From: Akkermansia muciniphila
Lineage (GTDB): Bacteria; Verrucomicrobiota; Verrucomicrobiia; Limisphaerales; JADLHS01
NCBI GenBank assembly: GCA_945882065.1
Contig: CAMCWI010000005.1
Coordinates: 1-43,535 of the forward strand
Reading direction: 5' to 3'
Length of the DNA: 43,535 nucleotides
The position numbers were made by a program, and so were the translations under genes. The notes under the pieces are model-generated. The model made no database searches. It was not told the DNA's origin and saw only the letters and a list, made by a program, of their open reading frames with translations. Positions 1 to 43,535 of the stretch are shown one piece after another. The stretch's first letter is position 1, and every line of letters starts with the position of its first letter.

Positions 1-695
1 TGCTGCCGGCCTTGAGCAAGGCCAAGAGCAAGGCCCAATCCATCGGCTGCCGCAGCAACCTGAAGCAAATAGGCCTTGGGTTCATGATGTACGCCAATGA
101 TAACAAGAATTATATTCCTGGCTGGGGCTGGCAGTTTCACGATCCCGGATATGCCTTTCCCGCCGACCGGCGCATTCAGGGATCCGAAAAACAGGCGGAC
201 CTGACCACGGGCTTGTTGTGGGACTATGTGGGCAAGTCCGACGGGGTTTTTCGGTGTCCAACCTACACCATGAGGAAACCGTTGCTCAACGGCCAGCCTA
301 ACGGAAGGTTTTGGGGGTTCAACATCACCACGCCACCGCTTTCGTATCCCCTGTGGAGCTACACGATAAACGGCCAGGCCGCGATGTCTATCAATGGCCC
401 CAAGTCTCAGACCTTGGACTTAAAAGCGGACGCGCTCCGTAGCTCAGCATCGGGAACTTTACTGGTCTTTGAACCCGACAACGCGAATTTCGACAACAGC
501 ATGACCCTCTTTCTACCCGACAATCCCGAAAGCACAGACCATCTTGGAACCAAGTTTCACGGGGAGATTGGCAATCTCACCTTCATGGACGGACACGCCG
601 AGGGCATGAGCTGGAGACAATACACGAATGCGGTGACAGGACTGGAGAAGGCCAAGCAGTTCTTCGGCGGAGCCTATGGTTTCTACTGGCCGTGA
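1..695 (+). CDS. Type II secretion-like pseudopilin, H-x9-DG family (5' end outside window)
   Basis: The reading frame is open to the left edge. The residues [12 protein letters not shown] are the end of the usual pseudopilin N-terminal helix ([28 protein letters not shown]), so the prepilin leader lies upstream and the TTG at 12 in the ORF track is not the true start. The rest is a globular pseudopilin with CRSNLKQIGLGFMMYANDN after the helix. Near the C-terminus H-GEIGNLTFM-DG matches the H-x9-DG signature of planctomycete and verrucomicrobial pseudopilins. Such proteins are thought to be processed by prepilin peptidase and to stay at the inner membrane or in the periplasm; their exact role is unknown. 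It is a paralogue of the gene at 3217-4092. Its stop lies only 8 bases before a GH36 tail remnant, so the gene that once followed has been deleted. Confidence 0.85.
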   Translation, partial: LPALSKAKSKAQSIGCRSNLKQIGLGFMMYANDNKNYIPGWGWQFHDPGYAFPADRRIQGSEKQADLTTGLLWDYVGKSDGVFRCPTYTMRKPLLNGQPNGRFWGFNITTPPLSYPLWSYTINGQAAMSINGPKSQTLDLKADALRSSASGTLLVFEPDNANFDNSMTLFLPDNPESTDHLGTKFHGEIGNLTFMDGHAEGMSWRQYTNAVTGLEKAKQFFGGAYGFYWP

Positions 696-703
696 GAACG
701 GCT

Positions 704-778
704 CTGGCCGAAGGATTGGACGTAACCATCACCGATCAACATGTCTCCCAGTTGATCACCTACCGGCAGTTGCTATGA
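704..778 (+). pseudogene. Remnant of a GH36 alpha-galactosidase C-terminus (last 24 codons)
   Basis: The frame reads [12 protein letters not shown]...[10 protein letters not shown] and then TGA. It matches, codon for codon and without gaps, the last 24 codons of the intact GH36 gene (3146-3220). Nothing upstream of position 704 resembles GH36: the previous pseudopilin stops at 695. This is therefore the stump of a deleted second GH36 copy. Its TGA overlaps the ATG of the next pseudopilin fragment as ATGA, exactly as at the intact 3217 junction, so the duplicated block carried the junction with it. It is not expected to be expressed as a functional product. Confidence 0.85.
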
Positions 779-927
779 AACCAAAACTCACCCCGCAACC
801 GGGCACGACGTTCATCATGGAAAACATCAAGCGTAACAGGTCGCGCCAGGGCTGCCCCGCAACCGCGGCATTCACCCTTATCGAACTGCTCGTCGTGATC
901 GCCATCATTGCCATTCATTTGGATTAA
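775..927 (+). pseudogene. Truncated pseudopilin: leader and start of the N-terminal helix only
   Basis: The 50-codon frame begins at an ATG overlapping the preceding TGA and encodes a long basic leader, then [19 protein letters not shown], and then runs into HLD and a stop. Up to about position 915 it aligns gap-free with 3217-3357 of the intact pseudopilin. After that the two diverge, and the whole globular domain and H-x9-DG motif are missing. The -1 residue before F is Ala rather than the classical Gly, as in the intact copy. If translated it would give a membrane peptide with little beyond the methylation/cleavage motif. The most likely reading is the 5' end of a duplicated pseudopilin whose body was deleted when the next GH36 gene was joined to it. 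Confidence 0.85.
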
Positions 928-952
928 CTAATTGAAACAAACTTACTTCTTT

Positions 953-3220
953 ATGAAAGCACCGCCAATCAAGTCGGTCAGGATTGTTCCGGGACCGGCG
1001 AACGGTTTGACATTTTTCAGTAGCTTGGCGGTCATGCTCTTTGCGGGAAGCTGTCTCGCCGCAGAGATCACATCATCGTGCAAGGCGGCGAAAGACCTGG
1101 CGATCCCCGATTTGAATACCGCCACGCTATCCCCCTCCCAAGCCGAGTGGCGCGCGGGGTTTGAGCAATGGCTCAAACAAAACCTGTTCAAGTCCGGGGC
1201 GGCCCCGTTTTCGTTTGATTATGATGGCAAATCTTCAAGTGAGTTCCTTTCCAGTTGGAAGTTTGCGGCCACCAAGCGGCGATTGAACCCATCTCAAAAC
1301 CAACACGTTCTGACGTACACCGACCCGAAGTCGGGGCTTGAGGTTCGTTGTGAAGCCATCGTTTTTCAGGACTATCCGGCGGTGGAATGGGTCCTGAAAT
1401 TCAAGAATACCTCCGGCCGCGAAACCCCGATCCTTTCCAACATCCAGGCCCTCGACACCAGTCTGACCGATGAGCGCAACGAATTCACGCTGCATCACGC
1501 GCTCGGAGTCGGCGAAGGCATTGTCGCGCGAAAGGAGGATTTTCGTCCGCTTAGCCGCGTCTTGGCGCCGGATTCCAAACTGCGATTCACGGCCACGAAC
1601 GGGCGATCTTCCTGGGGCGACAGTTTGCCATTCTTCAACGTGGAGTTTCCGCAGAATCGCGGCGTGATTGCCAGCATCGGGTGGACGGGGCAATGGCAGG
1701 CGGATTTCAATCGGGACGCGAAGTCTTTGAATCTACGAGCCGGGATGGAGTTGACGCACCTCAAACTTTACCCCGGTGAAGAAATCCGGAGTCCGAAGAT
1801 CATGTTGCTGTTTTGGCAAGGCCATCGCTATTACGGCCAAAACCTGCTGCGGCGGATGATCCTCGCCCACTACCATCCGCAAAAGGAGGGCCAGCCACTC
1901 GCCATGCCTTTCGCCGCCAGCGCGGCGGCTTTGTACCACGAGGCGTTCAAGGCCACCGAACAGAACCAGCTCGATTACGCCAAACAGTTCGCGCCACTCG
2001 GCGTGGAGTATTTGTGGATGGACGTCGGCTGGTTTGAACAAAGCGTGCCGAACTCCCATCTCGCACCGCCCGATCCGAAGCGTTTTCCCAAGGGGCTCAA
2101 GCCGCTCTCCGAGGACCTCCGAAAACTCAACATGGGACTCCTCGCCTGGTTTGCGCCGGAATTCCAAGGCGGTGGCTCGTGGATGGAAAAAGCCTTTCCG
2201 GAGATGTTTCTCCGCTTGAAGAACCATCCCGCAGGAATAGACCTGCTCAATCTTGGGGATCGGAATGCCTTGCAGTTCCTGCTGGATCACACCTCCGCGA
2301 TGATTGCGAAGGAAGGGATTAAGATCTACCGAATGGACGGTCCCATGGGGGCTGACTGCCCCCGCCCGCAAAAACAACCACTGCAATGGTGGCGCGACTC
2401 AGACGCTCCGGACCGGCAGGGCATGACGGAGATTCGCTACATCGAAGGGCTTTACAAGTTCTGGGACGAATTACTCAAGCGGCATCCCGGCCTGATCATT
2501 GACCTGTGCGGCGGCGGCGCGACGCGCATTGATATCGAAGCGATGTCGCGGTGCCTCTATCTCTGGCGCTCGGATTGGAATCATCCGGGCTTCGAGCCGG
2601 ATGGGGAACAATCCAAGAACTACGGCGCGAATCTTTGGCTGGCGTCCGCTGCGACGGGCAGCGGGTATCCCGAACCTTACTCGTTCCGCAGTTCCATGAA
2701 CAACGGGCTGGTCATCGCCTGGAATCCCTATCAACCCACGATCACCCAGGACTGGCCGCTCGCCTATCCCGTGAAGCAGAAGGAAGGTTACGAACTGAAG
2801 AAAGCGCCGCGCACAACGGTGGACAAGGTGGTGCGCGAAGGCTTCATGGTCACCGAACCGTTCCCGTGGGAAGCTGCCCGGCGGTTGGCGGCGGAATACA
2901 AGCGCATCCGGCATTTGTTCTACGGTGACTTTTACCCGCTCACGCCCTACAGCTCGGCGGCGGAAGATTGGATGGCTTACCAGTGTCACCGTGAGGACCT
3001 CCGTCAAGGGGCGGTGATAGCGTTTCGTCGTTCCCAGTGCATCCGCCAGCAGGCGCGCTTGAAGCTGTGGGGACTCGACGCCCGGTCGCGCTACGAAGTC
3101 CGCATCGAAGACACCGGCAAAACTCTCACCACAACCGGCAAGAAATTGGCCGAAGGATTGGACGTAACCATCACCGATCAACCTGGCTCGCAGTTGATCA
3201 CCTACCGGCAATTGCCATGA
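953..3220 (+). CDS. Secreted GH36-family alpha-galactosidase-like enzyme, divergent active site
   Basis: The ATG at 953 is preferred over the TTG at 932 because it leads directly into a signal peptide ending near GSCLAAEI; the mature enzyme would be periplasmic or exported (755 residues in all). The fold order is that of GH36: an N-terminal beta-supersandwich ([20 protein letters not shown]), a (beta/alpha)8 barrel with [16 protein letters not shown] (predicted nucleophile D462) and CGGGATRID (predicted acid/base D527), and a C-terminal beta-sandwich ([19 protein letters not shown]). Compared with the five paralogues in this window, WFEPE has become WFAPE and YRxDFN has become YRMDG, so substrate or activity may differ. 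Its stop overlaps the start of the next pseudopilin as ATGA, suggesting coupled translation. Family assignment is firm; alpha-galactosidase activity is inferred. Confidence 0.85.
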
Positions 3221-4092
3221 AACCAGAACTCACTCTGCAATCAGGTACAATGTTCATTATGGAAAACCTCAAGCGGAACAGGTCGCGCCCCGGCCGCCCC
3301 GCAACCGCGGCATTCACCCTCATCGAACTGCTGGTCGTGATTGCGATCATCGCCATCCTAGCGGCGATGCTGCTGCCAGCGCTTTCAAAGGCAAAAATAG
3401 CAGCGCAAAGAACGCAGTGCGCCAACAATCTCCGCCAGCTCAATCTCGGCTGGATCATGTATGCGGGCGACAACAACGACCAGATCGTACCTTGTGGGTG
3501 GCTGAGCGATCCCGGCGGTTGGGTGCAGGGCTGGATGGCGCTTGGCGCACCCAACGTGCGCGCCAACACGAACGTGCTGAACCTCATGTTTCCGTTGGGT
3601 AAATTGTATCCCTACCTGAACACCGTCACGGTTTACAAATGTCCGGCGGACCAGAGTACGGCGAATCTGGGTGGCGCAATCCTGGCGCGCGTGAGGAGTT
3701 ATGCCATCAACCAGAAACTGAATTGCCCTCAAAGCTGGATTTACGCGCCCGATACCCAATTTAAGAATTTCCGCAAACTCGCGGAAATCACCAAGCCTAC
3801 CGAGACATTCACCTTCATTGACGAACGCGAGGACAGCATTGACGACGGAGCGTTTGGCGTGGACATGATTGACACCGGGGCATCGGCAAGGTGGGCCAAC
3901 ATTCCTGCGAGCCGTCACAACAACGCCTGCGGCGTTTCCTTCGCGGACGGACACGCCGAGATTCACAAATGGCGCGACCCCATCACCGCCACGCCCGCTG
4001 GACCGACGCAGGTTTCATCGTATCTTCTGTCCCCAAACAGCGTGGATATTGAGTGGTTGCAGCAGCGTAGTACTATTCGCATCGCCCCCTGA
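3217..4092 (+). CDS. Pseudopilin of the H-x9-DG family
   Basis: The start at 3217 is set by the ATGA overlap with the GH36 stop; a second in-frame ATG follows 14 codons later and is also possible. The 291-residue product has a basic leader, a prepilin cleavage site [10 protein letters not shown], the helix [19 protein letters not shown], a conserved [19 protein letters not shown] segment and a C-terminal [12 protein letters not shown] motif. Known relatives form type II secretion or type IV pilus-like assemblies, and this group has many copies per genome. Coupling to a secreted GH36 gene suggests a role in presenting or exporting the enzyme, but that is inference. The gene converges on the kinase gene with only 9 bases between their stops. 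Confidence 0.9.
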
Positions 4093-4106
4093 GGAATTCC
4101 TTCAGG
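4088..4106. terminator. Palindrome over two convergent stop codons, possible bidirectional terminator
   Basis: CCTGAGGAA and TTCCTTCAGG form an inverted repeat with one bulged base and almost no loop. It covers the plus-strand pseudopilin TGA (4090-4092) and the minus-strand kinase TGA (4104-4102). No strong T-run follows on either side, so a termination role is only suggested by position. Confidence 0.35.
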
Positions 4107-5484
4107 CTACTACCTGAAAATGTTCGCGCCCGCGGGCAATCGCCTCCGCAACCGAGCGGCATCGGCCACTGAACGTCCGAGCCAGAAGCAGCAGACCCAG
4201 CATCGTGTCTTCCTCCGAAGCCGCTAGGCGATGTGACGATCCCAATCGGTCGCAGATGAAACGACGCAACAAGGCTGATTTCAACGCGACGCCGCCGGAG
4301 AACACCAGCCGCGTCCAGTCCCGGCTTGGCGCGATGCGGGCGGCGCACCGGGCGTAATTGTCCGCCATGCCGGCGAACGCCGCGTGAAAGAGATGGCCCA
4401 CGGTCAGGTTTTCTTCGCGCATGCCTTGGAGGCTGCCATGGTCGCCCATCGCGCTGAAATAAAACGCCGGGTCCACCCGCAGGTCCGTGGTGAGGATCTT
4501 CGCAGCTTCCGCCTGGATATAATCCCACGGGTCCTTCAGCGGTAAACCTTGCGATTCGGCCAGTTCAGTCAGCAGGCGAATCAGGGCATTCAACGCCCGG
4601 CCGCCGGGAATGTGCGTGATGGTCTTGAGGTAGCGTCCATCAAACCAAGGGCGTGTCTGGAAATCACCCGCTTCGTATCCGCGCGCCAGTTGGATGACCG
4701 CCGAGCCGGTGGAAATGTTGACGGACAATTCACCTTCTTGCAGCAGCGCCCCAATCTGCGAGCAATGGTAGTCGCCGACCGGCGCGTGAACCGGAATATC
4801 GCGTTGACCGAACCGAAAGCGGCCAACGACGGCGCCCTGCGCAACGATCTCCGGCCAGCGCACTCCGTTAAGTTCGAACTTTTTGATAACGGGTTGGTGC
4901 CACGTGGACGTCTGGACATTGAGTGCGCCGTGGGCAGCGGCGCGCGTCACATCGGTGGTGGGAGCACAACCGCACAAGTTCGCTACCACAAATCCCGGCA
5001 AGTCCGCCGCCAGGACAGGCTGTGCCGGTAAATTGCCGTTTTGGGCGAGCCAGTGCAGGAAACACAGCGGCACGCCCGGGCGCGGTTCATTCCCGAGGTC
5101 CCGACGTTCCTCGGGCGTGAGACGGTGGTTCACTTCATCGAAATACGTGCCGCCGCCCGCGGGAGATTTCTCCAAGGCGCGTTGGTCTTGCCAACTGATG
5201 AAGTTCGAGACGGCGCGGCCATCGTCGGTGCTGAACACCAGCCCGTGAAGCTGGCTGCAACAGACGATGCCTTCGGCATCCGGCGCGTGACGCAGCAATC
5301 GTTCGAGTAACGCGCGTGTGGCTGTGACGATTTGTGCCGGATCGAATTCGCGAAAAGAAGTTCGGAGTCCGGGGATCGGTTCGGGGAAAGGAGAACGCTC
5401 AACGTGGCGGATGCTCCAGTTGTCAAGTTCCAGCACCGCGCCCTTGATGAAGGTCGTGCCCAAGTCTATGCCGATGCATTTCAC
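4102..5484 (-). CDS. FGGY-family carbohydrate kinase, possibly sedoheptulokinase-like
   Basis: The GTG at 5484 opens VKCIGIDLGTTFIKGAV, the phosphate-1 motif of the FGGY/actin-like ATPase fold. The 315 bases upstream in the ORF track have no kinase character. The 460-residue product has the N-terminal FGGY lobe (ISWQDQRA, CCSQLHGLVFS), the catalytic-region segment GDYHCSQIGALL, NISTGSAVIQL, and a C-terminal lobe with LVFSGGVALKSALLRR (adenosine-binding GG). It should phosphorylate a sugar in the cytoplasm using ATP. The GDxxCS pattern recalls sedoheptulokinase. The neighbouring GlpX-type phosphatase, a class that often also acts on sedoheptulose bisphosphate, would fit, but xylulose, rhamnulose or another sugar cannot be excluded. 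It lies 131 bases downstream of glpX on the same strand, probably the last gene of the operon. Confidence 0.8.
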   Translation of the reverse strand: MKCIGIDLGTTFIKGAVLELDNWSIRHVERSPFPEPIPGLRTSFREFDPAQIVTATRALLERLLRHAPDAEGIVCCSQLHGLVFSTDDGRAVSNFISWQDQRALEKSPAGGGTYFDEVNHRLTPEERRDLGNEPRPGVPLCFLHWLAQNGNLPAQPVLAADLPGFVVANLCGCAPTTDVTRAAAHGALNVQTSTWHQPVIKKFELNGVRWPEIVAQGAVVGRFRFGQRDIPVHAPVGDYHCSQIGALLQEGELSVNISTGSAVIQLARGYEAGDFQTRPWFDGRYLKTITHIPGGRALNALIRLLTELAESQGLPLKDPWDYIQAEAAKILTTDLRVDPAFYFSAMGDHGSLQGMREENLTVGHLFHAAFAGMADNYARCAARIAPSRDWTRLVFSGGVALKSALLRRFICDRLGSSHRLAASEEDTMLGLLLLARTFSGRCRSVAEAIARGREHFQVVA

Positions 5485-5615
5485 GATGTTTGGATTGCGG
5501 CTACGGGGTTGAAGATTTTTGGGGACTGCTGGCGACGAACGCCACGATTGTTTGTGATCTGAATTCCCCTCGCCGCAAAAGGAATGTATAGCGAGGAGGC
5601 GGGGCGGCCTGGCTT

Positions 5616-6695
5616 TCAGATCAGGCAGTCCCGCTGACCGGAACGTAGGTGAATAGTCTTGTTTTCGAGATCGTGGACGGCGCGAATGTAACGCACGGTT
5701 CGGCTTTTTGCGCGCATCAAAAGCGAGTGGGTAATCGCCGTCTTGCCCAGCAATTTCACCCCGGGCACCAATGGGCTGTCGGAGATGCCCGTGGCGCAAA
5801 AGATGGCACTATCCCCCGGCACGATTTCTTGCGTGCAATAAACCTTGGTCAATTGCGCATCGGGGAGACCGCCTCCCAGTTTTTGCCGCTCCGTCACGCT
5901 GCGAAACCACATCCGCATTTGGATCTCACCTCCCAGTGCCCGCAAAGCTGTCGCGGCTAAAATGCCTTCCGGTGTTCCGCCAATGCCCACGTAGAGATCT
6001 ACTCCCGAATCAGGCAGTGCCGGCGCAACCGCTGCCGCAATATCTCCGTCGGAAATCATGCGTAGCGTCGCTCCCGCCTCGCGAACCTGATTGACAAAAG
6101 CTTCATTGCGATCACGATCCAAAATCAGGACTACCAAATCCCGCACCCGCTTATCCAATGCACCGCCGACGAAATTCAACGTCTCAGCCAGTGGTCGGTC
6201 AAGCCAGTTTTCTGACGTACTGAATTTTCCCATGGCCTGCGCCACCTGGCGTCCATAGGCCAGTTTGTGGGAGTAATATGAGGGCAGAGCCAGCATGCGC
6301 ATTCCTTCACCCTCAACCGCCTGTGCGGCGCCAATGACCGAAATAGAATTGGCCATGCCGCGGGCGACATTTCGGGTGCCGTCAATGGGGTCAAGCGCAA
6401 TGTCGAAACAAGTTGAGCCTGGCTTCCAGTTGCCCAGTCGCTCGCCCTGGAAAATTCCCGGGGCATCATCCTTTTCACCCTCCCCGCTGACCACCTCGCC
6501 ACAGAGGTTGACTTGATCAAAGGTGCCGCGAATGGCGTCACAAGCGGCAGCATCAGCTTGTTCCTTATCACCGCGCCCGACCCAGTGGATTGCATTCAGG
6601 GCCGCGTTCTCGGTGGCGCGGACAAATTCAAATTCGATGGAACGTTCCGGATCACGTTCGGTGTCAGGAGATTCCGGGATTGATTCTTTATTCAT
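5616..6695 (-). CDS. glpX: Class II fructose-1,6-bisphosphatase
   Basis: The 359-residue product matches GlpX throughout. It has ATENAALNAIHWVGRGDKEQAD near residue 27, the metal-binding VVSGEGEKDDAP and ALDPIDGTRNVARGMAN, then ISDGDIAAA and GIGGTPEGILAA. These correspond to the Li-sensitive, divalent-metal phosphatase fold that hydrolyses fructose 1,6-bisphosphate to fructose 6-phosphate in gluconeogenesis; several GlpX enzymes also act on sedoheptulose 1,7-bisphosphate. The ATG at 6695 overlaps the stop of the upstream adenylate kinase-like gene by four bases (ATGA), so the two are co-transcribed and probably translationally coupled. The N-terminus carries a short charged extension (NKESIPESPDTERDPERS) before the conserved core. 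Confidence 0.93.
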   Translation of the reverse strand: MNKESIPESPDTERDPERSIEFEFVRATENAALNAIHWVGRGDKEQADAAACDAIRGTFDQVNLCGEVVSGEGEKDDAPGIFQGERLGNWKPGSTCFDIALDPIDGTRNVARGMANSISVIGAAQAVEGEGMRMLALPSYYSHKLAYGRQVAQAMGKFSTSENWLDRPLAETLNFVGGALDKRVRDLVVLILDRDRNEAFVNQVREAGATLRMISDGDIAAAVAPALPDSGVDLYVGIGGTPEGILAATALRALGGEIQMRMWFRSVTERQKLGGGLPDAQLTKVYCTQEIVPGDSAIFCATGISDSPLVPGVKLLGKTAITHSLLMRAKSRTVRYIRAVHDLENKTIHLRSGQRDCLI

Positions 6696-7321
6696 GTCAG
6701 GTTGTGGATGTGTCCAAGTATTTCGTGCAGGACTGCGGCTGGCGGATGGTCGGCAACGACGGTGCGAACCAAATCAGGCGGGTAGAAGTTTAACAGGGGT
6801 TGGGACGTCCGTTCAAAAACTTCCAGCCGACGCATGATTACGTCGTCTTTGGCATCGTCCAGCCGGTTCTCTCGCAGGGCTCGGCGACGGAGGCGCTCAA
6901 CAAGCTCTACTGTTTGGTCGCATCGGAGATGAAAGACACCTCTGACTTGGATGATGTCGCTGAGTAACGACGCCTGAGCCAGATTGCGTGGAATGCCATC
7001 CAACAGCAGCATGTCCTTTCCTGGTTGATACGCTGCGCTCTGCACGCAGTTGTCGAGGTAGCTTTGCCAGAGTTTGATTGTGATTTCATCCGGCACCAGC
7101 TCGCCCCGGCTGGAAAAACTGGCGACCATTTGGCCGAGCGGACTGGTGGGAGTGATGGACCGGAACACCTCGCCGCAAGCGCAGTGAAAAAAACCCGGAA
7201 GGGCACCGAGGGCCCGGCCTTGGGTGCCTTTGCCGCAACCGGGCGCACCGAGCAGGATGAAGGCTTCGTGTTTTCTCGCTCTGTTCGGTTGCGTGGCGAA
7301 CATTGACATCGGTTTGTTCAT
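6692..7321 (-). CDS. Adenylate kinase-like nucleoside monophosphate kinase lacking the LID domain
   Basis: The P-loop GAPGCGKGTQ, the NMP-binding region with CGEVFRS, LLDGIPRNLAQA (LLDGFPRTxxQA in canonical Adk) and NRLDDAKDDVIMRRLEVFERTSQPLLNFY identify an adenylate kinase-family enzyme. Between the RLRRRA arginines and the DD motif only a few residues remain where long bacterial Adk has a roughly 35-residue LID, so this is a short form. The ATG at 7321 (MNKPMSMF) is chosen over the TTG at 7336; further in-frame ATGs at 7309 and 7303 are possible. Product about 209 residues, cytoplasmic. It is the first gene of the glpX-kinase operon. Whether it phosphorylates AMP or another monophosphate cannot be read from the sequence. 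Confidence 0.8.
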   Translation of the reverse strand: MNKPMSMFATQPNRARKHEAFILLGAPGCGKGTQGRALGALPGFFHCACGEVFRSITPTSPLGQMVASFSSRGELVPDEITIKLWQSYLDNCVQSAAYQPGKDMLLLDGIPRNLAQASLLSDIIQVRGVFHLRCDQTVELVERLRRRALRENRLDDAKDDVIMRRLEVFERTSQPLLNFYPPDLVRTVVADHPPAAVLHEILGHIHNLT

Positions 7322-7696
7322 ACTTCTCACGATCAAGGTTTCCGCGCTGATAATACTGGAACGGGAAGGCCATGCTTCTGATATTTGGGGAAAGTGCGAC
7401 GGTTTTCTTGAATCTTTACCGGTCTGAACTCGAACTCCGAAATAGCAAGCCGCCTACAACGGAGATGCGCACCGCCGCAGAGTGAGCTCGTCCTCGGGCG
7501 CAGCGACCTACGCCAACCAAGTCACAGGATGTTTTCAAACGCTCTTCATGCCACGTTACCGTGGCCGAGAACGCACACTCCGTGCGTCGCGGTATCCCTC
7601 TTCGGAATTCGGTCAGAGTCAATGGCGGGAAACACCAAACGTAATGAACGACCGCTTGTTGGCAATGCCCGACATGGAACCACTGTCGGCGGCTCT
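7322..7696. other. Intergenic region without a convincing gene
   Basis: Short ORFs here on both strands show no recognisable domain, start context or conserved pattern. The left part should contain the promoter of the adenylate kinase-glpX-kinase operon, but I see no clear -35/-10 pair. The right part receives the end of the large GH36 transcript. The middle holds two adjacent perfect hairpins, listed separately. Confidence 0.5.
7550..7587. repeat. Two adjacent perfect hairpins (REP-like or RNA structure)
   Basis: GCCACG-TTAC-CGTGGC (7550-7565) and ACGCAC-ACTCC-GTGCGT (7571-7587) are two perfect six-base stems five bases apart in non-coding DNA. There is no T-run after either, so an intrinsic terminator is unlikely. 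Paired small hairpins like this are typical of REP-type intergenic elements, but no second copy was seen in the window. Confidence 0.4.
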
Positions 7697-10600
7697 CTAA
7701 GGCGAAAGCCGTCGATATTTGACGGTCGTTGCTTCCGGTGGCGTGGCCACTCTTACTACCACCCCGTCATTCATTAGCTGCCGGCCAGTCGCGGTGTTGG
7801 TGGTGGCTAACTCGAAATTGATCACCTGATAGGTCGCTCCCGATTGGAGACCTTGCAGCCGCAGGCCGATGCTCGGCGTGAGATTGCTCGCGCGGCGGAA
7901 AGCTTGGACGATTCCTTCGTTGAGGTCGGCGCGGTGGAACTGCCACGCGATCCAATCAACGTTGTTGGTTGAATAAGGCGTGAGCGGATAGAAATCGCCG
8001 GAGAACAAATGATTCAGCGAGGCAAAATTGGCGAGCTGGTTTTTGAGCGGAGTCCAGAAGGCCGCGCCCGGTGTGTAATAATCGAAAGCGTAAGTGCCCC
8101 AACTCCCCATGCCGCTGCGGAAATCATTGTTGGCGGTGCTGACGCCACCCTGACCGATCATAGGTAGCCAATGCGATAGTGCGTGCGTCATCGCCTGTGC
8201 GCCCACCACTTCCCAGAGATAATCCGTGCGCAGCAGTGGCACGAGACGACGATACATCTCGAAATCGAGCCGTCGCCCGCCGCTGGCGGAATTGTCCATC
8301 AGCAGGCCGGGATGATTTTGCTGGAGCGTGTCGAAGTACTCGTAGAGGCCCATCACGTAGCGAATTTCATTCATGCCTTTGCGATCCGCTGCCTCGCCGG
8401 TTCGCCAATACCAGAGCGGGTGCATGTTGAAATCGTGCCGGTAAATATCAATTCCCCAGTTGGTGATGATCGCGGAGAAGTTGGTCTTGGCCCAGTTCAA
8501 CGCAGTGGGATTGCCGAGGTTCAACATCCGCCAGCCATCGTTTTGTTGGTAGGCATATTCCGGCGGCATGCCGCTCGGAGTGAGCAACCAATCGGCATGA
8601 TTCGTCCGCAGCCAGGTGTTCGGCATCACGCGCTCCGGCTCGAACCAAAGCAGGAAGCGCAGGCCGTTCGTATGCGCACACTGGCTCACCGGCGCGAGGC
8701 CATTCGGGAAACGAGCCGGATCGGGGATGTTGTTGCCCTGACCCGTGGCGAAACCGCCGATTTCCCACCCCGCATCAATCCAGTACGTGTCCACCGGCAG
8801 TTGTTTCTGGATGATGTTGGTGATCGCCTGAATTTGATTCGTCACGGTGACGTTGTTGAAGCCGAGGGTCGCGCCGGATGCGGCGATCGGGAGGTCAATC
8901 GGCAGACCGTTCGGGCGCGGTGAATAATGCTCGAGCAACAGTCGCCGCAATTGTCGCTGCCCCTCCAGCCAATCGCCTTCGTAACTCAGCGTGAGCACCG
9001 CGGGCGTGCGGATGCGCTCGCCAGCGTCGAGGCGCAGATTGAAGTCCTCCATCCCAATGCGCACCGTGAGGTTCGTGCCCGAATCGCGGACGAAGGAGGC
9101 CTTCCATTGCCCGGTCCAGCCCACGGCCACGATCAGTCCACCGCCGCCGGGCTTGGCGATGTTGAAGAAGGGCATCACGCCGTCGGACGATCTTCCGCCC
9201 ACGGGAGCGAAGTTCATGGTGGAGTTTGGCAGTAGCGTTGCCGTGCGCGGCTGGAAGTCCGTGATGATCGCCGTGCTGCCGTCCGCGTAGTGAAGCGTGA
9301 ACTCGCCACTGTTATCGCGGCCCAGCGCAATCTCGCCGGCCCACACGTTCGAAAGAATTTCACTACTGGGAAGTGGAATCGTGGGCCCGACGACTTGGAA
9401 TCCGTTCACGACCGAGGTGCCGCTTTGCTCGCCGGTCGCCGAAACCACCAGTTGCCCGTTGGCATTGGCCTGACTGGTGAAGTGAACGAAGTCACGTCCT
9501 GCGGCGAACGGTGTGCCGGAACCAGCCGTGGCCGTCTTGGTTGCGCTACCGTTCACGCTGAATACGCCACCGGCCGTGCTGCCATCATTGGAAGCGAGCA
9601 AGAAGAGTTCGTAAGTCGCGCCCGCTGTCAATCCGCGCAGGGTCAACGTCGCCGTGCCGCTCGACATCGAAACGTAGTCCTCAAACAAATTATGAACTCC
9701 GTAATTACCCGAGGTCGAGCGGTCCGCGCCACTGAATCCGCTGAATAGCAGGTTGAGGGACGACGCGGCTCCGTTGCCCGCGACGAATCCACTGCTCGGC
9801 GATGGGCTGTTCGGCGACGTGTAGTTGATCAATGTACCGTTCCACAAATTACCGCCCGCCGGCCCGCCGCCGGAGTACGTCGTCGGCGTCGGGTCGAGCA
9901 GCCCCTTGCCGTTCAAGTCTACGGAGATCGTCGTGTTCGTCACGATGTCGTGTTGAACTTGGTCCACGCGCAGGTAGGCCGGCTGCACATTGGGCGAGAT
10001 CCGAATGCAGTCGAAGCCGCTGCTGACATTGCGAAAGCCATAGAAGTTGTTGGAATTGGCGACGCCGACCATCGCCGTCGCAGAACTCACGACCACGCCG
10101 TTCCGCAGCGCCTCGAACAGAGCCGAAGTTGCGCCGCCATCCACCACGAGCGCGAAGGCCGCGTTTGTTTGCGGCCGCGTGAAATAAATCGGCAGCGCCG
10201 GCTGGGTGAATCCTCCGCCAAACGGTTGGTAATTGAGCACCTGGCCGCCGGAGACATTTCCCGAAAGCGCATTGTCCCAGTAAACCGGCGTCGCGGCGTC
10301 GAAGAACAGGCCACGGTCCGAATATTCCGTGATGATCCGTGTCGCCGGATTGCCCGAAGCCGGCACGTTGTAGGCGTGTTCGGAAAACGTCACCGTCGTG
10401 GGTGGGTTGGTCAGGCCAAAATCATTCTGGAAAAACTCCGCCGCGACGGGCGGGTTCTCAAACCACAGCTTCCATTCGCGTGCCGGATAATCGGCGAACT
10501 CGACGGAATCAACCTGGAACTTGAAACCGTCGCCCGGTTTCGTGTAGGTGCGAACCCGCTGGGTGCGATTTGAATCCAAAACCGTCACGACTTCGCCAAC

Positions 10601-11965
10601 CGGCCAGGAATTGGTGATCGAGCTGGCTGAGGTGGTGCCGAAATTGAAGGCAAATCCCGCCGCTGGTGCCGGCGTAGCGGGCAACGGCGCGGTGCGGAAG
10701 TAGGTGGCGGGATTCGTGAGCGGCACGGTGGCGGCGAACTGGCTGGCATTGGAACTGACCCCGTGCGGCGAAACCGCCCACAGCGCAAGATTGCTGCTTT
10801 GCTGAAGTTGTGCCGCGCCCGCCGCGCCCGGCCACGACACTACCGCGTTACTTCCCTGAAGGGCGATGGCGAGCAGCTTCACCGACGGATCATCCAGAAA
10901 CGCTGCCGGCATTGGGGTGATGACTGGAAGCCCACTGGCCTTGATCAACACATAATCAACCTGACAGTCCGAAATGATTCCCGCGCCGAGAATTCCCGCG
11001 CGAAATCCGGCGTAGCCCGAACGAGCGGGAGAAAAATCCCAGCTCACCTGCCAGGTGGTCGGCTCGGGCGTGTCGCCGTCAGCGAGCCAGACTTTCGCGA
11101 ACGCGTCCGGGCCGCTGGCGTTGGGCGATTGTAGCAGGCGCAGCCAGTACCACACGTTCGTTGTCCATGCCGTGTTCAGCGAAGGACCGAACTCCGTGTA
11201 ATCGCTGAGGAATCGGAAGTGGCGTTGTCCCGGCCCACCGTAAGCCCCGGCGTTGTAGAGACTCATATTCAACCCACCGCGCACCGGCAAACTCCAACTG
11301 TTGGCCGGCACGCCGAGGGCGATCCCCGCGAAGGCATCCGCCTGTAAACTCACATTGGCCATCTTGATTCGCGCGAGCACCTCCTGGGTCGAGCCGTTGT
11401 AGGCCGGGTTGACGTAAATTAGATGATTCGGATCGCCGCTCCCTGCGCATAGATTCAGAAAACCGCCGGCCTGAGCGTAAACATCGGGACCAATAGCCAC
11501 CCAATTGGTATCGCGCGTGGGCGCGTTGAAGTCATCCTGAAATCCGCTTGCGGTCGTCCCCATTTCCACTGGTAAAAACGCGGCGAGACTCACGGTGACG
11601 TTCGCGTTGAACAAAGTCTGGTTGAGCGCCAGATTCTGAACACCGTTTACGACCAACGTCGGAGATGGGCCAAGATCAATTGCGCTCGTCGTCAGCACGA
11701 CATTCGAACTCGTCGCCCCCATCTGCGCGCTAAGGACGCTCGCCCGCTCAACGAAATAGTTACCCGCCACCGTTGCAGACGTCGGGCTAACCGCTTCCGA
11801 GAATGTTACTGTCACCTTGGTGTGATCCACCCAACCGCGCCGCACGGCGGTAACCGTCATGGCCTCAGTCGGGAGAAGCGCACCCAACATCGCGAGGCCC
11901 GCAAGCCACCTTGAAAACCACCTGAAAGTTCCTCCCCGGCAGGCATGGTTGGTGATTTTGTGCAT
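7697..11965 (-). CDS. Giant secreted multidomain GH36 alpha-galactosidase-like protein
   Basis: The 1422-residue product starts with a signal peptide (to about residue 35, ending near PTEA). Next come an SbsA-type Ig-like domain (about 36-137; VDHTKVTVTFSEAVSP), a LamG/concanavalin-like domain (about 140-345) and a short VVSWP...LQQSSNLALW module. The GH36 N-terminal beta-sandwich starts near 430 and is interrupted after WKLWFENPP (504-506). About 360 extra residues follow, including repeats like LRGLTAGATYELFLLASN, before the sandwich resumes at EILSNVW (869). The barrel carries WIDAGW, WFEPERV, IYRHDFNM (nucleophile D1178) and SASGGRRLD (acid/base D1234). The Cys of the usual DSCASGG is Ser here. 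The C-terminal domain ends in VKYRRLSP. It should be an exported enzyme with extra carbohydrate- or surface-binding modules. It is the last gene of the minus-strand GH locus. Confidence 0.88.
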   Translation of the reverse strand: MHKITNHACRGGTFRWFSRWLAGLAMLGALLPTEAMTVTAVRRGWVDHTKVTVTFSEAVSPTSATVAGNYFVERASVLSAQMGATSSNVVLTTSAIDLGPSPTLVVNGVQNLALNQTLFNANVTVSLAAFLPVEMGTTASGFQDDFNAPTRDTNWVAIGPDVYAQAGGFLNLCAGSGDPNHLIYVNPAYNGSTQEVLARIKMANVSLQADAFAGIALGVPANSWSLPVRGGLNMSLYNAGAYGGPGQRHFRFLSDYTEFGPSLNTAWTTNVWYWLRLLQSPNASGPDAFAKVWLADGDTPEPTTWQVSWDFSPARSGYAGFRAGILGAGIISDCQVDYVLIKASGLPVITPMPAAFLDDPSVKLLAIALQGSNAVVSWPGAAGAAQLQQSSNLALWAVSPHGVSSNASQFAATVPLTNPATYFRTAPLPATPAPAAGFAFNFGTTSASSITNSWPVGEVVTVLDSNRTQRVRTYTKPGDGFKFQVDSVEFADYPAREWKLWFENPPVAAEFFQNDFGLTNPPTTVTFSEHAYNVPASGNPATRIITEYSDRGLFFDAATPVYWDNALSGNVSGGQVLNYQPFGGGFTQPALPIYFTRPQTNAAFALVVDGGATSALFEALRNGVVVSSATAMVGVANSNNFYGFRNVSSGFDCIRISPNVQPAYLRVDQVQHDIVTNTTISVDLNGKGLLDPTPTTYSGGGPAGGNLWNGTLINYTSPNSPSPSSGFVAGNGAASSLNLLFSGFSGADRSTSGNYGVHNLFEDYVSMSSGTATLTLRGLTAGATYELFLLASNDGSTAGGVFSVNGSATKTATAGSGTPFAAGRDFVHFTSQANANGQLVVSATGEQSGTSVVNGFQVVGPTIPLPSSEILSNVWAGEIALGRDNSGEFTLHYADGSTAIITDFQPRTATLLPNSTMNFAPVGGRSSDGVMPFFNIAKPGGGGLIVAVGWTGQWKASFVRDSGTNLTVRIGMEDFNLRLDAGERIRTPAVLTLSYEGDWLEGQRQLRRLLLEHYSPRPNGLPIDLPIAASGATLGFNNVTVTNQIQAITNIIQKQLPVDTYWIDAGWEIGGFATGQGNNIPDPARFPNGLAPVSQCAHTNGLRFLLWFEPERVMPNTWLRTNHADWLLTPSGMPPEYAYQQNDGWRMLNLGNPTALNWAKTNFSAIITNWGIDIYRHDFNMHPLWYWRTGEAADRKGMNEIRYVMGLYEYFDTLQQNHPGLLMDNSASGGRRLDFEMYRRLVPLLRTDYLWEVVGAQAMTHALSHWLPMIGQGGVSTANNDFRSGMGSWGTYAFDYYTPGAAFWTPLKNQLANFASLNHLFSGDFYPLTPYSTNNVDWIAWQFHRADLNEGIVQAFRRASNLTPSIGLRLQGLQSGATYQVINFELATTNTATGRQLMNDGVVVRVATPPEATTVKYRRLSP

Positions 11966-11997
11966 AAGATGGTAGAAATTCGGACTATGGAAAACTA

Positions 11998-12217
11998 TTA
12001 GGTTGCCACTTCACTCTGGTCAACGGGTTTCGACAAAACTGTCAAGACTTTGCCGAAAACAATAGATTTAAGGGCGATGATTGAAACGAATCGCGCCAGC
12101 TTGGCTTGAAAACCGGCGCGCGCGATCACTTCGGAGTTCACCACGTCCGCCCGGTGGTTCACTGCGAGCGGCGTGGAGAATTCCACGCGCCATCAGAATC
12201 TTGAGGTTGTGATTCAT
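11998..12217 (-). pseudogene. Collapsed copy of the D-2-hydroxyacid dehydrogenase gene
   Basis: Starting at the ATG at 12217 the frame reads MNHNLKIL, matching the start of the intact gene at 16191 (MNNFEVL), and jumps at once to MARGILHAARSEPP, matching its last 40 or so residues. About 300 codons are missing. One extra base near 12147-12150 (GTCCGCCCGG against GTCTTCCGG) then shifts the frame; after correction the tail reads DVVNSEVIARAGFQAKLARF. Homology continues past the intact stop into the 3' flank (AAATCTATTGTTTTC against GAATCTACCTTTTTC). It is a non-functional duplicate of the 15103-16191 gene. Confidence 0.82.
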
Positions 12218-12366
12218 GGTTCTATTCGCAATTGATCAATCTGGATGGAGTCCCGAACGTTCGAAAGCACGGGCAGTTCTGTGGCCTTCAGCAGCAGGAC
12301 GGTCTCGTCCCACAGCGGCAGCGACTCGAGCAGCAGGGCGGCGAGGAGGGTGAGGGAACGTTTCAC
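12214..12366 (-). pseudogene. 50-codon ORF: signal peptide joined to an unrelated tail
   Basis: This ORF is absent from the supplied track. A GTG at 12366, with GAAAGGAA five bases upstream, opens VKRSLTLLAALLLESLPLWDE, runs to QIDQLRIEP and stops at a TGA overlapping the next ATG (ATGA). The start looks like a lipoprotein or signal peptide, but the hydrophobic run ends abruptly in ESLPLWDETVLLLKATELP with no cleavage site. This suggests an internal deletion that joined a signal peptide to the last 35 or so codons of a larger secreted protein I cannot name. Its leader (CCCTCACCTGAAA) resembles that of the GH36 gene starting at 14508. It could still be translated, given its good ribosome-binding site. 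Confidence 0.55.
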
Positions 12367-12405
12367 AATTTTCCTTTCAGGTGAGGGTATATTTCATGAG
12401 TTGAT

Positions 12406-14508
12406 TCACTTGACGACTTTCAGCACGAGCACTGCGGCGGCGGGTTTCTCGCGCAAGGTGATGTCGAGGCCGCGCATGAGTTCCGCGCCCGTGCGCGTTT
12501 CCTTGCCGCCATCGAGGTTTTCGATTTCGTAGGTCGCGTTGGCATCAAGGCCGCGGAGTTTTACGGTGAGCGTTTCATTCGCGGCTTCGGAACGGCGGAA
12601 GGCCTGGATCACACCGCCGCCGTTTTCCGGCGTGTGAAACTGCCACGCGATCCATTGGTCCGTGGCCCGGTTATAGGGCGTGAGCGGATAGTAGTCGCCC
12701 TCGATCATGTGCGGCGCCACGGTTCGGAATTCGTCGTAGGCTTTCTTGGCCACAGGCAGCGATGCGGCATGCATGCCAAAACCCGGCATGATAAGACTCC
12801 GGTATTCGTAAGGCTCCTGAAAGCGCGAAAGCCCGCCAAAAAACGGCAACCAGAAGGAGAGCCCGTAGGTCTGCCCTTGGAAGCCCTCGAATTTATCGGC
12901 ATCTGTGGTCATTTCATAATCGGAGCGCAGCAGGGGCACGGCGCGGCGCATGGATTCCAAGTCGTTGCGCCTGCCCCCCGAAGCGCACGAGTCGATGAGC
13001 AGTCCCGGCTTGCGCGCCCGCAGGGTATCCCACAGCGCGAGATGGCCCTGAATATAGAAATTCTCAGTCAGGCCGGCCCGCGGCAATCCGATTTCACCCT
13101 TCTCAACCTCGTCGTTCTTGCGCCACACTTCGTAGGGTCCCGGTCCGTTGAAGTCCTCGCGATACCAATCGAGTTTCTGCCGCTCGATTATCGTGGAAAG
13201 ATGGTCTTCGAGCCACGACACGGCCGCGGGATCGCCGAGGTTGAAGTAGGATCCACACTCTGTGCCATGCAACAACCACTTGGGGTGTTCAGTGGCCAAC
13301 ACCGGCCGATCATAGGCCCCGGGCGCGGAGTTGGTGTAGCCAATGCGCTCCGGCTCGAACCAGAGGACTGTCTTCATACCATGCTGCCGAGCCCAGTCTC
13401 CGAAGGGAGCAAAGCCCTTGGGAAATTTCACAGGATCCGGCTCCCAGAAGCCAGTGGTGTTGAGGAAGACTAGTGAAGCCAGTGGTGTTTTGGCGAATGG
13501 CAGGGGCTCGGGTTTGACCCACCAACCGTCGCCTGCATCCATCCAGCAAATGTCGGGCTTGATTCCCGCATCAAGGAGCCTCTGGAGCCGGGGATTTTCC
13601 GATTCGAGGAGCAGTGTCTGCTCATTCCAGAGCGGCCCTTGCCGGCCGCCCTCGGGATGGGGCATGACCTCCTCCCGATACCACCGGCGCCATAGGTTCT
13701 GCGCGATTTCCCAATCCCCACCCTTCCAGAACAGCATAGTCGCCGACGGAAACCGCACCTTCTCGCCGGGCTTGAGCCGGAACTCCGACCTTTCCTGGCC
13801 CGCCTGCCAACGCATACCGCCGTTCTCCGCGCTGAAAGTGGCCGACCAATTCCCGGGCCAGCCCAGGACCAAGATCCGGCCTTCATTGCCGGGGCCGGCC
13901 AAGTTGAAATAAGGCCAACCGTCGCGCCCGTGGGTCGATTTGCCACTGGGTCCCGGACTGAAAATCCGGGTCATGCCCGGCTTGGCTTGCCATTCGTAGG
14001 GGGCAAAGCTATTGGCACTGCAACTGTCGCCCTCGATCCCGTGCAGAGTGAACTCGGAGCCTTCGAAAAAAACGTCCGCCGTCTGCAACCCGCGCAGTTC
14101 GGGGGAGTTCCCTCCTCCGTTGTTTTGAAGAAAAGCCGTCCATTCGACCACCGGCCAGTTCTGGTATGTGATGATTTCCACCCGCAACTCCAGACCTGTT
14201 GCCGGATCGCGACGACGCAAAACCGTGGTCTCCTTGCCGTCGTCGGCACGGTGCTCGGCGGGCAGAGTGCTCCACCCGGCGAGAAAATCGCGGGAAGGCT
14301 TTCCCTCCAGCGAGAAAGAAATCGGCCAACGGGCAGGGTCTGCTGCGTTCCAGAATGATTTCGCCCAAGCTTGGCTGGCTTCAGCATCTGCCGCCGAGGA
14401 TGCCTTGTCATCGGACGGACGCCGCTCAGATTTATTTGTCTGATTGCAACCGGCCAATCCAATGAGCAGCACCAAGAAAGTGGTGGGGAGTGTGAGGGTG
14501 GGTTTCAT
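12406..14508 (-). CDS. GH36 alpha-galactosidase-like lipoprotein
   Basis: The 700-residue product begins MKPTLTLPTTFLVLLIGLAGC, a lipoprotein signal with lipobox LAGC, so the enzyme should be anchored in a membrane facing the periplasm or exterior. The GH36 order follows: supersandwich (GLELRVEIITYQNWPVVEW), barrel with CWMDAGDGWW, WFEPERIG, DWYREDFN (nucleophile D452) and DSCASGGRRND (acid/base D516), then the C-terminal sandwich (GDYYPLTPYNRATDQWIAWQF). Compared with its paralogues it has an insertion after the DAG motif (VKPEPLPFAKTPLASLVFLN). It lies 38 bases downstream of the Ig/sulfatase chimera and 39 bases upstream of the small remnant ORF. The preceding sulfatase tail implies that this pair descends from a sulfatase-GH36 unit like 31025-27369. 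Confidence 0.9.
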   Translation of the reverse strand: MKPTLTLPTTFLVLLIGLAGCNQTNKSERRPSDDKASSAADAEASQAWAKSFWNAADPARWPISFSLEGKPSRDFLAGWSTLPAEHRADDGKETTVLRRRDPATGLELRVEIITYQNWPVVEWTAFLQNNGGGNSPELRGLQTADVFFEGSEFTLHGIEGDSCSANSFAPYEWQAKPGMTRIFSPGPSGKSTHGRDGWPYFNLAGPGNEGRILVLGWPGNWSATFSAENGGMRWQAGQERSEFRLKPGEKVRFPSATMLFWKGGDWEIAQNLWRRWYREEVMPHPEGGRQGPLWNEQTLLLESENPRLQRLLDAGIKPDICWMDAGDGWWVKPEPLPFAKTPLASLVFLNTTGFWEPDPVKFPKGFAPFGDWARQHGMKTVLWFEPERIGYTNSAPGAYDRPVLATEHPKWLLHGTECGSYFNLGDPAAVSWLEDHLSTIIERQKLDWYREDFNGPGPYEVWRKNDEVEKGEIGLPRAGLTENFYIQGHLALWDTLRARKPGLLIDSCASGGRRNDLESMRRAVPLLRSDYEMTTDADKFEGFQGQTYGLSFWLPFFGGLSRFQEPYEYRSLIMPGFGMHAASLPVAKKAYDEFRTVAPHMIEGDYYPLTPYNRATDQWIAWQFHTPENGGGVIQAFRRSEAANETLTVKLRGLDANATYEIENLDGGKETRTGAELMRGLDITLREKPAAAVLVLKVVK

Positions 14509-14545
14509 AATTTCAGGCGAGGGTGAGGGTGTGTTTCCTGTTCTG

Positions 14546-14932
14546 CTATTTCTGGCGTTTCGGCAGATGCGGCAGCAGCTTGTCGAAGAGGGCTTGCTGC
14601 TCTTTTAGCACCGCGGCGAGACTCACGGTGGCGCTCGCATTGATCAAGGTTTGGCTGAGCGCCAGGTTCTGAACGCCGTTCACCGCCAACGTCGGAGCTG
14701 GGCCAAGATCTATGGAACTCACGGTCAGCACGACGTTGGAGCTGGTCGCACCGAGCTGCGCGCTGAGAACAGTAGCGCGTTCGACGGAATAATATTCCGG
14801 GGCCGTTGCGGACGCGGGGCTGACGACCTCGGAGAATGTCACGGTCACTTTGGAATGATCCACCCAGCTCCGTCGGGCCGAAACGATGTTGAGCGCGTGC
14901 GCCGTGAAGCTTCCGCTGACGATGGTCAGCAT
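14546..14932 (-). pseudogene. Chimeric ORF: Ig-like domain joined to a sulfatase C-terminus
   Basis: The 128-residue frame starts with a short signal-like segment (MLTIVSGSFTAHA). Residues of about 15-110 match the Ig-like domain of the giant GH36 protein closely (WVDHSKVTVTFSEVVSP, GATSSNVVLT, NGVQNLAL). The last 20 or so residues (EQQALFDKLLPHLPKRQK) are instead the C-terminus of the sulfatase at 29409 (EQKDLFDKLLPHLPKRLD). The switch occurs at AAVL, where both parents share the bases GCCGC. Everything between, meaning the enzyme part of both parents, is gone. The product could be a small exported Ig-like domain, but it is best read as a deletion chimera. Confidence 0.8.
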
Positions 14933-15102
14933 GATGATCGCGTGTTAGTGAACACCTTCCAAGGGCGTGTTTTTCGATGCACTATAAACATATACATATC
15001 GAGTCCACCAACAAGAGATTGTCCCACCACCAGTAAACCCGCGCCCAAATCAGGTCAACGCGGATGGTGAAAACCATCAAAACTTCACTGAAAAAGGTAG
15101 AT
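14933..15102 (-). other. Spacer with AT-rich promoter-like patch
   Basis: On the minus strand TTGGTG is followed 19 bases later by TATAGT within an AT-rich run (GATATGTATATGTTTATAGT), about 50 bases before the chimeric ORF. The spacing is longer than optimal and no other support exists. The right end (about 15060-15102) matches the 3' flank of the collapsed dehydrogenase copy, showing that it was part of a duplicated block. Confidence 0.3.
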
Positions 15103-16191
15103 TCAGCGGCTACGATTTGAAGCAAATCGCGCCAGCTTAGTCTGAAAACCGGGGCGCGTGAGCACTTCGCGGTTCACCACGTCTTCCGGTGGCTCGCCGC
15201 GAGCGGCACGGAGAATGCCACGCGCCATCGCCTCACCCACCAAGCGCACCGCGCGATAGGTTGTGGGCAACCAGTGAGGGGTGAGCACCACGTTGTCGAG
15301 TCGGGTCAGCGGATCGTTCGCCGCCAGAGGCTCGGGCGAGAAGACATCAAGCCCGGCGCCGGCGATCCTGTGCGTTTCCAGCGCGCGGATCATGGCGTCC
15401 TGTTTTACCAACTCGCCGCGGCCGGTGTTGATGAAATAGGCGGTGCGTTTCATCAGGCTGAACTCCCGCTCGCCGAAAAAGCCGCGCGTGGAATTGTTCA
15501 GCGCGCAGTGAAGGCTCACGTGATCGGATTCACCCAACAAGGTCTCCAAATCCACCAAGGTGACGTTACGGGCGGCGGCTTCGGTGGGCGCGCAGTGACG
15601 CGAGAAAGCCAGTACGCGCATCCCGAAAGGTTCGACGAGGCGGATCAACTCCCACGAAATTCTTCCCAGTCCGATAATTCCCAGCGTCTGCCCCGCCAAA
15701 TCATCGCCGGTAACGCTGGCCTGATTTCGCCAGTCGCCCGACCGCGCCATCCGCTCCTGGGCCGGCAGCCGCTTGGCCAGCGCCAGCATGAGCAACAGCG
15801 CGGCGGACGCGGTGGAATGCGTGAGCGATTCCGGTGCATTGAATACCGCCACGTCATTCTCCGTGCAGGCCGCGAGATCAATTTTGTCGGTGCCGACGCC
15901 GGCGCGGCCAATCACGACCAACCGTTCCGCGCCGTTGGCGAAAGCGGAGCGGCGCACATACGGACGGATAAGCACGATGCCATCCGCTGCCGCGACGTGT
16001 TGCGGCTCCAATTGCATCCGGTAGAGGTGTTCGCCGTAGGCCTCGCCGAGTTTCACCGGCGACTGATCCATGATAAATCCGTAGCGCACGTGCGGCGCGG
16101 TGGCGAGCAAATCTTCACCGTAGTAGCCGGTGGCGACTTTCCCTTCCGCGTTCAGAAAGTCACCGGAGAAAAGGACCTCGAAGTTGTTCAT
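15103..16191 (-). CDS. D-2-hydroxyacid dehydrogenase (phosphoglycerate dehydrogenase-like)
   Basis: The start at 16191 (MNNFEVLFSGDFL) lies 4 bases after the upstream stop; the longer ORF only adds out-of-family residues. The 362-residue product has the substrate-binding half with VVIGRAGVGTDKIDL, the NAD-binding motif LGIIGLGRIS (last Gly of GxGxxG replaced by Ser), and the catalytic triad in NTGRGELV (Arg), LDVFSPEP (Glu) and LTPHWLPTT (His). Such enzymes reversibly reduce 2-keto acids to D-2-hydroxyacids with NAD(P)H in the cytoplasm. Its coupling to an acid-sugar dehydratase suggests a keto-acid from sugar breakdown rather than 3-phosphoglycerate as substrate, but this is inference. A collapsed second copy lies at 11998-12217. 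Confidence 0.88.
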   Translation of the reverse strand: MNNFEVLFSGDFLNAEGKVATGYYGEDLLATAPHVRYGFIMDQSPVKLGEAYGEHLYRMQLEPQHVAAADGIVLIRPYVRRSAFANGAERLVVIGRAGVGTDKIDLAACTENDVAVFNAPESLTHSTASAALLLMLALAKRLPAQERMARSGDWRNQASVTGDDLAGQTLGIIGLGRISWELIRLVEPFGMRVLAFSRHCAPTEAAARNVTLVDLETLLGESDHVSLHCALNNSTRGFFGEREFSLMKRTAYFINTGRGELVKQDAMIRALETHRIAGAGLDVFSPEPLAANDPLTRLDNVVLTPHWLPTTYRAVRLVGEAMARGILRAARGEPPEDVVNREVLTRPGFQTKLARFASNRSR

Positions 16192-16195
16192 AGGT

Positions 16196-17467
16196 TTACC
16201 AGCGGCGCAGGTCGGCTTCAGTGGTGATCTCAACGCGTGCGTTGGTCTTCGATTTGAAATCATCACGCAGCCGCGTGCCAAGTCCGGGCTTGGCGGGAAG
16301 CGAGAGTTGTCCCTCGGAAATCGGGATGCGATCCGTCACCACGTCGTCATACCAGCCGTCCACATAACCGCGCACGGTTTCCATGATCAGCGCGTTGGGA
16401 ATGTGCAACATGAGATGCGCCGCCGCCCAGAGCGCGACCGGCCCGATCGTGTCATGCGACGTCACGGGAAGGAAATAGGTGTCCGCCAGGGTACAAATCT
16501 TCCGGCCTTCGGTGATCCCGCCGCCCCATGAAAAATCCGGCATGACGATGTCCAAAGCACCTTTCTCCAGCCAGGGACGGAAATTGAACCGGGTGAACAC
16601 CCGCTCGCTTTGGCAGATGGGAATCTTCGTGGCGGATTTCAGGCGCACGTAGGCATCCACGTTGTCCGGCGGCATGATTTCCTCAAGCCAATAGATGTCG
16701 TACGGCTCGAGCGCCTGCGCGATCCGGGTTGCACTCGGCAGGTTCCAGCGGGCGTGGCCTTCGATGGCGATGGACATCTTGCCACCCACCGCGCGGCGAA
16801 TGTCTTCAACAATGGCGACGCCGCGCTTCAAGTCTTCATTGTCTATGGAGTGACCGAGAATGCCCGCCGCCGTCCTCGCTCCCCAGACAACGTAAGGCTC
16901 GCGAAGCTTTGTCGGGCCGGAGAGCGTGGGGCCGAATTGGTCAAATGGCCAAAGCTTCATGGCCTTGATGCCCTGGCGCAGCAAGCTCTCGGCGAGTTCG
17001 CCCGCGCGACCGTCGCACCACGCTTCGAGGTCATCGTATTTGCCCGAGCTTATGCAAGTGTTATAGATCGGCACGCGATCACGGTTGCGGCCACCGAGGA
17101 GATTGTAGATCGGCTGGCCGGTGTGCTGGCCGACGATGTCCCACAAGGCGATGTCCACGGCCGAGATCGCCCGCATCTCCGAGCCCGCGTAACCGCAGAA
17201 ATTGACGAGCGAGAACATGTTGTTCCAGTGGTTCTCGATGTCGAGGGGATCGCGCCCGATCAGCAACGGCGCGAGCACATCGTGGATAACCGCCGCCACG
17301 GCGCGTGGGAGATAATACGTCTCGCCCAAGCCCACCAACCCATCGTCCGTGTGGATTTGCACCCAGAGATTATTCGGCAACGCCTGCCGTGAATGGGGAT
17401 TCTGCTTTCGCCATTCCGCATCGGGCACGGCTTGAAACCAGATCGTTTCGACTTTGGTGATCTTCAT
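16196..17467 (-). CDS. Enolase-superfamily acid-sugar dehydratase (galactonate dehydratase-like)
   Basis: The 423-residue protein has the mandelate-racemase N-terminal capping domain (MKITKVETIWFQ, VQIHTDDGLVGLGETY) and a modified TIM barrel. Spacing matches E. coli DgoD: E236 and H238 in IAIEGHARW stand where DgoD has DFH, E262 in WLEEIMPP and E288 in CQSERVFTRF are the other metal ligands, and H338 in SHDTIGPVAL is the second acid/base. The first metal ligand is Glu instead of Asp. It probably dehydrates an aldonate such as a galactonate or fuconate to a 2-keto-3-deoxy acid in the cytoplasm, with Mg2+. Only 4 bases separate it from the hydroxyacid dehydrogenase, and it follows a GH36 gene, consistent with catabolism of sugars released by the hydrolases. 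Exact substrate unknown. Confidence 0.85.
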   Translation of the reverse strand: MKITKVETIWFQAVPDAEWRKQNPHSRQALPNNLWVQIHTDDGLVGLGETYYLPRAVAAVIHDVLAPLLIGRDPLDIENHWNNMFSLVNFCGYAGSEMRAISAVDIALWDIVGQHTGQPIYNLLGGRNRDRVPIYNTCISSGKYDDLEAWCDGRAGELAESLLRQGIKAMKLWPFDQFGPTLSGPTKLREPYVVWGARTAAGILGHSIDNEDLKRGVAIVEDIRRAVGGKMSIAIEGHARWNLPSATRIAQALEPYDIYWLEEIMPPDNVDAYVRLKSATKIPICQSERVFTRFNFRPWLEKGALDIVMPDFSWGGGITEGRKICTLADTYFLPVTSHDTIGPVALWAAAHLMLHIPNALIMETVRGYVDGWYDDVVTDRIPISEGQLSLPAKPGLGTRLRDDFKSKTNARVEITTEADLRRW

Positions 17468-17503
17468 ACGCTTGTTTTTCGCGAGCGGCGGCAGTGACTC
17501 AAC

Positions 17504-19597
17504 TCAATTCAATTTCTTATAGGCAATCACCGCTGCCGATGCCTTCTCATTGAGCGTCACGATCAACCCTTGCTGCATCAGCTCTTTGCCCGTGCGGACT
17601 TCCTTGCCGCCATCAAAATTCTCCACCTCATATCGCACCTTTGGTTCGAGGTCATGCAGCTTGAAGGTCATGGTCTGCTCGCCGCTGTCCGGCCGGCGGA
17701 AGGCCTGCACCACGCCCGAGCCAGCTTCGGGGCGATTGTATTGCCAGGCCAGCCACACGTTGTTCGAGAGGCTATAACTCGTGAGCGGATAGAAGTCGCC
17801 GAGGTAGTTCGGTTGAACGGCTTTGAGTTGCTTGAACAGACGCTCGGCCAGGCGGTAGTTCAGATTCGTCAGTCGCATGTCGTAACAGAGCGTGAGGCTG
17901 GGCGACATGTTGGCGCGGAAGCCGTAAGCCTCGACATCCTTCTGACCGTTCTGGCCAATGGCGGATTGCCCGGTCACGTAGCCGGCGCCGTGGTACGGAA
18001 TCCACGAGGCGTAAGAAAAGTGGTGATTCTGCTGACTGGTCGGCTCAAAAAGAAAATCGGTCCGGATCAAGGGCACCGCCCGGCGCAGTGTTTCGAGATC
18101 GTCGCGGCGGCCGCCCGAGGCGCAGGAATCAATCCGCAAATTCGGATGCCGCTGGCGGAGGCCGTCCCAATAGGCGAGATAGCCTTGGACGTAAAGATTC
18201 TCGGTCATACCCTGACGATCCTCCGTGTCCGCGCCTACCCAGAACGGCAGCGGGTCCATGTTGAAATCCTGCCGGTAAAGATCAATGCCCTGTTCCGTCA
18301 ACGTCCGGTCCACGTGGTTGATCAGCCAGTTGAGCGCTTCGGGATTTCCAAGATTCAACAAACTTCCAGGGCCGCTTCCAAAGCCGCCGCCTTCCGGGGC
18401 TTTGGCCGTCTGTCCTTTTTTTGAGAGCAACCACTCGGGATGGTTCTTCGCGATCCAGGAGTTGGGGTCGCCCACGCGTTCCGGCTCGAACCAAACAATC
18501 GTCTTGATACCCTTGGCGCGCGCGTGGTCGCTGACAGTTCGGAGGCCGTTGGGGAAGCGCGCCGGGTCTGGCACCCAGGTGCCGGTGTTCACCCACTCCC
18601 CATCGCAGGGATACCAGCCGGCATCCATCCACCAATAGTCGAGCTTCATGCCTTCTTCGAGATACCGGTCCACGAACATCTTTTGATTCTCCTCGTTGGC
18701 CTGAGTCATTTCCTTGTACTGATGCGAACTGCACGCCACTATCTGCGTGGGCGGCAATTGGCCATCCGCTGTGCGCGGTAGATTGTGCGCGACCATCCAG
18801 CGGCGCCAGAGATTCTGAGACACCACGATGTCGTTGCCGCGCCAGAAGACCATCGCGATCAGAGGGGAGCGGATTTCCTCGCCGGGTTTCAGGGACAAAT
18901 GCGTGATTTCCTGGCCGGCGGTGATGTGGAGGCCGCGGCTCTCGTCGCGCGTGAACGAACTGGCCCATTGCCCGGGCCAACCGATGGCGATAAAGACGCC
19001 GCCGCCGGGCTGCTGCAAATTGTAGAACGGAAACGCGGCGTTGTTGGGACGCCCGCCGAAGCAAACGAAACGCTTGCTGGTCCGGGGTTGAAGCGCTAGC
19101 TCAAACGGCTCGAAACTGTCCGCCGTACACCAATCACCTTTGGTGCCGTGCAGCACAAATTCGCTATCCTGCTCCCTCTCGAAGGCTACATCCAGTGCCT
19201 GAATGTTTGCCAGAATGGGCGTGGGGGTCGTGCCGGTATTCTTAAAATACACCGTCCACTCGACGGCGGGAAAATCCTGATACTCCACGGCAACGCAGCG
19301 AACCACGAGCTTGGTTTTGGGATCGGTCCAGATCAGCGTCCGCTCCGTCTTGGCTGCGCTTAGTTTGCGGGTGCTGGAAGTAAACTGCCACGAACGGAGC
19401 AAATCAGCCGAACGCGCATTGTCGCAAGTAAACGAGAACGGCAGAGCCGACTTGGCCGAGGTCAGGTGACTCGAAGCCCACTTAGACGCGGCACGGGAAT
19501 CACTCGCGGGCGGCGAAGCCGCGGACAGGGTCACGGGCACAGCCATCAGCAAGGCAAGCCCGACGGCAATCTGAATCAGTTGGAGTTTTAATTTCAT
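17504..19597 (-). CDS. Secreted GH36 alpha-galactosidase-like enzyme
   Basis: The ATG at 19597 gives a clear signal peptide (MKLKLQLIQIAVGLALLMAVPVTLSAA); the 82 codons upstream in the ORF track are non-coding. The 697-residue product has the supersandwich (KLVVRCVAVEYQDFPAVEW), a barrel with WWMDAGWYP, WFEPERVG, DLYRQDFN (nucleophile D444) and DSCASGGRRDD (acid/base D500), and a C-terminal sandwich (DFYPLTSYSLSNNVWLAWQYNRP). These are the canonical GH36 landmarks, so cleavage of terminal alpha-galactosyl-type residues in the periplasm or outside is likely. It precedes the dehydratase and dehydrogenase genes by 36 bases. A possible -10 box lies 40 bases upstream, so a new transcript may begin here. 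Confidence 0.9.
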   Translation of the reverse strand: MKLKLQLIQIAVGLALLMAVPVTLSAASPPASDSRAASKWASSHLTSAKSALPFSFTCDNARSADLLRSWQFTSSTRKLSAAKTERTLIWTDPKTKLVVRCVAVEYQDFPAVEWTVYFKNTGTTPTPILANIQALDVAFEREQDSEFVLHGTKGDWCTADSFEPFELALQPRTSKRFVCFGGRPNNAAFPFYNLQQPGGGVFIAIGWPGQWASSFTRDESRGLHITAGQEITHLSLKPGEEIRSPLIAMVFWRGNDIVVSQNLWRRWMVAHNLPRTADGQLPPTQIVACSSHQYKEMTQANEENQKMFVDRYLEEGMKLDYWWMDAGWYPCDGEWVNTGTWVPDPARFPNGLRTVSDHARAKGIKTIVWFEPERVGDPNSWIAKNHPEWLLSKKGQTAKAPEGGGFGSGPGSLLNLGNPEALNWLINHVDRTLTEQGIDLYRQDFNMDPLPFWVGADTEDRQGMTENLYVQGYLAYWDGLRQRHPNLRIDSCASGGRRDDLETLRRAVPLIRTDFLFEPTSQQNHHFSYASWIPYHGAGYVTGQSAIGQNGQKDVEAYGFRANMSPSLTLCYDMRLTNLNYRLAERLFKQLKAVQPNYLGDFYPLTSYSLSNNVWLAWQYNRPEAGSGVVQAFRRPDSGEQTMTFKLHDLEPKVRYEVENFDGGKEVRTGKELMQQGLIVTLNEKASAAVIAYKKLN

Positions 19598-19636
19598 GGA
19601 TAATCCGTTGGTTGTTGTGATGGTTGCGACGGGAAG

Positions 19637-19642
19637 ATTATA
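19637..19642 (-). promoter_or_regulatory. Possible -10 box for the GH36-dehydratase-dehydrogenase genes
   Basis: TATAAT on the minus strand lies 40 bases upstream of the GH36 ATG at 19597. The -35 position reads AAAGCC or GAAAGC, a poor match, so a sigma-70 promoter is possible but weak, or would need an activator. Confidence 0.3.
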
Positions 19643-19649
19643 GTGCGGC

Positions 19650-19672
19650 GCCCGAACCGGGCTTTCTTTTTT
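19650..19672 (+). terminator. Intrinsic terminator-like hairpin on the plus strand
   Basis: GCCCG-AAC-CGGGC followed directly by TTTCTTTTTT is a textbook short terminator, but it points along the plus strand, where no gene precedes it. It could stop antisense transcription. It overlaps where the -35 region of the minus-strand promoter candidate would be. Confidence 0.45.
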
Positions 19673-19843
19673 GCGCGAAAATTCAATGTTTTTTCGGCGG
19701 CGAGAGCTCGCGGCGTACCGCCGATTGATGATCCGCAAAGCGCCGCCCAAGCTGACGCTCTGCCGCCTGCCCGTTGGCGAAACCGCAGACGGCCAGTCAG
19801 CGTTGGCTCGGTCGTGACTTCGATTTGCCGGGAAGGTAACCAT

Positions 19844-21922
19844 TTATTTCGCGACGCGATAGGATATCACCACTGCGCCCGGTGCCTTCGGAAGCTGAAC
19901 AGTTAGTCCTTCGCTCATCAGTTGCTTGCCGGATGCCTTGGTCGAGCCGGTCACATCAAAGTCCGTAAGTTGGTATTGCGCCGCCGGGTCAAGGCCACGG
20001 AGACGGAAGGTCATCGTCGACGCTTCGGCCTGCGCCCGGCGGAACGCCTGGACCACGCCGTCGCCCTGCTCCGGCCGGTCGAACTGCCAGGCGATCCACT
20101 GGTCCAGCGCCAGACTATAGTCGGTCAGCGGGTAGTAGTCGCCCAGCATCAAGGGGCCGACTTTGCGGCACTCGCGGTACGCTTTTTTCTGCGCTTCGAC
20201 TGTAGCGGAGTCGAGTCCGCCCATTCCAAACAGCGGCATGTAGGAACTCCGATAGGAATACGGATCATAAAAATAGCAGCCGTTTCCGTAAAACGGCAGC
20301 CAAAACGAAAGGCCATACGTATGAGCCTGGGCTGCTTCCACGACTCCCTTCATGTCGGGAAACTGGAAATCGCTGCGGGTCAAAGGCACAGCCCGGCGCA
20401 TGGTTTCGAGGTCGTTGCGACGGCCACCCGACGCGCAGGAATCGATACGCAGGCCCGGGTTGCGCCGCACGATTTCATCCCAGAACTTGAGATGTCCTTG
20501 AACATAGAAATTCTCGAGGATGCCCTGGCGATCCGGAGCATCGTTTTTGCGCCAACCGGGCATGGGGCCTTCACCGTTCATATCTTCGCGATACCAATCG
20601 AGCCGCTGGGATTTGATCATGCCGTCAATGTGGTTGATGAGCCAATCGAGTGCGGCGGGATCGCCCAGGTTAAGAATGCCGCCTTGGGCGTTGCAGGGGA
20701 GAACCCATTCGGGATGGTTGCGTCCGAGCCAAGTTTCCATGCTGCCGACGCGCTCCGGTTCAAACCAGAGGAGGAACTGCATGCCGTGTTGGTGCGCCCA
20801 ATCGCTGAAGGGGCGGAAACCTTTGGGAAACTTCCTGGGATCGATTTCCCAAGTGCCTGTGTTGAGCCATTCCCATTCGCCCTTCCAGGGTTGCATGTCG
20901 CTGGGATACCATGTCTTGCCGCCCGCGCCGGCGTCGCGCCAACAGAGGTCCGGATGAATTCCAGCGTCCAGAAACTTCTGCACTCGCGCGATGTCATCTT
21001 CTCCGCCATCAACCTGGATTTGAGTGATCGCTTCCTGGGTTTTCCCATTCACGCGGGGCATGTTGTGCGCAATGTACCAACGCCGCCAAAGGTTTTGCGA
21101 AGCCACGAGGTCCTTGTTCTCGGTGAAGAGAAATGCGGTCAGCGGGGTGCGGATTTCTTCACCAGGCTTGAGATACAGACGCGTCGAATCCTGCCCCGCG
21201 ACGACCCGCAAGCTGTTGCCTGAATCCCTGATAAAGGAGGCGGCCCACTGTCCCGGCCATCCAACGGCGATGAGTAGCCGTCCCTCGGGCAGGAGTAGGT
21301 TCCAATAGGGCCAACCATCAGGACCAGAGGTTGATTTTCCCAGGTGCTGACTGGGCGTGAACTTCTTGACGGCTCCGGGTCCAAGCGCGACCTGATAGGG
21401 TTGGAAGCTCTCCGCCACGGTCCAGTCTCCTTTAATCCCGTTGAGGACAAAATCACTGGCCTCCTGGTGAAACGACGTGTCCAGACTCTGGATTTTCTCA
21501 AGCATCGGCGTGTTTGCGGTGCCGGTGTTCTTGAGATAGACCGTCCACTCAAGCGCCGCGTAGTCGGAGTAGGTTACCGATACGCACCGGATACTAAGGC
21601 CGGTTTTGGAATCCAGCCAGGTGATTGTGTGTTCGGTGCGAGCGGGGTCGAGCTTTCTCACTTCAGAGGTTTTGGTCCATGTGGAAAGAAGGGCTTGGGA
21701 GTCTTTCCCATCGTAAATGAACGAAAACGGCAGGTCGGCGTTCCGGCCAAACAGATGGGCGTTCGCCCAACGATCCTTTTCGCTTCTTGCCTGGGGGGTG
21801 GCAGGACCGGAGAGATGCGAGCAGCCAGAGATAAAAAGCAGGCCAAGGGCCCAAACGCAAATACTCAGGCAAACCTTGGATCTTATGCCTTTGGTATTTC
21901 CTGCAGCTGGATTGGTTTTCAT
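19844..21922 (-). CDS. GH36 alpha-galactosidase-like lipoprotein
   Basis: The ATG at 21922 (MKTNPAAGNTKG) leads to a lipoprotein signal, ICVWALGLLFISGC; a start four codons earlier at 21934 is also possible. The 692-residue protein shows the supersandwich (GLSIRCVSVTYSDYAALEW), a barrel with CWRDAGAGG, WFEPERVG, DWYREDMN (nucleophile D447) and DSCASGGRRND (acid/base D504), and a C-terminal sandwich (DYYPLTDYSLALDQWIAWQFDRP). It is closest to the paralogue at 27369-29402: both have CWRDAG, DWYREDMNGEGP and a DMKGVVE segment, unlike the other copies. It would act at the cell envelope. It starts 41 bases after the GH141-like gene and probably shares its transcript. Confidence 0.9.
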   Translation of the reverse strand: MKTNPAAGNTKGIRSKVCLSICVWALGLLFISGCSHLSGPATPQARSEKDRWANAHLFGRNADLPFSFIYDGKDSQALLSTWTKTSEVRKLDPARTEHTITWLDSKTGLSIRCVSVTYSDYAALEWTVYLKNTGTANTPMLEKIQSLDTSFHQEASDFVLNGIKGDWTVAESFQPYQVALGPGAVKKFTPSQHLGKSTSGPDGWPYWNLLLPEGRLLIAVGWPGQWAASFIRDSGNSLRVVAGQDSTRLYLKPGEEIRTPLTAFLFTENKDLVASQNLWRRWYIAHNMPRVNGKTQEAITQIQVDGGEDDIARVQKFLDAGIHPDLCWRDAGAGGKTWYPSDMQPWKGEWEWLNTGTWEIDPRKFPKGFRPFSDWAHQHGMQFLLWFEPERVGSMETWLGRNHPEWVLPCNAQGGILNLGDPAALDWLINHIDGMIKSQRLDWYREDMNGEGPMPGWRKNDAPDRQGILENFYVQGHLKFWDEIVRRNPGLRIDSCASGGRRNDLETMRRAVPLTRSDFQFPDMKGVVEAAQAHTYGLSFWLPFYGNGCYFYDPYSYRSSYMPLFGMGGLDSATVEAQKKAYRECRKVGPLMLGDYYPLTDYSLALDQWIAWQFDRPEQGDGVVQAFRRAQAEASTMTFRLRGLDPAAQYQLTDFDVTGSTKASGKQLMSEGLTVQLPKAPGAVVISYRVAK

Positions 21923-21963
21923 AGAGACTGTCATAAGGTGATGATGCATTGTTCTTGGTGAAA

Positions 21964-24303
21964 TCAGTTTCGCGCCTTCTGGTAGGTGATCCAGACCACG
22001 CCCGGTTCTGCTGCCAAATCCAGGGAGACACCTTTGCCCATGAATTCCTTTCCTTTCAAACGGGGTCCTACCGACAAGGGAATGCTCCTTACGTCGGAAA
22101 GAATTGGCAGCTTGCCTACAGACGTGAGATAGGTTGTGAACAGGTTGGTGTCGCAGGTGCCAAAGAATGTGCCCTCGTAAAACGCTTTGGTGGCCGGCGC
22201 CAGTCTTCCCGCATACGCTTTGCATTCATAATCAGCTGAGGACTGCAATGCCCGCGGAGATAGCGCTATATTTTGCGCATCGCCCGCCTTCCTGCGAACG
22301 ACCTGGATGACACCGCGGTTACGATCGGGGAGATCAAACTGACAAGCTGCCCAGGCGCGGTCCATCGAAAGGTCCGTCAGTTCGTAGAACTCACAAGCGC
22401 CGCCCTTTTCGTTCAACAGCAAGCGTCGGTAGGCTGGTTCCAGTCCCGCCCAGGCTTGCATCACCTCAACAAATTCGGCCGGGGGAGTGCCGTTTTTCTG
22501 GAGGAAATTGTCGCGCCAGACATTATTCGTGTCCTGGGAATTGAAAAGCAACGGGCCTCCCTCATTGCGATAGACGACATTGTTCTCGTAGCGGCATCCG
22601 GTGTTATTGCCGTCCAAATAGAGGCCATGACAGGCTTTGGTGTCCAGAATGCCACTTGCGACGGTTCCTCGACCAAAAGCATTCCATTGAGTGTCGTGTA
22701 CCAAGTTGCCACGGATTCGGGTACCATTTCCATAATTGGCGAAAGTAACGTAGAGACCGGCACCATCGACGGTGGTTTTCATGGCGTTATAGACGTGGTT
22801 AAAGTCGATGGAATTATTTTTTGCGAATTTCACCTGGGGATACTGGCTGCCGGCAACGATGATCCCGCAATAGGCGACATCATGCACCAGGTTGTGCGCT
22901 ATAGTCGAATCCTGCGCCAGATAGAGCGAAATTCCCGTAGCCCCGAAGTAGTCCGTCCCGACATGATGGATGTAGTTATTGGCGACGACATAGCTCTTGT
23001 AATCGTCCGCTTTTGGTGGTGGGGAGGCGTAGAGGTATCCCCCGGCGACATTACAGCCGCCGACGCCAATTCCGCCGCCGCCCAGGTCACAGATCTCGTT
23101 TCCTTCAATTCGGTTAAACCCTGTTCCGTCGCGGACGCAGATCGCCATTGCACCGACGTGGGAGATCTCACCCTTCAGGAAATGGCAATTGCGGGCATTT
23201 TCGAATTCCACGGCTGCCTCGATGAAGCGGTGCCCGACTTTGTCTTTGGTGCCAGTAGCGACGTTGCAGCTGAAGAGACCGCTATAGCCCCAGGCTGGCA
23301 GGGGCCAGTCCACGTGCATAACGCGGATACCTTCGAACGTGAGGTTGAGCACAGGCCGTTCTGGCGTGCCGACAACAGCCAGCAAAGTGTTTCTTACCAC
23401 AGTCGCCACCACCTCGACCCGGGCAAGGTCCTCACCAGCCCTGGGCCAGTAGGAAAGAACTCCTGTATGGGTATCCAAATACCACTCGCTGGGCTGGTCC
23501 AACATTTCGAGGGCATTTTCGACATAACAGGGTTTGCCTGTGGTTGGGGCGCTGAGATGCCAGTCATTGCCAAAAACCTTGGGGTTCCACCGGTGCGGCG
23601 GTGCAACGACCAGTTTCTGGGCGTCAACGTCCACACTCTGAAGCCTCTTTCGACCTCCCTCGTTATTGTAATTGCAGATTAATTCTACCTGATCTGGGTT
23701 GCTCCAGGTGACAATGGGGCCATCCACAGTGACGGTAAACGGCTCTTCCTCTGATTCGGTGAGAACAGCGGTGCGGATAAGCCACCAGGGTTTTTGCGCA
23801 TCGATGTTCGGGGTGCGAGCGCGAACGGCGCGCCGGCTATCTATGAATAACTGGCGGAATTGCCAGTCGCCGGATTTTACCTCGGGAATCTCAACCGTCC
23901 AAATGTCGCCAATCCCCTTTTTCCATCCGGTGATTAGCCGACCACCACTGAGGTCGACCCGTTCACCGGGAGCAGCGGCGTAGGTGATGGAATGCTGGGT
24001 CGTGCCGGAGTCCTCGGGCCCGAAAGTCAGCGTCTCCAGCTGACGATAAGTCCCCCCGCTAATCTGGACCCAAATGTTTTCGCTAAGTCCGGCGGCGATT
24101 TTCTGGCGTACTGCGTCGCGGGCACCTGCGAGGGTGGCGAAAGGGGACTTAGCGGTTCCAGGGTTTGTGTCCTTTCCATCGGTGGCTACGCAAAAGTCGG
24201 GCTTTGAGGGAGCAGCCAGGCAAGCAATCGCAGTGACAGAGAGAAAGAACAGACCAAACGAGAGGCCACTTCGCGAAAGGATTTGGAGACTGAACTTATT
24301 CAT
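21964..24303 (-). CDS. Secreted GH141-like right-handed beta-helix protein with a GH36-type C-terminal domain
   Basis: The 779-residue product starts with a signal peptide (LFFLSVTAIACLAA). FCVATDGKDTNPGTAKSPFATLAGARDAV follows, the usual opening of beta-helix glycosidases related to GH141. Residues of about 330-640 carry many N- and G-rich helix rungs (HRFIEAAVEFENARNCHF, GNEICDLGGGGIGVGGC, NNYIHHVGTDYFGATGI). From about 655 on the sequence changes to YELTDLSMDRAWAACQFDLPDR, GVIQVVRR and LKGKEFMGKGVSLDL, which matches the C-terminal beta-sandwich of the GH36 enzymes next door. GH141 members include alpha-L-fucosidases and xylanases, so removal of fucose or a similar branch is plausible. A strong ribosome-binding site (AAGGAG) overlaps the end of the upstream GH2 gene. 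Confidence 0.82.
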   Translation of the reverse strand: MNKFSLQILSRSGLSFGLFFLSVTAIACLAAPSKPDFCVATDGKDTNPGTAKSPFATLAGARDAVRQKIAAGLSENIWVQISGGTYRQLETLTFGPEDSGTTQHSITYAAAPGERVDLSGGRLITGWKKGIGDIWTVEIPEVKSGDWQFRQLFIDSRRAVRARTPNIDAQKPWWLIRTAVLTESEEEPFTVTVDGPIVTWSNPDQVELICNYNNEGGRKRLQSVDVDAQKLVVAPPHRWNPKVFGNDWHLSAPTTGKPCYVENALEMLDQPSEWYLDTHTGVLSYWPRAGEDLARVEVVATVVRNTLLAVVGTPERPVLNLTFEGIRVMHVDWPLPAWGYSGLFSCNVATGTKDKVGHRFIEAAVEFENARNCHFLKGEISHVGAMAICVRDGTGFNRIEGNEICDLGGGGIGVGGCNVAGGYLYASPPPKADDYKSYVVANNYIHHVGTDYFGATGISLYLAQDSTIAHNLVHDVAYCGIIVAGSQYPQVKFAKNNSIDFNHVYNAMKTTVDGAGLYVTFANYGNGTRIRGNLVHDTQWNAFGRGTVASGILDTKACHGLYLDGNNTGCRYENNVVYRNEGGPLLFNSQDTNNVWRDNFLQKNGTPPAEFVEVMQAWAGLEPAYRRLLLNEKGGACEFYELTDLSMDRAWAACQFDLPDRNRGVIQVVRRKAGDAQNIALSPRALQSSADYECKAYAGRLAPATKAFYEGTFFGTCDTNLFTTYLTSVGKLPILSDVRSIPLSVGPRLKGKEFMGKGVSLDLAAEPGVVWITYQKARN

Positions 24304-24307
24304 AAAC

Positions 24308-27300
24308 TTACTCCTTCTTACGGTTCTCGGAGGCGAGGTAATTAAGGGTGTTTCGGAGGAGGCGTTCCGCGGCGGGATGCTTACCCATGTTTTCCCGGAG
24401 ATGATACATATTCAGGATCCATCTGCCCTTTCCCCGGTGATAGATGGCGAACCGTGTTCCAGAGTAATATCCGAAACTCGTGGCGATGGCGCCAGCCACG
24501 GTTTCGTCGGGCGTGTCCTGTCCCTGCCAGAGGCGATCGGCCAGGAGTTCACGGTAATAGGCAAAATCCAGGATTCCCCCTGAGGGCAGGCCGGCGAAAA
24601 CGGGATGGGCCTTGGCCCACTCGTCTTTGGCGTAATAGCAACTGGTGTCGAACGGGTTCGCGGCCGTGCCCTTCTCTGCGAGAGGAAGATGAAACGTTGG
24701 GTCGCTCCCAGAGGCAAAAACCTCCGGGTCAAGGAAGAGCACCTGTGCGCCGTTACTGACCTTCTCCATAAGAGCATCCAAAGCGGCTTTGCCGCCCGGT
24801 GGCGGTATTTGGCGGGACGCGACAATCACCCCGTCTGTTGCGCCGGCTTCCGCCGTGAAAGGCCGGCAGGGGATGCCCAGGCTCCAAAGCCGGGCGGACA
24901 GTTCCGTGTCTTCGCCCCAAATCAGGACCGGCTGCTTGACGGCCGGCATTTCGGCCGGATCGGCAACATGGAAGACGATCTCGCTACCGGGCATCTTGCG
25001 TCCATCCACAAACGAGGCCCGCAACCGGTATGAGCCGGAGGGCCAGTCGGCTTTTAGGGTTTCTTGGAAAACGGGGGATGCCAGCGGGGGCTCCGGGCTT
25101 GCGGGCATGGTGAAAGTTGCCTGACGGGTCATCACGACGGAATCGCCGGGGCCCAGAACCTCAATCGTGACCGCGTGCGCGCCTGCCGGCAGGGCATCTT
25201 CGTTGGCAAGCACCGCTTCCAGCTTGATGGCTCTTCCCCGATACAGGTTTCGGGGCTCGGCAAACAGGGACCAGCGAAGCGGTGCGAACCCATCGAGAAG
25301 GGCCTGGCGCATCCCGGGCTTCTCCCGGCGGAAGAGATCGAAGACCCCTTCTCCGGCGTTGGCGGTATCGATGTTCGCGGTCAGCGAATAGCCGACGATA
25401 TGGGGATTCGCCCGCAGCGCATTGATGCCGTCGAGCCGCTGACGCGAGTTGGCCCGTTGGCATTGATAGAAATAGTGGCTTGGCTGATCGAAGGTCGCGG
25501 CCATTTGCCAGCGATCCCAGTCCGTCATGAACCGATTCAGACGATCCTGGAAACCTTTGGCTCCGTCCAGGTGGGCGAAACCGCAAAGGGAATAGAGTTC
25601 CTGCATGCGCACCAGGTCGACCGCACTGGCGATGCCGAATTCGGAAACAAAGACATTTTTTGTCCCGGAGCCGACGGTGCGAAGGAAATCCTGAATCTCC
25701 GCGGTATGCGGCACGCGCGGGTAAATGTGAATGTCCCCCAGCGGCCCGGAGTAGCCCGCGATGGGCAAGGCGGGAGGCTGCGGCCATACTCCGCCCGGCC
25801 CACACAGCGGGGTGATCCGGGAGGCGCCCTCCGCATCGATCCCCAGCAGATGCTGCCATGCCCGGGAACCCGGATTGGCCACCGAACCCACGCCTGGGTC
25901 GCAATCCCAACGGCCACTGCTCAGGAACACCAAACGGTGCATGTCGTTCGAACGGATCAGACCGAGGGCGCCCTTGGCATGCAGGAAGATGGGGTGGTCC
26001 GGAGAAAGATCCCACGGTGATTCGTTCAGCAGTCCCCACGCCACGATGCAGGGATGGTTGCGGTCGCGCCGCACCATGGCGCGCATCTGCCGGTCCCGTC
26101 GCTCCTCGTAGAGACCCGGGGAATAATCCATCAGCCAGCCGCCCCGGGGTTCTTCCATGACCAGGAAGCCGAACTCATCCGCGAAATCCAACTGCCGACG
26201 CAAACCCATGGCTTGGAAAAAACGGATCGCGTTGAATCCCATCGCTTTCATCAGCCGAAGATCGGTGATCGGCCAGTCGGGGTTGAAGGGCACCCGCATC
26301 CCGAAAGGGTCCTGTTGCCCGGTATGGGCCATCCGCAAAAAAATCCGCTTGCCGTTGAGACGGAAATGCCCGTTTTCGACGCGAAAATCGCGAAATCCGG
26401 TGCGCACGGTCTGCTCATCCGCCGCGGAATCCTGCGCCTGCACCCGGGTTTTCAGATGGTAGAGGAATGGATCGTCCAGGTTCCAGAGCCGGGGTTTCTC
26501 AATCTGGAGTTGGCCACGCACCACCGTATCGCCCGGCTCGAGATTTGGGTTCAGCTCGGTCTTCACGCCCGTTGGGTCCACGGAGAAAACCACCGCAGCC
26601 GTGACGGCCCTGGTGCGGCTGTTGTGCAGGGTTGCTTCGATCTCCATCCGTCCGGTAGCCGGGTCGGAGTGCACATACACATCCTTGAGGAACACCCCCG
26701 GACGGATCAGAAGCTCCACCGAATCCAGGATCCCTCCATGGTTGAACGGCACGCCTCCCGGGACCTGCCCTAACAGAATGCCGTCCGTTCCGTCTCCCGC
26801 TCGCGCGGGATGGACCACGCGAACCGCCAGCAGATTGGAGGCTCCCGGGCGGAGCGTTCCGGTGACATCCAGAACAAACGGCACCTCCGTGCCTTCGTTG
26901 CCGCCGACGTGGGATCCGTTCAGCCACACGTCCGCCTTGTAAGAAACGGACCAGAACCGCAGCAGGGCGCGGGCTTCCGGCGATTCGAGTTCCGGGGCCG
27001 AGAACGCCTTCCAATACCACGCCACGCCGTGATAGCCGGGAAAAGCGCCCTGAATGATCCACGGCAACTTGGTCGGCCTGGCCTCCGGCCGTGACGACTC
27101 GAACCACTTTTCTTCCCGCCCGATGTTCGCAGGATCGGTCGCCAGCAACCAGTCGTCGCCATCGAGGGAAAGATCGGCGGGGCCGGCGTTCGCGGTCTCG
27201 CCAGCGCGTGCGATTCCGCATCCCAGGACCAGCAGGAGCGCGACCAACAGCACACGGATGCCGGAGCACCAAAACTGGAGGGCGGCGGGGCTCATGGTGG

Positions 27301-27343
27301 TGCGGTTGCTTTTCATGGGGGGCGTCAGTGCGAGGATGTTCAT
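24308..27343 (-). CDS. Secreted GH2-family glycoside hydrolase (beta-galactosidase/beta-glucuronidase-like)
   Basis: The 1011-residue protein has a signal peptide (LLVALLLVLGCGIARAGE) and the GH2 jelly-roll sugar-binding domain (WYWKAF, ADVWLNGSHVGGNEG, NLLAVRVVHP). An Ig-like domain follows, then a TIM barrel with NHPCIVAWGLLNES (predicted acid/base E441) and VFVSEFG (predicted nucleophile E568). The last 250 or so residues contain PVLIWGEDTELSARLWSLG, resembling the glutamine-amidotransferase-like domain that often follows in large hydrolases. It should cleave a beta-linked sugar outside the cytoplasm; galactose, glucuronate and mannose are all possible. Starts at 27343 or 27316 are both plausible. 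Its TAA sits inside the ribosome-binding region of the next gene, so the two are coupled. Confidence 0.88.
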   Translation of the reverse strand: MNILALTPPMKSNRTTMSPAALQFWCSGIRVLLVALLLVLGCGIARAGETANAGPADLSLDGDDWLLATDPANIGREEKWFESSRPEARPTKLPWIIQGAFPGYHGVAWYWKAFSAPELESPEARALLRFWSVSYKADVWLNGSHVGGNEGTEVPFVLDVTGTLRPGASNLLAVRVVHPARAGDGTDGILLGQVPGGVPFNHGGILDSVELLIRPGVFLKDVYVHSDPATGRMEIEATLHNSRTRAVTAAVVFSVDPTGVKTELNPNLEPGDTVVRGQLQIEKPRLWNLDDPFLYHLKTRVQAQDSAADEQTVRTGFRDFRVENGHFRLNGKRIFLRMAHTGQQDPFGMRVPFNPDWPITDLRLMKAMGFNAIRFFQAMGLRRQLDFADEFGFLVMEEPRGGWLMDYSPGLYEERRDRQMRAMVRRDRNHPCIVAWGLLNESPWDLSPDHPIFLHAKGALGLIRSNDMHRLVFLSSGRWDCDPGVGSVANPGSRAWQHLLGIDAEGASRITPLCGPGGVWPQPPALPIAGYSGPLGDIHIYPRVPHTAEIQDFLRTVGSGTKNVFVSEFGIASAVDLVRMQELYSLCGFAHLDGAKGFQDRLNRFMTDWDRWQMAATFDQPSHYFYQCQRANSRQRLDGINALRANPHIVGYSLTANIDTANAGEGVFDLFRREKPGMRQALLDGFAPLRWSLFAEPRNLYRGRAIKLEAVLANEDALPAGAHAVTIEVLGPGDSVVMTRQATFTMPASPEPPLASPVFQETLKADWPSGSYRLRASFVDGRKMPGSEIVFHVADPAEMPAVKQPVLIWGEDTELSARLWSLGIPCRPFTAEAGATDGVIVASRQIPPPGGKAALDALMEKVSNGAQVLFLDPEVFASGSDPTFHLPLAEKGTAANPFDTSCYYAKDEWAKAHPVFAGLPSGGILDFAYYRELLADRLWQGQDTPDETVAGAIATSFGYYSGTRFAIYHRGKGRWILNMYHLRENMGKHPAAERLLRNTLNYLASENRKKE
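24311..24316 (-). promoter_or_regulatory. Strong ribosome-binding site of the GH141-like gene
   Basis: AAGGAG on the minus strand, followed directly by the TAA of the GH2 gene and then by the ATG at 24303, fixes the start of the beta-helix gene. It is one of few clear Shine-Dalgarno sites in the locus. Confidence 0.8.
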
Positions 27344-27368
27344 GGTGATACTCTTGGCTCCCGGCGGA

Positions 27369-29402
27369 TCATTTCGTGTAGGTCAGCACGGCGGCACCCG
27401 GCGGTGTGGCGATGACGACGGGCAGGCCGGGGTTCATCAGTTCGCGGCCGGGCAGCGTCTGCGAGCGGCCGGTTTCGAGGTCGGTCACGGTGTAGCGGGC
27501 CTTGGGGTCCAGGCCGCGGAGCTTCACGGTGAGCGTTTCATCGAGAACCTTGGGCCGGCGGAAGGCCTGCACGACGCCGTCGCCCTGTTCCGGGCGGTGG
27601 AACTGCCAGGCGATCCAGGTGTCCGGCGCGAGGCTGTAGGGAGTGAGCGGGTAGTAGTCGCCCTCGAGCATCAGCGGCGCGATCCGGCGGCATTCGGCGT
27701 AGGCTTTCTGCTGGGCCGCGGTGTTCTCCGGGGTCAGCGCGCCCATGCCGAACGACGGCAGATAGAAGCTGCGATACGCGTAGGGTTCATAGAGATAGCA
27801 GCCCGTGCCTTGAAAGGGCAGCCAGGAAGAAAGGCCGTAGGTGTGGCCCTGGTTTCCCTCGACGACGCCCTTCATGTCGGTGAATTGAAAGTCGCTTCGC
27901 AGCAGCGGCACGGCGCGGCGCATGGATTCCAGATCGTTGCGCCGCCCGCCCGAAGCACAGGAATCTATGCGCAATCCGGGATGACGTCGGCGTAGTTCAT
28001 CCCACAAGGCCAGGTGGCCTTGCACGTAGAAGTTCTCGGTGATGCCCTGGCGATTCTCCGCGTCGTTCTTGCGCCACGTCGGCAGCGGTCCTTCGCCGTT
28101 CATGTCTTCGCGATACCAATCGAGTCCCTGCGTCTTGATCATCCTATCGAGGTGATTGACCAGCCAGTTGAAGGCCGCCGGGTTGCCGAGGTTGAGAATC
28201 GAGCCGTGTGACGATCCGGGCAACAACCACGCGGGATGATTTTTCGCCAGCCAGGAATTCGTGTCGCCCACGCGCTCCGGCTCAAACCACAGGAGGAATT
28301 GCATTCCGTTTGAGCGCACCCAATTGCTGAACGGCTTGAAGCCTTGCGGAAACCTGATCTCGTCAACTTCCCAGGTTCCTGAGTTCAGCCAGATCATGCC
28401 GGGTAACGGGTAGGGCAGCGGGTCGGGGCCGACCTTGAACCAGACGCTCTCGCGTGTGCCGCCGGCGTCGCGCCAGCAGATGTCCGGCTTGATGCCCGCA
28501 TCGATAAACGCCTTCACCCTGGTGATGTTGGCGACCGAACCGTCCACTTGAATTTGTCTGACTGCCGGCTGCGTCTGGCCGTGCGTGCGCGCTAGGTTGT
28601 GAGCGATGAACCAGCGCCGCCACAAATTCTGGGCGCGGACGACGTCGTCGCCCTTCCAAAACAAGAGCGCGATGAGCGGCGTGCGGATTTCCTCGCCGGG
28701 CTTGAGCACCAGGCGGGTGCGCTGCTGGCCAGCCGTGACGCGCAAACGTCGCCCGGCATCGCGCTCGAAGGAGCTGGCCCACTGCCCCGGCCAGCCCACT
28801 GCGATGATCACGCCTCCTCCGGGCATCTGGAGGTTGTAATAGGGCCAGCCGTCTGGTCCGTCGCACGATTTGCCGGAATAGTCGGGCGGACTGAACTTCT
28901 TCGTCAGGCCGGGAACGAGTGTGTGGTGATACGGTTCGTAGCTGTCAGCAGTGCAGAAGTCGCCCTTGATGCCATGGAGCACGAACTCACTTTTCGCACT
29001 GCGCTCGAAGGACGTGTCCAGTCCCTGGATGTTTTCCAGAATCGGCGTGTCGTTCGCACCGATGTTCTTGAAATAAACCGTCCACTCCACGACTGGATAA
29101 TCCGCATACTCAGTCCCAACGAGTCGCACCTCGAAACCCGACTTCTCGTCCGTCCATCTGCGCGTGCGCTCGCGCCGCTGGGTATCCAGTTCGCGCGTCG
29201 AATCGGTGCGCTTCCAATCACGCAGCAGCTCGCCCGCTGGCTTTCCACCGAGCACAAAACTGAACGGCGGCTTCGCTTGCTCCATGAAAACGTTGCTTTG
29301 TGCCCACTGCGTCGCCGCAGAGTGTTCCTCCGGGGTTGGAGTCGCGGCGTGAAGCGTGAGCGCGGTGAGCGGTGCGAATAGAAAAGTGAGTCTGCGTATC
29401 AT
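27369..29402 (-). CDS. Secreted GH36 alpha-galactosidase-like enzyme
   Basis: The 677-residue product has a short signal peptide (MIRRLTFLFAPLTALTLHAA) and all GH36 landmarks: supersandwich (GFEVRLVGTEYADYPVVEW), barrel with CWRDAGGTRES, WFEPERVG, DWYREDMN (nucleophile D433) and DSCASGGRRND (acid/base D490), and C-terminal sandwich (GDYYPLTPYSLAPDTWIAWQF). The start is 6 bases after the sulfatase stop, so the two are one transcript and probably act on the same sulfated glycan. It is most similar to the copy at 19844-21922; the signal types differ (secreted here, lipoprotein there), pointing to different locations for near-duplicate enzymes. Confidence 0.92.
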   Translation of the reverse strand: MIRRLTFLFAPLTALTLHAATPTPEEHSAATQWAQSNVFMEQAKPPFSFVLGGKPAGELLRDWKRTDSTRELDTQRRERTRRWTDEKSGFEVRLVGTEYADYPVVEWTVYFKNIGANDTPILENIQGLDTSFERSAKSEFVLHGIKGDFCTADSYEPYHHTLVPGLTKKFSPPDYSGKSCDGPDGWPYYNLQMPGGGVIIAVGWPGQWASSFERDAGRRLRVTAGQQRTRLVLKPGEEIRTPLIALLFWKGDDVVRAQNLWRRWFIAHNLARTHGQTQPAVRQIQVDGSVANITRVKAFIDAGIKPDICWRDAGGTRESVWFKVGPDPLPYPLPGMIWLNSGTWEVDEIRFPQGFKPFSNWVRSNGMQFLLWFEPERVGDTNSWLAKNHPAWLLPGSSHGSILNLGNPAAFNWLVNHLDRMIKTQGLDWYREDMNGEGPLPTWRKNDAENRQGITENFYVQGHLALWDELRRRHPGLRIDSCASGGRRNDLESMRRAVPLLRSDFQFTDMKGVVEGNQGHTYGLSSWLPFQGTGCYLYEPYAYRSFYLPSFGMGALTPENTAAQQKAYAECRRIAPLMLEGDYYPLTPYSLAPDTWIAWQFHRPEQGDGVVQAFRRPKVLDETLTVKLRGLDPKARYTVTDLETGRSQTLPGRELMNPGLPVVIATPPGAAVLTYTK

Positions 29403-29408
29403 GATCGG

Positions 29409-31025
29409 TTAGTCGAGGCGTTTCGGAAGGTGCGGCAGCAACTTGTCGAAGAGGTCTTTCTGCTCTGTCAGCACGGCGGCGTGCTCGGGCTTGGCCGCGA
29501 GGTTTTCGCGTTCGAGCGGGTCAGTCTCGTAATCGTAAAGTTCGATGGACTCGGTTTGACCGGTGATGCGCGGCGTGTCGGTGCTGAGATCGGCGCGACG
29601 CCATTCGATATAGCGGTAGCGTGGCGTGCGCAGTGTCCAGCCCATCACGCCGTCCTTGTTCGCGCCGGGAGACATCTGGCTGATGGCGGCTTCGTGCGGG
29701 ATGACAGATGCATCGCGCATGGCGGACACAAGGCTCACGCCTTGCAGATGCGCGGGTCGCGGCAGACCGGCGAGGTTGCAGAGCGTGGGATAGATGTCCA
29801 AGAACTCCACGGGCGTGGTGATGCGGTTCCCGGACTTTTGGCCCGGAGTCGAGATGATGAGCGGCGCGCGCGTTGCATCCTCGTAGTTGGTCACTTTGCC
29901 CCAATGACCGTGCTCGCCCAGATGCCAGCCATGGTCGCCCCACAGGCAGATGATGGTGTTGTCCGCGATGCCCGTTTCTTCGAGCGTCTTCATCAGCAAA
30001 CCGACCTGTGCGTCGATGTAGGACACGCACGCGGCGTAACCGTGGATCAGTTCGCGCTGCATGGCTTCCTCGATCGGACCGGCTTTGGGCACGCCGTGCC
30101 AGTCACGAAGTTCACCCGAGTTGCTGTAAAACGCGAGGTCGTGCGGGCTGCCCTGCGGGAGCTGCTGAAACGGCGCGAGCGGCAGCGTTGCCCGGTCATA
30201 GAGGTCCCAGTAACGCTTCGGAGCGATGAATGGCAGATGCGGCTTCACGAAGCCGACGGCGAGGAAGAACGGCTGCTTCCCTTTGCCGAACTCGCGAATC
30301 TTTGCGGCAGCAGTGAAAGCCATCGCGCCGTCGTAGTAGCCGTTGTCCGGCACATCCTCGCCTTCGGTCGGCGGCCCCATCACGGGGGCGCTGGGCGAGG
30401 CCGCGAGCGCATCGGAGAGGCGCTTCTTCGTCGCCGGGTTCTGGAACCCGCGCACGCCGAGGCCGCCTGCTGCTTCTTCAAACTTGCGGACATACGGCAC
30501 GGACCACGAAGCCGTGTCATCGCCTTTGTCCACCGTGCGACCATCGAAGACCTTGCCCATGCCGCAGGTGAGCCAGCCGTTAATCTTGAAGTGCTGCGGC
30601 AGCGTGACGATGTCGGGAAAGCGGGTGCGCAGGATGTCCTGCTGCTGCGGCGGATTGAATACTACTCGCGTCGTGTCAGGGCGCAGCCCCGTGAGCACGC
30701 TCATGCGCGATGGCGCGCAGAACGACACCTGGCAATAGCTCGCGGTGAACAGCGTCCCGCGCGAGGCGAGCAGGTCGATGTTCGGCGACCTGATCCACGA
30801 ATAGCCGTAGCAACCCAGCAACGGCTTCAGGTCGTCGATGGCGATGAAGAGGAGGTTGGGTTTCGCGGATGATGGGCGGATTGATCTCAGGTTGGCGTCT
30901 GACCACTTCGCTTTGGCGTCGAATCCCCCGTCGCTTGGCGCAACCGCCAGCAGCGTTGATGTTGCCAAAGTGATTCCTACAACAAGGAGGTAAAGGCGGA
31001 GGCCTGGCAGGTGTGTGGTTTTCAT
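29409..31025 (-). CDS. Secreted sulfatase of the iduronate-2-sulfatase type
   Basis: The ATG at 31025 gives a signal peptide (MKTTHLPGLRLYLLVVGITLAT) and a 538-residue protein. AIDDLKPLLGCYG supplies the Asp pair for calcium. FCAPSRMSVLTG contains the C-x-P-S-R motif, whose Cys103 would be converted to formylglycine by a sulfatase-maturing enzyme not encoded here. CLWGDHGWHLGEHGHWGK holds the remaining metal and active-site residues. The pattern SPNIDLLASRG...PDTTRV and PQHFKINGWLTCGMGKVF closely follows human IDS, placing it near sulfatase subfamily S1_7. It should remove sulfate esters from a polysaccharide. It is the first gene of the minus-strand degradation locus, and its C-terminus (LFDKLLPHLPKR) recurs in the chimeric ORF at 14546. 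Confidence 0.92.
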   Translation of the reverse strand: MKTTHLPGLRLYLLVVGITLATSTLLAVAPSDGGFDAKAKWSDANLRSIRPSSAKPNLLFIAIDDLKPLLGCYGYSWIRSPNIDLLASRGTLFTASYCQVSFCAPSRMSVLTGLRPDTTRVVFNPPQQQDILRTRFPDIVTLPQHFKINGWLTCGMGKVFDGRTVDKGDDTASWSVPYVRKFEEAAGGLGVRGFQNPATKKRLSDALAASPSAPVMGPPTEGEDVPDNGYYDGAMAFTAAAKIREFGKGKQPFFLAVGFVKPHLPFIAPKRYWDLYDRATLPLAPFQQLPQGSPHDLAFYSNSGELRDWHGVPKAGPIEEAMQRELIHGYAACVSYIDAQVGLLMKTLEETGIADNTIICLWGDHGWHLGEHGHWGKVTNYEDATRAPLIISTPGQKSGNRITTPVEFLDIYPTLCNLAGLPRPAHLQGVSLVSAMRDASVIPHEAAISQMSPGANKDGVMGWTLRTPRYRYIEWRRADLSTDTPRITGQTESIELYDYETDPLERENLAAKPEHAAVLTEQKDLFDKLLPHLPKRLD

Positions 31026-31419
31026 CAGGTCCGGTTCATTTGCGTTTGATCCGCATGTCAATTTGGAACACCAAAGCATTTATCTTAGCCTGCGCTCCGC
31101 CAGTGGCAGCCAGTTTCTCGCTTACTTTCGATGTTTTCCCCCAACCTGGTCAAACGCCTGGATGATGGGCAACTGCAAAATGTCGGCTATTGGCAGTCAC
31201 CCTGAGGTTGCCACGGTAGCAATGGCATTAGCCTTGAAAAATGACGAAAAAACACCAAAAAACATAAGCCAGACTCCCGGCTCAGGCATAGCATCCCGGG
31301 TAAGTTGAGTCCATGCCAAGAGAGATGCAGTGTTGGCACATGGTAATGGAAGTGAATCTTGGCCGTGGTGCCGTGGTGCCGGGATAATTTGGCGCGCACC
31401 ACATGAAGGAACAAAAAAT
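31026..31419. other. Divergent intergenic region between the GH locus and the 2-oxoacid dehydrogenase operon
   Basis: No gene is supported here; the overlapping ORFs on both strands have no family character. Both operons must start in this region. A plausible plus-strand promoter is listed separately. For the minus strand the T-rich stretch around 31230-31270 could lie in a promoter, but no clear pair of hexamers is visible. Confidence 0.5.
31359..31388 (+). promoter_or_regulatory. Candidate sigma-70 promoter of the E1-E2 operon with a tandem repeat in its spacer
   Basis: TTGGCC (31359-31364) and GATAAT (31383-31388) are separated by 18 bases, about 31 bases before the E1 start codon at 31420. 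The spacer contains CCGTGGTG twice in tandem, so loss or gain of one unit would change the spacing by 8 bases. A GAAGGA ribosome-binding site follows at 31405-31410. Confidence 0.45.
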
Positions 31420-33459
31420 ATGTCAGCAACAGCATTGGAAACCAGTCGCACGACGATTACGAAACAGCAGTGCGGAGGCGACTTGAACCTGTATCGTCGG
31501 ATGCTCCTGATCCGGTTGTGTGAGGAGCGCCTCGCCAAATCGCATCAGCGCGGACTCGTCCATGGGGCCTGTCACACTTACGTGGGGCAGGAAGCCATTG
31601 CCACCGGGGTCTGCGCTCATCTGACTCGCGAGGACATGGTATTCAGCACGCATCGTGGTCACGGCCATGCGCTGGCCAAGGGATTGGAGCCGCAGCAATT
31701 GTTTGCCGAACTTTACGGGCGCGCCACCGGATGCTCGCGCGGCCGCGGCGGCAGCATGCATTTGTTCGCGCCCGAAATTGGAATGATGGGCACAAGCGGC
31801 ATCGTCGGTCCGTGCATCTTGCAGGCGGCTGGTGCGGGTTACAGTTTCAAACTGCTAAAGCAGAAAAACGTCGCGGTCGCTTTCTTCGGCGACGGTGCGG
31901 TCAACAACGGCGCATTCCACGAGGGGCTGAACATGGCCAGCATCTGGAAGTTGCCGGTGCTGTTCGTCTGCGAGAACAATCAGTACGCCACCGAAGTGCC
32001 GTTCGCCTACTCGGCGGGAAACCCGGAAGTCGCCCCGCGCGGTGCTGCGTATGGCATGCCCGCTTTGCAGGTGGACGGGAATGATGTCCTCGCTGTGGCT
32101 GAGGCAGCGGCGGAAGCGACCAAACGCGCGCGCGAGGGCGGCGGGCCCACGTTGATCGAATGCAAGACCTACCGCATCCGGGCTCACGCCGAGGGTATGG
32201 GCGATTTCGGCTACCGAACGCGCGATGAAGTGGATCGCTGGAAATCGCGCTGTCCCGTTGAATCCTTCAAGAGCTATCTTCTGCACAACCAGTTGGCTGA
32301 GCCGGGGGAACTCGATGCCATCGAGAAAGAGACGGCTACGTTGGTCGAAGCGGCGCATCAGTTCGCGGAGAACAGCCCGATGCCATCGAAGGAGTCCGCC
32401 GCTCAACATGTCTATGCCGAAACCAACCCGAAGCTCCTGCCCAAAGCGAGCGGCAACGGAGCGCCGGAAAAGCCGGCATCGGATCGGGTGCTGACTTACA
32501 TGAAGGCCACGCTGGAGGCGTTGACCGAAGAATTCGCCAAAAACCCAAAGCTGTTTGTGCTGGGCGAAGGCATTGGCGTACGGGGAGGAAATTTTGCCAC
32601 CACGAGCGGCCTGTTTGAAAAATACGGCGCGGAACGGTTGTGCGACACGCCCATCTGCGAGCGCGGCTTTGTCGGGTTGGCTTGCGGCGCAGCGATGAGC
32701 GGCACGCGGCCGGTGGTGGACTTCATGTTTGCTGATTTCGTGCTCGACGGGGCCGGCGAGATCATCAACCAGATCGCCAAGATGCAATACATGAGCAGCG
32801 GCCGGCTCAAGATGCCGGTGCTCCTGCGCGGTTGCATCGGCATCGGACATTCGGCGGCAACGCATCATTCGGGCAGTTATTATTCGATGTATGCGCAGTT
32901 TCCCGGGCTGCGGGTCGTCGTGCCTTCCTCTCCGTACGATGCCAAAGGACTGCTCAAGACGGCCTTGAATTGCGATGATCCAGTGCTCTTTCTGGAGCAT
33001 CGTGAATTGATGGGAACGAAAGGCCCGGTGCCGAGCGGAGAGTATTTCATCGAGTTCGGCCAGGCGTCCGTGGTGCGCGAAGGGACGAGCGTTACGGTCG
33101 TCGCGTTGGCTTTGATGGTTCACAAGACGATCAAAGCCTGCGAAGCGTTGGCGAAGGAGGGCATCTCCGTCGAGTTGATTGACCCGCGCACCGTTTCGCC
33201 GCTGGATACGGAAACGATTCTCAAGTCGGTCGCTAAGACTGGCCGCTTGTTGATAGTGGATGAGTCGTTCGGCCCTTGCGGGATCGGCGCGGAAATCGCC
33301 GCGCAACTGGCGGACCGCGGCTTTGATGAATTGGATGCACCCATCCGCCGGCTCAATGGGGTGCATACTCCCACGCCCTACAGCCCGGCCTTGGAATGCG
33401 CGGTGGTGCCGGACGAAGCCGCGATTGTGCAGGCGATCCGCGATCTGGTCAGCGAGTAA
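31420..33459 (+). CDS. Fused E1 alpha-beta subunit of a thiamine-diphosphate 2-oxoacid dehydrogenase (pyruvate/acetoin type)
   Basis: The ATG at 31420 is chosen because GAAGGA lies nine bases upstream and the conserved alpha region (LYRRMLLIRLCEERL) follows. Residues of about 1-340 are E1 alpha with STHRGHGHALAKG, GRGGSMHLF and the thiamine-diphosphate motif FFGDGAVNNGAFHEGLNM...CENN. From about 360 on, after a low-complexity linker, E1 beta follows (VLGEGIGVRGGNFATT, DTPICERGFVGLACG, DFMFADFVLDGAGE, HHSGSYYSMYAQFPG). Most alpha2beta2 enzymes use two genes; here they are one 679-residue chain. It would decarboxylate a 2-oxo acid or cleave acetoin and pass the acyl group to E2 lipoate. E2 follows 16 bases later, and E3 lies at the far end of the cluster. 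Confidence 0.9.
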   Translation: MSATALETSRTTITKQQCGGDLNLYRRMLLIRLCEERLAKSHQRGLVHGACHTYVGQEAIATGVCAHLTREDMVFSTHRGHGHALAKGLEPQQLFAELYGRATGCSRGRGGSMHLFAPEIGMMGTSGIVGPCILQAAGAGYSFKLLKQKNVAVAFFGDGAVNNGAFHEGLNMASIWKLPVLFVCENNQYATEVPFAYSAGNPEVAPRGAAYGMPALQVDGNDVLAVAEAAAEATKRAREGGGPTLIECKTYRIRAHAEGMGDFGYRTRDEVDRWKSRCPVESFKSYLLHNQLAEPGELDAIEKETATLVEAAHQFAENSPMPSKESAAQHVYAETNPKLLPKASGNGAPEKPASDRVLTYMKATLEALTEEFAKNPKLFVLGEGIGVRGGNFATTSGLFEKYGAERLCDTPICERGFVGLACGAAMSGTRPVVDFMFADFVLDGAGEIINQIAKMQYMSSGRLKMPVLLRGCIGIGHSAATHHSGSYYSMYAQFPGLRVVVPSSPYDAKGLLKTALNCDDPVLFLEHRELMGTKGPVPSGEYFIEFGQASVVREGTSVTVVALALMVHKTIKACEALAKEGISVELIDPRTVSPLDTETILKSVAKTGRLLIVDESFGPCGIGAEIAAQLADRGFDELDAPIRRLNGVHTPTPYSPALECAVVPDEAAIVQAIRDLVSE

Positions 33460-33475
33460 TTGTTTGAGGAGACAC

Positions 33476-34660
33476 ATGCCTATCGAAATCACAATCCCGC
33501 GTCTGGGCTGGTCCATGGACGAAGGCAACTTTACCGTCTGGATCAAGAAGGAGGGCGAGCTGGTCAAGGCCGGCGAACCGCTCTTCACAATGGAGAGCGA
33601 AAAGGCGGCGCAAGATATTGAAGCGGCCGACAGTGGCATCCTGAAGTTACTCCCGGACGGTCCCCAAGCGGGCGACGTCGTCAAGGTAGGACAGGTCATC
33701 GGGCATTTGCTCGGCGCGGAGGAATCCGCCACCGGTTCGGTTGCTTCGCAGACCACAGCTCCGGCCAGCGTCTCCGTGGCGGAAAAAGCGCCGTCACCCA
33801 GCATTGCACCTATCGCCAAGCGCGAGCAGCCGGCGACTCAAGCGACTGTATCGATCGGTCCAGTCACCCCACGCGCCCGCCGTCGGGCGGCGGAGTTGGG
33901 AGTGGACACCGGTCGCATTCAAGGCAGCGGCAAAGGTGGCCGGATCATCGAGGCCGACGTGCTCAAAAATGAAGCAACTCCGACCGGGGTTTCTGTGATG
34001 CGTCGGGCGATTGCGAGGCAGACGGCAGAGAGCTTTTCCTCGGCCCCGCATTTCTACCTGCGTTGTGAAGTGGACGCCACCGCGCTCATTCGGTTGCGCG
34101 AGGATTTGCTGCCGGAAATCGAGAGCCGTGAAGGCGTCCGGCTCACGCTGACCGACTTAATCCTGCGCGCGCAGGCCATGGCCCTCAAGCAATTCCCCGC
34201 CGCCAATGGCATTTGGTTGAATGACGATATTGTCAAAGTGCCCGGAGGTGACGTGGGCCTGGTGGTTGGGCTGCCGGAGGGGCTGATGATTCCCATCGTG
34301 CGCTCGGCTGCGACGGGCGATCTGGGCAGCCTGGCTAAACAACGCACTTCGCTCGTGGCTGCCGCGCGTGCGGGCAAGCTCTCCTTGGGAGCGTTGCAGG
34401 GCGGCGCGACGTCGCTGTCCAATCTCGGCAACACGCGCGTGGACGAATTCGCCGCCGTGATTGCGCCACCGCAAAGCACCATGCTCGCGGTGGGGCGGGC
34501 CGCGCCACGACCCTATGTATTTGACGGCAGGCTGGCCGTGCGTTCCACGCTGCGACTCTGCCTCTCGGTGGACCATCGCGTCCTTGATGGCGCACCCGCG
34601 GCGGAATTCCTAGGCTTGATTGTTGATCTGCTGGAAACCCCCGGCAAACTGGCTCAGTAA
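33476..34660 (+). CDS. E2 dihydrolipoamide acyltransferase
   Basis: The ATG at 33476 follows GAGGAG at close spacing and opens the lipoyl domain (MPIEITIPRLGWSM). Its lipoyl lysine is predicted to be K43 in MESEKAAQ. A Pro/Ala-rich linker leads to a peripheral subunit-binding domain (TPRARRRAAELGVDTGRIQGSG) and the catalytic acyltransferase domain (VMRRAIARQTAESFSSAPHFYL). The latter ends in LSVDHRVLDGAPAAEF, with the active-site HxxxDG. The 394-residue length with one lipoyl domain is usual for bacterial acetoin or branched-chain complexes and short for pyruvate dehydrogenase E2. The gene is part of the same operon as the fused E1. The 2-oxo acid specificity is set by E1 and is not clear from sequence. 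Confidence 0.93.
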   Translation: MPIEITIPRLGWSMDEGNFTVWIKKEGELVKAGEPLFTMESEKAAQDIEAADSGILKLLPDGPQAGDVVKVGQVIGHLLGAEESATGSVASQTTAPASVSVAEKAPSPSIAPIAKREQPATQATVSIGPVTPRARRRAAELGVDTGRIQGSGKGGRIIEADVLKNEATPTGVSVMRRAIARQTAESFSSAPHFYLRCEVDATALIRLREDLLPEIESREGVRLTLTDLILRAQAMALKQFPAANGIWLNDDIVKVPGGDVGLVVGLPEGLMIPIVRSAATGDLGSLAKQRTSLVAAARAGKLSLGALQGGATSLSNLGNTRVDEFAAVIAPPQSTMLAVGRAAPRPYVFDGRLAVRSTLRLCLSVDHRVLDGAPAAEFLGLIVDLLETPGKLAQ

Positions 34661-34675
34661 AGATTCTCGCCTTTG

Positions 34676-35635
34676 ATGCTATTTTTGCAGACATGCCGGC
34701 TGGCAAAGAAGGGCATTCGCAGGTCCGGTGGCTGCGAATGGGCAGCCATTTTTTTCATGTCCTTTTGCAGTGTTTCAGCGCACAGCCAGCAGACCGTTCA
34801 GCGAACTGAAGATGTCATTTACGGTCGCAAGTTCGGCCTGGCGTTGACGCTGGACGTATTTCAGCCAGCCAACTCCAACCGGTGCGGCATCCTGTTCCTC
34901 GTAAACGGCGGCTGGTTCTCCAGCAAAGCCGCGTCCATGATGGTGACGATCCAGCCCGATTATTACCGGCCGTTTCTGGAGCGCGGCTACACGGTCTTCG
35001 CCGTCGTCACCAGTTCGCAACCCGCGTTTACCATCCCCGACCAGATGGCTGACGTGCAACGCGCGGTCCGCTTCGTGCGACACAACGCCGCGCGATTTGG
35101 AATCCGGCCGGACCGCTTGGGAGTCACGGGCGCGAGTTCGGGAGGGCAACTGACGTTGATGATCGCAACGCAGGGCGGACGCGGCAATCCCGAGGCGAGC
35201 GATCCCGTTGAAAAAGAAAGTAGCGCCGTGCAAGCAGCCGCCTGTTTTTTCCCGCCGACGGATTTCCTGAATTACGGCGGCCCGGGCACCAGCGGCTGCG
35301 GAATCGGTCCCCTGTCGCCGATTCAGGCGGCGTTCGGGGCGCGTGCGAACACCGCCAGCGGTCGCGAGAGTCTCGGGCGGGAAATCTCGCCCATTTACTA
35401 TGTCACCTCCAAACTGCCGCCGACATTGCTCATCCACGGCGATGCCGACCCGGTCGTTCCGTTTCAGCAGGCGGAGAGTTTTGTGCAACGTGCCCGCACG
35501 GCTGGCGCGGGGCAGATCGAACTGATCGTCCGCCCGGGCAAGGGACATGGCTGGGGTGAGTTTTGGAAATCGCCTGAAGACATCACTGCCATCGCGGATT
35601 GGTTTGACCGCTTCCTCAAAGACCGATCCAAATGA
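34676..35635 (+). CDS. Secreted alpha/beta hydrolase (BD-FAE/esterase type)
   Basis: The ATG at 34676, directly after a TTG, gives a 319-residue protein with a probable signal peptide whose hydrophobic part is WAAIFFMSFCSVSAHS. ILFLVNGGWFSS is the oxyanion-hole region, GVTGASSGGQ the nucleophile elbow (Ser154), HGDADPVVP the acid and GKGHGW the His. These are features of the BD-FAE/peptidase S9-like esterases often acting on acetylated or feruloylated polysaccharides. It overlaps the transporter gene by four bases (ATGA), so the two are translated together. De-esterification of an imported or surface carbohydrate is a reasonable guess; a role in lactone or peptide hydrolysis is not excluded. 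Confidence 0.8.
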   Translation: MLFLQTCRLAKKGIRRSGGCEWAAIFFMSFCSVSAHSQQTVQRTEDVIYGRKFGLALTLDVFQPANSNRCGILFLVNGGWFSSKAASMMVTIQPDYYRPFLERGYTVFAVVTSSQPAFTIPDQMADVQRAVRFVRHNAARFGIRPDRLGVTGASSGGQLTLMIATQGGRGNPEASDPVEKESSAVQAAACFFPPTDFLNYGGPGTSGCGIGPLSPIQAAFGARANTASGRESLGREISPIYYVTSKLPPTLLIHGDADPVVPFQQAESFVQRARTAGAGQIELIVRPGKGHGWGEFWKSPEDITAIADWFDRFLKDRSK

Positions 35636-36960
35636 CTAATCCCGCCCCCATTGATTCCGTTGCGCTGCGCCGCAAGGTGGCGTGGCGCATCGTGCCACTG
35701 GTGATTGTGATCTACTTCATCGCCTATCTCGACCGGGCGAATGTCGGTTTCGCCAAGTTGCGCATGGCGAGCGACCTCAAGTTTTCCGAGGAAGTATTTG
35801 GACTCGGCATCGGCATATTTTTTATCGGCTATTTGATTCTCGAGATTCCGGGCGCTTTGTTGGTCGAGCACTGGAGTGCGCGCAAATGGTTTGCCCGCAT
35901 TCTGATCACCTGGGGGTTCATCTCCGCCGCCACGGCGTTTGTAAAAACCCCGATGCAATTCTACGTCGTACGGTTTCTCCTGGGAGTCGCCGAGGCCGGG
36001 TTCTTTCCGGGCATCATCGTTTACTTCACGCATTGGTTCGCGAGCGGGGATCGCACGCGGGCGCTTTCGGGACTGATCATGGCCGTTCCCTTCAGCCTCG
36101 CGCTGGGAGCGCCGCTCTCGGGACTGCTACTCGATGTGAACTGGTTTGGAATGACCGGTTGGAAATGGCTGTTCATCGTCGAAGGTTTGCCTGCGGTCGT
36201 GCTAGGCGTCGTGACCTTGATGTGGATGACGGACCGGCCGCGTGACGCAAAGTGGCTCACGCAAGCGGAGCGTGATTACCTCGAAGGCGTGCTAGCCGCC
36301 GAAGCGCGGGCGAAAGAAGCGCAAGGCAAGGTGACCATCCGCCAGGCGTTGCGCGAACCAAACATCTGGCTGCTTGCGCTCGGAATATTTGCCGCGAACA
36401 CGGGCGGTTACGCACTCGCGTTCTGGCTGCCGACGACGGTCAAGAGCATCTCGGGCGGCACGGTGCAGGCCACGCTCTATTACAGCGGCCTGTTTTACGC
36501 CTGCGGGTTGATCAGCGTGCTGTGCTCCGGACAATCCTCCGACCGCAGCGGCGATCGGAAATGGCACGCGGTGGCGGGCCTCGCGGCGACGGCGTTGTTC
36601 CTGGTAGGCAGCGCGATTCCGGGTCAACCGTTCGGGCTGGTGATGGCCTGGCTTTGCCTGACCGGTTTCGCGGCCTTCTTCTGGCCATCGCCGTTTTGGG
36701 CGCTGCCCACGCTTACCCTTAGCGCCTCGGCGGCGGCCGTGGCCGTTGGCCTCATCAACATGTGCGCGAACCTAGCCGGTTATCTCGGCAATCATCTGTT
36801 CGGTTGGATGAGATCACGGGGCGTGGGTGACAACGGCTGCCTCTTGTTCTTGGCTGCCTGTTACCTGCTCGGGGCCGCCATTCTCGCCTTTGTGAAAGTT
36901 CGCGCTTCAGCTAACTCGTCTCCCAAATCAAAAACCAACAACGCCAACTCAGGTCCATGA
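35632..36960 (+). CDS. MFS transporter of the anion:cation symporter (ACS) family
   Basis: The 442-residue protein has twelve predicted membrane segments in two halves. It opens with KVAWRIVPLVIVIYFIAYLDRANVGFAKLRM, the ACS signature shared by galactonate, glucarate, tartrate and phthalate transporters. The central cytoplasmic loop carries TDRPRDAKWLTQAERDYLE, also typical of the family. It likely imports an organic anion, such as an aldonate or uronate, together with protons. It sits between an esterase and an SMP-30 lactonase, with ATGA overlaps on both sides, which favours an acid sugar as cargo. Substrate not determinable from sequence alone. Confidence 0.88.
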   Translation: MTNPAPIDSVALRRKVAWRIVPLVIVIYFIAYLDRANVGFAKLRMASDLKFSEEVFGLGIGIFFIGYLILEIPGALLVEHWSARKWFARILITWGFISAATAFVKTPMQFYVVRFLLGVAEAGFFPGIIVYFTHWFASGDRTRALSGLIMAVPFSLALGAPLSGLLLDVNWFGMTGWKWLFIVEGLPAVVLGVVTLMWMTDRPRDAKWLTQAERDYLEGVLAAEARAKEAQGKVTIRQALREPNIWLLALGIFAANTGGYALAFWLPTTVKSISGGTVQATLYYSGLFYACGLISVLCSGQSSDRSGDRKWHAVAGLAATALFLVGSAIPGQPFGLVMAWLCLTGFAAFFWPSPFWALPTLTLSASAAAVAVGLINMCANLAGYLGNHLFGWMRSRGVGDNGCLLFLAACYLLGAAILAFVKVRASANSSPKSKTNNANSGP

Positions 36961-38027
36961 AAACCACTATCCGCAACTGCGGCGCTTGCCTTCGAAGAAC
37001 AATCCTCGGCCTGTTCAGTGTTGTGCTGCTGAGTTCGTCACTCGTCGCCGACGACCTCACCCCACATCCGACGATGGGCGAGTTCTTGCGCTTCGACCCT
37101 GCTGCTGACGCGTTGTTGTCGGCAGACGCCAAGATCGAAGTGCTCACTTCCGGATTGGACTGGAGCGAAGGCCCGGCGTGGATTCCGAAAGCTGCCACGC
37201 AACCCGGTGGCGGCGGTTACGTGGTTTTTTCCGACGTGCCGCGCAATCAGGTGATGAAGTGGAAAGAAGGCGCAGGCTTAAGTGTCTTCCTCAAACCCAG
37301 CGGCTACACCGGGGTGATGGATTACAGCGAAGCAACGGGTAGCAACGGCTTGAACGTGAACTCGCGCGGCGAACTCATCTCCTGCGAACACGGTGATCGG
37401 CGCGTATCGCTGATGGTCCGCGGCGGCGGCAAACGGACTATCGCTGATCATTTTGAGGGCAGGCGTTTCAATAGCCCGAATGACTTGACCGTGGACAAGG
37501 CGGGCAACATTTACTTTACCGATCCGCCTTACGGATTGCCGAATGGACCGGCCGACACGGAGACGCGCGAAATCGCCTGGCACGGTATCTACAAAGTCAC
37601 GCCGTCGGGCAAGGTCACGCTCCTGAGCAAGGAAATGACTTTCCCGAACGGGATCACCCTCAGCCCCGATGAAAAGACGCTCTACGTCGCACAATCGGAC
37701 CCCGAGGCGGCGATCTGGAAAGCCTTTCCCATCCAAGCGGACGGCACCCTCGGAGCGTCGCGAGTGCTGGCCGACGTAACCGCAATGGTCGCCGATCAGC
37801 GCGGGCTGCCCGATGGCCTGAAGACCGATACCACCAGGCACCTCTGGGCCACCGGCCCGGGCGGTGTCCACGTCATGACGCCCGAAGGTAAACTGCTCGC
37901 GCGGATTGACACCAAGATGGCCTGTGGCAATTGCTGCTTCGGCGGCGACGACGACTCGTGGCTCTACATTTGTTCCGACGCATTTCTCGTCCGCGTAAAA
38001 ACCAAGGTCAAAGTCGCCGCATTTTAA
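36957..38027 (+). CDS. SMP-30/gluconolactonase-family lactonase, exported
   Basis: The 356-residue product starts at an ATG overlapping the transporter stop. It has a signal-peptide-like N-terminus (TILGLFSVVLLSSSLVADD) and the six-bladed propeller motifs of SMP-30 lactonases: LDWSEGPAW (metal-binding Glu), RRFNSPNDLTVDKAGNIYFTDPPYG (Asn/Asp ligands), MTFPNGITLSPDEKTLYVAQSD and GLPDGLKTDT. These enzymes hydrolyse sugar lactones to aldonates using a divalent metal. Being exported, it would make aldonate outside the cytoplasm for uptake by the ACS transporter encoded just upstream. Specific lactone unknown. Confidence 0.88.
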   Translation: MKTTIRNCGACLRRTILGLFSVVLLSSSLVADDLTPHPTMGEFLRFDPAADALLSADAKIEVLTSGLDWSEGPAWIPKAATQPGGGGYVVFSDVPRNQVMKWKEGAGLSVFLKPSGYTGVMDYSEATGSNGLNVNSRGELISCEHGDRRVSLMVRGGGKRTIADHFEGRRFNSPNDLTVDKAGNIYFTDPPYGLPNGPADTETREIAWHGIYKVTPSGKVTLLSKEMTFPNGITLSPDEKTLYVAQSDPEAAIWKAFPIQADGTLGASRVLADVTAMVADQRGLPDGLKTDTTRHLWATGPGGVHVMTPEGKLLARIDTKMACGNCCFGGDDDSWLYICSDAFLVRVKTKVKVAAF

Positions 38028-38028
38028 A

Positions 38029-38075
38029 ACCTGCGGGGAAGAATTCACAGGGTTACGCGTGCTAAGCCCGCAGGT
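38029..38075. repeat. Nine-base inverted repeat between the lactonase and glcD genes
   Basis: ACCTGCGGG (38029-38037) and CCCGCAGGT (38067-38075) are perfectly complementary around a 29-base loop in the only sizeable gap of the plus-strand operon. No T-run follows. It may act as an mRNA-processing or attenuation hairpin that lowers expression of glcDF relative to the upstream genes. Confidence 0.45.
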
Positions 38076-38112
38076 CGACAATAGCCCCGCAGAAGCCCCA
38101 GCCCAAAGAAAT

Positions 38113-39498
38113 ATGCCTTTAGCAAACGCTACGCTCGCCCGACTCCGCGAAATCGTCGGCGCGGAAAACGTACTCACGTCCCCGGAGGACCTCATCGCGT
38201 ATTCGTTCGACGGCACGGCGGCGATGCAACAGTTGCCCGGCGCGGTGGTCTTCGCCACCACGACGGAGCAAGTCGCGCAAATTCTCAAGCATGCAAACCG
38301 GACTAAAACACCTGTTGTCACCCGGGGCTCCGGGACAGGCCTAAGCGGCGGCAGCCTACCCATCCCTGGCTGTATCGTGCTTTGTACCGTGAAGATGAAT
38401 CGCATCCTCGAACTGGATCGCGCCAATCTCACCATTCTCGTCGAACCCGGCGTAACAACACTCGCCGTTTCCGATGCAGCAACCGCAGCAGGTTTGTTTT
38501 ACCCGCCGGATCCCGGCTCAATGAAAATCTCCACCATCGGCGGCAACGTGGCGGAAAATTCCGGCGGTTTGCGCGGCTTGAAATACGGCATCACACGCAA
38601 TTACGTCATGGGCCTCGAAGTGGTCCTGCCCGACGGCGAAATCCTCTGGACCGGCAACAAGTGCGTGAAAGATGTCGCCGGTTATTCGTTGCGCGATTTG
38701 TTCATCGGCTCGGAAGGAACGCTCGGCGTCATCACAAAAGTTTTGCTGCGGCTCATCCCCAAACCCGCCGCGAAGAAAACCATGGTCGCGACGTTCGCGC
38801 AAATGGACGCCGCCGCGCAATGCGTCTCGGACATCATCGCCGCGCAAATCATTCCCTGCACGCTGGAGTTCCTCGACCGCACGACGATTCGGTGCGTAGA
38901 GGATTTTGCGAAGGTTGGTCTGCCGCTGGATTGCGAAGCGCTATTGATGATGGAAACTGATGGCCATCCCGCCGCCGTCGCCGAGGAAGCCGCGAAGATG
39001 GAAGAATGCGCCCGCAAGAACGGCGCGATGGAAGTGCGCGTCGCCAAGGACGAAGCCGAAGCGAACAAGCTCGCCACCGCGCGACGTAGCGCTTTCTCCG
39101 CACTCGCCCGACTCGCCCCCACGACGATTCTCGAAGACGCCACCGTGCCGCGCAGCGAATTGGCGAAGATGATCCGCTTCGTCGCCGCCGTCGCCAAGAA
39201 ATACAACCTGCGCGTCGGCACGTTCGGCCATATGGGCGACGGCAATCTGCATCCCACCTTTCTCACCGACGAACGGAACAAAGAGGAGATGCACCGCGTC
39301 GAAGAAGCCTTCAAGGAAATCTTCGATGAAGCCATCCGGCTCGGTGGCACCATCACCGGTGAACACGGCATCGGCATGGCAAAGAAAAGCTTCCTGCCCA
39401 AGTTCGCGGGCGATGCCCAGATGCGCGTGATGCGCGAACTCCGCCGCGCGCTCGATCCGAACGGCATTTTGAATCCCGGAAAGATGTTTGATCGATGA
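38113..39498 (+). CDS. glcD: FAD-linked glycolate/D-lactate oxidase subunit GlcD
   Basis: The ATG at 38113 (MPLANATLARLREIVG) is preferred over the GTG at 38059, which lies in the loop of an inverted repeat. The 461-residue product has the PCMH-type FAD-binding domain (VVTRGSGTGLSGGSLP, DPGSMKISTIGGNVAENSGG, GYSLRDLFIGSEGTLGVIT). The C-terminal cap has FGHMGDGNLHPTFL, GGTITGEHGIGMAKK and a terminal ILNPGKMFD. It oxidises a 2-hydroxyacid such as glycolate or D-lactate and passes electrons to its iron-sulfur partner GlcF. That gene starts inside its stop codon (ATGA), so the two subunits are made together. No separate GlcE-type FAD subunit is present, as is common in this kind of two-gene arrangement. 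Confidence 0.9.
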   Translation: MPLANATLARLREIVGAENVLTSPEDLIAYSFDGTAAMQQLPGAVVFATTTEQVAQILKHANRTKTPVVTRGSGTGLSGGSLPIPGCIVLCTVKMNRILELDRANLTILVEPGVTTLAVSDAATAAGLFYPPDPGSMKISTIGGNVAENSGGLRGLKYGITRNYVMGLEVVLPDGEILWTGNKCVKDVAGYSLRDLFIGSEGTLGVITKVLLRLIPKPAAKKTMVATFAQMDAAAQCVSDIIAAQIIPCTLEFLDRTTIRCVEDFAKVGLPLDCEALLMMETDGHPAAVAEEAAKMEECARKNGAMEVRVAKDEAEANKLATARRSAFSALARLAPTTILEDATVPRSELAKMIRFVAAVAKKYNLRVGTFGHMGDGNLHPTFLTDERNKEEMHRVEEAFKEIFDEAIRLGGTITGEHGIGMAKKSFLPKFAGDAQMRVMRELRRALDPNGILNPGKMFDR

Positions 39499-40814
39499 GC
39501 GCCGGACATTCGCACCTCAAAGACCTGGATTACTCCGTCGTGCAGCAGTGCATGCACTGCGGGCTGTGCCTGCCAACGTGTCCGACTTACGATGCCACTA
39601 AACTGGAGCGCCACAGCCCGCGCGGACGCATTGCACTCATGCGCGCCATCGCAGATGATCGGCTTACTATCACCAAAACATTCGGCGAAGAAATGTATTT
39701 CTGTCTCGGCTGCCTGGCATGCCAGACAGCTTGCCCAGCGGGGGTGAATTACGCGGAACTGTTTGAACACGCGCGAGCAGAAATCGAGGAGAAGAAGATC
39801 CTCGCGAATCCGAAGCGAAATCTCATTCGCGGCTTCACCGTGAGCTGGCTGTTCATGGATTTGCGGCGGCTTGAATTGCTCGGCAAAGCACTTCGTTTAT
39901 ATCAGCAACTCGGCCTCCAGGCTCTGATTCGTCGCTCAGGAGTGTTGCGGCTTCTGCCAAAGCGATTACAGGAACTGGAAGCGATGACGCCCTCAGTTTG
40001 CGACAAGTTCTCAGCGGAACTCATCGCGCCGATCACCTCAGCCGGCGACACGAAGAAGTATCGCGTTGCGATGCTGACGGGTTGCGCGCAAGACCTGACG
40101 TTCAGCGATGTGAACCGGGACACGGTGGAAGTGCTGGCACAGAACGGCTGCGAAGTCTTCACCCCGGCGGAGCAAAGTTGCTGTGGCTCGTTGCACGCGC
40201 ACAACGGCGAGTGGACGCTCGCGCAACAACTCGCGCGGCGGAACATTGACCAGTTCCCGCCAGAACAATTCGACGCGATTATCACGAACGCGGGCGGCTG
40301 CGGCTCGCATCTGAAGCATTACGCAAAGCTGCTGGTGGATGATCCGGCTTATCTGAAGCGCGCAGAGCTGTGGGACGCGAGGGTGAACGACATTCACGAG
40401 TGGTTGGTGCAAATCACCATCCGAAATCCAGAAGCCGGAATCCGGAATCAGGTGGTCACCTACCACGAATCCTGCCATCTCACACATGGACAGAAGGTGG
40501 TCTCGCAGCCGCGCGAGTTGTTGAAGGCGATTCCGGGACTGTTACTCGTGGAGTTGCCGGAGGCAAATTGGTGCTGCGGCAGCGCCGGCATCTACAATCT
40601 CACCCAGCCGGAAATGGCCGGACAACTCCTTGACCGCAAGATCGCACACATCAAGTCCACCGGTGCGACCACGGTGGCGACGGCAAATCCCGGCTGCCTG
40701 CTGCAACTCATCAATGGCGCAGCGAAGGCAGGCTTGAAACTGCGTGTAGTTCACCCGATGACCTTGCTAGCCGAGGCTTATCATGCTGAAGATCGGGACA
40801 GGCATTCCACATGA
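39495..40814 (+). CDS. glcF: Iron-sulfur subunit GlcF of glycolate/lactate oxidase
   Basis: The 439-residue protein has two 4Fe-4S ferredoxin motifs near the N-terminus (CMHCGLCLPTCP and CLGCLACQTACP). Two cysteine-rich CCG domains follow (SCCGSLHAHNG, ESCHLTHGQK, WCCGSAGIYN) of the type found in heterodisulfide reductase and GlcF proteins. It accepts electrons from GlcD and passes them towards the membrane quinone pool. It is the last gene of the plus-strand operon, and its stop is 32 bases from the convergent lpdA stop. Together with the E1-E2 and E3 genes it suggests that two- and three-carbon hydroxyacids from sugar breakdown are oxidised here. Confidence 0.92.
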   Translation: MSAGHSHLKDLDYSVVQQCMHCGLCLPTCPTYDATKLERHSPRGRIALMRAIADDRLTITKTFGEEMYFCLGCLACQTACPAGVNYAELFEHARAEIEEKKILANPKRNLIRGFTVSWLFMDLRRLELLGKALRLYQQLGLQALIRRSGVLRLLPKRLQELEAMTPSVCDKFSAELIAPITSAGDTKKYRVAMLTGCAQDLTFSDVNRDTVEVLAQNGCEVFTPAEQSCCGSLHAHNGEWTLAQQLARRNIDQFPPEQFDAIITNAGGCGSHLKHYAKLLVDDPAYLKRAELWDARVNDIHEWLVQITIRNPEAGIRNQVVTYHESCHLTHGQKVVSQPRELLKAIPGLLLVELPEANWCCGSAGIYNLTQPEMAGQLLDRKIAHIKSTGATTVATANPGCLLQLINGAAKAGLKLRVVHPMTLLAEAYHAEDRDRHST

Positions 40815-40817
40815 TGG

Positions 40818-40835
40818 TCGAGTCTTGCTCGATTT
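40818..40835. terminator. Weak hairpin between convergent glcF and lpdA
   Basis: TCGAG-TCTTG-CTCGA followed by TTT lies in the 32-base gap between two convergent stops. The five-base stem and short T-run make it only a weak terminator candidate, but its position suits both transcripts. Confidence 0.4.
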
Positions 40836-40846
40836 GCTTCAATGGC

Positions 40847-42271
40847 TCACTGACCGCTAACCAATGCGCGGGCAATATTCTTTTTCATGGGAGCCGCATG
40901 GATCGCCTCGCCATGAACGGCATGCCCCGCTTCCGACCATATCTCACTGAATGTGGGGTGGGCATGAATGGTGTTCGCAACCTCCCTGACCTTGAGTTGG
41001 CCCCGAATAGCCACCGCAGCTTCGGCGATCAATTCAGTGGCACTTGGGCCGACCACGGCCGCGCCGAGCAACCGATCGGTGGTGGCGCACGCAATCCACT
41101 TGGCCATCCCTACTGTATTGCCGGCGGCGATTGAGCGCCCAAGGCCGGCGAAGGGAAAGCGGCCAACCTTGACCGGTATGCCGCGTCCTTGCGCTTCGGT
41201 TTCACTCAAACCAACCACACCCACCTCGGGTGAGGTGAAGATCACTCCCGGAACCACAAGTTCATTCGCTTCGCTGGCGTTTCCAAGTGCGTGGCTGGCT
41301 GCGACCAGACCCTGGGAGGTGGCCGCGTGAGCGAGTTGCGCTCGACCATTCACATCTCCGATGGCGTAAATGTTCGGAACCTCCGTCTGACCAAATTCAT
41401 TCACTTGGATGAATCCCCGGGCATCTGGTTGAATGCCGGCTTTCTCCATCGCCAGACCGTGGGTAACGGGCTTGCGGCCAACCGCCACCAACAGCAGTTG
41501 CGCCTGAATTTTCTGGTCGCCACAGAGTGCGGAAACCTCATTCGCTGCGGGCTGAACTTCGCGGAGCGGTTGGCCGGTGAGGATACGAATGCCCAACTGT
41601 GATTCCATGGCGCGGCGGACTTCCTTGCGGACGTCCGCGTCCAACCCGGGCAAGATGTCCGCGAGGAGTTCGACGAGTGTGACCTGCACCCCGAGTTGCG
41701 CCGCCATGCAAGCCAGTTCACAACCAATGTAGCCTCCGCCCACCACCAGCAGACTTTTGGGCAATTGCCGCAACGCCAGAAAGGCGCGGCTCTCCAGTAT
41801 CCGTTCATTCACGGGAAACGCAGCGGGCATGATGGAAGTGGAGCCGGTCGCGAGAATGATTCTGCCGGCGCCAAGTTCCGAAGTCTCTGTCCCGGGCGTA
41901 GCAACAACAATCTGATCCGGGCCTTGAAAAGCGGCCGTGCCCTGGAATACTTTCACGCCGTTTGCCTTGAGCAGACTTCCAATGGCACTCCGCATCCTTG
42001 CAACGGTTTTGTCCTTGTGAGCCGCCAAGGTCTGGAAATCAATCGTCAAGCCGCCCGCGGAGATGCCCATGAATTCAGCCTTGCGAACGGAATGGCAGAG
42101 TTTCGCGGCATCAATGAAGAGCTTCGTGGGTATGCATCCCCAGTTCAGGCACGTTCCACCCAATTCCTCCCGCTCAACCATCGCCACCGAGGCGCCAAGT
42201 TGCGCAGCGCGAATCGCCGCCGGATAACCACCCGGCCCCCCGCCAATCACCACAAGGTCAAAAGTTACCAT
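40847..42271 (-). CDS. lpdA: Dihydrolipoamide dehydrogenase (E3)
   Basis: The ATG at 42271 opens MVTFDLVVIGGGPGGYPAAIRAAQLG, the FAD-binding GxGxxG; the 123 codons upstream in the ORF track are non-coding. The redox disulfide is in GGTCLNWGCIPTK. The NAD-binding site is VVGGGYIGCELACMAAQLG, IYAIGDVNG is the second FAD contact, and HAHPTFSEIWSEA carries the C-terminal HxxPTxxE acid/base. The 474-residue enzyme reoxidises the lipoate of E2, so it completes the complex encoded at 31420-34660. It is separated from those genes by the lactonase-glcDF section and lies on the opposite strand, behind the cupin gene. Confidence 0.94.
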   Translation of the reverse strand: MVTFDLVVIGGGPGGYPAAIRAAQLGASVAMVEREELGGTCLNWGCIPTKLFIDAAKLCHSVRKAEFMGISAGGLTIDFQTLAAHKDKTVARMRSAIGSLLKANGVKVFQGTAAFQGPDQIVVATPGTETSELGAGRIILATGSTSIMPAAFPVNERILESRAFLALRQLPKSLLVVGGGYIGCELACMAAQLGVQVTLVELLADILPGLDADVRKEVRRAMESQLGIRILTGQPLREVQPAANEVSALCGDQKIQAQLLLVAVGRKPVTHGLAMEKAGIQPDARGFIQVNEFGQTEVPNIYAIGDVNGRAQLAHAATSQGLVAASHALGNASEANELVVPGVIFTSPEVGVVGLSETEAQGRGIPVKVGRFPFAGLGRSIAAGNTVGMAKWIACATTDRLLGAAVVGPSATELIAEAAVAIRGQLKVREVANTIHAHPTFSEIWSEAGHAVHGEAIHAAPMKKNIARALVSGQ

Positions 42272-42326
42272 GATTAAGTTCTTTCTGAGTCTGTTTTGAA
42301 CATTCCGAGCCGATTCAAATCTGCTG

Positions 42327-43535
42327 TTACCGAAACCGCCGATCCGACGGGCGAAGCACCGCATCAAGCAACACCAGAGGTTCATCACCAATTTGCGCGA
42401 TGGTCGCCGCCAGCCCGGCAGGAATGCCGAAGTGATCGTGGGCCGTGATTTCGATCTGCTCACCCGCCATCGCCAGCAGACCCCGGCCGCGCACCACCGA
42501 AACCGTACAGAAGCGCTCCGGGTGTAGTTCCATCCCACGCTCTGTGATGCGCGCGATGGAAAGCTCCAACCCGCCCACCCCATCGCGATCGGTCTTTTCC
42601 ACCGGAATGATCGGGTAACGGACGCTGGAGTAACGGTCAATCACTCGGGCGATTTCCTGTTCCAGATGAACCGTACCGTTAAGTTTGTGGCTCAACACTG
42701 GCGCCGTTTCGAGTTGTTCGAGTTCCCGGGGCTGCGGCTCCACGTCCAGAAATACGCCCCAACCGCCGCAGGTCAGTGAACCGAATATGAAAGGTACGTG
42801 GTGTGTCTGACTGCCGATGTTCGTGTAGCCGTGGCGCGTGTTTGGTGGAATCGGCATTGCATAGCCCTCGGTCAACTCCGCCTTGGCCTCCCCCAGAACG
42901 GTGTAGCCGTGCATCGGTGAATAGCCCAGATGGATTTCCACCCCTTCGCGATGCATGTGATATGGCACGTCTGAGCGTTCGCCATCGAGCCACGCCAGAT
43001 TCCAGGAATGATGATCGCCATACACCAGCGGCACGATCGTGATGCCAAGGCTCGGCACCACAAAACTTCCCTGCTCCGGCGCACCGGTGTCGCGCGTCAG
43101 GTGCAGGCTGGTTCCGGCGGTGATCGCTTCCATGTGGCCCACGAAGAGATCGCGAATCCGTCGCAACGCCGGGCTGCGTTCCAGGTCGCAGGCCGTGTCG
43201 AGCGCGTCCACCGAGCGGGCGACGTGTGTGCAATAATGGTGGAAGGTCGAAATGAGCGCCCGCACGTCGTGACCCACGGTGTCCATCGAACGGTTCGAGA
43301 GGTCGGCCAGCAATTCGTCCGCCCGGAGCAGATGCGCGGCGGCCAGGCGGTCGTTGGGGCGTATCTCCTCCAGGGCGCGGCGAGTGGCGTGAAACGCGCC
43401 GATGACCTGCCCGCGAAAAGCGTGACTGTAAAGGCGGGCCAGCGCAATGTCTCGTTCGCTGATGCCCGAGGGCGCGCGACCCCGAACGTGACTGCCGCAG
43501 GTCATGTCCGCGAGCCGCTCGTAGTTTGGGTGCAT
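42327..43535 (-). CDS. Double-cupin protein with a helical N-terminal domain, function unknown
   Basis: The frame starts with an ATG at the exact right edge of the window (MHPNYERLAD), so a longer N-terminus cannot be ruled out. The first 150 or so residues are helical and His-rich (STFHHYCTHVARSVDALD). Next comes a cupin with YHMHREGVEIHLGYSP and a second-motif PPNTRHGYTNIG, a metal-binding pattern. A second, less conserved barrel (ELHPERFCTVSVVRGRGLLAMAGE) follows. Double cupins of this kind include isomerases and dioxygenases acting on sugars or aromatic acids. I do not recognise a specific family. It sits 55 bases upstream of lpdA and is probably co-transcribed with it. Confidence 0.7.
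   Translation of the reverse strand: MHPNYERLADMTCGSHVRGRAPSGISERDIALARLYSHAFRGQVIGAFHATRRALEEIRPNDRLAAAHLLRADELLADLSNRSMDTVGHDVRALISTFHHYCTHVARSVDALDTACDLERSPALRRIRDLFVGHMEAITAGTSLHLTRDTGAPEQGSFVVPSLGITIVPLVYGDHHSWNLAWLDGERSDVPYHMHREGVEIHLGYSPMHGYTVLGEAKAELTEGYAMPIPPNTRHGYTNIGSQTHHVPFIFGSLTCGGWGVFLDVEPQPRELEQLETAPVLSHKLNGTVHLEQEIARVIDRYSSVRYPIIPVEKTDRDGVGGLELSIARITERGMELHPERFCTVSVVRGRGLLAMAGEQIEITAHDHFGIPAGLAATIAQIGDEPLVLLDAVLRPSDRRFR

Follow-up and report, generated by a model that had tools for sequence, protein, structure and literature searches.

The glycosidase P0001, encoded on the minus strand at positions 7697-11965 of the 43,535-nucleotide stretch of DNA that we analyzed (the window), appears to be a secreted GH36 enzyme that carries a nested, putatively carbohydrate-binding pair of modules, A and B, inside its N-terminal beta-sandwich. 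We give this reading a probability of roughly 60%. The GH36 N-terminal sandwich tolerates a nested insert of 363 residues at a defined hairpin loop, and the arrangement is retained across two families of one order.

P0001 (1422 amino acids) belongs to GH36 according to Pfam. The Melibiase match (E 9e-24; 84.5 bits, curated cut-off 27) marks the catalytic barrel at residues 1045-1238 (8252-8833, minus strand) and includes the nucleophile position D1178, while the Glyco_hydro_36C match (E 1e-10; 42.1 bits, cut-off 27) marks the C-terminal domain at residues 1338-1405 (7751-7954, minus strand). The acid/base candidate D1248 (8222-8224) lies slightly past the end of the Melibiase match. Both aspartates are invariant across the paralogue alignment and, via the paralogue profile, align with the KWDMN and TSD positions of solved GH36 enzymes. 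P0001 shares its N-terminal sandwich, barrel, C-terminal domain and both catalytic aspartates with AgaA/AgaB (4fn*), LaMel36A (2xn*) and AgaSK (2yfn). Unlike P0001, these enzymes have no insert in the hairpin loop and, as solved alpha-galactosidases, read DDGW where P0001 reads DAGW, so its specificity may differ from theirs. The only NCBIfam match, weak and partial, was to a beta-L-arabinopyranosidase model; it scored 34.9 bits, with the cut-off at 1100. An N-terminal signal recognized by eye predicts that the protein is secreted. It is followed by an N-terminal extension (residues 37-433; 10667-11857, minus strand) that looks beta-rich by eye and is 47-57% identical to that of the G159 ortholog; a family search with this extension gave zero matches.

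The Pfam model of the GH36 N-terminal domain, Glyco_hydro_36N, did not match P0001 with or without the insert, and matched paralogues weakly, for example P0005 (E 1.6e-4, under the curated cut-off). A profile of the sandwich derived from 28 intact GH36 relatives matched P0001 in two pieces. The first half of the sandwich is found at residues 436-504 (10454-10660, minus strand; profile positions 11-79, 35 bits, i-E 3.3e-10) and the second half at residues 868-1013 (8927-9364, minus strand; profile positions 85-229, 143 bits, i-E 2.9e-43). As the two matches are in order and flank a gap, we assign residues 505-867 (363 residues; 9365-10453, minus strand) to the insert. None of 500 shuffled copies of P0001 was reported against the profile at E values up to 10. 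Independently, BLAST paired residues 434-505 with a window paralogue at 1196-1411 (E 2e-8). MAFFT in generalised-affine mode placed the first half at residues 434-506 against all 32 relatives tested, and its default mode recovered this placement in some sets. Alignments in which MAFFT misplaced the first half were left out of the modelling, and the one used was vetted via conserved columns. The original prediction had located the insert at 9361-10456, which agrees with the computed boundaries to a few bases, and had recognized it from the strand motif WKLWFENPP, whose partner EILSNVW indeed appears only about 360 residues further on. In all 33 GH36 relatives examined, which come from the window itself and from the best hits across 146 related genomes, the insert is absent and a loop of a few residues joins the two strands; in the paralogues this short loop reads FKN-TGxxDT-PIL.

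Structure modelling led to the same picture. In an AlphaFold2 model of residues 430-1422 (993 residues, mean pLDDT 71.7) the first half of the sandwich reached a pLDDT of about 88-97, and the second half and the barrel were mostly above 85. The insert was modelled with low confidence (pLDDT mostly 23-58) because just three alignment rows covered it. Compared with the GH36 enzyme AgaA (4fnt), model residues 1-991 aligned at full length (Z 31.5, rmsd 3.2, 603 residues). Together with the two-piece profile match, this bears out the proposal that two halves of one GH36 sandwich flank the insert and rules out that the first half is an unrelated domain. The insertion point corresponds to the hairpin loop following N171 of LaMel36A (2xn0) or N167 of AgaB (4fnq), as found by aligning the relatives' profile to the solved chains and counting residue numbers off the alignment. 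Since both halves are conserved and confidently modelled, the sandwich would still close around the insert.

The insert had been expected to hold one or two beta-rich domains, and it consists of two such modules, A (residues about 507-675; 9941-10447, minus strand) and B (residues about 676-862; 9380-9940, minus strand). Pfam, NCBIfam and PDB sequence searches named no CBM for either module, and module A had no match in these libraries. Module A is beta-rich, and its model is of low confidence. A resemblance to CBM29 (Z 6.9 over 95-96 residues) was discarded as the module A model is too poor to rely on. Foldseek matches of the insert alone were mixed, of low TM and mostly to large multi-domain proteins, and were set aside. 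Module B was better defined when the insert was modelled alone with an alignment of module-B relatives from other genomes (AlphaFold2 pLDDT mostly 65-92). The domain search named no sequence family for the insert, and it is fold comparison that places module B near malectin and CBM35. Its modelled beta-sandwich resembles malectin-like ectodomains (Z 11.3, best match ANXUR2), a C-terminal domain from GH2 beta-glucuronidases (Z 11.1), the carbohydrate-binding domain 8x8h of a pectate lyase (Z 8.9) and the CBM35 2w1w (Z 7.8). Judged by Z scores of 7-9 against carbohydrate-binding domains, CBM35 among them, and of 11 against malectin-like domains, the model has a fold typical of CBMs. Module B is like malectin and CBM35-like domains by this comparison and unlike them in sequence, by which it belongs to no described family. 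PDB sequence matches to FnIII domains mostly span about 30 of its 185 positions (GL..A.Y); we therefore take them as a common strand motif and reject an FnIII assignment.

A module-B profile retrieved related modules elsewhere, and module B emerges as a recurrent verrucomicrobial module on GH36, GH5 and CBM-bearing proteins that has no Pfam or NCBIfam name. In two genomes its homologues lie N-terminal to GH5 cellulases, and one homologue protein also carries CBM35, CBM6 and F5/8-type C matches. Weak, sub-threshold CBM matches were seen in some module-B homologues only, none of which reached a curated cut-off. Further homologues accompany beta-propellers (NHL, DUF5122), and module B may for this reason not be specific for sugars. 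A protein of 1568 amino acids at L087 (G517:C15:149000-161000) combines two tandem module-B homologues with CBM35/CBM6-like and F5/8 type C matches.

How might a GH36 enzyme benefit from such an insert? We propose that its N-terminal sandwich took up A-B as a tandem pair of accessory beta-sandwiches in one hairpin loop, and that module B, and probably module A as well, would bind glycan and keep the polymer close to the enzyme, much as CBM4 does in nested GH10 xylanases and CBM58 in SusG. Glycan binding is the most likely role of A-B judging from the modelled fold of module B and the company that it keeps, and the glycoside-hydrolase-rich locus with its sulfatase also supports it. Counting against it, no CBM match reached a curated cut-off, and the malectin/CBM35 fold also binds proteins, as in the ANXUR receptors. 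If module B does bind glycan, it would be a candidate for a new CBM family, and the loop would offer a natural insertion site for GH36 engineering. A bolder version, in which A and B are two undescribed CBM families that form the first nested tandem carbohydrate-binding unit in a GH36 sandwich, with the loop as a docking site that opens polymers to a small-oligosaccharide enzyme, we regard as possible and no better than tentative.

In AgaSK, the N- and C-terminal regions of neighbouring subunits partly form the pocket (PMC7688924), so the insert of P0001 could exert an effect at the active site, and we infer that A-B may influence enzyme activity. The same architecture leaves room for a purely structural role, which we consider rather unlikely: the 363 added residues could change how oligomers assemble, or could cover the active site, and thereby determine the size of substrate, with no glycan binding of their own. 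A precedent is the PA14 insert of a GH3 enzyme: no sugar contact was found for it in the model, and its suggested role is to make the active-site cleft deeper (PMC6987092). However, module B is also fused to GH5 and found beside CBMs as a separate accessory module, which fits binding better than a structural role peculiar to GH36. A role of A-B in adhesion or in protein-protein contact at the cell surface is less probable again. Malectin-like domains do work in plant receptors, among them ANXUR as the best fold match of module B, and the NHL and DUF5122 propellers that accompany its homologues would suit such a role, but carbohydrate enzymes make up the locus and several of the module-B partners.

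The insert is present in homologues, as the original prediction had suggested looking for. A full-length ortholog of 1528 amino acids from another family (G159:C86) is 56-57% identical to P0001 over modules A and B and 64-65% identical over the second half of the sandwich and the barrel. An ortholog from another genus of the same family (G011:C522) is 90% identical over the insert; it is partial because its contig terminates within the insert. The idea of a chimeric assembly or of an insertion in decay can be dismissed for this segment, as nothing was found in its favour, even with an assembly fragmented into 348 contigs, whereas the orthologs in two other genomes, one of them full-length and diverged, carry the insert and refute an assembly error, and the frame is open, with a dN/dS of about 0.06 and an insert GC3 close to that of the flanks. 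Between G000 and G011 the dN/dS was 0.061 for module A (in part), 0.067 for module B and 0.051 for GH36, and by this sequence measure both inserted modules are under purifying selection. Of 320 genomes from the order, 3 carry the insert; among 387 genomes sampled evenly across the phylum, the whole insert was found in G000 alone, the genome of P0001 itself, and a full-length relative was not found in a plasmid collection. In a tree of the catalytic part the three insert-bearing proteins form one clade (support 98/95), adjoined by L013 and L014, both of which are without the insert and 45-47% identical to P0001.

Nested accessory modules are already known from GH10, GH13 and GH3 enzymes, and P0001 most likely shows the same principle in a new host fold, the GH36 N-terminal sandwich. 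The description of a mid-sandwich insertion as unusual holds for GH36 (3 of 36 sequences compared) and not for glycoside hydrolases at large, in which nested binding modules are well documented (PMC7848910; PMC6987092). A search of the open-access literature surfaced no described GH36 case of nested modules. Among the closest parallels are the GH10 xylanases Xyn10C and Pm25, in whose TIM barrel a CBM4 pair is nested between beta3 and alpha3 (PMC7848910). These enzymes likewise place tandem accessory beta-sandwiches within an enzyme domain of a polysaccharide-degrading enzyme, but there the barrel is interrupted, whereas in P0001 it is the N-terminal beta-sandwich and glycan binding is putative. 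The GH3 beta-glucosidases KmBglI, DesR and RmBgl3B (PMC6987092) also nest a non-catalytic beta domain in a domain other than the barrel, with proposed effects on substrate range; they differ in enzyme family, in the inserted fold (PA14) and in having one inserted domain instead of two. In SusG, CBM58 is inserted in domain B of a GH13 amylase (PMC7848910). Like P0001 this is a secreted glycosidase with a nested module, in this case in the amylase B domain of a starch enzyme.

The surroundings of P0001 are rich in glycoside hydrolase genes. Positions 932-31079 of the window hold six GH36 genes, with GH141-like, GH2 and sulfatase genes nearby and with enolase-superfamily, lactonase, MFS and FGGY-kinase genes as further neighbours, a gene content that suggests a locus for sugar-acid breakdown, perhaps for a sulfated glycan. 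At 14600-14920 on the minus strand lies an open frame of 132 codons that shares 66% identity with P0001 residues 27-133 and then continues into an unrelated short tail (EQQALFDKLLPHLPKRQK). Lying immediately upstream of another GH36 gene (12406-14508), it looks like the remains of a duplicate P0001 N-terminus. The GH141-like beta-helix protein (21964-24303, minus strand) has a C-terminus (about 22222-22395) that is related to the GH36 C-terminal region of P0001 (residues 1323-1381, E 5.8e-4), and the end of its gene runs into the predicted start of the next GH36 gene (19844-22225). Two neighbouring genes of the window, the GH36 gene (995-3214) and the gene of the FGGY kinase (4105-5574), are also retained in the G011 genome. 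In the window, FBPase (glpX) and adenylate-kinase-like genes (5616-7336) separate this kinase from P0001, and on G011:C522 the kinase directly adjoins the P0001 ortholog.
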